DNA of 64,000 nt from Mycolicibacterium goodii (GTDB taxonomy: Bacteria > Actinomycetota > Actinomycetes > Mycobacteriales > Mycobacteriaceae): positions 3,782,001 to 3,846,000 of the forward strand of contig NZ_CP012150.1 of the NCBI RefSeq assembly GCF_001187505.1, in the 5' to 3' direction. This document shows positions 1 to 64,000 of this stretch, one piece after another. The first letter of the stretch is position 1, and each line of letters opens with the position of its first letter. The notes beneath the pieces are model-generated. The model was not told the origin of the DNA. It did no database searches and saw nothing but the letters and a program-made list of their open reading frames with translations. Position numbers and translations under genes: made by a program.

Positions 1-4
1 ATGC

Positions 5-988
5 CTATTTGCCGCTACGGGCGTGGGTGACGACGTCGATGACGAACGTCGAGACGACGAAGATGACGGCGCCGAGCAGGGTGCAGCCGATCACCACGGG
101 CGCATCGCCGTTGTTGGCGGCGTTGACGGCCAACCGCCCGACCCCGTCGAGTCCGAAGATCTGCTCGGTGATGATCGCTCCGCCGAGGATCGCGGCGAAC
201 TCGATGGCGCCCAACGTCAGGATGGGATTGAGCGCCGCCGACAACGCGTGGTCGAAGTACACACCGCGGGGCCCGACGCCTTTCGCCCGTGCGGTGCGGA
301 TGTAGTCCTTGTTGGCGACCTCCAGCACCGAGGCGCGGACAACACGCTGGAACAGGCCGACCTCGACGAGCAGCAGGGTTGTCCACGGCAGCAGGAGATG
401 CCGCGCCCATTCGGCTGGGGACTCGGTCAACGCCACGTAGCCGCCGCTGGGGAAGAACTTCACGCCGGCCAGCGACAGCTGGTAATACAGCACGAACAGC
501 AGGATCACGCCGGTGACGAAAGTCGGCACCGACAGAAGCACATACGACACGCCTGAGGTGACGTGATCGAACACGCCGCCCGGCCGCCGTGCCGCGTACA
601 CCCCGAGGACGATCGAGATCGTGATCCACAGCAGCAGCGCACCCGCGGCGAGGCTGAACGTCACCGGGATCTTCTCCAGGATCAGCTCGGTGACCGGCCG
701 TTGCTGCCGGTAGGAGTACCCCAGGCTGGGCGGCCAGTTCACCAGTCCGGTGGGCGTGCCCTTGATCTCGGGTCCGCGCACCACGTAGTACCACAGTTGC
801 TGATACCAGGGATCGTTGAGCCGCAAGCTGTTTGCGATCGTCGCGATGGTCTCCTCCGAGGCGTTCTCGGGGGCTAGCATGCGGGCCGGGTCGCGATAGG
901 CGATGCGGGTCAGCCCGAAGGTGACGAGCACGACCGCGAACACCGTCAGCACCATGCGGGCGGCGCGGGCCAGGAGAAATCGGGTCAT
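5..988 (-). CDS. ABC transporter permease, DppB/OppB/NikB type
   Basis: Inner-membrane permease of a peptide, nickel or glutathione-type ABC importer, 327 aa, the usual family length. The N-terminus has a membrane segment (residues about 10–28), a long periplasmic stretch with the family-typical LGYSYRQQRPV, then five further hydrophobic segments. The EAA-type cytoplasmic loop is visible around DYIRTARAKGVG, which contacts the ATPase. It is the last gene visible of a minus-strand unit; its ATG lies 4 nt after the stop of the second permease. No substrate-binding protein is present in the window; one could lie beyond the left edge. The substrate cannot be read from the sequence. Confidence 0.9.
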   Translation of the reverse strand: MTRFLLARAARMVLTVFAVVLVTFGLTRIAYRDPARMLAPENASEETIATIANSLRLNDPWYQQLWYYVVRGPEIKGTPTGLVNWPPSLGYSYRQQRPVTELILEKIPVTFSLAAGALLLWITISIVLGVYAARRPGGVFDHVTSGVSYVLLSVPTFVTGVILLFVLYYQLSLAGVKFFPSGGYVALTESPAEWARHLLLPWTTLLLVEVGLFQRVVRASVLEVANKDYIRTARAKGVGPRGVYFDHALSAALNPILTLGAIEFAAILGGAIITEQIFGLDGVGRLAVNAANNGDAPVVIGCTLLGAVIFVVSTFVIDVVTHARSGK

Positions 989-992
989 CGAT

Positions 993-1934
993 TTACCGTG
1001 CCGACAGCGGATCGAACCGGCTGCGCAGCCGGGTGCTGAGGATGTTGAAACCGAGCACCGTCACGAACAGCGCGGCGGCCGGCGCGATGAGCATCAGCGG
1101 CTGGACCTGGTACAGAGCGGAATCCTGCGCGTTGGCGATCATCGTTCCCCAGCTCGGCGTCGGAGGTTTGATTCCGACGCCGAGGTAGGACAGTGACGCT
1201 TCGGCGACGATGTTGGTGGGCAATTGCACGGCCCAGTAGATGATCACCGTCGGGGCGATGTTGGGCAGGATCTCCCGCGTCAACACCCGCGCATGCGAGC
1301 TTCCCGACCCGATCGCCGCCAGCACGAACGGTCTGGCCTTGAGCTCGATCACCGAATTGCGCACCAGGCGGGCGAAATACGTCCACGAGAACAGCGCGAT
1401 GATGCCGATCACCACGAAGATGGGGTCCACCAGCGTGGTTCCCGCGGTGCCGCGGTTGAGTGTCACCACACTCAGCGCCGTCACCAAGAACGGGAAGGCC
1501 AGTGCGACGTTGGTCAACTCGGACAGCACGGCGTCGGTGCGACCACCGAAATACCCGCCGATCAGGCCGACGACGACACCGACCACCATCGCGATCGTGG
1601 TGGCCGGGACACCGATGGTCAGTGAGATCCGAGCGCCGTACAGCGTGCGGATGAACACGTCGCGACCCGATCCGTCGGCGCCCAGCAGGAACCCCTTGCC
1701 GCCGGTGATCGGCAGACCGCTGTCGTCGAGTGTGTCGTCGGGGAACTGGTCATCGGGGCCGTGCCCGACGAGCGCGGCGACCAGCGGTGCCGAAAGTGCG
1801 GCAAGCACAACCAGTCCCACGAGAACCGAGCCGAAAAGCAGACCGGGGTCGGCCACCAGCGAGCGCCAGCCGCGCCGGTGTGCAGACACCGGTGGGGCGC
1901 CGGTGGCGGGGGAGCGCAGCGCCAGAGACGTCAC
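993..1934 (-). CDS. ABC transporter permease, DppC/OppC type
   Basis: Second permease of the same importer, 313 aa. It has a cytoplasmic N-terminal tail, a first membrane segment near residues 35–55, the OppC_N-like GADGSGRDVFIRTLYGAR motif (residues about 84–101) and a C-terminal block of membrane segments with the EAA-like loop. Its start codon overlaps the end of the upstream ATPase gene by 4 nt, which points to translational coupling and equal dosage of the transporter parts. Confidence 0.9.
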   Translation of the reverse strand: MTSLALRSPATGAPPVSAHRRGWRSLVADPGLLFGSVLVGLVVLAALSAPLVAALVGHGPDDQFPDDTLDDSGLPITGGKGFLLGADGSGRDVFIRTLYGARISLTIGVPATTIAMVVGVVVGLIGGYFGGRTDAVLSELTNVALAFPFLVTALSVVTLNRGTAGTTLVDPIFVVIGIIALFSWTYFARLVRNSVIELKARPFVLAAIGSGSSHARVLTREILPNIAPTVIIYWAVQLPTNIVAEASLSYLGVGIKPPTPSWGTMIANAQDSALYQVQPLMLIAPAAALFVTVLGFNILSTRLRSRFDPLSAR

Positions 1935-3550
1935 GACACGGCCGCTTCCAGGCGCGGCACCGCATCCAGGAGACGCCGGGTGTAGGACGACTGCGGTGCG
2001 GCGAACACCTCTGCGGTACGACCGATCTCGGCCACGCCGTCGGGTGCGAGCACGATGACGCGCTGCGCGATCGAGGACACCACCCCAAGGTCGTGTGTGA
2101 TGAACAAAAACGCCGTATCCCGTTCCCGCGCCAGCTGTTCCACCAGGTCGATGATCTCGGCCTGCGTCGTCACGTCCAGGGCCGACAACGCCTCGTCGGC
2201 GACGATCAGGGAGGGCTCGAGCGCGAGCGCCCGCGCGATGGCGACCCGCTGACGTTGCCCGCCGGACAACTCCGCGGGATGCCGTTGCAGCAGATCCGTC
2301 GACAGCCGCGCCTGGGTGGCCGCCCGCTGCACGCGCGCGGTGACCTCGGCGGTCGATACCCCCTGCGCGCGTAGGGGTTCGGCGATCGAGTCGCCAGCGG
2401 TGCGGCGCGGGTTGAGGCTTGAGTACGGGTCCTGGAACACCAGTTGAACGGTGCGGCGGATCGCAGGGGACAGCCGGGGCACACCGTCGTCGACCGCGGT
2501 GGGCAGCTGGTTTCCAGCCAACACGATCGTGCCGGAATCGGCGTACTGCAGCCCGGCGACGATCCGCCCGACCGTCGACTTGCCCGAGCCTGATTCGCCT
2601 ACCAATCCGACGATCTCACCGCGGTTGACGGTGAAGCTCAGATCCTCGACAACCGTTCTGCGGTCGCGTCGGCCCCGGCTGCGGTAGCTCTTGTGAAGGT
2701 TGTCGACGGTCAGCAGCGGTTCGGTGTCGCGTTCGGTTGCACCGCCCCCGCCCAGGGTGTGCAATCCGGACGCGGCCAGCAGGTCGCGCGTGTACTGCTC
2801 GTGCGGGGCACGGTAGATCTGCTCGCGCGGACCGGATTCCACCACGCGCCCGTCCTTGACCACGGTCACCGTGTCGGCGATCTCGTGCACCACACCGAGG
2901 TCGTGGCTGACGAACAGGATCGCCGTGCCGTGCTCGTCCCGGAGGCGTTTGAGTAATTTCAGGATGTCGGACTGCACGCTGACGTCGAGCGCGGTGGTCG
3001 GCTCGTCGGCGATGATCAGTGCCGGGTTCAGCGCGATGGCCATCGCGATCATGACGCGTTGCCGCATGCCGCCGGAGAACTCGGCCGGGTAGTGGTCGTA
3101 GGCGTGTGAGGCGTCGGCGATACCGACCTCGTCGAGCAGTTCCTCGACACGGGCCCGCCGCGCCCGGCGGGTCTGACGGGTGTGGATCCGCACGACCTCG
3201 TCGATCTGGCGACCGATGGTCTTGAACGGGTGAAGGTTGCTCTGCGGATCCTGGAAGACGAACCCGATGTCCTTGCCCAGGATGGTGCGCAACTCGCGGT
3301 CGGAAATCGTCAGCAGATCCCGGCCGTCGAACCGCACCGCGCCGCTGACCTGTGCCCGCGTGCCGAGCAGACGGGTCGCGGCCAGCAGCGAAACGCTCTT
3401 ACCGGAACCGGATTCGCCGACTATCGCCGCGGTCTGACCCGCCTGCACCGAGAACGAGAAGGATTCGACAGCCCGCACCGCTCGCCGTCCGCTCGCGCGG
3501 TTCCCGGTATGGATCGTGACGGCGAGGTCGGCGACGTCAAAGAGCGCCAT
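1931..3550 (-). CDS. ABC transporter ATPase, fused DppD–DppF double domain
   Basis: Two complete ATP-binding cassettes in one chain. Each has its own Walker A (GESGSGKS, then GESGSGKST), signature (FSGGMRQR, then LSGGQRQR) and Walker B (ADEPTTALD, then ADEALSALD). It energises the two adjacent permeases. In many bacteria the two ATPases are separate proteins; the fused form is common in actinobacteria. The reading frame stays open upstream to 3586, but the extra 12 residues are arginine-rich and unlike the family, so I start at MALFDVADL (539 aa). Confidence 0.88.
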   Translation of the reverse strand: MALFDVADLAVTIHTGNRASGRRAVRAVESFSFSVQAGQTAAIVGESGSGKSVSLLAATRLLGTRAQVSGAVRFDGRDLLTISDRELRTILGKDIGFVFQDPQSNLHPFKTIGRQIDEVVRIHTRQTRRARRARVEELLDEVGIADASHAYDHYPAEFSGGMRQRVMIAMAIALNPALIIADEPTTALDVSVQSDILKLLKRLRDEHGTAILFVSHDLGVVHEIADTVTVVKDGRVVESGPREQIYRAPHEQYTRDLLAASGLHTLGGGGATERDTEPLLTVDNLHKSYRSRGRRDRRTVVEDLSFTVNRGEIVGLVGESGSGKSTVGRIVAGLQYADSGTIVLAGNQLPTAVDDGVPRLSPAIRRTVQLVFQDPYSSLNPRRTAGDSIAEPLRAQGVSTAEVTARVQRAATQARLSTDLLQRHPAELSGGQRQRVAIARALALEPSLIVADEALSALDVTTQAEIIDLVEQLARERDTAFLFITHDLGVVSSIAQRVIVLAPDGVAEIGRTAEVFAAPQSSYTRRLLDAVPRLEAAVS

Positions 3551-3653
3551 CGTGAATTCGCGCCGGTAAGGGCGACGTCGCCGCAATCATGCGATCACTA
3601 TGGAACCCGCCGGCGGCCGGGGCACCGGTTTGGATCAGCGGGAAATTATCCGC

Positions 3654-4898
3654 TCAGAACACGATTCCGGCATGCGGCGCCACGGGGACCGCGAACAACC
3701 GGTCGGCCGCGGCGACCGCATCGGTGCTGTCGGCACGGACCGACCCGGCCAACACGAGACTGGCCCACCGGGTTCCGCCCAGTAGCGTCGCGCCCAGGCT
3801 TTCGACACCTGCCACCAGTTGCGCGGGTTCGTCGGTGAGCGTCGCCCCGTGCGGGGAGATCCGGTAGGTGCGGGAATTCTCCTGCAGCACCGGATCCTCG
3901 ACGCGTAGCGTCACCGTGTCGTCGCCGCGGTAGGTGCGCGCGTCGAGCACGGCCGCGACATCGACGACGCGCAACCAGGTCTCGTCACGTACCCCGGTGA
4001 TGCGCGCGGCGCGCCGATCGGTGAGCAACTCCGGCAGCGGATCGTCGACGGGTCGCATCACGAACACCACGCGGTCGATCAGATCCAGCTGAAGCAGGTA
4101 GCGCATCAGGGCCAGGTACGCCTCGGGTGTGGGCGCGAACAGGTCGTCGACGACGATGGTGCGCTGATTGCTGACGAACCAGGCTTCGGTGTCGGCGGCG
4201 TGGTACCGGACGAAACCGGTCTCTGATCCCGGATCCCCGTGTACGGCAACATAGTTCGGAGCGGCCGCGGCCGCGGCCTTGAGTCTGCGGGTGTGCCACC
4301 ACACCTGGGGGCGGTCGATGGAGCCCGGGCGGGTCGGCCGGTTGGCGGCGTAGATCTGCGGTAACAGCTCCCAGGAGGTCTCGACGTCGATCAACCGCAC
4401 CGGACCGCCACGGCCGACGCCCGGCCGCAGGGCCGCCCGGCGGACGTCCACCTCGATCGTCGCCGTGGAACTCGCGACGCCGTAGCCGAAGCGTTCGTAG
4501 ATCGTCGCCTCGGATGCGCGCAGCGTCGCCACGGCCTCGCCGCGCTCACGGATCTGCTGCAGTTGCGCACGCATCAGACCGGTCGCGATGCCGCGGCGGG
4601 TGAAGGTGGGCAGCACGCCCACGTGGGTGACCGCGGCATGCCCGAGTTGTTTACCGCCGGGCAGCGTGAGCGTGCTGGTCTGGGCGTCGGTGGCGCCGAC
4701 GAGTTGTCCGTTCACGAACGCCCCGATCGAGCGACCCGGCTCCATCAGGGTGCGGATCTGGCCCGGCCGCAGATCGGTCAGCTGCCCGAAACCCACCATG
4801 GCCGTGCGGAACACGTTGATGGCGGTGGTCAGTTCGTCGTCGGTGTCGAGCACCCGGATCTGGATGTTCATCGATTTGGGCAACGCTGCCGGAATCAC
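3654..4898 (-). CDS. GNAT N-acetyltransferase, Eis family
   Basis: A 414-aa protein with the Eis layout: an N-terminal GNAT domain with the acetyl-CoA-binding stretch GVLPTFTRRGIATGLMRAQL, a second degenerate GNAT-like domain, and a sterol-carrier-like C-terminal domain. It ends in Phe, whose free carboxylate is the catalytic base in characterised Eis enzymes; the conserved Tyr of the ERFGYG motif is also present. Eis proteins acetylate amines of aminoglycosides and other molecules. M. smegmatis encodes more than one Eis-like protein, so I do not assign the gene symbol. The GTG start overlaps the end of the trehalase gene by 4 nt; an internal ATG at 4874 (MNIQIRV) is a possible alternative. 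Confidence 0.85.
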   Translation of the reverse strand: MIPAALPKSMNIQIRVLDTDDELTTAINVFRTAMVGFGQLTDLRPGQIRTLMEPGRSIGAFVNGQLVGATDAQTSTLTLPGGKQLGHAAVTHVGVLPTFTRRGIATGLMRAQLQQIRERGEAVATLRASEATIYERFGYGVASSTATIEVDVRRAALRPGVGRGGPVRLIDVETSWELLPQIYAANRPTRPGSIDRPQVWWHTRRLKAAAAAAPNYVAVHGDPGSETGFVRYHAADTEAWFVSNQRTIVVDDLFAPTPEAYLALMRYLLQLDLIDRVVFVMRPVDDPLPELLTDRRAARITGVRDETWLRVVDVAAVLDARTYRGDDTVTLRVEDPVLQENSRTYRISPHGATLTDEPAQLVAGVESLGATLLGGTRWASLVLAGSVRADSTDAVAAADRLFAVPVAPHAGIVF

Positions 4899-6901
4899 AT
4901 CGGCGCGTTGGCCGGGACGAACACCCCGGAGCTGTCGGCTTCCTCCTCGGCGCGGATGACGTGCACCACCGCGTTGATCAACGCCAGGTGGGTGAACGCC
5001 TGCGGGAAGTTGCCCAGATGCCTGCCGGTCCTCGGCTCGATCTCCTCGGCGTACAGGTGCAGCGGGCTCGCGAACGAGAGCAGACGTTCACACAGATGCT
5101 TGGCGCGACTCACCTCGCCGATCTCCACCAGTGCCGACACCAGCCAGAACGAACAGATCGTGAACGTGCCCTCTTCACCGGACAGGCCGTCGTCGGTCTC
5201 CTCGACGCGGTACCGCAGCACCAGGCCGTCGTCGGTGAGCTCGTCGGCGATCGCCAGCACGGTGGCGCGGATGCGCGGATCGTCGGCGGGCAGGAAGCGG
5301 GTCAGCACCGCCAACAGCAGCGAGGCGTCGAGCGCGTCGTCGCCGTAGCGCTGGGTCAGCACGCCGCGCTTGTCGACGCCGCGCGCGAGCACGTCGGCCT
5401 TGATCTCCTCGGCGATCGCGCGCCACTGCTGCGCATAGCTCTTCTCGCCCTGCAACTCGGCGAGCTTGGAGCCGCGATCCAGCGCGACCCAGCACATGAT
5501 CTTGCTGGAGGTGAAGTGCTGCGGATCGCCGCGCACCTCCCAGATCCCGCGGTCGGGTTCCTTCCAGTGCTTGATGGCTTCCTCTACCTGGTTCTTGAGC
5601 ACCGGCCACAGCGCGTCGGGGATCTGCTCGCGGGACTTGGCGTGCAGGTACACCGAGTCCAGCATGGTGCCCCAGATGTCGTGCTGCCGTTGGTTGTAGG
5701 CGCCGTTGCCGATACGCACCGGGCGCGAGTTGTCGTAGCCGGACAGGTGGTGCAGTTCCTCTTCGACCAGGCTGCGTTCGCCGCCGACGCCGTACATCAC
5801 CTGAAGCGGGTGCCGCTCGCCGTTGTTGGCGCCGGACACGTCGGCGATGAACGCGAAGAAGTCGTCGGCCTCACGGTCCAGCCCCAGGGTGTACAGGCCC
5901 CACAACGCGAACGTCGAATCGCGGATCCACGAGTAGCGGTAGTCCCAGTTGCGCTCGCCCTGCGGGGTCTCCGGCAGCGACGTGGTCGGCGCGGCGAGCA
6001 GCGCGCCGGTGGGGGAGTAGGTGAGGCCCTTGAGTGTCAGCGCGCTGCGCTGCAGGTACGACCGCCACGGGTGGTCGGGGAAGTCGCCGATGTTGATCCA
6101 CTGGCGCCACGCCTCGCTGGTCTTCCACATCTTGTCGGCGGCCTCGTCATACGTCTGCGGCGCCGGATGCTTGGACCAGCTCAGGGCCACGAACACGTTG
6201 TCGCCCTCGGTCAGCCGGGTGCGGGCCCGCGCCTCGCGGCCCTCGATGCCGATGCGCAGATTCGTGGTGAGACGCAGGGTCGGGTGCGAGTCGGGATTGC
6301 GGCTCGCACGCGCGATGGCCTCGCCGTAGGCCGGGCCCGAGTACTCCCACGCCGCGCTCACCCGGTGATAGTCGAACGCCGGTTCGCAGTTCATGACGAG
6401 TTCGACGGTTCCGCTCACGCACCTGACCGTGCGCAGCAGGATGTGCTCGGCATCCCAGTCCATCGGGGTGCGGCGGTGGGTCCGCGACCGTGTCTCGATG
6501 TCGTGCCAGGGCCCCATCACCAGGGCGTCGCGCACGATCAGCCAGCCCGTGTGGGTCTGCCAGGTGGTCTCCAGGATGAGGCTGCCCGGCAGGTAGCGCC
6601 GCGCCGCGGGCACGCTCACGCCGTAGGGGCCGAGCCGGAAATGCCCCGCACCGCGATCCAGGATGGCGCCGAAGACGCTGGGGGAGTCCGGCCGCGGGAC
6701 GCACAGCCACTCGACCGATCCGGCCGAGCTGATCAGGCAGGTGTTCTCGCAGTCGGAGAGAAAGCCGTAGTCGGCGATCGGCGGAAACGGGTTCCGCAGC
6801 GCCGCGCCCGCGGAGTAGGGCACTGGGGCCGTCACGGTCAGCGGGCCGTCGGCCGCCCTCCGGTCCGCACCGTCGGTGGGCTCGGTCTGTTGCAGAACCA
6901 T
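4895..6901 (-). CDS. Trehalase, glycoside hydrolase family 15
   Basis: GH15-type protein of about 668 aa that closely resembles the mycobacterial trehalase (Rv2402 in M. tuberculosis; the M. smegmatis enzyme has been shown to hydrolyse trehalose to glucose, as I recall). An N-terminal beta-sandwich region (IADYGFLSDCENTCLIS, residues about 36–52) precedes the alpha/alpha barrel, which carries GERNWDYRYSWIRDST and, near the C-terminus, EEGTFTICSFW with the glutamate expected to be catalytic. The start is MVLQQTEP at 6901. In-frame ATGs at 6913 and 6910 (MMCCMVLQQ) are alternatives; the longer upstream extension is non-conserved. Cytoplasmic; it recycles the stress sugar trehalose. Confidence 0.87.
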   Translation of the reverse strand: MVLQQTEPTDGADRRAADGPLTVTAPVPYSAGAALRNPFPPIADYGFLSDCENTCLISSAGSVEWLCVPRPDSPSVFGAILDRGAGHFRLGPYGVSVPAARRYLPGSLILETTWQTHTGWLIVRDALVMGPWHDIETRSRTHRRTPMDWDAEHILLRTVRCVSGTVELVMNCEPAFDYHRVSAAWEYSGPAYGEAIARASRNPDSHPTLRLTTNLRIGIEGREARARTRLTEGDNVFVALSWSKHPAPQTYDEAADKMWKTSEAWRQWINIGDFPDHPWRSYLQRSALTLKGLTYSPTGALLAAPTTSLPETPQGERNWDYRYSWIRDSTFALWGLYTLGLDREADDFFAFIADVSGANNGERHPLQVMYGVGGERSLVEEELHHLSGYDNSRPVRIGNGAYNQRQHDIWGTMLDSVYLHAKSREQIPDALWPVLKNQVEEAIKHWKEPDRGIWEVRGDPQHFTSSKIMCWVALDRGSKLAELQGEKSYAQQWRAIAEEIKADVLARGVDKRGVLTQRYGDDALDASLLLAVLTRFLPADDPRIRATVLAIADELTDDGLVLRYRVEETDDGLSGEEGTFTICSFWLVSALVEIGEVSRAKHLCERLLSFASPLHLYAEEIEPRTGRHLGNFPQAFTHLALINAVVHVIRAEEEADSSGVFVPANAPM

Positions 6902-7006
6902 GCAGCACATCATCGACTGCGGATATGCGCCACGTCTACCCGGAACGGACGTGTCGAGAGTTACTGGCGGGACGGGACAGATTTTGCCATCGCATACGCT
7001 TGCCTC

Positions 7007-7210
7007 ATGGGCGCGCTCCTGAATTGGTGGGACAGCGTTGAGCTGTGGCTGACGGGGTTGCCCTTCGTGGCGCAGACCGCGGTGGTCATGCCGGTGGTGC
7101 TGGCGTTGGCCTACGGCATCGCGGTCGTGCTCGACGGCGCACTCGCCCAGGGTGTGCACGGCCTTCGCCGGCTGCGCCGGGCGGATTCGGTGGAAGCGGG
7201 ATCGGAATGA
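7007..7210 (+). CDS. Small conserved membrane protein (Rv2401A-like)
   Basis: A 67-aa protein with one or two hydrophobic segments (residues about 14–43) and a basic C-terminal tail (HGLRRLRR). The position between the trehalase gene and subI matches M. tuberculosis Rv2401A, a small protein of unknown function. A TACGCT −10 hexamer at 6995–7000 ends 6 nt before the ATG, so the transcript probably starts at the start codon (leaderless). Divergent from the trehalase gene. Function unknown. Confidence 0.7.
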   Translation: MGALLNWWDSVELWLTGLPFVAQTAVVMPVVLALAYGIAVVLDGALAQGVHGLRRLRRADSVEAGSE

Positions 7211-7293
7211 CCGGCATGCCCCGGTCCAGGGTGACCTTGGTGCTGATCGTCCTGGTGGTGCTGGTCATCGTCATGTGGTTCTTGACCCGCTGA
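7207..7293 (+). CDS. 28-aa single-span membrane peptide, coupled to upstream gene
   Basis: The ATG overlaps the TGA of the preceding small membrane gene in an ATGA arrangement. The predicted peptide, beginning MTGMPRSR, is a short basic N-terminus followed by about 17 uninterrupted hydrophobic residues (VTLVLIVLVVLVIVMWF) and a Thr-Arg end, which is a good single membrane span. The overlap and clean transmembrane pattern suggest a real micro-protein made by translational coupling. There is no family recognition; conservation across mycobacteria would decide. Confidence 0.5.
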   Translation: MTGMPRSRVTLVLIVLVVLVIVMWFLTR

Positions 7294-7340
7294 GACCAGT
7301 TCACAGCCGCCCCCGGCAAGGTGTCCGCGGTGAATTCTGT

Positions 7341-7346
7341 TATTCT
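7341..7346 (+). promoter_or_regulatory. −10 element of the subI–cysTWA leader transcript
   Basis: TATTCT fits the mycobacterial −10 pattern TANNNT and ends 7 nt before the ATG of the leader peptide, placing the transcription start at or next to that ATG. No clear −35 is visible, as is common in mycobacteria. Confidence 0.6.
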
Positions 7347-7353
7347 TCGCGCC

Positions 7354-7446
7354 ATGCACGCGGCCGTCAGCGCTTCGGGGAGCCACATCGTGGTGCTTCC
7401 TGCTGTCGGTTTCTGCGTTGTTGCCGACGTTCACTGTTGTCGCTGA
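7354..7446 (+). CDS. Polycysteine leaderless leader peptide upstream of subI
   Basis: A 30-codon ORF beginning MHAAVSASGS and ending DVHCCR, with a further Cys at codon 21. The tandem TGT TGT codons lie two codons before the stop. The ATG sits 7 nt after a −10 hexamer and there is no Shine–Dalgarno sequence, so the mRNA is most likely leaderless. Leaderless short ORFs with clustered Cys codons have been described in mycobacteria as cysteine-responsive attenuators of sulfur-assimilation operons. The position here, ahead of the sulfate importer, fits that role exactly: ribosome stalling at Cys codons under cysteine shortage would open expression of subI-cysTWA. Confidence 0.8.
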   Translation: MHAAVSASGSHIVVLPAVGFCVVADVHCCR

Positions 7447-7564
7447 CTCCAACCCGTCCGCGGTTCGGGGTCGGTCGTGGCTGATCGTTTGCCAAGAATG
7501 CTGATCCATCTGCCTTCCGCTGTGACGGTTCACCCCTGTCCCCAGCCCGAAGGAAAGGTCATCA
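7447..7564 (+). promoter_or_regulatory. Attenuator region between leader peptide and subI
   Basis: Untranslated stretch between the leader-peptide stop and the subI GTG. The subI ribosome-binding site (GGAAAGG, 7552–7558) lies 6 nt before the start. CCTTC at 7513–7517 is complementary to GAAGG at 7549–7553 and could mask it. No intrinsic terminator with a U-run is visible, so control would be at RBS access or Rho-dependent termination. The structure is an inference from complementarity by eye. Confidence 0.45.
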
Positions 7565-8608
7565 GTGCCCACGAAATCGAAGTTCTGGCCGGTTCTCAGC
7601 AAGGCCGCCGCGTTGGCCACCACCGGCATCCTGGCCGTCGGCTGTGGCGGCGGTGCCAGCGACGTCGCAGGCGGTGACGGCGGCGCCGAAGGGGCCGCCG
7701 AGACGACGCTGACGCTGGTCGCCTACGCGGTGCCCGAGCCGGGTTGGAGCAAGATCATCCCGGCCTTCACCGCCACCGAAGAGGGCAAGGGTGTCGCGGT
7801 GCGCACCTCCTACGGGGCCTCCGGTGACCAGTCGCGCGCCGTCGTCGACGGCAAGCCCGCCGACATCGTCAACTTCTCGGTGGAGCCCGACGTCGCCCGG
7901 CTGGTCAAGGCGGGCAAGGTCGACAAGGACTGGAACGCCGGCGCCACCAAGGGCATCCCGTTCGGTTCGGTGGTTTCGCTCGTCGTCCGCAAGGGCAACC
8001 CGAAGGGCATCAAGGACTGGGACGACCTGTTGCAGCCGGGACTCGAGGTGGTGACCCCGAGCCCGCTGAGTTCGGGCTCGGCCAAGTGGAACCTGCTGGC
8101 GCCGTACGCCGCGAAGAGCAACGGCGGCCAGAACCCCGAGGCCGGCATCGACTTCGTCAACAAGCTGGTCACCGAGCACGTCAAGACCCGCCCCGGCTCG
8201 GGCCGTGAGGCCACCGACGTGTTCCTGCAGGGCACCGGCGACGTGCTGATCAGCTACGAGAACGAGGCGATCTACGTCGAGCGCCAGGGCAAGCCCGTCG
8301 AGCACATCAACCCGCCGCAGACCTTCAAGATCGAGAATCCGGTCGCGGTCGTCAACACCACCTCACACGCGGAGCAGGCCAACGCGCTGAAGAACTTCCT
8401 GTTCACCCCCGAAGGTCAAAAGCTGTGGGCCGAGGCCGGGTTCCGGCCCGTCGACCCGGCCGTCGCCGAGCAGTACGCCAAGGACTTCCCGACGCCGGAG
8501 AAGCTGTGGACGATCGACGACCTGGGCGGCTGGGACGCGGTCGACCCGGCGCTGTTCGACAAGGACAACGGCACCATCACCAAGATCTACAAGCAGGCCA
8601 CTGGATGA
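7565..8608 (+). CDS. subI: Sulfate-binding lipoprotein SubI
   Basis: Periplasmic sulfate/thiosulfate-binding protein, 347 aa, first gene of the sulfate importer. The N-terminus has a basic region, a hydrophobic stretch and a lipobox ending AVGC (Cys at residue 26), so it should be a lipid-anchored exported protein. The family features LTLVAYAVPEPGW and the anion-binding TSYGASGDQSRAV (residues about 79–91) are present. The GTG start is preceded by a GGAAAGG ribosome-binding site. It hands sulfate to CysT/CysW; its stop overlaps the cysT start by 4 nt. Expression is probably set by the upstream polycysteine leader. Confidence 0.93.
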   Translation: MPTKSKFWPVLSKAAALATTGILAVGCGGGASDVAGGDGGAEGAAETTLTLVAYAVPEPGWSKIIPAFTATEEGKGVAVRTSYGASGDQSRAVVDGKPADIVNFSVEPDVARLVKAGKVDKDWNAGATKGIPFGSVVSLVVRKGNPKGIKDWDDLLQPGLEVVTPSPLSSGSAKWNLLAPYAAKSNGGQNPEAGIDFVNKLVTEHVKTRPGSGREATDVFLQGTGDVLISYENEAIYVERQGKPVEHINPPQTFKIENPVAVVNTTSHAEQANALKNFLFTPEGQKLWAEAGFRPVDPAVAEQYAKDFPTPEKLWTIDDLGGWDAVDPALFDKDNGTITKIYKQATG

Positions 8609-9462
8609 CCGCACCCGCTGAGGCGCCGACGACCGCGCCGGGGGTATCCGCTCCCGGCGCGAGTCGTGGGCGCTACGGCAGCACCTCGCTGCGCGTCGGC
8701 GCGGCGTCGATCTGGCTGAGCGTGATCGTGCTGCTGCCACTGGCCGCGATCCTGTGGCAGGCCGCGGGCGGCGGCTGGGACGCCTTCTGGCGCGCAATCA
8801 CCTCCAACGCGGCGGAGGACAGCTTCCAGGTGACGCTGACCATCTCGGCAGGCGTCACGCTCGTGAACCTGGTGTTCGGGCTGCTGGTCGCGTGGGTGCT
8901 GACCCGCGACGAGTTCCCCGGCAAGCGCATCGTGGACTCCGTGATCGACCTGCCGTTCGCGCTGCCGACCATCGTGGCCAGCCTGGTGATGCTGGCCCTG
9001 TACGGCCCGGCCAGCCCGGTCGACCTGCACCTGCAGCACACCAAGTGGGGTGTCGGCATCGCGCTGCTGTTCGTGACGCTGCCGTTCGTGGTGCGCTCGG
9101 TGCAACCCGTGCTGCTCGAACTCGACCGCGAGGTCGAGGAGGCCGCGGCGTCGCTGGGCGCCGACAACCGCACCATCTTCCTGCGGGTGATCCTGCCCGC
9201 CCTGCTGCCCGCCCTGTTGTCGGGTGCGGGCCTCGCATTCTCCCGCGCGATCGGCGAATTCGGCTCGGTCGTGCTGATCGGTGGCGCGGTGCCCGGCAAG
9301 ACCGAGGTGTCGTCGCAGTGGATCCGCACACTCATCGAGAACGACGACCGCACCGGCGCTGCCGCGATCTCGATCGTGCTGCTGGTGATCTCGTTCGCCG
9401 TGCTGTTCGTGCTGCGGGCCGTGGGTTCGCGTGCGGCCAAGCGTGAGGAGCTGGAGGGATGA
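8605..9462 (+). CDS. cysT: Sulfate ABC transporter permease CysT
   Basis: A 285-aa integral membrane subunit of the sulfate importer. After a polar N-terminus there are six hydrophobic segments and the binding-protein-dependent transport signature EEAAASLGADNRTIFLRVIL (EAA loop, residues about 178–197) that docks on CysA. The ATG overlaps the subI stop in ATGA form; the same overlap links it to cysW. Length and order subI-cysT-cysW-cysA match the mycobacterial operon. Confidence 0.93.
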   Translation: MTAPAEAPTTAPGVSAPGASRGRYGSTSLRVGAASIWLSVIVLLPLAAILWQAAGGGWDAFWRAITSNAAEDSFQVTLTISAGVTLVNLVFGLLVAWVLTRDEFPGKRIVDSVIDLPFALPTIVASLVMLALYGPASPVDLHLQHTKWGVGIALLFVTLPFVVRSVQPVLLELDREVEEAAASLGADNRTIFLRVILPALLPALLSGAGLAFSRAIGEFGSVVLIGGAVPGKTEVSSQWIRTLIENDDRTGAAAISIVLLVISFAVLFVLRAVGSRAAKREELEG

Positions 9463-10298
9463 CGCTCTCACCGGTGGTGCGCAGGCTGCTGCGGTTCACC
9501 GCGCTGGCCTACATCCTGGTGCTGGTGATCGTGCCGGTGGGGCTGATCCTGTGGCGCACGTTCTCGCCGGGACTCGGTGCGTTCGTCGCGTCGATCTCGA
9601 CACCCGCGGCGATCTCGGCGTTGAACCTGTCGTTGCTGGTGGTCGCGATCGTCGTCCCGCTCAATGTGTTGTTCGGGGTGCCGACGGCGCTTGTCCTGGC
9701 CCGCAACAAGTTCCGCGGCAAGAGCGCACTGCAGGCGATCATCGACCTGCCGTTCGCGGTATCGCCCGTTGTGGTCGGTGTCGCGCTGATCCTGCTGTGG
9801 GGTTCGGCCGGGTTGTTCGGTTTCGTCGAGAACAACCTGGGACTGAAGATCATCTTCGGGTTGCCCGGCATCGTGCTCGCGAGCATCTTCGTCACGGTGC
9901 CGTTCGTGATCCGTGAGGTGGAACCGGTGCTCCACGAGACCGGCACCGATCAGGAAGAGGCCGCCGCCACGCTGGGATCGACCTGGTGGCAGACCTTCTG
10001 GCGGATCACGCTGCCGTCGATCCGGTGGGGTCTGACGTACGGCATCGTGCTGACGATCGCGCGTACGCTCGGCGAATTCGGTGCCGTGATCATGGTGTCG
10101 TCCAACCTGCCGGGGGTCTCGCAGACGCTGACGTTGCTGGTGGCCGATCGGTACAACCGCGGCACCGCCGATTCCGTGTACGGCGCTTACGCCATATCGA
10201 CGTTGCTCATGGCGGTCGCGGTCGTGGTCCTGGTGGCCCAGGTGCTTCTTGACAAGCGCCGCGCCAAGGCCGAACCGTCTCAGTCTCAGAAGGGGTGA
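9459..10298 (+). CDS. cysW: Sulfate ABC transporter permease CysW
   Basis: Second permease, 279 aa, partner of CysT. It has six hydrophobic segments and an EAA loop ([20 protein letters not shown]). Its start overlaps the cysT stop (ATGA) and its stop overlaps the cysA start, so all four genes are translationally coupled. The residue stretch [20 protein letters not shown] is typical of CysW/ModB-type permeases. Confidence 0.93.
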
Positions 10299-11401
10299 GG
10301 GCCTTGACCGAAAAAAACGCGAACACCGATCCGCGTGCCGAGCGCGCGATCGTGGTGCGTGGTGCCAACAAGCACTACGGCGACTTCGCGGCGCTCGACA
10401 ACGTCGATTTCGAGGTGCCCGCAGGTTCGCTGACCGCGCTGCTCGGGCCGAGCGGCTCGGGTAAGTCGACGCTGTTGCGGGCGATCGCGGGTCTGGATCA
10501 GCCGGATTCGGGCAGCATCACCATCAACGGGCGCGACGTGACCGGCGTGCCGCCGCAGCAGCGCGGTATCGGATTCGTGTTCCAGCACTACGCGGCGTTC
10601 AAGCATCTGTCGGTGCGCGACAACGTCGCCTTCGGGTTGAAGATCCGCAAGCGCCCCAAGGCCGAGATCACCGAACGCGTCGACAACCTGCTGGAAGTGG
10701 TGGGCCTGAGCGGTTTCCAGAACCGCTACCCGAATCAACTCTCGGGTGGTCAGCGTCAGCGCATGGCGCTCGCGCGCGCGCTCGCGGTCGACCCGCAGGT
10801 GCTGCTGCTCGACGAACCGTTCGGCGCGCTCGATGCCAAGGTGCGCGACGACCTGCGGACGTGGCTGCGTCGGCTGCACGACGAGGTGCATGTCACCACG
10901 GTGCTGGTGACGCACGATCAGTCCGAGGCGCTCGACGTCGCCGACCGCATCGCGGTGCTCAACAAGGGCCGTATCGAGCAGGTGGGGTCACCGACCGAGG
11001 TGTACGACCAACCGGCGAACGCCTTCGTGATGTCGTTCCTCGGCACGGTCTCGGAACTCAACGGGATCCTGGTGCGCCCGCACGACATCCGCGTCGGCCG
11101 CAACCCGGAGATGGCGATCGCCGCCGACGACGGGACGGCAGAGGTGACCGGGGTGCTGCGGGCCACGATCAACCGCATCGTGATGCTCGGTTTCGAGGTC
11201 CGTGTCGAACTCACCAGCGCCGCAACGCATGTGCCGTTCACCGCGCAGATCACCCGCGGCGACGCCGAGGCGCTCGGCCTGCAGGAGGGCGACACGGTGT
11301 ACGTGCGCGCGACGCGCGTGCCGCACATCGCCGGCGAGGTTCAGGTGCCGCGGGCTGTCACCACCAACAACGAGAACGCCGACGCCGCCCTGGCCAACTA
11401 G
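10295..11401 (+). CDS. cysA: Sulfate ABC transporter ATPase CysA
   Basis: A 368-aa ATP-binding subunit. Walker A is GPSGSGKST (residues about 50–58), the signature [16 protein letters not shown], Walker [12 protein letters not shown], and the switch histidine is in [10 protein letters not shown]. After the cassette comes a C-terminal TOBE-like regulatory domain (residues about 250–350). The GTG start overlaps the cysW stop. The gene ends just before a palindromic terminator-like repeat facing the convergent chelatase gene. Confidence 0.93.
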
Positions 11402-11422
11402 ATTCCTGGCGCACCACCCCTG

Positions 11423-11484
11423 CGCGAGCAGACGCAAAACTGCTCATTTTCGCGCCGAAACAGGCAGTTTTGCGTCTGCTCGGC
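11423..11484. repeat. 62-bp palindromic element, copy 1 (possible bidirectional terminator)
   Basis: Perfect 18-bp arms at 11425–11442 and 11465–11482 (CGAGCAGACGCAAAACTG and its complement) flank a 22-bp centre that itself contains a 5-bp stem (TTTCG/CGAAA). An identical copy lies inverted at 60629–60690. Both copies are between the ends of convergent genes (here cysA and the chelatase gene), which suggests a dispersed bidirectional terminator or REP-like element. There is no long U-run on either side. Confidence 0.75.
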
Positions 11485-11493
11485 AGAAGAAAC

Positions 11494-12207
11494 TCAAGCG
11501 GCGAAACCGGCGGTGCGCGCGGCGAGTGCCTCTTCGTAGCGGTCGAGCACCGTGGCGGCCACGAGGCGGTGCGGGCCGAGCGGTTCGGCCATCGGAATAC
11601 CTTCGCCGCGAGCATATTCGGCGACGCGGTCGGTGATGCGGCCGTGCGCCAGGAACCACGGTGCGATCACCAGTCGGGTGGCCCCCCGGGCGCGCAACTG
11701 CTCCACGGCCTCACCTACGGACGGGGTCTGCCCGGTCGCGAAGGCCGCGTGGGTGCCGACCCACCGGGTGCCCTCGGCGAGGTCGGCCGCCAACGCCGCG
11801 GTGCGCGCGTTGGCCGCGGCATGTGACGACCCGACGCCGGTGAGCACCACGCCGAGGCGCGAATCGAAACGTGAAACCCCGAGGGTGGTGAGGCGTTCAC
11901 GCGTCACCTGCAGCAGGCGCGGATCGTTGCCGAGCACCCCGGCCTGCGCCACGTCGGCCCCGGCCTGCGCGATCAGCGCCGGGATGTCGACGCGGGCGTG
12001 GTAGGCGTTGGCGAGCAGCAGCGGCACCACCACGGACCCGGACTCGACGGTGGTGAGCACGTCGGCCAGATTCGGTTCGTTCTGCTCACAGAACGCCACC
12101 CGCACCTCGGTGTCGGGCAGCAGCCGACGCACATGCCCGGCGATCGCCTGAGCATTGGCCGACGAGCGCGGATCCGCGCTGCCGTGTGCGGTCAGAACCA
12201 GTGTCAC
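11494..12207 (-). CDS. Sirohydrochlorin chelatase, CbiX/SirB family
   Basis: About 237 aa, with two tandem CbiX-like halves. The first begins LVLTAHGSADPRS with the metal/tetrapyrrole-binding His; the second carries VLTGVGSSHAAAN and LVIAPWFLAHGRITDRV. Enzymes of this family insert Fe2+ (or Co2+) into sirohydrochlorin. Here, next to sirA, it should make siroheme, the sulfite reductase cofactor. Homologue of Rv2393, which I recall being called Che1. Start chosen at GTG 12207, which overlaps the cysH stop (GTGA); a longer frame with an ATG at 12225 is possible. Confidence 0.87.
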   Translation of the reverse strand: MTLVLTAHGSADPRSSANAQAIAGHVRRLLPDTEVRVAFCEQNEPNLADVLTTVESGSVVVPLLLANAYHARVDIPALIAQAGADVAQAGVLGNDPRLLQVTRERLTTLGVSRFDSRLGVVLTGVGSSHAAANARTAALAADLAEGTRWVGTHAAFATGQTPSVGEAVEQLRARGATRLVIAPWFLAHGRITDRVAEYARGEGIPMAEPLGPHRLVAATVLDRYEEALAARTAGFAA

Positions 12208-12905
12208 GAGACGTGCAATCCGCATTCGGTCTTGGCTTGACCGGCCCAGCGGCCACTGCGCGGATCGGCGCCAGGAATCGGCTTGCTAGTGCACGGTGCG
12301 CAACCGATAGACGGATAGCCTTCGTAGACAAGAGGATTGACGAGGATGCCGTTGGCATCGATGTAGTTCTGCATGTCCTCGTCGGTCCACGCCGCGATCG
12401 GGTTGATCTTCACCAGACCGAACGCGTTGTCCCAGCTGATCAGCGGGGCGTTGGCGCGGGTGGGCGCCTCGACCCGGCGGATGCCGGTGACCCACGCCGA
12501 ATATCCCTTGAGCGCCTTGGTCAACGGCACCACCTTGCGCAGGCGGCAGCACTCGCCGGCATCGCGAGCGAACAGGTCCTTGCCGAGCAGTTCGTCCTGT
12601 TCGGCGACGGTGTGCTCGGGGGTCACGTTGACCACGTGCACGTCGTAGACCGCCTCGACGGCGTCGCGCGTGCCGATGGTCTCGGCGAAGTGGTACCCGG
12701 TGTCGAGGAACAGCACGTCGACGCCGGGACGCACCTTCGCGGCCATCTCGACCAGCACCGCGTCCTGCATGTTCGACGCCACCACGTAATCACCGCCGAA
12801 GTGCTCGTCGGTCCAGCGCAGCAGCTCCTCGGCGCCGGCGTCGGCAAGTTCTGCCGCGCCGCGCTCGGCGAGCTCGCGTAGTTCGTTCTCCGTCGTGATC
12901 GTCAC
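12204..12905 (-). CDS. cysH: Adenylylsulfate (APS) reductase CysH
   Basis: About 233 aa. It reduces adenylylsulfate to sulfite and AMP using thioredoxin. The APS-type (4Fe-4S) motifs are all present: ECCRLRKVVPL, GCAPCTSKP and the catalytic C-terminal ECGLHVS. The paired Cys motifs distinguish it from PAPS reductases without a cluster. GTG at 12905 has a GAGG ribosome-binding site 8 nt upstream; the frame stays open further upstream into sirA, but those residues are not family-like. Middle gene of the sirA-cysH-chelatase operon, 37 nt after sirA. Confidence 0.92.
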   Translation of the reverse strand: MTITTENELRELAERGAAELADAGAEELLRWTDEHFGGDYVVASNMQDAVLVEMAAKVRPGVDVLFLDTGYHFAETIGTRDAVEAVYDVHVVNVTPEHTVAEQDELLGKDLFARDAGECCRLRKVVPLTKALKGYSAWVTGIRRVEAPTRANAPLISWDNAFGLVKINPIAAWTDEDMQNYIDANGILVNPLVYEGYPSIGCAPCTSKPIPGADPRSGRWAGQAKTECGLHVS

Positions 12906-12942
12906 GTCACTCACCTCTGTTGGATGCTCTTCGCGCAAGCGC

Positions 12943-14631
12943 TCATCGCAAGTCGGCTTCGTCGGCCCGCACGGCCCACTGGGCGAAACGCTCACCGTCC
13001 TCGCGTTGTTTCACGAAGTTGCGGACGACGCGCTCGATGTAGTCGCCGAGCTCGGTCGAGAGCACCTTGTGCTGGCGCAACTTGCGCCCGAACCCGCTGT
13101 CCAGTCCGAGGCTGCCGCCGAGGTGCACCTGGAAGCCTTCTTCCGGACCGTTGCCATCGTCGACCATCTGGCCCTTGAACCCGATGTCGGCGACCTGGAT
13201 GCGCGCGCATGAGTTGGGGCAGCCGTTGATGTTCACGGTGATGGGCACGTCGAGTCCGGCGTTGAGATCGCCGAGCCGCGCCTCCAGTTCGGGCACCAGC
13301 ACCTGGGCGCGGCCGCGGGTGTCGGCGAAGCTCAGCTTGCAGTACTCGATGCCGGTGCAGGCCATCAGGTTCCGCCGCCAGTGCGACGGCGTCGACTGCA
13401 GACCCAGCGCCTCCAGTCCGGCGCGCAGCGCGTCGACCTTGTCATCGGCGACATCGAGGATGATCAGCTTCTGGTAGGCGGTGAAGCGGGCACGGTCCGC
13501 GCCCGCAGCCTCCATCAGGTCGGCCACCTTGGTCAGGATGGTTCCCGACACCCGGCCCGCGATCGGTGAGACGCCCACCGCATTGAGACCGTTCTTGAGC
13601 TTCTGCACGCCGACGTGGTCGACGGTGTGCGGCACCTTCTCGGGAGCCGGGCCGTCGATGAGGGGGCGCTTGAGGTATTCCTGTTCCAGGACTTCCCGGA
13701 ACTTTTCCACGCCCCAGTCCTTGACCAGGAACTTCAGCCGGGCCTTCGACCGCAGCCGACGGTAGCCGTAGTCGCGGAAGATCGAGGTGATGCCCTCCCA
13801 GACGTCGGCCACCTCGTCGAGCGGAACCCATACGCCCAGACGCTGGGCCAGCATCGGGTTCGTCGACAGTCCGCCGCCGACCCACACGTCCAGACCGGGC
13901 CCGTGCTCGGGGTGGTTGACGCCGATGAACGACACGTCGTTGATCTCGTGGGCGACGTCCTGCAACCCCGAGATCGCGGTCTTGAACTTGCGCGGCAGGT
14001 TGGAGAACTCCGGGTTGCCGATGTAGCGGCGCTCGATCTCGCGCAGCGCCGGTGTGGCGTCGAGCACCTCGGCGAGCGAGTCGCCGGCCAGCGGGGAGCC
14101 CAGCATGCCGCGTGGGCAGTCGCCGCAGGCCTCCATGGTCTGCAGTCCGACCTCGTCGAGCCGGCGCCAGACCTCGGGCACATCCTCGATCCGCAGCCAG
14201 TGGTACTGCAGATTCTCCCGGTCGGTGATGTCGGCGCTGTCCCGCGCGAAGTCGACCGAGATCTGGCCGAGCGTCCGGATCGCCTGGGCCGACATCGCCT
14301 TGCCGTCGGTGCGCACCCGCATCATGAAGAACTTGGCTTCCAGCAGATCGGCGTTGTCGTCGCCGGTCCAGGTGCCGTCGTAGCCCTCGGTGCGCTGCGT
14401 GTACAGGCCCATCCAGCGGAACCGGCCACGCAGGTCGTCCTTGGTGATGGAGTCGAAACCCTGTTTCGAGTAGACGTCGATGATGCGGTCGCGCACGTTG
14501 AGTGCGTCGTCCTCCTGTTTGAACTGCTCGTTGTGGTTGAGCGGATCGCGGCTGCCCAGCGCCCACTGGCCTTCATCGCGGGGACGCTTGGCGGGCAGAC
14601 CGGCCTTGGCTGGTGCCTCGGAAGATGTCAC
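12943..14631 (-). CDS. sirA: Ferredoxin-dependent sulfite reductase (SirA, formerly NirA)
   Basis: A 562-aa siroheme/4Fe-4S enzyme reducing sulfite to sulfide by six electrons. The cluster-ligand cysteines are in ACTGIEYC and NINGCPNSC; sulfite/siroheme-binding basic regions and the duplicated ferrodoxin-like halves are visible. The mycobacterial homologue (Rv2391) was first named nirA but acts on sulfite. The GTG start has a strong AAGGAG site 8 nt upstream, which lies inside a perfect hairpin (see 14639–14656). Expression is likely controlled through the upstream polycysteine leader. Confidence 0.93.
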   Translation of the reverse strand: MTSSEAPAKAGLPAKRPRDEGQWALGSRDPLNHNEQFKQEDDALNVRDRIIDVYSKQGFDSITKDDLRGRFRWMGLYTQRTEGYDGTWTGDDNADLLEAKFFMMRVRTDGKAMSAQAIRTLGQISVDFARDSADITDRENLQYHWLRIEDVPEVWRRLDEVGLQTMEACGDCPRGMLGSPLAGDSLAEVLDATPALREIERRYIGNPEFSNLPRKFKTAISGLQDVAHEINDVSFIGVNHPEHGPGLDVWVGGGLSTNPMLAQRLGVWVPLDEVADVWEGITSIFRDYGYRRLRSKARLKFLVKDWGVEKFREVLEQEYLKRPLIDGPAPEKVPHTVDHVGVQKLKNGLNAVGVSPIAGRVSGTILTKVADLMEAAGADRARFTAYQKLIILDVADDKVDALRAGLEALGLQSTPSHWRRNLMACTGIEYCKLSFADTRGRAQVLVPELEARLGDLNAGLDVPITVNINGCPNSCARIQVADIGFKGQMVDDGNGPEEGFQVHLGGSLGLDSGFGRKLRQHKVLSTELGDYIERVVRNFVKQREDGERFAQWAVRADEADLR

Positions 14632-14638
14632 TGTTGAT

Positions 14639-14656
14639 GCTCCTTGGTCAAGGAGC
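14639..14656 (-). promoter_or_regulatory. Shine–Dalgarno-masking hairpin of sirA
   Basis: GCTCCTT and AAGGAGC form a perfect 7-bp stem with a 4-nt loop. The 3' arm in the mRNA is the sirA ribosome-binding site. In the folded form the site is closed. This fits an attenuator in which translation or stalling on the polycysteine leader about 100 nt upstream shifts the fold and frees the site. Confidence 0.7.
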
Positions 14657-14755
14657 CGGCGTACGGATCGCGCTGATCACCGGTGGCTGTCCGGCGGCGC
14701 AGATCCGGGCCAGCTGAAAATTCTGGGTGGGCTAGGTTCCGAAATCAACGCAGGA

Positions 14756-14851
14756 TCAGGGCAGACAGCAACAGCTACAGACGCGCTTGAAATCGACATG
14801 CCGCCGGGCCACCAGCGAGATGCCGGTGATGCTGTTGCGGGCGGAAGTCAC
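14756..14851 (-). CDS. Polycysteine leaderless leader peptide upstream of sirA
   Basis: A 31-codon ORF from GTG, reading MTSARNSITG… and ending VCSCCCLP: four Cys codons within five positions, right before the stop. A CAGAAT −10-like hexamer (14858–14863) ends exactly 6 nt before the GTG and there is no ribosome-binding site, so translation should be leaderless. It matches the mycobacterial family of cysteine-responsive attenuator peptides and precedes sirA-cysH-chelatase. Confidence 0.82.
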   Translation of the reverse strand: MTSARNSITGISLVARRHVDFKRVCSCCCLP

Positions 14852-14857
14852 GTCGAC

Positions 14858-14863
14858 ATTCTG
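14858..14863 (-). promoter_or_regulatory. −10 element of the sirA–cysH leader transcript
   Basis: CAGAAT on the minus strand, 6 nt upstream of the GTG of the leader peptide; it agrees with TANNNT at the conserved A and final T. Apart from the leader peptide, this promoter and the SD hairpin, the 321-bp interval 14632–14952 shows only the hemW promoter region. Confidence 0.5.
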
Positions 14864-14952
14864 CCACGTATGGCGCCACCGGCCCTAACCGGCCCAGATT
14901 TGCGCTCAGGGTGAGCAAAAGTCTTCGCTGGACAGTCTGGGAAAATCGAGAG

Positions 14953-16122
14953 ATGACCACGCGGACCGCGCCCCTGGGCCAGCCCGATCTGGCCCCCACG
15001 CCGGGCCGGCCCTTCGGCATCTACATCCATGTGCCGTTCTGCGCCACACGCTGCGGATACTGCGACTTCAACACCTACACGCCTGCCGAACTCGGCGGTG
15101 CCAACCCCGAGGGCTGGCTGGCGGCGCTGCGCACCGAGCTGCGGCTGGCCGCCGAACGCGTGGGCGCGCCGGTGCAGACGGTGTTCGTCGGCGGCGGCAC
15201 CCCGTCGCTGCTGGGCGGTGCCGGTCTGCGCGCGGTGCTCGACGCGGTGCGCGACAACTTCGAACTGGGCGCCGACGCCGAGGTGACCACCGAGGCCAAC
15301 CCCGAGTCCACGTCACCCGAGCTGTTCGCCACGCTGCGCGACGCGGGCTACACCCGCATCTCTTTGGGCATGCAGTCGGTGGCGCCGCACGTGCTCGCGG
15401 TGCTCAACCGCGCGCATTCGCCGGGACGGGCGCCGGCCGCCGTGGCCGAGGCCAGGGCCGCGGGCTTCGAACACGTCAATCTCGACCTCATCTACGGCAC
15501 ACCGGGGGAGTCCGACGACGATCTGCTCCGCTCGGTCGAGGCGGCCGTGCACGCCGGCGTCGACCACGTGTCCGGCTATGCGTTGGTGGTGGAGGAGGGG
15601 ACGGCGCTGGCGCGGCGAGTTCGCCGCGGTGAGGTCGCCGCACCGGACGACGACATCCTCGCGCACCGGTACGAACTGCTCGACGCGACGCTTTCGGCCG
15701 CGGGTTACCGGTGGTACGAGGTGTCGAACTGGAGCAGGCCCGGCGGCGAGTGCAGGCACAACCTCGGCTACTGGGACGGCGGCGAGTGGTGGGGCGCAGG
15801 TCCTGGCGCCCACGGTTTCCTCGGCGTCACGCGGTGGTGGAACATCAAGCACCCGAACGCATATGCGCAGCGTCTGGCCGAAGGCGCCCTGCCCATCGCC
15901 GATTCCGAGGTGCTCGGCGCGCAGGACCGGCACACCGAGGACGTGATGCTGCGGCTGCGGTTGCGCAGTGGTCTGGCGATCGAGGACCTCGCGGGCGACG
16001 AGCGCGCGCGGGTGCCCGAAATCGTCGCCGACGGCCTGCTCGACACCGTGGGGGAGCGCGTGGTTCTCACCGACCGCGGGCGGTTGCTGGCCGACGGTGT
16101 GGTGCGCACGCTGCTGGCCTGA
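14953..16122 (+). CDS. hemW: HemW-like radical SAM protein (annotated as HemN)
   Basis: A 389-aa radical SAM protein with the CxxxCxxC cluster motif in VPFCATRCGYCDFNTY near the N-terminus, followed by the GGGTPSLL and MQSVAPHVL motifs. Proteins of this length with this cysteine pattern are HemW heme chaperones rather than true oxygen-independent coproporphyrinogen oxidases (HemN), despite the common annotation (Rv2388c hemN). Start taken at MTTRTAPLG. A GAAAAT hexamer at 14941–14946 ends 6 nt before this ATG. Divergent from the sirA leader. Confidence 0.87.
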   Translation: MTTRTAPLGQPDLAPTPGRPFGIYIHVPFCATRCGYCDFNTYTPAELGGANPEGWLAALRTELRLAAERVGAPVQTVFVGGGTPSLLGGAGLRAVLDAVRDNFELGADAEVTTEANPESTSPELFATLRDAGYTRISLGMQSVAPHVLAVLNRAHSPGRAPAAVAEARAAGFEHVNLDLIYGTPGESDDDLLRSVEAAVHAGVDHVSGYALVVEEGTALARRVRRGEVAAPDDDILAHRYELLDATLSAAGYRWYEVSNWSRPGGECRHNLGYWDGGEWWGAGPGAHGFLGVTRWWNIKHPNAYAQRLAEGALPIADSEVLGAQDRHTEDVMLRLRLRSGLAIEDLAGDERARVPEIVADGLLDTVGERVVLTDRGRLLADGVVRTLLA

Positions 16123-16144
16123 CGGCGTGGCACACCTTTTGTAG

Positions 16145-16163
16145 CAAGGTTAGGCTACATTTA
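16145..16163 (+). promoter_or_regulatory. Iron box (IdeR site) in the mbtI promoter
   Basis: 13 of 19 positions agree with the consensus TTAGGTTAGGCTAACCTAA, including the uninterrupted core AGGTTAGGCTA. It overlaps a TACATT −10-like hexamer (16156–16161) that is 8 nt before the mbtI GTG. IdeR with Fe2+ should repress mbtI here. Confidence 0.75.
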
Positions 16164-16169
16164 CTTTTC

Positions 16170-18311
<2,142 letters not shown>

Positions 18312-18315
<4 letters not shown>

Positions 18316-19472
18316 GAGGGTTGCACCTGTTCGGTTCGGGTGAGGTCGGCGGTCAGTCCGAAGGCGCCGGGTCCGCCATGTGCGTCGAGAGATCGGCGGA
18401 CGAATCGGTCCTCGACAAGGGCGTCGTGCACCTCAGCGGGGTCGAGCCGGTCGAGGAACCGGCGGTCGCCGTCGACGACGGTGTCGTGCATGGCCTCGAC
18501 GAGGCGGCGCGTGAAGCTCGGGTACGGGAAGGGTTGGAAACCCAGGCGCTGCGGCAGCCAATCTGGATGTGCCGGCGGGTAGGGCGGCTTCGGGTAGGTC
18601 AGTGCCAGCGTGACCGCCGGTGTGGGTTGCGGTAGATACCTGCCCCCGGTCAGCACCGCAGCGGCGGCGGCACGGTCGGCGTCGATACGCAGTTGCGCTC
18701 CCACCACCGCATCGGCGACGGCCTGTACGGCCTGCGGGCGGTCGGCGATGACGTCGTCCCGGGTGACCAGCGCGCAGCACGCGTGGTCACGCCAGACATC
18801 GCCGAGGAAGGTGTGGATGTGGCCGATCTTCTTGATCTGCGCGGCGGCGTTGAACGGGTCTGCCACCACGTAGCCGCCCAGCGTGCCGTTGGCCAGAGCG
18901 GGCACCATGTCCGAGGGACTCATGACGACGAGTTCCACGGTCCGGTCGCTGCGGGAAGCACTGTGCCGCACCACAGGTCGTAGGCCATGTGCCCGAAGCA
19001 GCTGCTGCAGCACGATGTTGTGGATCGACCACCAGAACGGGATGGCCACCTGGCTTCCTGCGAGATCGCCCAGCTCCCGGATGTGTGGCGCGACCGTCAG
19101 CGCCGATCCGTTGGTGTGGTTCCAGCCCAGCACCCGGACCCCGGCGCCCAGGGTGTAGCGCAACTGGACGGCCATCGGCATCAGCAGGTGCACGACGTCG
19201 ACCTGGCGGGTGATGAACGCCTCTGCCAGGGCGGCCCAGCTCCTGAAGAGCACCGGGCGTGCCCCGCTCACGGCCGTGGCCGGGTACAGCCCGGCGCTGT
19301 GGGCGATCAGCAGCGGCGCGGCGTCGGTGATGGGCAGGTAACCCACCCGCAGCGCACCACCGGCCCCCGGTGCGCTGCCGAGTGCGCTGTGTGCCAGCCC
19401 GCCGATACCGAAGAGCCCACCGGCCGCGGTCAATCCGGTTGCCCCGGCCAGCAGCGCGCGTCGGGTCAGCAC
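18312..19472 (-). CDS. ABC transporter substrate-binding protein, NrtA/SsuA-like, Tat-exported
   Basis: 386 aa. The N-terminus MLTRRALLAGATGLTAAGG is a twin-arginine signal followed by a hydrophobic stretch, so the protein is probably exported folded. The mature part begins LRVGYLPITDAAPLLIAHSA, typical of NrtA/SsuA/NMT1-like binding proteins. The GTG start follows a GGAGG site about 10 nt upstream and lies 2 nt after the ATPase stop. The ligand cannot be told from sequence. Confidence 0.85.
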
Positions 19473-19474
19473 CG

Positions 19475-20191
19475 TCAGGTCACCTCCACCGCGGGGTCGG
19501 CGCGGTACTGGGCGAGAATCTCACTGCGCGTGGGGAATCCGTCGCTGCCGACTGCCCACTCCGCACGGATGCGGCCTGCGTCGAGCAGCACGATGCGCTG
19601 CGCCAGCGCGAGTGCTTCGTCGACGTCGTGGGTGACGAGCACGACGGTGACGTCGAGTTCTCGTGCCAGGTCCCGCAGCCACCCGGTCAGATCGCCTCGG
19701 GTGGCCGGGTCAAGTGCGCTGAAGGGTTCGTCGAGAAGGAGCAGCTGAGGGCGGGTGGCGACGGCGCGCAGGATGGCCACCCGCTGGGCCTGCCCGCCCG
19801 ACAGTTCGTCGGGGTAGCGGCCGGCGAGGTGGTCCAGTCCGAATCTGGTGATGAGCCTGGCGGCGTCCTCGGCGTCGAACCCCCTGCGCTGTGCCTTGAA
19901 CCGGCGTGCGAAGCCCACATTGTCCGTGACGGTCAGCCACGGCATCAACAGGGGCTGTTGGAAGACCACGCCGGTACGCGGCCGGCTGCCGTCGCTCGAC
20001 CAGGTCAAGGTGCCGGAAGTCAGGGCATCCAAGCCGGCGCAGATCCGCAGTAACGTCGATTTGCCACTGCCGCTGGGGCCGAGTACCGCGAGAAACTCTC
20101 CTGCGTGGATCTGCAGGTTGACCTCGGCCAGAGCCGGTGTGCCGCCGAACTGTCTGGTGCCGTTCGCTATTCGTAGTGCGTGAGTTCCCAC
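19475..20191 (-). CDS. ABC transporter ATPase, SsuB/TauB type
   Basis: A 238-aa cassette: Walker [10 protein letters not shown], signature LSGGQAQRVAILRAVA, Walker B LLLDEPFSALD and LVTHDVDEAL with the switch His. It powers the adjacent SsuC-like permease. The GTG start, with a GGAAGG site upstream, overlaps the end of the flavoprotein gene by 25 nt. Confidence 0.9.
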   Translation of the reverse strand: MGTHALRIANGTRQFGGTPALAEVNLQIHAGEFLAVLGPSGSGKSTLLRICAGLDALTSGTLTWSSDGSRPRTGVVFQQPLLMPWLTVTDNVGFARRFKAQRRGFDAEDAARLITRFGLDHLAGRYPDELSGGQAQRVAILRAVATRPQLLLLDEPFSALDPATRGDLTGWLRDLARELDVTVVLVTHDVDEALALAQRIVLLDAGRIRAEWAVGSDGFPTRSEILAQYRADPAVEVT

Positions 20192-21189
20192 CGCAGTTGT
20201 CCTTCCGACGGTGATTGCACGGGCAGGAACGCGGCTTCCCGGAATCGCCTGTTGGCGGCGCTGCCCAGGGTGTAGCCGACGCCACCGGTCAGCGACAGCT
20301 CCAGCCGGGTGATGTCCACGGCGGCACTCGCGGCATCCAGTCGCAGCCGGATCAATTCGGGCACCGTCGCCGCAGGGGAATCCGCGGCCCAGTCATACAG
20401 CCGTGACCGGATGTCGGCGGTGCGGGCGGCGGCGTCTTCGAGTTCGGTGCCGAACTGGGCCAGCGGGCCGGTGTGCGCCTCGGCGGCCGCGGTCAGCGCC
20501 GCGCGTGTGACGCCGACGCAGAATGCCGTCTGCAGCAACAGGAATGCGGGCCGGATCTGGGCGACGAACGCGGCCAGGTCGGTGGCGAGAACCCGATGTG
20601 CCTGCACCCGTACCCGGTCCAGGTGCAGTGAGGTCGAGGCGGTGGCTCCGAGTGCGGTCAGTGGTGGAGCCGGGTCGATGGACACACCGTCGGCACCGGT
20701 GTCCACCGCGACGACGACGGTGTGCTCACCGACGCGCGCGGGCAGCACCATCAGGGCGTCGGGAAACACGTTGGTAGCCCAACGGATCGGTCCGCTGACG
20801 ATCAGGTCCGGGCCGTCGGTGTCGCCGGTGACCGGCACCTGCCCGAGGCCGGCGATCTGCTTGAGCCCGGCGGCCATCGCGGTGACCCCGATCTTGCGTG
20901 CCGCGGCCAGTGCGCGGATCTGCTCGTCGAACCCGCCGGTGGGCGAGGCGTCGAGGTATCGCAGGGTCATGTGGTGCGCCCAGGTCGAGAAGCCGACGGC
21001 CAGGCTGTGGGCGGACACCTCGTCGATGACGCGGGCCATGTCGGGCAGGTCGAGGTCGAGCAGTCCTTCGCGGCCGAGCTCGGCCAGGTCGGTGCGGACA
21101 TCGGTGCGCTGCTCGTCGATTTCGGCGGCGCGTGCGGCCACGGTGCGTGCGACCCGGTCGAGGGCCGACTCCGCGAGCATGGCGGTCAC
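20167..21189 (-). CDS. Acyl-CoA dehydrogenase-like flavoprotein (SfnB/DszC-type possible)
   Basis: About 340 aa with an acyl-CoA-dehydrogenase fold: an N-terminal helical part, a middle beta domain (VSGPIRWATNVFPDALMV) and a C-terminal helical bundle (LELSLTGGVGYTLGSAANRRFREAAF). The last is typical of the subgroup that includes sulfur-scavenging SfnB and flavin-dependent monooxygenases such as DszC. No clear catalytic Glu of true acyl-CoA dehydrogenases is obvious. Start GTG at 21189 overlaps the upstream gene's stop (GTGA). Beside a sulfonate-type importer it may oxidise an imported compound; this is inference. Confidence 0.72.
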   Translation of the reverse strand: MTAMLAESALDRVARTVAARAAEIDEQRTDVRTDLAELGREGLLDLDLPDMARVIDEVSAHSLAVGFSTWAHHMTLRYLDASPTGGFDEQIRALAAARKIGVTAMAAGLKQIAGLGQVPVTGDTDGPDLIVSGPIRWATNVFPDALMVLPARVGEHTVVVAVDTGADGVSIDPAPPLTALGATASTSLHLDRVRVQAHRVLATDLAAFVAQIRPAFLLLQTAFCVGVTRAALTAAAEAHTGPLAQFGTELEDAAARTADIRSRLYDWAADSPAATVPELIRLRLDAASAAVDITRLELSLTGGVGYTLGSAANRRFREAAFLPVQSPSEGQLRWELTHYE

Positions 21190-21716
21190 GGGAGCGGTCC
21201 GTCCAATCCGTGCAGCCGGTCGATCGGCGCGCTCACCGCATCGCGGGCGCGGCGTACCGCGGCCTCGTCGGGCGCGTCGTACAGACACAGGCACTTGTCC
21301 ATGTCTTCACGGACATAGGTGCGCAGGAACCGCACTTCGGGCACATCTGCATACTTGGGGGAGTTGGCCTTCTTGCGGGCCAGGTAGGACTCCATGTCGA
21401 GTTCGGCAGGCAGATCCCACTCGACCAGGTAACCGGCCTGGGGGCGGGCCGCTTTGAGCTCCGCCAGGTCTGCTCCGACCAGCCGGACCTGGTGCGGACC
21501 GTCGACGGCGGCAGCGCTCAGCCCGGCGGTGTCCCAGGTGGCCGCCTCGGCCGCGAACTCGGCGACGACGAAGACCCGACCGCCCTGCGCGGTGACTTCT
21601 GCCTCAATCAGTTCCCCACCGTGACCGGCGATTTCGGCGTCGGCCCGTTTGATCAGTTGGCCCACCGAGGCCGTGTCGGTGGCTTCGGGGGTGATTTCGT
21701 AGAGGTACAGAGTCAC
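21186..21716 (-). CDS. DUF4242-like protein, first gene of the TetR-linked operon
   Basis: About 176 aa. The C-terminal half (YLVEWDLPAELDMESYLARK … RTYVREDMDKCLCLYDAPDE) has the look of the DUF4242 family, small ferredoxin-fold proteins, some reported to bind nickel. The N-terminal half (LYLYEITPEATDT…) looks like a second alpha/beta ferredoxin-like module. GTG at 21716 follows a GAGGAA site by 6 nt; an upstream ATG at 21755 would add 13 residues and run into the operator. Biochemical role unknown. Confidence 0.68.
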   Translation of the reverse strand: MTLYLYEITPEATDTASVGQLIKRADAEIAGHGGELIEAEVTAQGGRVFVVAEFAAEAATWDTAGLSAAAVDGPHQVRLVGADLAELKAARPQAGYLVEWDLPAELDMESYLARKKANSPKYADVPEVRFLRTYVREDMDKCLCLYDAPDEAAVRRARDAVSAPIDRLHGLDGPLP

Positions 21717-21761
21717 GGGGCATTCCTCGGCGTCGCAGGAGCGGGACGGCACCACAGTGAC

Positions 21762-21783
21762 ATAGACAGACAGGGCTGTCTAT
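21762..21783. promoter_or_regulatory. Palindromic operator for the TetR-family regulator
   Basis: Perfect 8-bp inverted repeat ATAGACAG–N6–CTGTCTAT in the 93-bp gap between the divergent TetR gene and the DUF4242-led operon. Size and position are typical of a TetR-family operator controlling both directions, including the regulator's own −10 hexamer 15 nt downstream. Confidence 0.72.
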
Positions 21784-21809
21784 TGCGTCGTGCGGGCTAC
21801 GCTGACGCC

Positions 21810-22409
21810 ATGAGCACGACCCGGACCGTCACTGCCCCAAAGGCTGCGCAGGCCGCCGGCGCCGTTCCACCGGCCCAACGCCTGCTCACCACGGCATCCG
21901 AATTGTTCGCCGGCCAGGGCATTCGCGCCGTCGGCATCGACCTGATCCTGCGCGAGGCGGGGGTTGCCAAGGCCTCCCTCTACAGCACGTACGGCTCGAA
22001 GGACGCGTTGGTGATCGCCTACCTGACCAATTTGGATCACGCTGATCGCAACCACTGGGAGCAAACGGTCGCCGAGGTGGCGGATCCGGTGCAGCGTGTT
22101 CTGACGTTTTTCGACCTCGCGTCGCGGAAAGCGAGCCTGCGCGACTTCCGCGGCTGCCTGTACGCCAACGCCGCCACCGAATATCCCGGTGTGGAGCTCG
22201 AACCCGTTCGTGCCCACCGCGAATGGCTGCGGTCAACGCTGGCCGGTCTGCTGAAGCAGGCAGGCGTCGGATCCCCCGCGGTGCTGGCCCGGCGCATCCA
22301 GCTGCTCTACGACGGCGCGCTTCTCGGATCGAAACTGGAGCGCTCCACCAAGCCGATCACCGCAGCGCGTGACCTGGTCGAAGAGCTGATCGAGCTCGCC
22401 CGGCGCTGA
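21810..22409 (+). CDS. TetR/AcrR family transcriptional regulator
   Basis: 199 aa with an N-terminal helix-turn-helix (LLTTASELFAGQGIRAVGID … AGVAKASLYSTYGSKDALV, residues about 25–70) and a ligand-binding C-terminal domain. Divergent from the DUF4242–flavoprotein–ABC operon with a perfect palindrome between them, so it probably represses that operon and itself until a small-molecule inducer binds. TACGCT (21798–21803) ends 6 nt before the ATG, suggesting a leaderless transcript. Confidence 0.87.
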   Translation: MSTTRTVTAPKAAQAAGAVPPAQRLLTTASELFAGQGIRAVGIDLILREAGVAKASLYSTYGSKDALVIAYLTNLDHADRNHWEQTVAEVADPVQRVLTFFDLASRKASLRDFRGCLYANAATEYPGVELEPVRAHREWLRSTLAGLLKQAGVGSPAVLARRIQLLYDGALLGSKLERSTKPITAARDLVEELIELARR

Positions 22410-22416
22410 CGCGTGC

Positions 22417-24126
22417 CTACTGCGTCAACTGACGCACGATCGCCTTCTTGTCGATCTTGCCGACGGCCGTCGTGGGCAGGCTCGGCATCGGCACGAGCAG
22501 GTCGGGCCTGCTGTGGGCGGCCACTCCACGTGCCTCCAAGTGGGCGTGCAGGTCGGCCAGGCTCACCGGCGGCCCGTTGAAAACCACCACGGCGCAGATT
22601 TTCTCACCGAGGAACTCGTCGGGCAGCGGAACCGCCGCGGCCGACCAGACACTCGGATGGGTCAGCAGGTGCTCCTCGAGATCCAGCGCGGAGACATTCT
22701 CGCCGCCGCGCACGATGACGTCCTTGATCCGCCCGGTCACCTCCAGATAACCGGCGAGCGGACCGTCGGCGAAGCGGCGGACCCGGTCCCCGCTGCGGTA
22801 GAAGCCGTCCGGGCTGAACGAGCGCTCGTTGGCGGCCTCGGCGTTGAAATAGCCGTTGATGGTGTAGGGCCCACGCACCAGCAGTTCCCCTTCGGCGCCC
22901 GGCGGCACCTCGTCACCGTCCTCGTCGACGATGCGGATCTCGTCGGCCGGAGACAACGGCCGGCCCTGGGTGTTCTCCAGCACCTCCGGCGGATCCCCGA
23001 TGCGGGTGTAGTTCAGCAGCCCCTCGGCCATGCCGAACACCTGCTGCAGTCCCGGGGTGAGGGCCTCGCGCACCAGCGCGGCGTCCGGCGCGGCCAGCTT
23101 GGCCCCGCCGACCTGAAGCAGCCGCAAGGTCTTGGGCGCCAGGGGTTCCCACGCGCACGCCTGTGCCCACAGCTTCGCCAAGGCAGGCACCAGCGCGGTG
23201 ACGGTGACACGATGGGTGTCGATCGCCGCGAACGCGGCCTCGGGGCTGGGGTCTGCGGTGAACACCGTGGCGGCGCCGACGGTCATCGCACCCAGCAGGC
23301 CCGGGCACGCCAGGGGGAAGTTGTGGGCCGCGGGCAGCGACACGAGATACACGTCGTCGGCGGTCAATTCGCACAGCTCGGCGCTGGCGGTGGCGTTGTA
23401 GACGTAGTCCTGATGTGTGCGCGGGATGAGCTTGGGCGCCCCGGTCGTGCCGCCCGACACCAGCAGCAACGCGGGTGTCGCCGGATCGGGCGCGATGTCG
23501 GGCACCGTCCCCGACGCGTTCCGCGTCACCGCCGACCAGGACAGGAACTCCGCGGCATCGCCGTCGACGAGGACGTGGCGCACGCCCGGCTGGGTGCGGA
23601 CGAGTTCGCGCGCGAGGTCGCGGTAGTCGAAACCGCCCGCGGTGTCGGCCACGACGAGCGCCACGGCCGAGCTGACCTCGGCGAAATGGTTGAGCTCGGC
23701 CAGCCGGTGCCCGGGCAGGCACATCACGGGCACCGCGCCCGCGCGCAGCAGGCCGAACAGTGCGACGGCGAACTCGGCGGTGTTGGGCAGCTGTACCAGC
23801 ACCCGGTCGCCGGGGCGGATGCCCAGCCCCGCGATACCGGCCGCGGCGCGGTCGGCGAGGCGGTCGAGTTCGGCGTAGCTGTGCCGGTGGTTCGGATCGA
23901 TCACCGCGATCTGGTCCGGCCAGTTGCGCGCCGCGGTCCGCAGCACCGAATCGAGAAGCTGATCCCGCCAGTACCCGGCCTCGCGGTAGGCCTGCGCGCG
24001 ATCGGCCGGAAACGGCGTGAACCCGGCCGACAGGCTCGACTGAGCAGCAGATTCGGATTGCTCGGGGTGCGGCTGGGGCGTGGTCAGAGTCACGGATGGA
24101 CCTCGGGGGTAGGCGTAATCGGTCAC
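22417..24126 (-). CDS. mbtA: Salicyl-AMP ligase MbtA
   Basis: Stand-alone adenylation enzyme of the DhbE/EntE class. It activates salicylate with ATP and loads it onto the aryl carrier domain of MbtB. Motifs: LLLVSGGTTGAPKLIPRTHQ (ATP-binding P-loop), GMAEGLLNYTRIGDPPE, YRSGDRVRRFADGPLAGYLE and the C-terminal TTAVGKIDKKAIV lysine. 569 aa from GTG 24126; a GTG at 24093 with GAGG upstream is a credible alternative (558 aa). Divergent from mbtB with two iron boxes between. MbtA is the target of salicyl-AMS-type inhibitors. Confidence 0.93.
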   Translation of the reverse strand: MTDYAYPRGPSVTLTTPQPHPEQSESAAQSSLSAGFTPFPADRAQAYREAGYWRDQLLDSVLRTAARNWPDQIAVIDPNHRHSYAELDRLADRAAAGIAGLGIRPGDRVLVQLPNTAEFAVALFGLLRAGAVPVMCLPGHRLAELNHFAEVSSAVALVVADTAGGFDYRDLARELVRTQPGVRHVLVDGDAAEFLSWSAVTRNASGTVPDIAPDPATPALLLVSGGTTGAPKLIPRTHQDYVYNATASAELCELTADDVYLVSLPAAHNFPLACPGLLGAMTVGAATVFTADPSPEAAFAAIDTHRVTVTALVPALAKLWAQACAWEPLAPKTLRLLQVGGAKLAAPDAALVREALTPGLQQVFGMAEGLLNYTRIGDPPEVLENTQGRPLSPADEIRIVDEDGDEVPPGAEGELLVRGPYTINGYFNAEAANERSFSPDGFYRSGDRVRRFADGPLAGYLEVTGRIKDVIVRGGENVSALDLEEHLLTHPSVWSAAAVPLPDEFLGEKICAVVVFNGPPVSLADLHAHLEARGVAAHSRPDLLVPMPSLPTTAVGKIDKKAIVRQLTQ

Positions 24127-24132
24127 CCGAAT

Positions 24133-24151
24133 ATAGGGTAGCCTCCACGAA
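24133..24151. promoter_or_regulatory. Iron box (IdeR site), mbtA-proximal
   Basis: 13 of 19 positions agree with the IdeR consensus (ATAGGGTAGCCTCCACGAA), counting C at the degenerate centre. It covers the presumed mbtA −10 region (TACCCT on the minus strand, 8 nt before the GTG at 24126). Confidence 0.65.
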
Positions 24152-24152
24152 G

Positions 24153-24171
24153 TTAGGACAGCCTGTGCTAA
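24153..24171. promoter_or_regulatory. Iron box (IdeR site), mbtB-proximal
   Basis: TTAGGACAGCCTGTGCTAA agrees with the IdeR consensus at 14 of 19 positions, including both outer TTAGG/CTAA ends. It overlaps a GCTAAT −10-like element for mbtB. Two tandem boxes in the mbtA–mbtB gap are known from M. tuberculosis. Confidence 0.8.
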
Positions 24172-24188
24172 TCGTGTCGGGAGGCCAT

Positions 24189-27100
24189 ATGGGCGACGTC
24201 GCAGGTGCGAACTCGCAGACGATCAGAGCGGCGGTGGCCGATCTCCTCGGTATCGGCAGTGAAGACGTCGACCCCGACGCCGACCTGATCGGACAGGGGC
24301 TGGACTCCATCCGGATGATGTCGCTGGCCGGACGCTGGCGTCAGCAGGGCATCGACATCGATTTCGCGACGCTGGCCGCCAACCCCACCGTGACCACCTG
24401 GGCCGAGTTGATCGCCGCGCGCGGCGCGGACGCCAAAGCGTCCTCCGCACAGGAGAACTCACGTCCCGCCGACACCGGCAACCAGGCCGGTGACCCGTTC
24501 CCGCTGGCACCCATGCAGCACGCCATGTGGGTGGGCCGGGAAAACGACCAGCAGCTCGGCGGGGTGGCGGGTCACCTCTATGTCGAATTCGACGGCACGG
24601 GCGTCGATCCCGAGCGATTGCGGCGCGCGGCAACCGCGCTGGCCCGGCGTCACCCCATGCTGCGGGTCGAGTTCCTGCCCGACGGGACGCAGCGCATCGG
24701 CGCACTGCACGGCGAGTTCCCGGTCACCGTCGAGGATTTGCGCGACGCCACGCCCGACGAGGTCGCGCAGCGTCTGTCGCAGATCCAGCGAGCCAAGTCG
24801 CATCAACAGTTGCCGGGCGAGGTCTTCGAGCTGACGCTGTCGCTGCTGCCGGGCGGGGCCACACGCCTGCACGTCGACCTCGACATGCAGGCAGGCGACG
24901 CGATGAGCTACCGAACGCTGATGGCCGACCTCGCCACGTTGTACAACGCCGGCACCGAACTGCCGGCGCTGGGCTACACCTACCGCGAATACCGGCTCCA
25001 GACGCCCGAGGGCGGCGCCGCCCACGACGCCGATCAGAAGTGGTGGGCCGAGCGGATCGCCGATCTGCCCGACCCGCCGCGGCTGCCGTTGGTCCCGGTC
25101 GCCGAACAGGCCGACCCGCACCACACCACCCGCAGACACCACTGGCTGGACCCGCAGACGCGCGACGCGCTGTTCGCCGCGGCGCGCAGGCGCGGCATCA
25201 CGCCCGCCATGGCGTTGGCGGCCTCGTTCGCCGAGGTGCTGGCGGGCTGGTCGGCCGATCAGCGCTTCCTGCTCAACGTGCCCCTGTTCGGGCGCGAACA
25301 GCGCCACCCCGACGTCGACAGGATCGTCGGCGATTTCACGTCGTCGCTGCTGCTCGACATCGACCTGACCGATACCGCGACGCCGACACAACGCGCCAAG
25401 GCCGTACAGGACACCTTCCGCACCGCCGCGGGGCACGCGAGCTATCCGGGGTTGTCGGTGCTGCGTGACCTCGGGCGCCATCGCGGCACCCAGGTCATCG
25501 CGCCGGTGGTGTACACGAGCGCGCTCGGCCTCGGCGAACTGTTCGCCACCGAGGTGACCGATGCGTTCGGCAAGCCGGTGTGGATCAACTCGCAGGGCCC
25601 GCAGGTGCTGCTCGACGCGCAGGTCACCGAGTTCGACGGCGGTGTGCTGGTGAACTGGGACGTGCGCGAGGACGCTTTCCGCCCCGGCGTGATCGACGCG
25701 ATGTTCGCACGTCACATCGCCGAACTGCGCAGGCTCGCCACCGACGAGCTCGCATGGGACACGCCCGCGCCGCCGCTGCTGCCGCAGTCGCAGCGCGACG
25801 TGCGCGACGCGGCGAACGCGAAGTCGGCCGCGCCCAGCGGACGGGCCCTGCACGAAGGCTTCTTCGAGCAGGCCGCGCTTCGTCCCGACGCGGTGGCGCT
25901 GATCGGCTCCAACGGCCGGCTGACCTACGCCGAACTGCGTGAGCAGGCGCTGGCCGTGGCGACCGCACTGAAGGTCGCGGGGGTGCGCCGTGGCGACAGT
26001 GTCGCGGTGATGGGACCCAAAGGGCCCGACCAGGTTCCGGCGCTGCTGGGCATCCTGGCCGCCGGTGCGCTTTACCTTCCGGTCGGTGTCGACCAGCCTG
26101 CCGACCGCGCCGAGCGCATGCTCGCCGACGCAGGTGTCCGCATGGCACTGTTCTGCGGCGACGGGCCTCCGACGTGGCTGCCCGCGCTGACGGTCACCGA
26201 GGCCGTCCTGGTCGGCCGTCGCCACGAGACGGTGGAACCCGCCTCGGCGGCGCCCGACGAACTGGCCTACGTGCTGTTCACGTCCGGATCGACCGGTGAG
26301 CCCAAGGGCGTCGAGGTCACCCACGACGCCGCGATGAACACCGTCGAGACGCTCAACACCTATTTCGGGATGGGCCCCGACGACAGCGTGCTGGCGCTGA
26401 CCCATCTGGAATCCGATCTGTCGGTGCTCGACGTGTTCGGCACGCTGGCCGCGGGCGCCACGATCGTGATGGTCGACGAGGCCGACCGGCGCAACCCCGA
26501 CCACTGGGTCACCGAGATCAACACCCACGGTGTCACGACCCTCAACTTCCTGCCTGGCTCGCTGGAGATGCTGGTCGAAACCGCATGGTCGACAAAGACA
26601 TCCATGCCGACGCTGCGCGCCGTGCCCACCGGCGGGGACTGGGTGCGCACCACGATGGTGCGCAAACTGCGGCAGCTGGCGCCCGGCGTGGTGTTGACGG
26701 GCCTGGGCGGCGCGACCGAAACGGCGATCCATGCGACGCTTTTCGAGGCCAAGGAGCTGCCTGAGACCTGGACCGCGGTGCCGTACGGCGCACCGTTCCC
26801 GAACAACGCGTGCCGTGTGGTTAACGCCGCGGGGCAGGACTGCCCGGACTGGGTGCCAGGTGAGCTGTGGATCGGCGGCCGCGGTATCGCCCGCGGCTAC
26901 CGGGGCAAACCCGAACTGACCGCGGAGAAGTTCGTGACCTACTGCGGGCGCCGGTGGTACCGCACCGGCGACCTCGCCCGCTACTGGCCGGACGGCACGC
27001 TCGAATTCGTCGGGCGCGCCGACCACCGCGTCAAGCTCAGCGGATACCGCATCGAACTCGGCGAGGTCGAGGCCGCCCTGCAGCGCCTGCCCGGCGTGCA

Positions 27101-27698
27101 CGCCGCGGTCGCCGACATCGTGCACACCCCGGCCGGTGACCTGCTGGCCGCCGTCGTGGGGCTCGACGACACCTCGGTGAGCATCGCCGATCTGCGCGCC
27201 GGGCTCGCCGAACTCGTTCCGCCGCACATGGTTCCGCGGCACTTCGAGCTCACCGGGAAGGTCCCGTTCACGGTCGGCGGCAAGACCGACCGGCGCGCGG
27301 TCGCGCGCCTGCTCGCCGACGCGGTCGAGCGGAGCCAGGCCGGCAGGCGCGGCACCGGACGTCGACCCGAGACCAGCCTGGAGCGGGCGCTCGCGGCGAT
27401 CCTCGGTGAACTGCTCACGGTCGCCGACGTCGGTGCCGACGAGGACTTCTTCGAACTGGGCGGCGATTCGGTGCTCGCCACCGCGGCGGTCGCGCGGATC
27501 CGCGATTGGCTGGACACCCCGACCGCGATGGTGCCCGACATCTTCGCGACCCGTACCGTCGAGAACCTCGCGAACCGGCTCACCGCCAGGGAGGCCGACG
27601 GCAGCCGCCTCGAACAGATCGCCGAGCTCTATCTGGAGGTCGCCGAGATGGACGACGCCGCAGTGATGTCCGCACTCGACACCGCCTCGACATCGTGA
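24189..27698 (+). CDS. mbtB: Mycobactin NRPS MbtB (aryl carrier–cyclisation–adenylation–PCP)
   Basis: 1169 aa. Residues 1–80 are an aryl carrier domain (phosphopantetheine Ser40 in GQGLDSIRM). A cyclisation-type condensation domain follows (DMQAGDAMS, Asp232/Asp237, replacing HHxxxDG), then an adenylation domain (YVLFTSGSTGEPKGVEVTH near 693, YRTGDLARYWPDG near 923) and a PCP (Ser1094 in LGGDSVLA). It joins salicylate to Ser or Thr and forms the oxazoline ring. The M. tuberculosis protein is longer because it carries a C-terminal thioesterase; here that is a separate overlapping gene. ATG with GGGAGG 4 nt upstream; the iron box is at the promoter. Confidence 0.94.
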   Translation: MGDVAGANSQTIRAAVADLLGIGSEDVDPDADLIGQGLDSIRMMSLAGRWRQQGIDIDFATLAANPTVTTWAELIAARGADAKASSAQENSRPADTGNQAGDPFPLAPMQHAMWVGRENDQQLGGVAGHLYVEFDGTGVDPERLRRAATALARRHPMLRVEFLPDGTQRIGALHGEFPVTVEDLRDATPDEVAQRLSQIQRAKSHQQLPGEVFELTLSLLPGGATRLHVDLDMQAGDAMSYRTLMADLATLYNAGTELPALGYTYREYRLQTPEGGAAHDADQKWWAERIADLPDPPRLPLVPVAEQADPHHTTRRHHWLDPQTRDALFAAARRRGITPAMALAASFAEVLAGWSADQRFLLNVPLFGREQRHPDVDRIVGDFTSSLLLDIDLTDTATPTQRAKAVQDTFRTAAGHASYPGLSVLRDLGRHRGTQVIAPVVYTSALGLGELFATEVTDAFGKPVWINSQGPQVLLDAQVTEFDGGVLVNWDVREDAFRPGVIDAMFARHIAELRRLATDELAWDTPAPPLLPQSQRDVRDAANAKSAAPSGRALHEGFFEQAALRPDAVALIGSNGRLTYAELREQALAVATALKVAGVRRGDSVAVMGPKGPDQVPALLGILAAGALYLPVGVDQPADRAERMLADAGVRMALFCGDGPPTWLPALTVTEAVLVGRRHETVEPASAAPDELAYVLFTSGSTGEPKGVEVTHDAAMNTVETLNTYFGMGPDDSVLALTHLESDLSVLDVFGTLAAGATIVMVDEADRRNPDHWVTEINTHGVTTLNFLPGSLEMLVETAWSTKTSMPTLRAVPTGGDWVRTTMVRKLRQLAPGVVLTGLGGATETAIHATLFEAKELPETWTAVPYGAPFPNNACRVVNAAGQDCPDWVPGELWIGGRGIARGYRGKPELTAEKFVTYCGRRWYRTGDLARYWPDGTLEFVGRADHRVKLSGYRIELGEVEAALQRLPGVHAAVADIVHTPAGDLLAAVVGLDDTSVSIADLRAGLAELVPPHMVPRHFELTGKVPFTVGGKTDRRAVARLLADAVERSQAGRRGTGRRPETSLERALAAILGELLTVADVGADEDFFELGGDSVLATAAVARIRDWLDTPTAMVPDIFATRTVENLANRLTAREADGSRLEQIAELYLEVAEMDDAAVMSALDTASTS

Positions 27699-28447
27699 CG
27701 GGCACCCAGGTCTCGTTCAGACCCTGGATCAAGACGTATCCAGCCGAGGACACCGTTGGCGGTGGCGCCAAGCCGACCCTGGTCTTCCCGCACGCCGGTG
27801 GCGCGGCACTGGCCTACCGACCCCTGGGACTCGCGCTGGCCGAGGCCGGCTCGGACGCCTACGTCATGCAGTACCCGCGCCGCGGGGACCGGCTGTCGCA
27901 TCCGGCCCATGCCACCGTCGGCGACCTCGCGCGTGACCTCTTCGAGTCCGGCGACTGGTCACAGCTGGCACCGCTCCGGCTGTTCGGTCACTGCATGGGC
28001 GCGGTCGTGGCGTTCGAGTTCGCCCGCGTCGCCGAACGCAACGGTGTTGCGGTGGAGGCACTCTGGGTCTCGGCGAGTGAGGCGCCCTCGGCGGTCGCCG
28101 CATCGCCGGCGCTGCCGACGGGGCAGGCCGAGATCATCGCCGAGATGGTCGACCTCGGCGGCACCGACCCGCAACTGCTGGCCGATCCGGACTTCGTCGA
28201 ACTGCTGCTCACGGCGGTGCGCGCCGATTACGAGGCGTTCAACCGGTACTCGTGCGACGCCGGCGTGACCATTGCGGCTGACATCTACGCCCTCGGCGGC
28301 GACCAGGACCATCGCATCAGCGAGGACATGTTGCGCGGCTGGGAGATCCACACCGAGGGCGCGTTCACGCTGTCGATGTTCGACGGTGGGCACTTCTACC
28401 TCGACGACCACACCGAGGACGTCGCGGAGCTGGTCAATGAGCTCTGA
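27695..28447 (+). CDS. Stand-alone thioesterase of the mycobactin locus
   Basis: A 250-aa alpha/beta-hydrolase thioesterase of the kind that edits or releases NRPS intermediates; it begins the fold with LVFPHAGGAALAYRPL. The nucleophile elbow reads GHCMG (Cys100) where GHSMG is usual. The catalytic His is in FDGGHFYL and an Asp in ALGGDQDHRI. GTG overlaps the mbtB stop by 4 nt, so it looks like the thioesterase part of a longer MbtB that has become a separate cistron. Sometimes called mbtT in the literature, as I recall. Confidence 0.88.
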   Translation: MTGTQVSFRPWIKTYPAEDTVGGGAKPTLVFPHAGGAALAYRPLGLALAEAGSDAYVMQYPRRGDRLSHPAHATVGDLARDLFESGDWSQLAPLRLFGHCMGAVVAFEFARVAERNGVAVEALWVSASEAPSAVAASPALPTGQAEIIAEMVDLGGTDPQLLADPDFVELLLTAVRADYEAFNRYSCDAGVTIAADIYALGGDQDHRISEDMLRGWEIHTEGAFTLSMFDGGHFYLDDHTEDVAELVNEL

Positions 28448-29756
28448 CGAGGACACCCCACCGGACCCGGTCGTCATCGTCGGGATGGCACTGGAGGCCC
28501 CCGGCGGGGTCACCACCGCCGACGACTACTGGGCGTTGCTCACCGACGAGCGCGAGGCACTGGGCCGCTTCCCGCGCGACCGCGGCTGGGACATCGGCGC
28601 ACTGCTCGACGGGTCGCGCCGCGACGGCTTCAAACCCATCCACGACCTGGGGGGTTTCCTTTCCAGTGCAGGAGAATTCGATCCCGGGTTCTTCGGCATC
28701 TCGCCGCGTGAGGCCGTCGCCATGGATCCGCAACAGCGGGTCGCTCTGCGCGTGGCATGGCGGGCGCTGGAGAACAGCGGCATCAACCCCGACGACCTCG
28801 CCGGACACGAAGCCGGCTGCTACGTCGGCGCCTCGGGTCTGGAGTACGGACCCGCCCTGTCCGAGTTCTCCCACCACAGCGGCCATCTGATCACCGGGAC
28901 CTCGCTGGGCGTCATCGCAGGCCGGATCGCCTACACGCTGGATCTCGCCGGGCCCGCCCTCACGATCGACACGTCCTGCTCGTCGGCGCTCACCGCGTTG
29001 CACACCGCGGCCGCTGCGGTGCGTGCGGGGGATTGCGATCTGGCGCTGACCGGTGCGGTGTGCGTGATGGGCACGCCCGGATACTTCGTGGAGTTCGCCA
29101 AACAGCACGCACTGTCCGACGACGGCCACTGCCGTCCCTACAGCGCGCATGCGAGCGGCACCGTCTGGGCCGAGGGCGCGGCGATGTTCGTCCTGCAACG
29201 CAAGTCGGCCGCGCTTCGCGACGGGCGGCGCATCCTCGCCGAGGTCCGGGCCACCGCGCTCACCCAGGACGGCCGCACCACGGGCCTGACCGCGCCGAGT
29301 GGCGCGGCGCAGGAGCGCCTGTTCCAGAGGGCCATCGACCGCGCCGGAGTCCGCCCCGAAGAGGTCGGGATGATCGAAGGTCACGGCACCGGCACCCGAC
29401 TGGGAGATCGCACCGAACTGCGTTCGCTGGCACGGACATACGGCGCCACCGCGCCCGGCACGGGTGCGGTGCTGGGTTCGGTGAAATCGAACGTGGGCCA
29501 CGCCCAGGCGGCCGCTGGTGGACTTGGGCTCGCCAAGGTGCTGCTCGCCGGTCAGCACGCGGCGGTCCCGGCAAGCCTGCACGTCGACCAGGCGAGCCAC
29601 GAGATCGATTGGGAAGCCCAGGGATTGCGTCTGGCCACCAAGCTCACGCCGTGGCCCGCGGTCAACGGCGAGCGCATTGCGGCGGTGTCGGCGTTCGGGA
29701 TGAGCGGCACCAACGCACACGCGATCGTCGCGATCCCGGACCGGGAGGCGGCGTGA
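28437..29756 (+). CDS. mbtC: Mycobactin polyketide synthase MbtC (ketosynthase)
   Basis: A 439-aa stand-alone ketosynthase. The catalytic triad is visible: Cys181 in IDTSCSSALTALH, His316 in GHGTGTRLGD and His355 in KSNVGHAQAAAG. It condenses malonyl units with the NRPS-bound chain, working with MbtD, to form the beta-hydroxybutyrate-type link. ATG overlaps the thioesterase gene by 11 nt; length matches M. tuberculosis MbtC (about 444 aa). Confidence 0.93.
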   Translation: MSSDEDTPPDPVVIVGMALEAPGGVTTADDYWALLTDEREALGRFPRDRGWDIGALLDGSRRDGFKPIHDLGGFLSSAGEFDPGFFGISPREAVAMDPQQRVALRVAWRALENSGINPDDLAGHEAGCYVGASGLEYGPALSEFSHHSGHLITGTSLGVIAGRIAYTLDLAGPALTIDTSCSSALTALHTAAAAVRAGDCDLALTGAVCVMGTPGYFVEFAKQHALSDDGHCRPYSAHASGTVWAEGAAMFVLQRKSAALRDGRRILAEVRATALTQDGRTTGLTAPSGAAQERLFQRAIDRAGVRPEEVGMIEGHGTGTRLGDRTELRSLARTYGATAPGTGAVLGSVKSNVGHAQAAAGGLGLAKVLLAGQHAAVPASLHVDQASHEIDWEAQGLRLATKLTPWPAVNGERIAAVSAFGMSGTNAHAIVAIPDREAA

Positions 29757-32738
29757 TGGCGACCGGCACGCTGTCGGACGGGCGAGTTCCCGTCGTGCTC
29801 AGCGCGCACGCCGAGGACCTGATCGCACATGATGCGGCCGCGATCCTGCGGTACCTGGACAGCAGGCCCGACACCGCGCCGTCGGATGTGGCCCACACGC
29901 TGTTGCGTACCCGCCGCCTGCGCCGGCACCGCGCGGTGATCCGGGCCGCGGGCACCGACGAACTCAGGTCGGCACTTCAGTCGCTCGTCGCCGGCGACGA
30001 CCACGAGCTCGTGACGAGAGCCGCTGCACCGCCGCCCGGTTCGCGGCGGCGTATCGCGTTCGTGTTTCCCGGTCAGGGCAGCCAGTGGCCGTCGATGGGG
30101 GTCGAGGCCTACCGGCTCGACGAGTACCGCGCCGAGGTCGACCGCTGCGCCGCCGAGTTCCACGCGGCGGGCGTGGCCTCACCGTTGGACTACCTGCTCG
30201 CCGATCCCGGTTCCGGCCTCACCACCAACGACTTCTCGCAGGTGCAGATCCAGGGTGCGCAGTTCGTGCACGGCGTCGCACTGGCGCGGGTGTGGCGGTC
30301 CCACGGGGTGGTGCCCGACATGACGGTGGGCCACAGCCTCGGTGAGATCGGCGCGGCCTACCTCGCGGAGGCCATCACGCTGCCCGAGGCGGTGGCGATC
30401 GTGATCGCCCGCGCCACGGTGCTGGACCGGCTCACCGGCCCGTACCGCGTCGCGGTGCTCGGCATCACGCCGGAGCAGGCCGCCGAGGTGATCGCCGAAA
30501 CCCCCGGGTGGCTGGAGCTTTCCGTGGTGAACTCGCCGTCGTCGGTCGCGGTGTCGGGGGAGACCGAGGCCGTGGCCGCTGCCGTGCGCACGGTCGCCGG
30601 GCGCGGCGCGTTCGCCAAGGAGATCGAGATGTGGTTCCCGGCGCACACCACCGCGCTCGACGGGGTGCGCGACGAACTCCTCGCCCTGCTGCCCGCCGGG
30701 CGGTTCGGCGAGACCCCGGTGCAGTTCATCGGGTCCGCGACAGCCGATGTCGTCGCGGCGGGAACGGATTTCGCCGACTACTGGTATGCGAACCTGCGCA
30801 GCACCGTGCGGTTCGACCAGGCGGTCACCCGCGCCGCGCGCCGCGGCGCCCGGATCTTCGTCGAGCTCTCGGCGCATCCCGCGCTGTTGTTCAACATGGG
30901 CGAACTGCTCGACGAGTCCACCCGCGGTGTGGTCACGGTCGGATCCGGCCGACGCGGCGAACCGCTGCCCGAGCGGCTCGCCGCCAACATCACCACCGTG
31001 GCGCTGGCCGATGCGGGATACCGCTGGGGCGATCGGCTCGGCGGCGGACATGCTGTGCTGCCCGATTTCCCGTTCGCGCCCATGCGTGCCGAACACCTCT
31101 GGGCGCAACCGGATCCGCTTCCCCCGGTCCCGGGCTTGACGGTCGCCGTCGAACACTGGCAGCCGGCGGCTGCACCCGCGGTCACCGGCCCACATCGCAT
31201 CGCCGTGCTGGATCTCGACCCGCGGTGCACGGTCGCCGAGGCCCTGCGTGCCGCGGCGCGGGGCATCGACGGCGTCGAGGTGGTCGCGCCCGCCGAGGCC
31301 GAGGTACTCGTCGTCGTCGCACCGATGCTGACCGAGGACGACCCGGTGGTCACAGCCGAGGAACTCGGCCGCCGCATCGACGGCGGCCTGTTGCGGTACC
31401 CAGAGGTGTTCACCGACACCACGCGCGAGGTCTGGCTGCTGACCGGCCGCGGCGAACGTGTTCCGGTGGACCGCGACGCCGCGCTGCCCGTCGGTGCGGC
31501 CATGGCCGCGATGCACCGCAGCATCGCCTTCGAACACCCCGACCAGACCTTCCGGCGCCTCGACATCCCGGTGGACCTGGCTGCCGGCTCAGACGCCGAA
31601 GCCGCGATCGCCGCGGTGCTCACCGGCAGCTGCGATCTCGCGCTGCGCACCGGCGATTCCGGCATCACGCTCTGGCGCCGCGGCATGCGCGACGCGGCGT
31701 CGGAAGGTCAACCCTGGCCCGACGGTGTGCTCGACGACGTCGTGATCACCGGCGGCACGGGGGCGGTCGGACTGCAGTTCGCGCGACGCCTCGCGGCCCT
31801 GGGCGCGCGGCGCATCGTGTTGCTGAGCCGCAGCGGGACCGACCGGGCGGGAGTGCGCGACCACATCGGCGAATTAGCTGAGAGGGTCGAGGTCATCGCT
31901 GCGCGTTGCGATCTCACCGATGCCGCACAACTGCGCAACGTCGCCGCCGAGTTCGGCGGCCGTGGCGCGTCTCTGGTGGTGCACGCCGCGGCGACGGCGA
32001 CCATCGCCACCGGCGACGAGCTCACCGGTGCCGCTGCCCAGGCGACGTTCACCGCCAAGCTCGCAGGCATCGACAACCTGCTCGCGGCCTGGCCCGTGCG
32101 ACCGGATGCCCGAATCCTGCTGTGCTCCTCGGTGTCCGGGCTGTGGGGTGGATATGGGCACGCGGCGTACGCGGCGTCGAACCGCCTGCTCGACGTGATG
32201 GCCGACCGGCTGCGCCTGCGGGGGCACCGCTGCACTGCGGTGCGCTGGGGCCTGTGGCCCGGTGCGGGGATCATCGACGGTGACGACATCACGCGCGTCG
32301 AGCGGTCGGGCCTTCGCGCCATGGCGCCGGACCGCGCGGTCGACACCGGCCTGCAGGACCTCGTCGCCGACCCGCTGGTGTTCAGCGCCGACGCCGAGCG
32401 CCTCGCGACGTTCCTCGGTGCCGACACCGGGCACGAATCCGTCTCGGCGCCGCGGCAATCCACCGAGACCGACACCGACACGCCCACCGCCGACGTCGAC
32501 GCGCACGCCGCGGTACGCACGGCGTTGGGCGCGGTACTCAAGCTGACCGATACGACCGGTCTCGACCTCGACGCGTCACTGCTGGACCTCGGCGTCGACT
32601 CGCTGCTGGCACTCGACCTGCGAAAGAAGCTCAAGAAGGCCATCGGGCGCTCGGTGCCGCTGGCCACCCTGCTCGGCGGCGTGACCGCCACCGAGTTGAT
32701 CGAGCACCTCGAAAGATCCGAAAAGGAAACCTTCTCGC

Positions 32739-32746
<8 letters not shown>
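29756..32746 (+). CDS. mbtD: Mycobactin polyketide synthase MbtD (AT–KR–ACP)
   Basis: 996 aa. The acyltransferase domain has FVFPGQGSQWPSMG and the nucleophile Ser194 in GHSLGEIG. The ketoreductase domain has VVITGGTGAVGLQFARR (from about residue 661) and the Ser/Tyr/Asn active-site pattern around LLCSSVSGLWGGYGHAAYAA. The ACP carries Ser949 in LLDLGVDSLLALDL. There is no ketosynthase; that is MbtC. The start overlaps the mbtC stop by one base (TGATG). Confidence 0.92.
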
Positions 32747-38206
<5,460 letters not shown>

Positions 38207-38210
<4 letters not shown>

Positions 38211-41200
38211 CCGCCACCGGAACACCGACCGGCATCGAGGACGTGCTGGCCCTGAGCCCACTGCAGCAGGGCCTGTACTCGCTGGCCGGGCTGACCGAGG
38301 ACGACACCGCGGCCGATCCGTATGTCATCGCGATGGCGGCCGACATCGAGGGCGCCGTGGACGCGGTACTGCTGCGGTCCTGTGCCGAGGCGATGCTGGT
38401 GCGGCATCCGAATCTGCGGGCGAGCTTCTTCCAGGGCAACCTCACCCGCCCGGTTGCGGTGGTGCCGACAGCCGTCGACGTGCCGTGGCGCCACGTCACC
38501 GCCCCACGGCCGAGGCCGCCGCGGCGATCGAGGCCGAGGAACGCACGCGCCGTTTCGATCTCGCGCGCGGACCACTCATCCGGTTCCTGCTCATCGAGCT
38601 GCCCGCGCAGCGTTGGCGTCTGGTGGTGACGGCGCATCACATCGCGATCGACGGATGGTCGCTGCCGGTGTTCGTCGGCGAGTTCGTCACGCTGTACGCG
38701 GCCAGAGGCGACGCCGCGGTGTTTCCCGCGGCACCACGTCCGTACCGCGACTACATCGGTTGGCTCGCGGGCCGCGACCAGGAGGCCAGCCGCGCACGGT
38801 GGCGCGCACACCTCGACGGGCTCGACGGGCCGACGCTGCTGTCGCCAGCGCTGTCGGGGCGCGAGGCCGAACCGGGCCTGCCCGCCCGCACCGAGGTCAC
38901 CCTCGACGAGCAGGAGTCCAAGGAAATCTTCGACGGTGCCCGCGCCAAGGGGATCACCGTCAACACGTTGTTCCAGATGGCCTGGGCGGCAATTCTTTCA
39001 GCGTTCACCGACCGCACCGACGTGGTGTACGGCGTGACCGTGTCGGGCCGCCCCGACGAACTGTCCGGCGTCGAGTCGATGGTCGGACTGTTCATCAACA
39101 CCGTGCCGCTGCGCATCCGGCTCGACCCGGCCCGGTCCGTGCGTGAGCAGTGTCTCGCGGTGCAGCGTGAGGCCGCCGACCTGCGCGAGCACAGCTACCT
39201 CAGCCACACCGAGATCCGCGCCCTGGCCGGGATCGGTGAACCCTACGACACGCTGCTGGTGTACGAGAACTTCCCGCCCGGCGGGCTGGTGGGCAGCGAC
39301 GAGTTCGGCCTCGACGGCGCTGTGCTGCGCCCGTCGGCGTTGGAGAGCCTGTCGCACTTCCCGATCACCATCGCCGCGCACCCCACCCACGGCAGGCTGA
39401 CGGTGCTCGTCGAAACCCTCGACGGCGCACTGGGAATGCTCGACCCGCACACCCTGGGCCGGCGCGTCCTGACCGTCGTGCGGCGGCTGTTGCGGTACTG
39501 GGACCGGCCGCTGCGCGAGGTCGCGGTCACCCTCGACGACGAGTGCGCCGTCGCGGCACCGGTCGACACCGCCCAGCGGTCCGGTGGATTCCACACCGCG
39601 TTCACCGAAGTGGCCGCGCAACGGCTCGGTTCGATCGCATTGAGCTGGGACGGCGGCCAACTCAGCTACCGCCAACTCGACGAAGCGGCCGACCGGGTGG
39701 CGGCCGAACTGCGGCGCCGCGGGGTCGGCACCGAGACGCCGGTGCTGATCCGTTTGCCCCGCGGACCCGAGTACGTGGTGGCGATGCTCGGGGTGCTCAA
39801 GGCCGGTGGTCTGATCGTGCCGCTGGATCCCGCGATGCCCGACGCACGGGTCGACGAGATCGTCCGCCAGACCCATCCGCACGGGCGGGCACCGGTCATC
39901 GTCGACGAGGCGTTCGTGACCGCTCTGCGCGGTGCCGACCCCGGACAACCCGGCGGCTACCGGCCCGCGCGGGTGCTGCCGGGCCAGGCCGCCTACATCG
40001 TGTTCACCTCGGGCACGACCGGAAAACCCAAGGGCGTCATCGGAACCCACCAGGCGTTGCTGGCCTACGCGGCCGACCACGCCCGCAATGTGCTGCGCCC
40101 CGCGGCGCGGCGGGTGGGTCGCCCGCTGCGCGTCGCGCACGCCTGGTCGTTCACCTTCGACGCCGCGTGGCAGCCGCTGGTGGCGCTGCTCGACGGGCAC
40201 AGCATCCACATCGTCGGCGACGACGTGCAGCGCGACGCCGAGGCGCTGGTGCAGACCATCGGGCGCTTCGCGATCGACATGATCGACACGACACCGTCGA
40301 TGTTCACCCAACTGCGCGCGGCGGGTCTGCTCACCACGGTGCCGCTGGCGGTGCTCGCGCTCGGCGGTGAGGCCATCGACACCGCGCTGTGGCAGGCGAT
40401 CCAGGCCGAGTGCGACCGCACCTGGATGTCGGCGCACAACTGTTACGGCCCCACCGAGACCACGGTGGAGGCCGTGGTCGCCGCGATCGCCGGATACCGC
40501 GATCCGTGCATCGGCAGGCCCACCGACCCGACCGCCGCCTATGTGCTCGACAGCTGGCTGCGCCCGGTGCCCGACGGTGTCGCGGGCGAGTTGTACCTCG
40601 CAGGTGGACAACTCACGCGCGGCTACCTGAACCGGCCGGGGGAGACCGCGGCCCGGTTCGTGGCCGACCCGTTCGTCCCGGGTGCCCGGATGTACCGGAC
40701 CGGTGACGTGGTACGCCGGACACCCGAAGGGGCGCTGCAGTTCCTGGGCCGCAGCGACGAGCAGGTCAAGATCCGCGGATTCCGGGTCGAACCGGGCGAG
40801 GTCGCCGCGGCGTTGCACCGACACCCGCAGGTACGGCACGCCCACGTCGCGGTGCGCCGCCACCGCAGCGGCCCTCGCCTGACCGCCTACGTCGTCACCG
40901 ACGCCCAGGTGGGCGAGTTGCGCCGCATGCTCGCCGCGACGCTGCCGAGATACCTGGTGCCGCACCATATCCTGCGAGTCGACGAGATCCCGCTGACCAC
41001 CAACGGCAAGGTCGACGACGCGCGGCTGGCTGCACTCGATCCGGGCCGGCCTTCCGAGGGGTTCGAGGGACCCGCGACCGACACCGAGCAGGTCGTCGCC
41101 GAGGTGCTGGCCGAGGTGCTCGACACGCGTGCCGTCGACGTCACCGCCGAGTTCCTCGATCTGGGGCTGGACAGCATCGTCGCGCTGTCGGTGGTGCAGG

Positions 41201-42621
41201 CGGTGCGCAGGCGCGGTCTGGTGCTGCGGGCCCGCCTCATGCTGGAGTGCGCGAACGTGCGTGAACTCGCCGCGGCGATCGACGCCGAGGCCCACCACGC
41301 CGCCGTCGCCGACATTTCCGAGGAGTCCGGTCCGATCCCGTTGCTGCCCAACGGTTGTTGGCTCTATCAGTACGGCGATCCGCGCCGGCTGGCGCAGACC
41401 GAGGCGTTCCGGTTGCCCGCGGGCATCACCGCCGGGCAGGTGCGGACCCTGTTGCGCACCGTCGTCGACGCGCACGAGGTGCTGCGCACCCGGCTGGACC
41501 GGGCGACCCGCACCCTGGTGCCGTACGAACCCGGCGACGTGCTCACCGAGGCGAGCGCTTCGGGGAGCCTGGTCGACGCCGTCGCCGAGCAGGCCGCGCT
41601 CTCGGTGGACCGCATCGACCCGCAGCAGGGCTCGATGTTCGACGCGGTGTGGCTGCACCACCCCGAGGCGCCCGGCGGGGTGCTCATCCTCACCGCCCAC
41701 GTGTTGGCGCTCGACCCCGCGTCGTGGCGCATCATGGTCGGTGAGCTGGAAACCGCCTGGCACGCATTGGCTTGCGGTCGTCAACCGACGCCGGTGCGGG
41801 AGCACACGTCGCTGCGGCGGTGGTCACGCATGCTCGCCGAACGTGCGCTCAAACTCGACACCGCCGACTTCTGGCACCGTCAGTTCGACGGTGCGGACCC
41901 CGACATCGGCGCCAGGCGCGTCGATCCGGCCACCGACCGGATGCGTGACATCGCGATCGAGATGATGTTCGCCGATCCCGACACCACGGCGCGGCTGCTG
42001 ACCGGGCCGGTCCCGGTGACCGAGGTGCTGGCCGCGGCGACGGCGCGGGCCATCACCGCGTGGCGACGCCACCGCGGGCAGCCGGCCGCGGCGCCGCTTC
42101 TCGCCCTCGAGACCTATGGGCGCGCCGACACCGTGGTGTCGGCCGATCTGGGGGAGGACGTCCACCAGGTCGACACCGGCGACACCGCCGGGCTGCTCAG
42201 CGTGATCTATCCGCTGCGCGTGACCGCCACCGACGCGCGCGGGGTGGCCGAGCAGGTCGCGGCCATCCCCGGTGATCCGGTCGACTACGGGCTGCTGCGC
42301 CACCTGCGTGAGGACACCGCGGAAAGCCTTGGTGCGCACCGTGATCCGCAGGTGCTGGTGAACTATCTGGGCCGGATCGAACTCGATTCGGCCGATCATG
42401 CGCTGCTGCAGGACCGGTCGCTGCTGGCCGGTGTCACGCCGATACCTGAGCCGAATGTCGCGGTGCGCCACGAACTGACGATCATGGCCGCGGTGATCGA
42501 CCGGGACGGGGCGGCGGTGCTCGGCGCACAGTGGCGGACCCTGCCGGACATTCTGTCGGCCGCCGATGTCGCCGCTTTGCAGACGATGTGGCTGGACGCG
42601 TTGCGAGAGGTGATCGAGTGA
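38207..42621 (+). CDS. mbtF: Mycobactin NRPS MbtF, with a one-base frameshift near its N-terminus
   Basis: Adds the last hydroxylysine and closes the caprolactam ring. The first about 98 residues ([20 protein letters not shown]…) are in one frame; the rest of the condensation domain (HHIAIDGW), the adenylation domain ([20 protein letters not shown]), the PCP ([12 protein letters not shown]) and a terminal condensation/epimerisation-like domain (LVNYLGR) continue in another. The switch is at CCCC, 38502–38505. One extra C gives 1471 aa, close to the M. tuberculosis length (about 1461). The start overlaps the mbtE stop by 4 nt. Sequencing error or a real mutation. Confidence 0.88.
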
Positions 42622-43931
42622 GTGAGAGACGACCGCGCCTGGCGGTCATCGGTGCGGGCCCCAAGGCCATCGCGGTGGCGGCCAAGGCCGCCGAACTGCG
42701 GGCGATGGGCCTGGACACACCGGAGGTCGTCGTCGTCGACCGCGCCGGGGTCGCGGCCAACTGGCAGGCCGTCGGTGGATGGACCGACGGCAGGCACCGG
42801 CTCGGCACGAGCCCGGAAAAAGACGTCGGCTTCCCGTACCGCTCGTCGCTGGTGCCGCGCCGCAACGCCGAACTCGACGCGCGGATGATGCGGCACTCCT
42901 GGCAGCGCTACCTGATCGACATCGGGCACTTCGCCGAGTGGATCGACCGCGGCAGGCCCGCACCCACCCACCGTCGGTGGAGTCAGTATCTAGCGTGGGT
43001 CGCCGACAACATCGGCCTGTCGCTGATCACCGGTGAGGTCACCGGCATCGGGCTCGGTGACGACCAGAACTCGTGGACGCTGCACACCCATGAGGACACC
43101 GTGCACGCCGACGCCGTGATGGTCACCGGGCCCGGGCAGGCGGAGAAGTCGATCCTCCCCGGTAACCCGCGGGTGCTGTCCATCGCGCAGTTCTGGCACC
43201 GCGCGGGCGCCGACGAACTGATCTGCGCCGAGCGGGTCGCGGTGATCGGCGGCGGCGAGACCGCCGCGGCGATGCTCAACGAGTTGTTCCGCCACCGGGT
43301 TTCGGCGATCACGGTGATCTCACCGCAGGTCACGCTGTTCACCCGGGGGGAGGGGTTCTTCGAGAACACGCTGTACTCCGACCCCACGCACTGGGCCGGG
43401 CTCACCCTCGCCGAGCGTCGCGACGCCATGAACCGCACCGACCGCGGAGTGTTCTCGGCGCGCGTCCAGGAGTCGCTGCTCGCCGACGACCGCATCCGGC
43501 ATCTGCGCGGCCGCGTCGCGCACGCGGTGGGCCGCGAGGAGAAGATCCGGCTGACCCTGCACACCAACTCGGGCGGTGAACGCCTGGAGACCGTGCACGG
43601 ATTCGACCTGGTGATCGACGGTTCGGGCGCCGACGCCCTGTGGTTCGTGCCGCTGCTGGCCCAGGACGCGCTCGACATGCTCGAACTGGGTCTGGGTGGG
43701 CCGCTGACCGGCGAGAGCCTGCAGGAGTCGATCGGTCATGACCTCGCGGTCACCGGTGTGACGCCCAAGCTGTTCCTGCCCGGCCTGGCCGGCCTCAACC
43801 AGGGTCCCGGGTTCCCCAACCTCAGCTGCCTGGGGCTGTTGTCCGACCGGGTGCTCGGGGCCGAACTGCCCGTGACCACCGAGCGGACCACCGGCGGGCT
43901 GGTCGAGGGGGTCGCCGGGCCGCTGCGTTGA
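42618..43931 (+). CDS. mbtG: Lysine N6-hydroxylase MbtG
   Basis: A 437-aa FAD/NADPH-dependent N-hydroxylating monooxygenase that makes the hydroxamate of the acylated lysine. It has an FAD-binding GAGPKA motif in [17 protein letters not shown] at the N-terminus, an NADPH-binding GGGETA in [14 protein letters not shown], and the C-terminal [22 protein letters not shown] overlaps the mbtF stop by 4 nt. It is the last gene of the mbtB–G operon; no mbtH follows. Confidence 0.93.
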
Positions 43932-43946
43932 GAAGGCAGGCCGGTA

Positions 43947-44261
43947 TCAGGCCTCCTGCGGCTCCAGCGCGTCCATGTCGAACAGCCGGGCGTGCAGGAT
44001 CGTGCGGTTACGGAGCGCGGCGCGCACGGCGCGGTGCAGCCCGTCCTCCAGGTAGATGTCGCCGCGCCAGCGCACGGCGTGCGGGAACAGGTCTCCGTAG
44101 AACGTGGAATCCTCGGAGAGCAGACGGTCCAGCGCGAGCACGGTCGTGGTGGTCACGATCTCGTCGAGACGCAGCTGCCGGGGCGGGATGCGAGACCAGT
44201 CCCGATAGCTCAGGCCGTGCTCAGGATAGGGTTTGCCCTCCAGAACGCCTTTGAAGATCAT
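43947..44261 (-). CDS. Conserved hypothetical protein, Rv2375-like
   Basis: 104 aa, starting [16 protein letters not shown] and ending DALEPQEA. Size and position next to hrcA and the mbt locus match M. tuberculosis Rv2375, a conserved mycobacterial protein of unknown function. The middle part ([20 protein letters not shown] … [16 protein letters not shown]) is suggestive of a small ParB/Srx-like or RNA-binding-like fold, but I do not recognise a domain. Convergent with mbtG, 15 nt away. Confidence 0.75.
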
Positions 44262-44308
44262 CGCTGGCGCACCCGCGAGACACCCGTGCACCGTTTCGGC
44301 ATCGGCAT
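44258..44308 (-). CDS. Possible 16-aa leaderless upstream ORF coupled to the Rv2375-like gene
   Basis: ATG lies 8 nt after a TAGCCT −10-like hexamer (44317–44322), and the TGA overlaps the ATG of the next gene (ATGA). Predicted peptide [16 protein letters not shown]. The geometry fits a leaderless upstream ORF feeding ribosomes to the downstream start. Short length makes chance possible. Confidence 0.3.
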
Positions 44309-44417
44309 GGGTGTACAGGCTAGTACCGATCGGCGAATTTGCCACCGGGTGCATCAGTTGCTCACGGTCGGCGGCGCCGCCGGGCACGCGGTCGGCAAAG
44401 GACCTGCTCGAGACCCG

Positions 44418-44423
44418 TAAAAT
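44418..44423 (+). promoter_or_regulatory. Putative −10 of the hrcA–dnaJ2 operon
   Basis: TAAAAT, 34 nt upstream of the hrcA GTG, leaving room for a short leader with a purine-rich GAAGGGCAGG site at 44441–44450. I see no CIRCE element here. The 196-bp gap 44262–44457 otherwise holds only the upstream start region of the divergent Rv2375-like gene. Confidence 0.4.
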
Positions 44424-44457
44424 GGTGGAGGCGCAACTACGAAGGGCAGGTGATGAT

Positions 44458-45489
44458 GTGGGTAGTGCCGACGATCGTCGTTTCGAGGTGCTGCGTGCAA
44501 TCGTCGCCGACTTCGTCGCGACCAAGGAACCCATCGGGTCGAAGACCCTCGTCGAGCGGCACAACCTCGGCGTTTCCAGCGCCACCGTGCGTAACGACAT
44601 GGCGGTTCTGGAGGCCGAGGGGTACATCACGCAGCCGCACACCAGCTCGGGGCGGGTCCCCACCGAGAAGGGATACCGCGAGTTCGTCGACCGCATCGAC
44701 AACGTCAAACCGCTGTCGCCGTCGGAGCGGCGCGCGATCCTGACCTTCCTGGAATCCGGGGTCGACCTCGACGATGTCCTGCGTCGTGCGGTGCGGCTGC
44801 TCGCGCAGCTGACCCGCCAGGTCGCCATCGTGCAGTACCCCACGTTGACGACGTCGTCGGTGCGCCACCTCGAGGTGGTGCCGCTGACCCCGGCCCGGCT
44901 GCTGCTGGTCGTGATCACCGACACCGGCCGCGTCGACCAGCGGATCGTCGAACTCGGCGACGCGATCGACGAACACGAACTGGCCAAGCTGCGTGACATG
45001 CTCGGCCAGGCCATGGAGGGCAAGCCGCTCTCGCAGGCTTCGATCGCGGTGTCGGACCTGGCGAGCCACCTCAACGGCACCGACCGGCTGGCAGACGCCG
45101 TCGGACGCGCCGCGACGGTGCTCGTGGAGACCCTCGTCGAGCACACCGAGGAACGGTTGCTGCTCGGCGGCACCGCCAACCTGACCCGCAACACCGCCGA
45201 CTTCGGCGGCTCGCTGCGGTTGGTGCTGGAGGCGCTGGAGGAGCAGGTCGTGGTGCTGCGCCTGTTGGCCGCCCAACAGGAGGCAGGCAAGGTGACCGTG
45301 CGTATCGGTCACGAGACCGAGGCCGAACAGATGGCCGGTGCGTCGGTGGTGAGCACCGCGTACGGCAGTTCGGGCAAGGTGTACGGCGGTATGGGTGTGG
45401 TCGGACCCACCCGTATGGACTATCCCGGAACGATCGCCAATGTCGCGGCGGTCGCGCTCTACATCGGCGAAGTCCTCGGCAGTCGATAA
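44458..45489 (+). CDS. hrcA: Heat-inducible transcription repressor HrcA
   Basis: 343 aa, same length as M. tuberculosis HrcA. It has an N-terminal winged helix ([16 protein letters not shown] … [20 protein letters not shown], residues 1–80), a central GAF-like domain and a C-terminal dimerisation part ending in [20 protein letters not shown], a hallmark of the family. It represses groE/groES-type operons through CIRCE elements. Start GTG 44458 is fixed by the family N-terminus. Followed 53 nt later by dnaJ2. Confidence 0.94.
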
Positions 45490-45542
45490 ACGGTCTTTGA
45501 AGCAGCCGGCGAAACCGGCACGGAAAGGTCAGGCAAGTCAGC

Positions 45543-46688
45543 GTGGCACGTGATTACTACGGCCTGCTCGGAGTGAGCAAGGGTGCGAGCGATTCGGAGA
45601 TCAAACGCGCCTACCGGCGTTTGGCACGTGAGCTGCACCCCGACGTCAACCCCGACGAGGAGGCCCAGCACAGGTTCACCGAGATCCAGCAGGCCTACGA
45701 GGTGTTGTCGGATCCGGAGAAACGTCGGATCGTCGACATGGGCGGCGACCCGATGGAGTCCGTCGGCGGCGCGCCCAACGGCTTCGGCGGGTTCGGCGGG
45801 CTCGGTGACGTCTTCGAGGCGTTCTTCGGCGGCGGCACCACCTCGCGCGGTCCGATCGGGCGCGTCCGGCCGGGTTCCGACTCGCTGCTGCGCATGCGGC
45901 TCGACCTCGAAGAGTGCGCGACGGGCGTCACCAAGCAGGTCACCGTCGACACGGCGGTGCTGTGCGACCTGTGCCACGGCAAGGGCACCAACGGCAACTC
46001 GCAGCCCACCACATGCGACACCTGCGGTGGCCGCGGCGAGATCCAGACCGTGCAGCGGTCCCTGCTCGGCCAGGTGATGACGTCACGACCCTGCCCGGTG
46101 TGCGGCGGCGTCGGCGAGGTCATCCCCGATCCGTGCCACCGCTGCGGCGGCGACGGCCGGGTGCGGGCCCGCCGCGACATCAGCGTCAAGATCCCGGCGG
46201 GCGTCGGCGACGGCATGCGCGTGCGCCTCGCCGCTCAGGGTGAGGTCGGGCCGGGCGGCGGTCCCGCGGGCGACCTGTACGTCGAGGTGCACGAGAAGCC
46301 GCACGAGGTGTTCGTGCGCGACGGCGACGACCTGCACTGCACGATCTCCGTGCCGATGGTCGACGCCGCGCTCGGCACCACGGTGACCATCGACGCGATC
46401 CTCGACGGGCCCACCGAGCTGTCCATCCCGCCCGGAACCCAGCCCGGGCAGGTGACGACCCTGCGCGGACACGGCATGCCGCATCTGCGTTCGGGCGTAC
46501 GCGGCGATCTGCACGCCCACATCGACGTCGTGGTGCCGACCCGCCTGGAGAGCTCCGACATCGAACTGCTGCGCAAATTCAAGGAGAACCGCACCCGCGA
46601 CACCGCGGCGGTGCGCACCGCGCAGGGCAGCTCCCACGCCGGTGGCGGCCTGTTCAGCCGGCTGCGCGAGACGTTCTCCGGTCGCTGA
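45543..46688 (+). CDS. dnaJ2: Co-chaperone DnaJ2
   Basis: 381 aa. J-domain at residues 1–70 with the HPD motif ([10 protein letters not shown]), a Gly/Phe-rich linker ([20 protein letters not shown]), four CxxCxGxG zinc repeats ([32 protein letters not shown]) and two C-terminal substrate-binding barrels. It stimulates DnaK ATPase. Mycobacteria have two DnaJ proteins; the hrcA-linked one is DnaJ2. GTG start. Confidence 0.93.
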
Positions 46689-46704
46689 CCGCCGTGGCCA
46701 GACC

Positions 46705-47454
46705 ATGAGCGCGGCGCTGTTCTACGTCGACGCGCTGGCCGGTCCGGGTGAACGGGCCGTCGTCGACGGCGACGAGGGCCATCACGCCGCCAACGTGCGC
46801 CGCATCCGGGTCGGCGAGCACATCGACCTCAGCGACGGCGCGGGCACGCTGGCGCACTGCGTCGTCGAACACACCGCGAAGGGCAGCGTCACCGCGCGCA
46901 TCAGGGACCGGCTGGTGCTGCCGCAGGCACGTCCCGCGGTCACGGTCGTGCAGGCGCTGCCCAAATCGGACCGCTCCGAACTGGCCGTCGAGCTGGCCAC
47001 CGAGGCCGGTGCCGACGCCTTCGTCGCCTGGCAGTCCGCGCGGTGTGTGGCCCGCTGGGACGGCCCCAAGGCCGACAAGGGTTTGCGCCGCTGGAGCGCG
47101 GTGGCCCGCTCGGCGGCGCGCCAGTCCCGGCGCGCGTACATCCCGACCGTCACCGGCGTCGACTCGACGCAGGATCTGGTGCGTCGCATCGCATCCACCG
47201 ATGCCGTGGTGCTGGCGTTGCATGAATCGGCGACCGAACCGTTTGCGAAAATGCCACTCGCCGAGACAGATTCGGTGATCCTGATCGTGGGCCCGGAAGG
47301 CGGCATCGCCGACGACGAGATCGCCGCGCTGACCGATGCGGGCGCGCACGCCGTGCGCCTGGGCCCGACGGTGCTGCGCACCTCGACAGCCGCGGCGGTG
47401 GCGCTGGGGGCACTCGGCGCGTTGACGTCGCGCTGGGCGACTCACCCCTGCTGA
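46705..47454 (+). CDS. rsmE: 16S rRNA m3U1498 methyltransferase RsmE
   Basis: 249 aa. PUA-like N-terminus ([20 protein letters not shown]) and a SPOUT-type knotted methyltransferase domain with [19 protein letters not shown] and [20 protein letters not shown], which bind SAM. Methylates U1498 in the decoding centre. Follows dnaJ2 by 16 nt, as in M. tuberculosis (Rv2372c). Confidence 0.92.
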
Positions 47455-47543
47455 CCGGCTGGGCCCGGCACCGCTGCAGGTGGTGGGCACCATGTCGGAA
47501 TTTGGTGCTCAAGGCACGTGCGGGGACCACTTACGCTTCTGAT

Positions 47544-48242
47544 GTGAGTCTGCCGCCACCAAATCCGCCACCGCAGGGGCCCCAGTACTGGCAACAACCT
47601 CCACACTGGCAGCAGTGGCCGTCGCCGCAGTGGCCGCCGGGCGGCTTTCCGCCGCCGAAGAAATCGCGCACCCCGAAACTCGCGATCGGGATCCTTGCCG
47701 CCGTCGGAATGCTGTTCGTCACCGCGGTGGGGTTCGTCGTCTATGCGGCGACGACGAACGGACCCGTCACCGCCACCAGTGACGTGAGCTTCAGCCATGT
47801 CTGCGAGGGCGACTGGGTGAAGAACGCTGCCGACTACGGCGAGCCGTACCGGGTCGTCGCCTTCTACTACGGACTCGGTTACAACGGCGATGATTGGATC
47901 TCAGTGGGATCCGGCGAGTGGGCCGGTACGGATCCCACCCAGGGTTTCACGCAGATCAACGCCGTGGTGTGTCTGACCCGCAAGGAGGGCACGGCCATCA
48001 AGACCGCGACCTGTGAAGACGAGGATGCCGGTGCTCGCATCGAGATCGACTACCTGTCAGTCGACTACGACAGCGAACTACGTGAGGCCAAGACCGGCAA
48101 GGTGGTCCGGAATCTGGGAGTCGTGAAGGGCATCGCGGACCGGTGTCCCGGCGTCGGCTACTACAAACGCGGATCCAAGAAGATTTACGCCCGCCCCGAC
48201 GAGAAGGCGGTGACCAGGATGCTGGAGAAGTTCGCGGGCTGA
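47544..48242 (+). CDS. Proline-rich single-span membrane protein, hypothetical
   Basis: 232 aa. Residues 1–38 are rich in Pro/Gln/Trp (PPPQGPQYWQQPPHWQQWPS), then a membrane span (LAIGILAAVGMLFVTAVGFV, about 43–63) and an extracellular domain of about 165 residues with four Cys (HVCEGDW, VVCLTRK, TATCEDE, DRCPGV) that could make two disulfides. TACGCT (47532–47537) ends 6 nt before the GTG, supporting this start and leaderless translation. No family recognised; it resembles actinobacterial proteins with a Pro-rich tail, an anchor and an LppU-like domain. Confidence 0.72.
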   Translation: MSLPPPNPPPQGPQYWQQPPHWQQWPSPQWPPGGFPPPKKSRTPKLAIGILAAVGMLFVTAVGFVVYAATTNGPVTATSDVSFSHVCEGDWVKNAADYGEPYRVVAFYYGLGYNGDDWISVGSGEWAGTDPTQGFTQINAVVCLTRKEGTAIKTATCEDEDAGARIEIDYLSVDYDSELREAKTGKVVRNLGVVKGIADRCPGVGYYKRGSKKIYARPDEKAVTRMLEKFAG

Positions 48243-48307
48243 CGGGCCGCGATATATTTCGCGCGTTTCGCCGCCGAAACATCGCGCACACGTCGCGGTG
48301 ACCCGCC

Positions 48308-49729
<1,422 letters not shown>

Positions 49730-49850
49730 TGTGCTTCCTGCCACATTCGGCGGTTCGATCGCTGCGGCGGAAATTGAAGCCGCCACCGTGAGCGTGTCCC
49801 AGGTGGACACCTCGGTTCATCAGAGCCGCTGACCACAGACTGAACTGCCC

Positions 49851-49878
49851 GAGAGGCACCCCTGATGGGGTACCTCTC
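49851..49878. terminator. Strong hairpin after dctA
   Basis: GAGAGGCACCCC and GGGGTACCTCTC form a 12-bp stem with a 4-nt loop and one mismatch (C·A on the plus strand, a G·U wobble on the minus strand). No U-run follows. Lies 121 nt after the dctA stop and ahead of the phoH promoter, so it may end dctA transcription or insulate phoH. Confidence 0.5.
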
Positions 49879-49899
49879 GCCGTATGGACGACGTAACCA

Positions 49900-49929
49900 T
49901 TGGGCCGACTCGCTGACCAGCGGTAAACT
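49900..49929 (+). promoter_or_regulatory. Putative promoter of the phoH–ybeY–era operon
   Basis: TTGGGC (49900–49905) and TAAACT (49924–49929) spaced by 18 nt, placing the start near 49936 and leaving a leader of about 57 nt before the phoH GTG. Confidence 0.5.
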
Positions 49930-49992
49930 CGACTCAGCAGGACGGTCACCACGGCCGCCGACAGAACACAGAAAGCAGGCACGAAACACCAC

Positions 49993-51033
49993 GTGACGCC
50001 CCGCGACACGAGCGCTGACTCCGCCGCACAGGAATCGGTCCGCAGCAGCATCACCGTTCCGCCCGACATCATCGTGGGCCTGCTTGGCTCGGCTGACGAG
50101 AATCTTCGGGCCATCGAAAGAGTTCTCACCTCTGACGTGCACGTACGCGGCAACGAGGTCACCTTCTCCGGCGAACCCGCCGACGTGGCGCTGGCCGAGC
50201 GTGTGGTGGCCGAACTGGTCGCCGTGGCATCCAGCGGGCAGGCCGTCACACCGGAGACCGTGCGCCACAGCGTGGCGATCCTCACCGGTGCCGGCGACGA
50301 ATCCCCGGCCGAGGTGCTGACCCTGGACATCCTGTCGCGACGCGGCAAGACGATCCGGCCCAAGACGCTCAACCAGAAGCGCTACGTCGACGCGATCGAC
50401 GCGCACACCATCGTGTTCGGGATCGGGCCGGCCGGTACCGGCAAGACTTACCTGGCGATGGCCAAGGCCGTCAACGCGCTGCAGACCAAACAGGTCAACC
50501 GGATCATCCTCACCCGCCCGGCGGTCGAAGCCGGCGAGCGGCTCGGTTTTCTGCCCGGCACGCTCAGCGAGAAGATCGACCCGTACCTACGGCCCCTCTA
50601 CGACGCGCTGCACGACATGATGGACCCCGAACTCATCCCGAAGCTGATGAGCGCCGGGGTGATCGAGGTCGCGCCCCTGGCGTACATGCGCGGTCGGACC
50701 CTCAACGACGCGTTCATCATCCTCGACGAGGCGCAGAACACCACGGCCGAGCAGATGAAGATGTTCCTGACGCGCCTGGGGTTCGGCTCCAAGATCGTCG
50801 TCACCGGCGACGTCACGCAGGTGGACCTGCCGGGCGGGGCCACCTCCGGGCTGCGGGCGGCCATGCAGATCCTCGACAACATCGAAGACATCCACTTCGC
50901 GGAGCTGACCAGCGCCGACGTGGTCCGGCACCGCCTGGTGTCGGACATCGTCGACGCCTACGCGCGGCACGAGGAACCCGCGATGCTCAACCGTGCGCAG
51001 CGCCGTTCCTCGAACGGACGGTCGCGACGATGA
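49993..51033 (+). CDS. phoH: PhoH-like ATPase
   Basis: 346 aa with an N-terminal KH-like part (residues about 20–110) and a RecA/helicase-like ATPase domain: Walker [29 protein letters not shown] and Walker [15 protein letters not shown]. PhoH proteins are ATPases linked to RNA metabolism; the conserved neighbourhood phoH–ybeY–(CorC-like)–era supports a role with rRNA maturation. GTG start; the stop overlaps ybeY by 4 nt. Confidence 0.92.
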
Positions 51034-51566
51034 GCATCGAGGTCTCCAACGAGTCCGGATTCGACGTCTCCGAGCCCGAGCTGATCAGCGTCGCGCGGTT
51101 CGTCATCGAGAAGATGGATGTGCACCCCGCCGCGGAACTGTCGATGGTGCTGCTCGACAGCGCGGCGATGGCCGATCTGCACATGCGCTGGATGGATCTG
51201 CCCGGCCCCACCGACGTCATGAGCTTCCCGATGGACGAGCTCGAACCGGGCGGGCGCCCCGACGCGCCCGAGCCGGGTCCGGCGATGCTGGGTGACATCG
51301 TGCTGTGTCCCGAGTTCGCCGAACAGCAGGCCGCCAAGGCGGGGCACTCGCTGGGCCACGAGTTGGCGCTGCTGACCGTGCACGGCGTGCTGCACCTGCT
51401 GGGGTACGACCACGCCGAGCCGGACGAGGAAAAAGAGATGTTCGCGCTGCAGCGTCAGTTGCTGGAGGAATGGGTCGCCGACCAGGTGCAGGCCTATCAC
51501 GCCGACCGGCAGAGCGAAAAGGATCGGCGGCTGCTGGACAAGTCCCGATACTTCGACGAACCGTGA
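51030..51566 (+). CDS. ybeY: Endoribonuclease YbeY
   Basis: 178 aa. The zinc-binding H3xH5xH signature is in [30 protein letters not shown] precedes it. Single-strand RNA endonuclease for 16S rRNA 3'-end maturation and ribosome quality control. ATG overlaps the phoH stop and its own stop overlaps the next GTG, so the genes are tightly coupled. Confidence 0.93.
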
Positions 51567-52876
51567 CCGGCCTGCTCCCGCTGATCGGTGTGATCACCCT
51601 GGTGGTCTTCGGCGGTCTCTTCGCGGCCATCGACGCGGCGTTGTCCACGGTGTCGATCGCCCGCATCGACGAACTGGTCCGCGACGAACGCCCCGGCGCC
51701 GCGCGGCTGTCCGAGGTTGTCGCCGAACGCCCGCGCTACATCAATCTCGTTGTGCTGCTGCGGATCATCTGTGAGGTCAGCGCGACGGTGCTGCTGGCAT
51801 CGATCCTCGACGGGCTCCTCGGCGTCAGCTGGGGGCTGGTCACCGCGGCCGCCATCATGGTCGTCACCAGCTTCGTGGCGATGGGCGTCGGCCCCAGGAC
51901 CGTGGGCAGGCAGAACGCCTACTCCATCGCGTTGATGTCCGCCATTCCGCTGCAAGCTCTTTCGGTGCTGCTGACCCCGATCAGCCGCCTGCTGGTGCTG
52001 CTCGGCAACGCGCTGACCCCCGGCCGTGGGTTCCGCAACGGGCCGTTCGCGTCCGAGATCGAACTGCGCGAGGTGGTCGACCTGGCACAGCAGCGTGGTG
52101 TGGTGGCCGACGAGGAACGCCGGATGATCCAGTCCGTCTTCGAACTCGGCGACACCGCCGCACGCGAGGTGATGGTGCCGCGCACCGAGATGGTGTGGAT
52201 CGAATCCGACAAGACCGCCGGGCAGGCCACCTCGCTGGCAGTGCGCAGCGGGCACTCCCGGATCCCGGTGATCGGCGAGAACGTCGACGACATCGTCGGC
52301 GTGGTCTACCTCAAAGACCTTGTGCAGCAGACGTATTACTCGACCAACGGGGGACGTGACACCACGGTCGCGCAGGTGATGCGTCCCGCGGTGTTCGTGC
52401 CCGACTCCAAGCCGCTGGACGAACTGCTCAGCGAGATGCAGCGCGACCGCAACCACATGGCCCTGCTGGTCGACGAATACGGTGCGACGGCCGGGCTGGT
52501 GACGATCGAGGACGTGCTGGAGGAGATCGTCGGTGAGATCGCCGACGAGTACGACACCGACGAGGTCGCGCCGGTCGACGAGATCGACGACCACATCTAC
52601 CGCGTTTCGGCGCGGCTGCCGATCGAAGACCTCGCCGAGCTCTACGGTCTGGAACTCGACGAAGATCTCGACGTCGACACCGTCGGCGGGCTGATGGCGT
52701 TCGAGCTGGGCCGGGTACCGTTGCCCGGCGCCGAGGTGGCGTGGGAAGGCCTGCGTCTGCGCGCCGAAGGCGGACCCGACCACCGTGGGCGGGTCCGCAT
52801 CAACACCGTGCTGGTCGGCCCCACCGAGGGTGCCAAGGCCGACCGCACGCGAGGAGGAGAACCAGCCGATGACTGA
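51563..52876 (+). CDS. CorC/HlyC-type membrane protein with CBS domains
   Basis: 437 aa, like M. tuberculosis Rv2366c (435 aa). A DUF21/CNNM transmembrane domain (residues about 1–180, beginning [18 protein letters not shown]) is followed by a CBS pair ([16 protein letters not shown] … [16 protein letters not shown]) and a C-terminal CorC/HlyC FAD-like domain ([20 protein letters not shown]). Annotated as hemolysin-like, but the family is tied to magnesium/cobalt handling. GTG overlaps the ybeY stop. Confidence 0.88.
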
Positions 52877-53186
52877 ACTCGACGCCGAGGACACCAAGCT
52901 CGTCGTGCTCGCCCGAGGGGCGATGGCACGGGCCGAGGCCGCATCGGGTGCGGCGGTGCGTGATCAGGACGGCCGCACCTACGCGGGTGCGCCCGTGACG
53001 CTGGCCGCGTTGCAGCTGACCGCGCTGCAGTCCGCCGTGGCGGCCGCGGTGTCCAGCGGTGCGACGGGCATCGAGGCCGCGGTCCTGGTGGGCGGTTCGG
53101 CCGACGACGCCGGAGTCGCCGCAGTGAGGGAACTTTCGGCCGACGCGACGGTGATCGTCACCGACCGGGCGGGTGCGCCGGTATGA
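52869..53186 (+). CDS. Small cytidine deaminase-like protein
   Basis: 105 aa, Rv2365c-like. The sequence ([28 protein letters not shown] …) has the general look of the cytidine deaminase fold, but no HAE or PCxxC zinc motif is present, so catalytic activity is unlikely. ATG with a strong AGGAGG upstream; overlaps the preceding gene by 8 nt and precedes era, an arrangement conserved in mycobacteria. Confidence 0.75.
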
Positions 53187-53199
53187 CAGGGGCGAGGCG

Positions 53200-54099
53200 G
53201 TGACCGAATTCCGTTCCGGCTTCGTGTGTTTCGTCGGCAGGCCGAACACCGGCAAGTCGACGCTGACCAACGCCCTGGTGGGCCAGAAGGTCGCGATCAC
53301 GTCGAACCGCCCGCAGACCACGCGGCACACCATCCGCGGCATCGTGCACCGTGACGACTTCCAGATCATCCTCGTCGACACCCCTGGCCTGCACCGGCCC
53401 CGCACGCTGCTCGGCCAGCGGCTCAACGATCTGGTCAAGGACACCTACTCCGAGGTCGACGTCATCGGGATGTGCATTCCCGCCGACGAGGCCATCGGTC
53501 CCGGTGACCGGTGGATCTGTCAGCAGATCCGCGCCGTGGCGCCCAAGACCACGCTGATCGGCATCGTCACCAAGATCGACAAGGTGCCCAAGGACCGCGT
53601 CGCCGCGCAACTCGTCGCGGTGAGCGAGCTGATGGGACCCGACGCCGAAATCGTGCCGGTCTCGGCGACCTCGGGGGAGCAACTCGACGTGCTCACGAAT
53701 GTTCTTGTGGAGCAGCTTCCTCCGGGTCCGGCCTACTATCCCGACGGTGAGCTCACCGACGAGCCCGAGGAAGTCCTGATGGCCGAGCTGATCCGCGAGG
53801 CCGCGCTCGAAGGTGTACGCGACGAACTGCCGCACTCGCTCGCGGTCGTCATCGACGAGGTGTCGCAGCGCGAAGACCGTGACGACCTGATCGATGTGCA
53901 CGCGATCCTCTACGTCGAACGCGACAGCCAGAAGGGCATCGTGATCGGCAAGGGCGGGGCGCGGCTGCGCGAGGTTGGCACCGCGGCCCGCAAGCAGATC
54001 GAAAAACTGCTCGGCACAAAGGTTTATCTCGACCTGCGGGTCAAGATCGCCAAGAACTGGCAGCGCGACCCCAAGCAGTTGGGCAGGCTGGGGTTCTAG
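53200..54099 (+). CDS. era: GTPase Era
   Basis: 299 aa. G1 GRPNTGKST, G2 region QTTRHTIRG, G3 DTPG, G4 TKID, and a C-terminal KH domain (GIVIGKGGARLREVGTAARK). Binds 16S rRNA during 30S assembly. GTG at 53200 gives the family N-terminus MTEFRSGFVCFVG; the frame is open back to 53173 but those residues are not conserved. Confidence 0.94.
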   Translation: MTEFRSGFVCFVGRPNTGKSTLTNALVGQKVAITSNRPQTTRHTIRGIVHRDDFQIILVDTPGLHRPRTLLGQRLNDLVKDTYSEVDVIGMCIPADEAIGPGDRWICQQIRAVAPKTTLIGIVTKIDKVPKDRVAAQLVAVSELMGPDAEIVPVSATSGEQLDVLTNVLVEQLPPGPAYYPDGELTDEPEEVLMAELIREAALEGVRDELPHSLAVVIDEVSQREDRDDLIDVHAILYVERDSQKGIVIGKGGARLREVGTAARKQIEKLLGTKVYLDLRVKIAKNWQRDPKQLGRLGF

Positions 54100-54126
54100 C
54101 CGGTCTGCCAGACCCGCACAAACGGA

Positions 54127-55692
54127 TCAGCGCAACGCGTTCACCGCGGCGACGGCCTGGGTCACATCGTCGACCGTCTCCGACAGCTCGTCGGTGGTCT
54201 CGACCGCCGGCTCGGGCTCGCGGACCGGCGTGGTGATCTCGGGGACCGGCGGCAGGCTGCGTCCCTCGGGGGTGTTCCACCACACCGCGGGCTGTTTGGC
54301 GGCCCACCCGGTGATCGCCTCGAGTTCGGCGGCCAGCGAGATCAGCAGGGGCTCACTTTCGGCCGGACCCATGAGCTGCACACCGATCGGCAACCCGTCG
54401 GAGGTGAAGCCGGCGGGCACGCTGATCGCGGGCCAGCCCAACAGGTTCCACGCCCACGTCAGCGGGCACGCCGCGATGGCCTTGCGCTCGGTGGCCAACC
54501 ACCCGAGCCGATCGGACGCGTGGGTGAGCGGCGGTGGCTGGGCGGTGGTCGGCGCGATGATGACGTCGACGAGGTTGAAGATCCACGACATGCGCCGCCG
54601 CACCGCGGCCTCGTGGGCGCGCGCCTTACGTAACACGTTCTCCGACAACAGCCGCCCGATGCGCAGGTTGGCCACGGTGCGATCGTCGAACTCGGTGCGG
54701 TTGAGCCGGTCGGCCCAGTCGAGCAGGCCCGCGGTCGAGCGCGACAGGAAATCCCACGACATCCGCACGCTGTAGTTGGGGTCCTTGGCCTCCACGGTGT
54801 GGCCGAGCTCGCCGAGGTGGTCGGCCGTGGTCTGCAGCGCGGCGCGGATCTCGGGGTGGATCTTCGCGCGGAAACCGGTGAACGGGATCTTCGTCGACAT
54901 CGCGATGCGCAGCGGGCCGGGTGCGACCCCGACGTAGTCGGAGGCCTGGATCGGCGTCGGCTTGTGCAGATCGCCGTCGACGTTTCCCGACGCGGCATCG
55001 AGCACCAGCGCGGCGTCGACGACGGTGCGGGCCAGCACGCCGTGCACGGTGACGCCGTTGAACGCCTCCGGTTGGGGCCAGGTGGAGATGCGCCCGCGCT
55101 GCGGCTTGATGCCGACCAGATGGGTCCAGGCCGCCGGGATGCGCACGCTGCCCGCGCCGTCGGAACCGATGGCCGCGGCCACCAGGCCGGCGGCGACCGC
55201 GGCCGCGCTGCCGCCGGACGACCCGCCCGGGGTGTGTTTGCGCGACCACGGGTTGCGGGTGTGCCCGAATCCGGGGCCGCTGGTGAACGGCCACTGCCCG
55301 AGCTCGCAGGTGTTGGTCTTGCCGACGATCACCGCGCCCGCGGCCCGGAGCCTGCGCACCACCTCGGAGTCGGCGTCGGCCACCCGGCCGTCGCCGTCCG
55401 TGCCGAACCGGGTGGGCACCCCGGCGATGTCGACGTCGTCCTTGACCGCGATCGGGACACCCAGCAGCGGGAGCTGTTTGCCGGCCGCCCGGGCCCGGTC
55501 GGCATCGGCCGCGTCGGCCAGCGCCTGATCGGTGAGCACGACGCGGAATGCGTTGAGGGTGGACTGGCTCGCGTTGATCGCATGCAGGGATCGCCGTACC
55601 AGCTCGTCGGAAGTGATGGCACCGCTGGCGAGTTGATACAGCTGATTGGTCAGTGTCGGAAATGTCGAATCGCAAGCCGTAGATTTCCCCAT
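54127..55692 (-). CDS. amiA2: Amidase, AmiA2-like
   Basis: Amidase-signature enzyme of about 521 aa. The Ser–cisSer–Lys triad elements are visible: Lys in PIAVKDDVDIAG and serines in TPGGSSGGSAAAVAAG and GSDGAGSVRIPAA. Hydrolyses small amides; substrate unknown. The C-terminus carries an acidic extension of about 40 residues (PEITTPVREPEPAVETTDE …), longer than the M. tuberculosis homologue (Rv2363, 484 aa). ATG at 55692; the frame upstream is open but unlike the family. Convergent with era, divergent from recO. Confidence 0.87.
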   Translation of the reverse strand: MGKSTACDSTFPTLTNQLYQLASGAITSDELVRRSLHAINASQSTLNAFRVVLTDQALADAADADRARAAGKQLPLLGVPIAVKDDVDIAGVPTRFGTDGDGRVADADSEVVRRLRAAGAVIVGKTNTCELGQWPFTSGPGFGHTRNPWSRKHTPGGSSGGSAAAVAAGLVAAAIGSDGAGSVRIPAAWTHLVGIKPQRGRISTWPQPEAFNGVTVHGVLARTVVDAALVLDAASGNVDGDLHKPTPIQASDYVGVAPGPLRIAMSTKIPFTGFRAKIHPEIRAALQTTADHLGELGHTVEAKDPNYSVRMSWDFLSRSTAGLLDWADRLNRTEFDDRTVANLRIGRLLSENVLRKARAHEAAVRRRMSWIFNLVDVIIAPTTAQPPPLTHASDRLGWLATERKAIAACPLTWAWNLLGWPAISVPAGFTSDGLPIGVQLMGPAESEPLLISLAAELEAITGWAAKQPAVWWNTPEGRSLPPVPEITTPVREPEPAVETTDELSETVDDVTQAVAAVNALR

Positions 55693-55755
55693 CACTTTCG
55701 AGGATATCGGCGGTGCGCGTGGGCTCATGTCCGGGCGCGGTGCAAGACTGTCCGC

Positions 55756-56610
55756 ATGCGGCTGTACCGTGACCGGGCGGTGGTGCTGCGCCAGCACAAG
55801 CTTGGCGAGGCCGACCGGATCGTCACCCTGCTCACCCGCGACCATGGGTTGGTCCGCGCGGTGGCCAAGGGGGTCCGTCGTACCCGCAGCAAGTTCGGCG
55901 CACGGCTCGAACCGTTTGCTCATATCGATGTGCAATTGCATCCGGGCCGTAACCTCGACATCGTCACCCAGGTCCAGGCCATCGACGCGTTTGCCGCCGA
56001 CATCGTCAGTGACTACGGGCGGTACACCACCGCCTGCGCGATGCTGGAGACCGCCGAGCGGCTGGCCGGCGAGGAACGCGCCCCGATGCCCGCACTGCAC
56101 CGGCTGACCGTGGCGGCGCTGCGGGCCATCGCCGACGGCAACCGGGCCCGCGAACTGGTGCTCGACTCCTATCTTCTGCGGGCCATGGCCGTCGCCGGCT
56201 GGGCGCCTGCGCTGACCGAGTGCGCCCGCTGCGCCGCCCCGGGACCGCACCGCGCGTTCCACGTCGCCGCGGGCGGCAGTGTGTGCGTGCACTGCAGGCC
56301 CAGCGGATCGAGCACCCCGCCGCAGGCCGTCCTCGAGCTGATGTCGGCACTGCACGACGGCGACTGGGAATACGCCGAGTCCTCGACACCGGCGCACCGC
56401 AGCCAGGCCAGCGGGCTCATCGCCGCGCATCTGCAGTGGCACCTGGAGCGTCAGCTGCGCACATTGCCTCTGGTCGAGCGGGGATACCGCGTCGACAGGA
56501 CGGTCGCCGAACAGCGCGCCGCGCTGGTCAGGCAGGATATGGCGCATGGCAATCACACGGGGCAACACACGGGACAAGAAGACCTACCCGCAACTGCCTC
56601 CGGCGCCTGA
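55756..56610 (+). CDS. recO: DNA repair protein RecO
   Basis: 284 aa. N-terminal OB fold ([20 protein letters not shown]), a helical domain and a zinc-binding CxxC pair (CARCAAPGP … CVHCRPSG). Loads RecA on gapped DNA with RecR. The last 65 nt overlap uppS in another frame, an arrangement that also seems to occur in M. tuberculosis. Confidence 0.93.
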
Positions 56611-57439
56611 GGACTATCCGACCTTCCCGGACAAGTCGACCTGGCCCGTCGTCTTCCCGGAGATCCCGGCAGGCACCAACGGCCGTTTCGCGCGTCCGCC
56701 GCAGCACACGTCCAAGGCTGCCGCGCCGAAGATTCCGGCCGAGCAGGTGCCCAACCACGTCGCGGTCGTGATGGACGGCAACGGCCGGTGGGCCACGCAG
56801 CGCGGCCTCGGCCGCACCGAGGGACACAAGATGGGCGAGGCCGTGCTCATCGACATCACCTGCGGGGCCATCGAGATCGGCATCAAGCATCTGACGGTCT
56901 ATGCGTTCTCCACCGAGAACTGGAAGCGCAGCACCGAAGAGGTCCGGTTCCTCATGGGGTTCAACCGGGAAGTGGTGCGTCGGCGCAGGGAGAACCTCAA
57001 CGACATGGGTGTGCGGATGCGCTGGGTCGGTTCGCGGCCGCGGATGTGGCGCAGCGTCATCAAGGAGTTCGACATCGCCGAGCAGATGACCGTCGACAAC
57101 GACGTCATCACCATCAACTACTGCGTGAACTACGGCGGCCGCACCGAGATCGTCGAAGCCGCGCGCGCTCTCGCGCAGGAGGCGGTGGACGGCAAGGTCA
57201 ACCCGGGCCGCATCAGCGAGGCGATGTTCGCCAAGCACCTGCACCGCGCCGACATCCCCGATGTCGACCTGTTCATCCGCACCTCCGGTGAGCAGCGGGC
57301 CAGCAACTTCCTGCTGTGGCAGGCGGCCTACGCCGAGTACGTGTTCCAGGACAAGCTGTGGCCGGATTACGACCGGCGTGATCTGTGGGCGGCATGCGAG
57401 GAGTATGTGAACCGCAACCGGCGCTTCGGCCGCGCGTGA
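56546..57439 (+). CDS. uppS: Decaprenyl diphosphate synthase (cis-prenyltransferase)
   Basis: 297 aa, matching Rv2361c (296 aa). Long N-terminal extension of about 70 residues, then [20 protein letters not shown] (catalytic Asp), a helical [17 protein letters not shown] region and the C-terminal [19 protein letters not shown]. Makes the decaprenyl carrier lipid for arabinogalactan and peptidoglycan synthesis. ATG lies inside recO; no second start is needed. Confidence 0.93.
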
Positions 57440-57452
57440 GGAGGTGAGCCCG

Positions 57453-57908
57453 ATGCCCAGTCTCCTGCAACGGCTGTCGACGGTCCTCGCCGAGGTGATG
57501 TCCGTCGCCGAAGAGGAGGACGGCGCGCTGACCATCACCTCGGACGGTTCGGTCGCCCTGGTGCGGGTGGTCGCCATCGCCGACGATCTGGAGATGGTGT
57601 CGCTGACCCAGCCGCTCGCGTGGAATCTCCCGCTCAACAACAAGATTCGCGAACGTGTGGCCGCTCACGCCAGCCGCACGATGCTCGGGTCGGTGGTGCT
57701 GGTGGAGAAGACGGCCGAGGGGCCGGCCACCCCGGCGAACGGCGCCGGGCCCAGGACCGCGACGCGCAAGGGTTCCACCAAGAAGCTGGCCGACGTCATG
57801 CTGCGGTACAACTTCCCGGCGGCCGGGCTCACCGACGACGCGCTGCGCACCCTGATCCTCATGGTGCTGGCCACCGGCGCCGATGTGCATCGGGACCTGA
57901 CGTCGTGA
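57453..57908 (+). CDS. Conserved hypothetical, YbjN-like (Rv2360c-like)
   Basis: 151 aa. The first part (SLLQRLSTVLAEVMSVAEEE … LVRVVAIADDLEMVSLTQPL) resembles the small YbjN/secretion-chaperone-like fold; the second has a basic linker and a helix (KKLADVMLRYNFPAAGLTDD). ATG 57453 has AGGAGG 8 nt upstream; GTG 57444 overlaps that site and is less likely. Lies between uppS and the Nudix gene with overlapping ends. Function unknown. Confidence 0.7.
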   Translation: MPSLLQRLSTVLAEVMSVAEEEDGALTITSDGSVALVRVVAIADDLEMVSLTQPLAWNLPLNNKIRERVAAHASRTMLGSVVLVEKTAEGPATPANGAGPRTATRKGSTKKLADVMLRYNFPAAGLTDDALRTLILMVLATGADVHRDLTS

Positions 57909-58309
57909 CGGTTGCGGTCCTGCGGATCGTGGCGGCCGTGGTCCTCGACGACGACGGCCACGTGCTGGTCGTGCGCAAGCGCGGGACGACGGCGTTCATG
58001 CAGCCCGGCGGCAAGATCGAACCGGGGGAGCAGCCGCTGGCGGCGCTGGAGCGTGAGATCGCCGAGGAGCTGGGAACCGCGCTGGACCCGTCGTCGGTGC
58101 GTTCGCTGGGGCGCCACCACGCCGTGGCCGCCAACGAACCCGGCCACACCGTCGACGCGTATCTCTACCTCGTGCGGGTGCACGGCACGCCTGCCGTCGC
58201 GGCCGAGATCGAGGAGATGGCCTGGGTCGACCCGGCCGCGCCAGGGGATCTGGAACTGGCGCCGTTGACGCGCGACACCGTGCTCGCGCTGGCGCGCGAA
58301 CTGGTCTAA
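57905..58309 (+). CDS. Nudix hydrolase
   Basis: 134 aa. The Nudix box is complete: GGKIEPGEQPLAALEREIAE followed by ELG. Starts with a beta strand RIVAAVVLDDDGHVLVVRKRG. Hydrolyses a nucleoside diphosphate linked to another group; substrate not predictable. GTG overlaps the preceding stop by 4 nt. Convergent with zur, overlapping by 4 nt at 58306–58309. Confidence 0.88.
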   Translation: MTVAVLRIVAAVVLDDDGHVLVVRKRGTTAFMQPGGKIEPGEQPLAALEREIAEELGTALDPSSVRSLGRHHAVAANEPGHTVDAYLYLVRVHGTPAVAAEIEEMAWVDPAAPGDLELAPLTRDTVLALARELV

Positions 58310-58725
58310 TTCTTGTCGGGCTCGTCGGGTTCGTCGGGGCCCACGCAGTCGCCGCACACGCCGAAGATCTCGATCGTGTGGCTCACGTCGGAGAACCCGT
58401 GCTCGCGGGCGACCTGGGCGGCCCAGGTCTCGACGTCGCGGCCGGACACCTCGACCGTCGACCCGCACGACCGGCACACCAGGTGGTGGTGATGGTGCTC
58501 GGAGCAGCGGCGGTACACCGATTCGCCGGTGTCGGTGCGCAGGGTGTCGACGACGCCCGCGGTGGCCATGGCCTGCAGCGTGCGGTACACCGTCGTCAGG
58601 CCGATGCCCTCACCGCGTCGGCGCAGCTCATCATGCAGTTCCTGGGCCGAGCGGAACCCCTCGGTCTCGTTGAGCAGGTCGGCGATGGCCGCACGCTGCC
58701 GTGTCGACCGGACCGCGCCCGTCAC
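58306..58725 (-). CDS. zur: Zinc uptake regulator Zur (FurB)
   Basis: 139-aa Fur-family repressor. DNA-binding domain at residues 1–75 (STRQRAAIADLLNETEGFRS … GLTTVYRTLQAMA), regulatory zinc site in CSEHHHHHLVCRSCG and a structural Cys pair at the end (GVCGDC). The homologue Rv2359 represses zinc-uptake genes when Zn is bound. Its GTG overlaps the smtB stop, so both are expressed as one unit. Confidence 0.93.
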   Translation of the reverse strand: MTGAVRSTRQRAAIADLLNETEGFRSAQELHDELRRRGEGIGLTTVYRTLQAMATAGVVDTLRTDTGESVYRRCSEHHHHHLVCRSCGSTVEVSGRDVETWAAQVAREHGFSDVSHTIEIFGVCGDCVGPDEPDEPDKN

Positions 58726-59102
58726 TTGCGGTCCTCGCCGGCGTGCGCGATCGCGTCGACCACGATGTGCGCGAGATGGTGGTCGACGAGCCGGTAGAGC
58801 ACCTCGCGGCCTGCCCGCTCACTGGACACCACGCCGGCCTGTTTGAGGATGCGCAGATGCTGGCTGACCAGGGGTTGTGGCACGTCGAGCGCGTCGACCA
58901 GTTCGTGCACGCAGCGCTGTGACCGCTGTAGTTGCAGGACGATCGCGATCCGTAGCGGCGCGGCCAGCGCCCGCAACAGCTCGCCCGCGCTGTCCAGCAC
59001 CTCGCGCGAGGGAAGTTCGGGTGCCGGGGCGCCGGCGTGCTGGTGCTCCTCGGTGTGTGCGCCCGTGCCGCCGGGCTCGGCCAAACTGGAAACCGTTTTC
59101 AT
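58722..59102 (-). CDS. smtB: ArsR/SmtB family zinc-sensing repressor
   Basis: 126 aa. Winged helix (LLRALAAPLRIAIVLQLQRS … PQPLVSQHLRILKQAGVVSS) and a metal-sensing last helix with DHHLAHIVVDAIAH, matching the alpha-5 zinc sites of SmtB. Releases DNA when zinc is high, thereby switching on smtB-zur. Homologue of Rv2358. ATG 8 nt after the −10 hexamer, so probably leaderless. Confidence 0.92.
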   Translation of the reverse strand: MKTVSSLAEPGGTGAHTEEHQHAGAPAPELPSREVLDSAGELLRALAAPLRIAIVLQLQRSQRCVHELVDALDVPQPLVSQHLRILKQAGVVSSERAGREVLYRLVDHHLAHIVVDAIAHAGEDRK

Positions 59103-59110
59103 TACCGGTC

Positions 59111-59138
59111 AGAATACATGCGCTGATACGCATGTCAA
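59111..59138 (-). promoter_or_regulatory. smtB–zur promoter with an embedded SmtB operator
   Basis: On the minus strand: −35 TTGACA (59133–59138), 16-nt spacer, −10 TATTCT (59111–59116). The spacer holds a perfect inverted repeat ACATGCG–N6–CGCATGT (59116–59135), the expected SmtB site, so bound repressor would block polymerase. Confidence 0.8.
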
Positions 59139-59205
59139 CGGGTGCGGTGACGTATCGCCGATGCGCGCACGATCACGCGGTTCGGGGTTCACCCCGGTAA
59201 CTCGC

Positions 59206-59211
59206 TACTCT
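59206..59211 (+). promoter_or_regulatory. −10 element of glyS
   Basis: TACTCT ends 8 nt before the glyS GTG; with no ribosome-binding site this indicates a leaderless or nearly leaderless mRNA. Confidence 0.5.
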
Positions 59212-59219
59212 GTTGCACC

Positions 59220-60620
59220 GTGGCTTCCATCATCGACACCGTTGCGAACCTGGCGAAACGCCGCGGCCTGGTCTATCAGTCGGGCGAGATCTACGGCGGC
59301 ACCAAGTCCGCGTGGGACTACGGCCCACTTGGTGTCGAGCTCAAGGAGAACATCAAGCGCCAGTGGTGGAAGTCCGTGGTCACCGGCCGCGACGACGTCG
59401 TCGGTCTGGACAGCGCGATCATCCTGCCGCGCCAGGTGTGGGTGGCGTCGGGCCACGTCGAGGTGTTCAACGACCCGCTGGTCGAATGCCTGAACTGCCA
59501 CAAGCGGCATCGCCAGGACCACATGCAGGAGGCCTACGCCGAGAAGAAGGCGGCCAAGGACGGGGGCACGGTCGATCCCGACTCGGTGCCGATGAGCGAG
59601 ATCTCCTGTCCGGACTGCGGCACCAAGGGCCAGTGGACCGAGCCGCGCGACTTCAACATGATGCTCAAGACCTACCTCGGCCCGATCGAGACCGAGGAGG
59701 GTCTGCACTACCTGCGGCCCGAGACCGCGCAGGGCATCTTCGTCAACTTCGCCAACGTGGTGACCACCGCGCGCAAGAAGCCGCCGTTCGGTATCGGCCA
59801 GATCGGCAAGAGCTTCCGCAACGAGATCACCCCGGGCAACTTCATCTTCCGCACGCGCGAGTTCGAGCAGATGGAGATGGAGTTCTTCGTCGAACCGTCG
59901 ACGGCCGCCGAATGGCACCAGTATTGGATCGACACGCGCCTGCAGTGGTACGTCGACCTGGGCATCAATCGCGACAACCTGCGCCTGTTCGAACATCCGC
60001 AGGACAAGCTGTCGCACTACAGCGACCGCACCGTCGACATCGAGTACAAGTTCGGCTTCGCGGGCAACCCGTGGGGTGAGCTGGAAGGTGTCGCCAACCG
60101 CACCGACTTCGACTTGTCCACGCACGCAAAGCATTCCGGCGTCGACCTGTCGTTCTACGATCAGGCCTCCGATACCCGCTACGTGCCGTACGTGATCGAA
60201 CCCGCAGCCGGTCTGACCCGCTCGCTGATGGCGTTCCTGGTCGACGCATACACCGAGGACGAGGCCCCCAACGCCAAGGGCGGCGTGGACAAGCGCACCG
60301 TGCTCAAGCTCGATCCGCGGCTGGCCCCGGTGAAGGCCGCGGTCCTGCCGCTGTCGCGGCACGCCGACCTGTCGCCCAAGGCCCGCGATCTCGCGGCCGA
60401 GCTGCGCAAGAGCTGGAACGTCGAGTTCGACGACGCGGGCGCGATCGGCCGCCGCTACCGCCGCCAGGACGAGATCGGCACGCCGTACTGCGTCACCGTC
60501 GACTTCGACTCGCTCGAGGACAACGCCGTGACCATCCGTGAGCGCGACGCCATGACCCAGGAACGCGTGGCGATCGACAAGGTCTCCGACTACCTCGCGG
60601 TGCGCCTCAAGGGCTGCTGA
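59220..60620 (+). CDS. glyS: Glycyl-tRNA synthetase (dimeric type)
   Basis: 466 aa class II synthetase of the alpha-2 type, not the alpha/beta type of E. coli. Begins [20 protein letters not shown], then [15 protein letters not shown], motif 2 [19 protein letters not shown], motif 3 near [11 protein letters not shown], and an anticodon-binding C-terminal domain. A CxxC pair (CLNCHK) with a second (CPDCGT) suggests a zinc-bound insert. Charges tRNA-Gly. Ends next to palindromic repeat copy 2. Confidence 0.95.
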
Positions 60621-60628
60621 CTTCTTAG

Positions 60629-60690
60629 GCCGAGCAGACGCAAAACTGCCTGTTTCGGCGCGAAAATGAGCAGTTTTGCGTCTGCTCGCG
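60629..60690. repeat. 62-bp palindromic element, copy 2 (possible bidirectional terminator)
   Basis: Exact reverse complement of 11423–11484: arms at 60631–60648 and 60671–60688. Sits between the convergent ends of glyS and the TPM-domain gene, 8 nt after the glyS stop and 2 nt from the other stop. Confidence 0.75.
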
Positions 60691-60692
60691 AG

Positions 60693-62744
60693 TTAAAAGC
60701 GGCCACCTCCGCCGCCGTAGTTGCGGCCCGACGAATGCGACGAGCCGCCGTAGGAGGTGGACCGGCCGGAACTGCGGCCACCGCCGAAGGTGCCGCCGAA
60801 CCCACCGCCGAACCCACCGCCGTAGCCACCGTAGCCACCGAAACCGCCACCGCCGAACCCGCCACGCAGCACGTTGCCGATGATGATGCCGCCGAGCACG
60901 GCACCGATGTCGGCCCCGCCGCCACCCTGGTGTGAGGTATAGGAACGCTGGGCGGCGCGGACGTCGTCGTTGGCCAGGCTCTGCGCCTGTGCGGCCAGCG
61001 TCGACGCGCCGTTGGCATGTGCCACAGCCTCATTGGGGTTGGTGGTCCGTTTGGCCTGGGCGGCCTCGAGTTGTCGGGTGGCCTCGGCGAGCCGGGTGCG
61101 TGCCTCGGGACCGATGCTGCCGCGGCGGGTTTCGATGTAGTCGGACACCGCGGTGATGCGGGACTGCGCGGTGAAGATCGCCTGCTCCAGGGTGCGGGCC
61201 AGGCGTTCGGCGGCCTCACGTTGTTCGTGCACGCCGGCCAGCAGTTGGTCCAGGTCGGCGTCGGCCTGCGTCAGCCGCGTGAAGGCGCCGAGCGGATCGG
61301 CGTTGCCGTTGGCCTTGGCCTCTCCGGCGGCCAGCACCGCGGCATCGCGGGCGGCGGTGAGCTTGTCGGCCTGGGGCGTATCGGGTTGTGCCAGCAGACC
61401 ATTGGCCTGTTCGATACCCGCCTCGATGTCGGCGACGGCCGCGGGCAGCCCGGCCAGTGCGCGGTTGATGTCGGTCGAGGCGCTGTCGACCGCGTCGAGC
61501 AGCGTGCGCGCCTGAGCGAGCGCGGACTCGGCGGCGCGCACCGCGTCGACCAACCCGGTCTGGTCACCGGCGGGCCGGGACACCAGGTTGCGGGCCGTGG
61601 TGATGTTGCGGTCGGCGAACGCCAGCCGTTCGCGGGCGGTGTCGACATTGCCCGCCACCGACGCCAGTGCACGCGCATCGAACTGTGTGTGCAGTGCGGC
61701 CAGGGTCTGCTGCGCGGGTTCGATGCGCGCGGTGAGGTCGACCATCTGCTGGGTCATCAGGTCCAGTCGCGTCGGCGCGTTGATCACCAGGTCCCGCAAC
61801 TGTTCGAACGCCGCGCTCTGGGCCTCCAATTCGCGGTCGGCGCGGGCCGCCGACACGATCACCCTGGTCAGCAGGTCGCGCTGCTGCAACGGGGTCTCCG
61901 GCGCGTCGTCGTCGAGGATCTGGCGCACGTTGAACGCCTGTGCGAGCGCCTTTTTCGCGTTGGCCACGGCCGTGCTGAACGGCTCGGTGCGGTTCGCGCC
62001 GAACTCCTCGACGGCCAGTTCCAGCTCGCCCTGGCTGGTGCGCACGGCGTTGTCGACGTCGACGACGATCTCGCGGCTCAACGCGTCGAGCGCCTCCAGC
62101 GGCACGCTCTGCAGTGCGTCGGGGTCGGTGGGATCGACGCGTTTGGCGGCCTCGAATTCGGCCTTGCGGCGCTTGGCGCGTCGCCGCCGCGACCAGATCC
62201 ACAGGATCCCGACGAGCACCGCGATGACACCGAGCGCGATCAGCATAGCCGGCCACGACACCCCGCCGCCCGAGGTGGACTCGGGCTCGGTGTTGAGCTG
62301 ATCGGCCGCCGCGATGGCCGCACCCGCCCAGTCGTCACGGCGCAGCGCCGGGCCGATGCTGTTGCGCCGGATGTCGTCGGAGCGGGACGTGCTGACGAGC
62401 GTGTCGGGCACCTGGAACGCGAACGCGCGGTCGACGGTGGCGACGGCCAGCAGCGCGTCGTCGTCGCCGAAGTCGCTCAGCTGCATGGTGTTCTGCGCCC
62501 AGCCGACGTAGTTCTGCCGCGAGAAATCCTCGACGAACACCACCCACAGCTTGATGCGACGGTCGTCGTAGAGCCGGTCGAGGGCCCGCTGCACGTCCGC
62601 CTCCTGCGATGACGACAGCACGTCGGCCTGGTCGGTGAGCTGGGTGGCCAGCCGCAGCGGCGGTTCGGCCGCCGCGCCGGGGGCCACGAGAAACCCGGTC
62701 GTCAGGATCGCAAGCAGCAAGCTGAACAATCGGCCGATACGCAT
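60693..62744 (-). CDS. TPM-domain membrane protein with Gly-rich tail (Rv2345-like)
   Basis: 683 aa. Signal peptide (MRIGRLFSLLLAILTTGF, cut after about AAA at 26), an exported TPM domain (residues about 30–150, QADVLSSSQEADVQRALDRL), one membrane span (164–185), then a long cytoplasmic helical region with many coiled-coil-like repeats, and a Gly/Ser/Tyr-rich tail (about 620–683; GGFGGGGFGGYGGYGGGF). TPM domains occur in photosystem II repair and in proteins of unknown role. ATG follows TAGATT by 7 nt (leaderless). Function unknown. Confidence 0.82.
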   Translation of the reverse strand: MRIGRLFSLLLAILTTGFLVAPGAAAEPPLRLATQLTDQADVLSSSQEADVQRALDRLYDDRRIKLWVVFVEDFSRQNYVGWAQNTMQLSDFGDDDALLAVATVDRAFAFQVPDTLVSTSRSDDIRRNSIGPALRRDDWAGAAIAAADQLNTEPESTSGGGVSWPAMLIALGVIAVLVGILWIWSRRRRAKRRKAEFEAAKRVDPTDPDALQSVPLEALDALSREIVVDVDNAVRTSQGELELAVEEFGANRTEPFSTAVANAKKALAQAFNVRQILDDDAPETPLQQRDLLTRVIVSAARADRELEAQSAAFEQLRDLVINAPTRLDLMTQQMVDLTARIEPAQQTLAALHTQFDARALASVAGNVDTARERLAFADRNITTARNLVSRPAGDQTGLVDAVRAAESALAQARTLLDAVDSASTDINRALAGLPAAVADIEAGIEQANGLLAQPDTPQADKLTAARDAAVLAAGEAKANGNADPLGAFTRLTQADADLDQLLAGVHEQREAAERLARTLEQAIFTAQSRITAVSDYIETRRGSIGPEARTRLAEATRQLEAAQAKRTTNPNEAVAHANGASTLAAQAQSLANDDVRAAQRSYTSHQGGGGADIGAVLGGIIIGNVLRGGFGGGGFGGYGGYGGGFGGGFGGTFGGGRSSGRSTSYGGSSHSSGRNYGGGGGRF

Positions 62745-62803
62745 GACGGCCAATCTAATGTGCTGCTCGGTTCGCGCGGTATGTCCTGGCAGACTGTGCC
62801 TCG

Positions 62804-64000
62804 GTGAACGTGATGCAGTACGACCACTACGACGACTTCGACCGGGAGCGCCTGGTGCCCGAACCGGCGAAGAGTGCTGCGCTGCCCGGCACCGACACCG
62901 AGTCCCGGACCGACTTCGCCCGTGACCGCGCCAGGGTGCTGCACAGCGCCGCGCTGCGGCGGTTGGCCGACAAGACACAGGTGGTGGGACCCCGGCAGGG
63001 GGACACCCCGCGCACCCGCCTCACCCACTCGCTGGAAGTCGCCCAGATCGGCCGCGGCATGGCGATCGGGCTGGGCTGCGATCCCGATCTGGTCGACCTG
63101 GCCGGGCTCGCACACGACATCGGGCATCCGCCGTACGGCCACAACGGGGAGCGGGCGCTCAACGAGATCGCGAAACCTTTCGGGGGATTCGAGGGCAACG
63201 CGCAGAACTTCCGGATCCTCACCCGGTTGGAACCCAAAGTGCTTGACCGCGATGGTCATTCCGCGGGCCTGAACCTGACCCGGGCTGCGCTGGACGCGGT
63301 GGCGAAGTATCCGTGGCCGAGTTTCGGCACCCGCTCGAAGTACGGCTTCTACGACGACGACGCCGCGGCCGCGACATGGATGCGCGACGGTGCACCGTCG
63401 GAGCAGCCGTGCCTGGAGTCCCAGGTGATGGACTGGGCCGACGACGTCGCGTACTCGGTGCACGACGTCGAGGACGGTGTCATCTCCGGGCGCATCGACC
63501 TGCGGGTGCTCGGCGACGCCGACGCCTCGGCGTCGCTGGCGGATCTGGGCGCGACGACGTTTCCCAACGTCAGCCGTGACGAGCTGGTGGAGGCCGCGCA
63601 GCGGCTGTCGAGGATCCCGGTCGTGGCGGCGGTGGGGAAATACGACGGCAGCCTGGCCGCCTCGGTGGCGCTGAAGAAGCTGACCAGTGAACTGGTCGGC
63701 CGGTTCGCCAACGCGGCGATCACCGAGACCCGGCTGGTCGCCGGTGAGCGTCCCCTGCGACGGTTCGACGCCAACCTCGCCGTGCCGCCCCTGGTCCGGG
63801 CCGAGGTGGTGCTGCTGAAGATGCTCGCGCTGCAGTTCATCATGTCCGACCACCGACACCTGCAGATCCAGGCCGATCAGCGCACGCTGATCCACGAGGT
63901 GGCCCTGGCGCTGTGGGCGCAGGCCCCCGGCAGCCTGGATCCGCAGTTCGCGTCCGAGTTTTCCGCTGCCGACGACGACGGCGCCCGGTTGCGGGTGGTG
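62804..64000 (+). CDS. dgt: Deoxyguanosinetriphosphate triphosphohydrolase-like protein (partial, cut by window end)
   Basis: At least 399 codons, open to the right edge. HD-domain nucleotide hydrolase: [16 protein letters not shown] supplies the first His, and [18 protein letters not shown] the metal-binding HD pair; further His/Asp follow in [17 protein letters not shown]. Removes triphosphate from dGTP; homologue of Rv2344c. Start GTG 62804 is 8 nt after a CAGACT hexamer; GTG 62810 and ATG 62813 are alternatives. Divergent from the TPM gene. Confidence 0.88.

Follow-up and report, generated by a model that had tools for sequence, protein, structure and literature searches.

The polycysteine leader ORF upstream of sirA in Mycolicibacterium goodii is an already described cysteine leader, with a published counterpart and a curated family, and we consider it likely (probability roughly 0.7) that the locus is a copy of the known mycobacterial cysteine attenuator in which ribosome dwell at the end of the leader changes access to the sirA Shine-Dalgarno (SD) sequence. 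Membership in a published and curated family already accounts for the main point; new here, from 98 distinct loci, are a predicted competition between a stem (E) and a hairpin (S) around the SD and the predicted complementarity of a post-stop segment (B) to E. Sequence comparison and structure prediction give the leader ORF with its peptide, the conserved E, the hairpin S, the GGCU shared by the two helices and their predicted competition. The window is the whole 64,000-nucleotide stretch of the 7.1-Mb M. goodii genome that was analysed, and its features at the sirA locus are as follows:

14858-14863, minus strand: -10 element CAGAAT of a putative leaderless promoter, from the sequence (read 14863-14858)
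14756-14851, minus strand: polycysteine leader ORF of the Ms4527A family, 31 codons, GTG start at 14851, TGA stop
14759-14779, minus strand: codons TGT AGC TGT TGC TGT CTG CCC for C-S-C-C-C-L-P, from the sequence
14739-14751, minus strand: segment B, GCGTTGATTTCGG, directly past the leader stop and complementary to the 5' strand of E (best duplex)
14654-14716, minus strand: stem E, candidate anti-sequestrator, CAGCTGGC (14716-14709) with GCCGGCT (14660-14654); within it, GGATCTGCGC (14706-14697) with GCGCGATCC (14673-14665), plus CGCCGG with CCGGTG
14639-14656, minus strand: hairpin S, GCTCCTT-GACC-AAGGAGC, 7 bp with a 4-nt loop, its 3' arm being the sirA SD
12943-14631, minus strand: sirA/nirA, ferredoxin sulfite reductase (NIR_SIR, PF01077; nirA/Msmeg_4527 in passages of Shell et al. 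2015)
12204-12995, minus strand: cysH, APS/PAPS reductase, from profile matches
11494-12225, minus strand: CbiX-domain protein (PF01903 over its cut-off, nickelochelatase models below theirs), probably a sirohydrochlorin chelatase

The sirA leader and its counterparts

The first-pass annotation had described a CAGAAT element, a GTG 6 nt downstream and a 31-codon ORF with a CSCCCLP end, and all of these are present on the minus strand; the 31-residue product is VTSARNSITGISLVARRHVDFKRVCSCCCLP, with CSCCCLP followed directly by the stop at the ORF end (14756). The spacing lies within the 5-8 nt that separate the -10 element from the RTG start in polycysteine leaderless attenuators, the Cys codon run adjoins the stop as in polycysteine leaders, and the ORF is placed directly 5' of sirA/nirA on the same strand, as in the Ms4527A family. 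Its assignment as a polycysteine leader was upheld by the NCBIfam model NF042936 ("Ms4527A family Cys-rich leader peptide"), which residues 11-31 match at 56.5 bits against a cut-off of 45, and by an orthologous ORF in the legend to Figure 7C of Shell et al. 2015 (PMC4633059). Downstream follow sirA, whose GTG (14631) lies 8 nt after AAGGAG (14645-14640) and 124 nt past the leader, then cysH and then the CbiX-domain gene.

Leaders with a run of Cys codons 5' of mycobacterial cys operons were already noted in 2005 (PMC1262725), and passages of Shell et al. 2015 describe conserved Cys-rich small ORFs, one of them 5' of nirA/Msmeg_4527, and propose cysteine attenuation (PMC4633059). According to papers that cite it (PMC9031893, PMC13236596), Canestrari et al. 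2020 (doi 10.1111/mmi.14498) reported cysteine-dependent attenuation in M. smegmatis, and the polycysteine leaderless ORFs of that species are described there, second-hand, as cysteine-responsive attenuators. Six M. tuberculosis ORFs have been analysed and predicted to be regulatory through conservation with those of M. smegmatis, in the part of that work consulted (PMC9094748). The copy in the window, known from its sequence alone, resembles the Msmeg_4527 ORF in its downstream gene, its C-terminal peptide (by profile) and its leaderless arrangement (by sequence); an analysis of E, S and B is absent from the passages of Shell et al. 2015 that describe that ORF (PMC4633059). A search of one open-licence collection of papers gave none under the names Ms4527A, Ms5788A, cis_reg_atten (NF042934), Cys-rich leader peptide or RRHVD.

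When the whole window was scanned for [CT]ANNNT, 5-8 nt, RTG and 12-60 codons with at least three Cys within the last ten residues, three matches resulted, namely the sirA leader ORF and two nested starts of the subI leader; 20 Markov sequences of the same length gave 0.15 on average. When at least four Cys were demanded, the sirA leader ORF alone was left in the window and ten Markov sequences yielded none. The leader ORF occurs beyond chance expectation, and conservation is a stronger argument for leader and hairpin than these chance statistics. The 104 mycobacterial sirA loci that we collected (24 plus the best 80 of 585 candidate stretches) include 102 that carry a leaderless ORF with at least three Cys in its tail; a [CT]ANNAT element lies 5-8 nt before the leader start at 102/104, this pattern having formed part of the rule by which leaders were picked, and sirA starts 105-128 nt past the leader stop in the 102. 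The exceptions are L103 (M. persicum) and L108 (M. ostraviense), where no leader was found by the rule within 450 bp 5' of sirA; both have AAGGAG as SD, and no anti-SD was seen there by eye. L040, a record titled as an Acidobacteria MAG, has a sirA locus 84% identical to that of the window, with the leader present, and is probably a mis-binned mycobacterial contig. Ninety-eight distinct leader-tail-plus-gap sequences were aligned for the analyses below, in which the shuffled and swapped controls ignore kinship, and neither the 98 loci nor subsets such as the 79 with S are independent events.

The window also holds a sulfate uptake operon of the subI type with its own leader on the plus strand (7354-7443, then 7444-7565), where TATTCT lies 7 nt 5' of the ATG and the peptide matches NF042937 (Ms4533A family) at 45.6 bits against a cut-off of 31. 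The two cysteine operons had been called divergent; they are in fact convergent, the subI-type operon reading along the plus strand from a leader at 7354 and the sirA operon along the minus strand from a leader at 14851. They had further been said to share their logic without shared sequence, which holds for these two leaders, both of them cysteine-rich leaderless ORFs that match different families (NF042936 and NF042937) and have no common peptide motif, but not for a third leader elsewhere in the same genome, which shares the motif of the sirA leader:

L124 (G000:C1:2495600-2498400), about 2044-1952, minus strand: leader with the RR-VD-RV motif, VDLCRVAG and eight consecutive Cys codons

This third leader lies 5' of DUF4395 and rhodanese genes and scores 34.1 against NF042934 (cut-off 27) and 42.0 against NF042933 (cut-off 45). 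The sirA leader resembles the Ms5788A attenuator, reportedly the subject of Canestrari et al. 2020, in being a polycysteine leaderless ORF with presumed SD masking and an RR-VD-RV motif, which NF042933 recognises weakly at 18.3 bits against its cut-off of 45. It differs in its operon, and the host genome has a separate leader of the Ms5788A kind, the one with eight terminal Cys codons before the DUF4395 and rhodanese genes. With the cis_reg_atten "putative leader peptide" (NF042934) the sirA leader has the RxHVD..RV frame in common, while scoring 21.3 bits, below the cut-off of 27. For the subI operon the predicted SD-opening cost is 6.49 kcal/mol, equalled by 10/300 shuffles, which is suggestive of a masking logic common to both leaders. 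A second transport cluster near the sulfur genes (17518-20191, minus strand) encodes a permease, an NMT1-like binding protein and an ABC ATPase, and no leader was found 5' of it in scans for a Cys tail and for RxHVD. Rfam riboswitch and T-box models gave no match within the window at their gathering thresholds.

Predicted folds around the sirA Shine-Dalgarno sequence

The perfect 7-bp hairpin with AAGGAG in its 3' arm that had been proposed is present at 14656-14639, and S forms part of the predicted MFE fold of the window RNA. Opening the local hairpin is predicted to cost 8.8 kcal/mol, a value that 22/1000 shuffles of the 22 nt 5' of the SD match, and S by itself appears moderately unusual. 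Over the whole leader-to-sirA RNA the SD-opening cost is an unremarkable 5.0 kcal/mol, which 82/300 shuffles reach. The claim of a hairpin that masks the SD is upheld as a prediction: S is present at 79 of the 98 distinct loci, being counted where the local opening cost exceeds 4 kcal/mol (our own cut). The whole-gap cost does not rise above that of shuffles. In fold energies, the full transcript has z = -1.07 (35/200 shuffles as good) and the intergenic part alone z = -2.75 (0/200).

Across loci S forms as GGCUCC..GGAGCC or as AGCUCCUU..AAGGAGC and is paired in 72.5% of alignment cells, against 39-50% for versions of the helix slid along the alignment, a level that 17/500 shuffles reach. Its covariation does not exceed that of shuffles, the score being reached by 356/500 and the two-sided changes equalled or exceeded in 495/500. 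By the energy cut a clade of 12 loci that includes M. parascrofulaceum (L104) keeps the leader without S (L017, L018, L020-L024, L104, L106, L107, L109 and L110), so S cannot be a universal output of the leader. The same clade also lacks CAGC in the apical loop of E, an observation that is only suggestive. The SD of each relative was taken as the simple best match, and since a few such picks are doubtful (AGAAG, CCGAG, AGGAA) some calls of no S (L065, L074, L007) may be wrong.

Stem E is an extended stem with the base AGCUGGC..GCCGGCU, and its GGCU segment is common to E and S. E is paired in 93.1% of alignment cells, compared with 31-44% for slid versions, and 3/500 shuffles reach this level. 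Its covariation score is reached by 14/500 shuffles; in two-sided changes, four of six slid versions have more cells than E, and because the changes in E are mostly one-sided, the covariation support is modest. RNAalifold run on the whole alignment returned a mixed structure and was replaced by explicit helices.

With the first strand of E (CAGCUGGC) blocked, the predicted SD-opening cost was higher by over 0.5 kcal/mol at 82 of the 98 loci and lower at three (median +3.7); in the window the cost rose from 5.0 to 9.0 kcal/mol. These calculations point to a conserved competition between S and E around the sirA SD. At the nucleotide that the two helices share, an A gives E a Watson-Crick pair and deprives S of its first pair, and two extra lower pairs of S are found in 17/18 sequences with A, in 4/69 with G and in 0/11 with C or T. 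An A at this position occurs in six separate groups on the SirA tree. The window is one of the four G sequences with a long S and is an exception to this balance of E and S.

The sequence of segment B differs among clades, yet it complements the 5' strand of E. Compared with shuffled segments, the duplex of B with E has a mean z of -0.62, with 31/98 loci below -1 and none above 1; against three other targets the mean z is 0.11, -0.18 and 0.44. When the whole post-stop segment was masked, the SD cost fell at 63 of the 79 loci with S and rose at one, and masking only its first 14 nt lowered it in 51 and raised it in two of the 79. Segment B is accordingly a predicted element that keeps the SD shut.

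From the leader ribosome to the Shine-Dalgarno sequence

The first-pass annotation had drawn a switch in which the translation state of the leader decides whether the SD is open, and had proposed folding the RNA with and without a ribosome on the leader. The footprint was assumed to begin 18 nt 5' of the A-site codon and to extend 13 nt from it. In the window, opening the SD costs 5.36 kcal/mol for free RNA, 4.53-5.06 when a Cys codon occupies the A site and 4.15 when the stop does. Over 308 Cys-codon placements at 79 loci the change was small (median -0.07, mean -0.38 kcal/mol), the SD becoming easier to open by more than 0.5 kcal/mol in 107 placements and harder in 64; averaged per locus, opening was easier in 22/79 and harder in 12/79. 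The largest effect, still small, was found at the stop codon (median -0.41 kcal/mol; easier in 35/79, harder in 12/79). An earlier measure, the mean unpaired probability of the SD, moved by -0.02 to +0.03 on average. As a footprint on the Cys codons hardly alters the SD cost, the claim is not supported as stated: in the equilibrium masking calculations a ribosome on these codons is not seen to open the SD directly. Taken at face value, equilibrium folding would leave the SD more accessible with a ribosome at the stop than with one stalled on Cys, the reverse of what is expected of a biosynthetic operon. This outcome could be altered by the kinetics of folding, by queues of ribosomes, by pseudoknots or by a Rho step. 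The switch as first drawn is a plausible proposal.

Some 100 nt separate the Cys codons from hairpin S downstream of them, so a relay is needed, and stem E together with segment B are the candidates for carrying a signal from leader to SD, in a direction that folding leaves unfixed. A kissing interaction between the Cys tract and E's apical loop (ACAGC) was rejected as covariation evidence, because own pairs were no better than species-swapped ones. Own duplexes ranged from -2.3 to -16.5 kcal/mol with a mean of -10.04 against -10.24 when permuted, and permutations were as good or better in 4753/5000 cases, or 4157/5000 when only loci with S were used, the loop-extraction pattern having miscut at least four loops (L053, L061, L079, L082). 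In the model of Canestrari et al. 2020, stalled ribosomes reportedly block structures that sequester the RBS. At sirA, the leaderless mRNA would start at or next to the GTG and be translated from its 5' end, a shortage of Cys-tRNA would make ribosomes linger where the leader ORF ends, and their presence there would lead the next ~110 nt to refold, with altered access to the sirA SD. As to direction, formation of E would leave the SD open, segment B would disrupt E, and ribosomes at the leader end would shield E from B, such that low cysteine would give more SirA-CysH.

Control codons in a leader ORF combined with alternative helices recall a trp-type transcription attenuator. Unlike in that system, the proposed target is the SD, and a simple consensus scan of the minus strand from 13800 to 15800 found no intrinsic terminator, the sole terminator-like site being on the plus strand at 15343. 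A long gap of this kind would also suit Rho, with the position of the leader ribosome deciding termination within the 124 nt and thereby transcription, not SD access; the post-stop segment is C-rich in many loci by eye, and Rho has been suggested for mycobacterial cys leaders in a paper that, in the part consulted, rates its own Rho-site prediction as rather weak for lack of conservation in the motifs (PMC1262725). Rho would have no need of the conserved, SD-centred competition between E and S, and we regard this explanation as unlikely. It also seems improbable that S and E simply reflect a GC-rich sequence, with the leader acting through translational coupling or mRNA stability and S merely setting a low basal level. 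The full-length fold (z = -1.07), the whole-intergenic SD cost (82/300 shuffles) and the lack of covariation above shuffles in S agree with such an origin, whereas the conservation of E across 98 loci and the intergenic z of -2.75 speak against it, and 105-128 nt from leader stop to sirA start is far for coupling.

Selection on the leader peptide

Over 97 leaders the 12 non-Cys codons of LVxRxHVDFKRV have a dN/dS of 0.10, compared with 1.06 for the part that precedes them, a value inflated because that part was aligned ungapped from the right end; L024, which has no motif, was excluded. Synonymous codons vary within the motif (Asp GAC 50, GAT 47; Val GTC 32, GTT 31, GTA 17, GTG 13). Since neither Cys codons alone nor RNA structure alone would be expected to give such a codon pattern, the comparison argues that the leader peptide itself is under selection.

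Among 150 genomes of the order, NF042936 has matches at E <= 0.001 in 106 but over its cut-off in only 15. Ten genomes from other families of the order, namely those in which the sirA match covers the greater part of the query, were searched with the pattern [LF][VT]xR[RL]H[VI]D. Eight of them have a same-strand leader 5' of sirA that is built on this peptide frame and has a single Cys beyond the motif (e.g., LVARLHVDLQRVISAACPS; L025, L027-L030, L120, L121 and L123, of which the last three are stop-to-stop readings with the start and any Cys 5' of the motif unset). In the remaining two, G025 has its leader on the opposite strand and none was found in G027. L025-L030 failed the rule of at least three Cys and were left out of the mycobacterial counts; among the loci examined, the Cys run is confined to mycobacteria.

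These observations bear on a further explanation, in which the ribosome would be held at the leader end by its nascent LVxRRHVDFKRV-C chain, and mycobacteria would have elaborated a one-Cys leader with the Cys run. The low dN/dS of the motif relative to the preceding part, the one-Cys leaders in 8/10 other-family genomes, the peak of the footprint effect at the stop and a Pro before the usual stop in 79/97 leaders all agree with it, but the contrast in dN/dS is exaggerated by the inflated 1.06, and L024 keeps CSCCC without the motif; we consider this explanation possible, if somewhat doubtful. More tentative still is the idea of a leader that senses through its nascent peptide and not just through a set of hungry codons, in which the LVxR[RL]H[VI]D..RV..S..C frame, common to the one-Cys sirA leaders of other families, would park the ribosome at the leader end according to cysteine or sulfur status, covering B such that E forms and the anti-SD strand leaves the SD, with the mycobacterial Cys run added on top.

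For the attenuator that we favour, the central question is how a stall about 100 nt away reaches the SD, that is, what the missing relay is, and a second is why 12 non-Cys leader codons are kept at the amino-acid level. The one-Cys relatives raise the question of whether the Cys run accounts for all of the sensing. The predicted layout of E, S and B defines segments for mutation, and a conserved fold around the sirA SD merits experiment.
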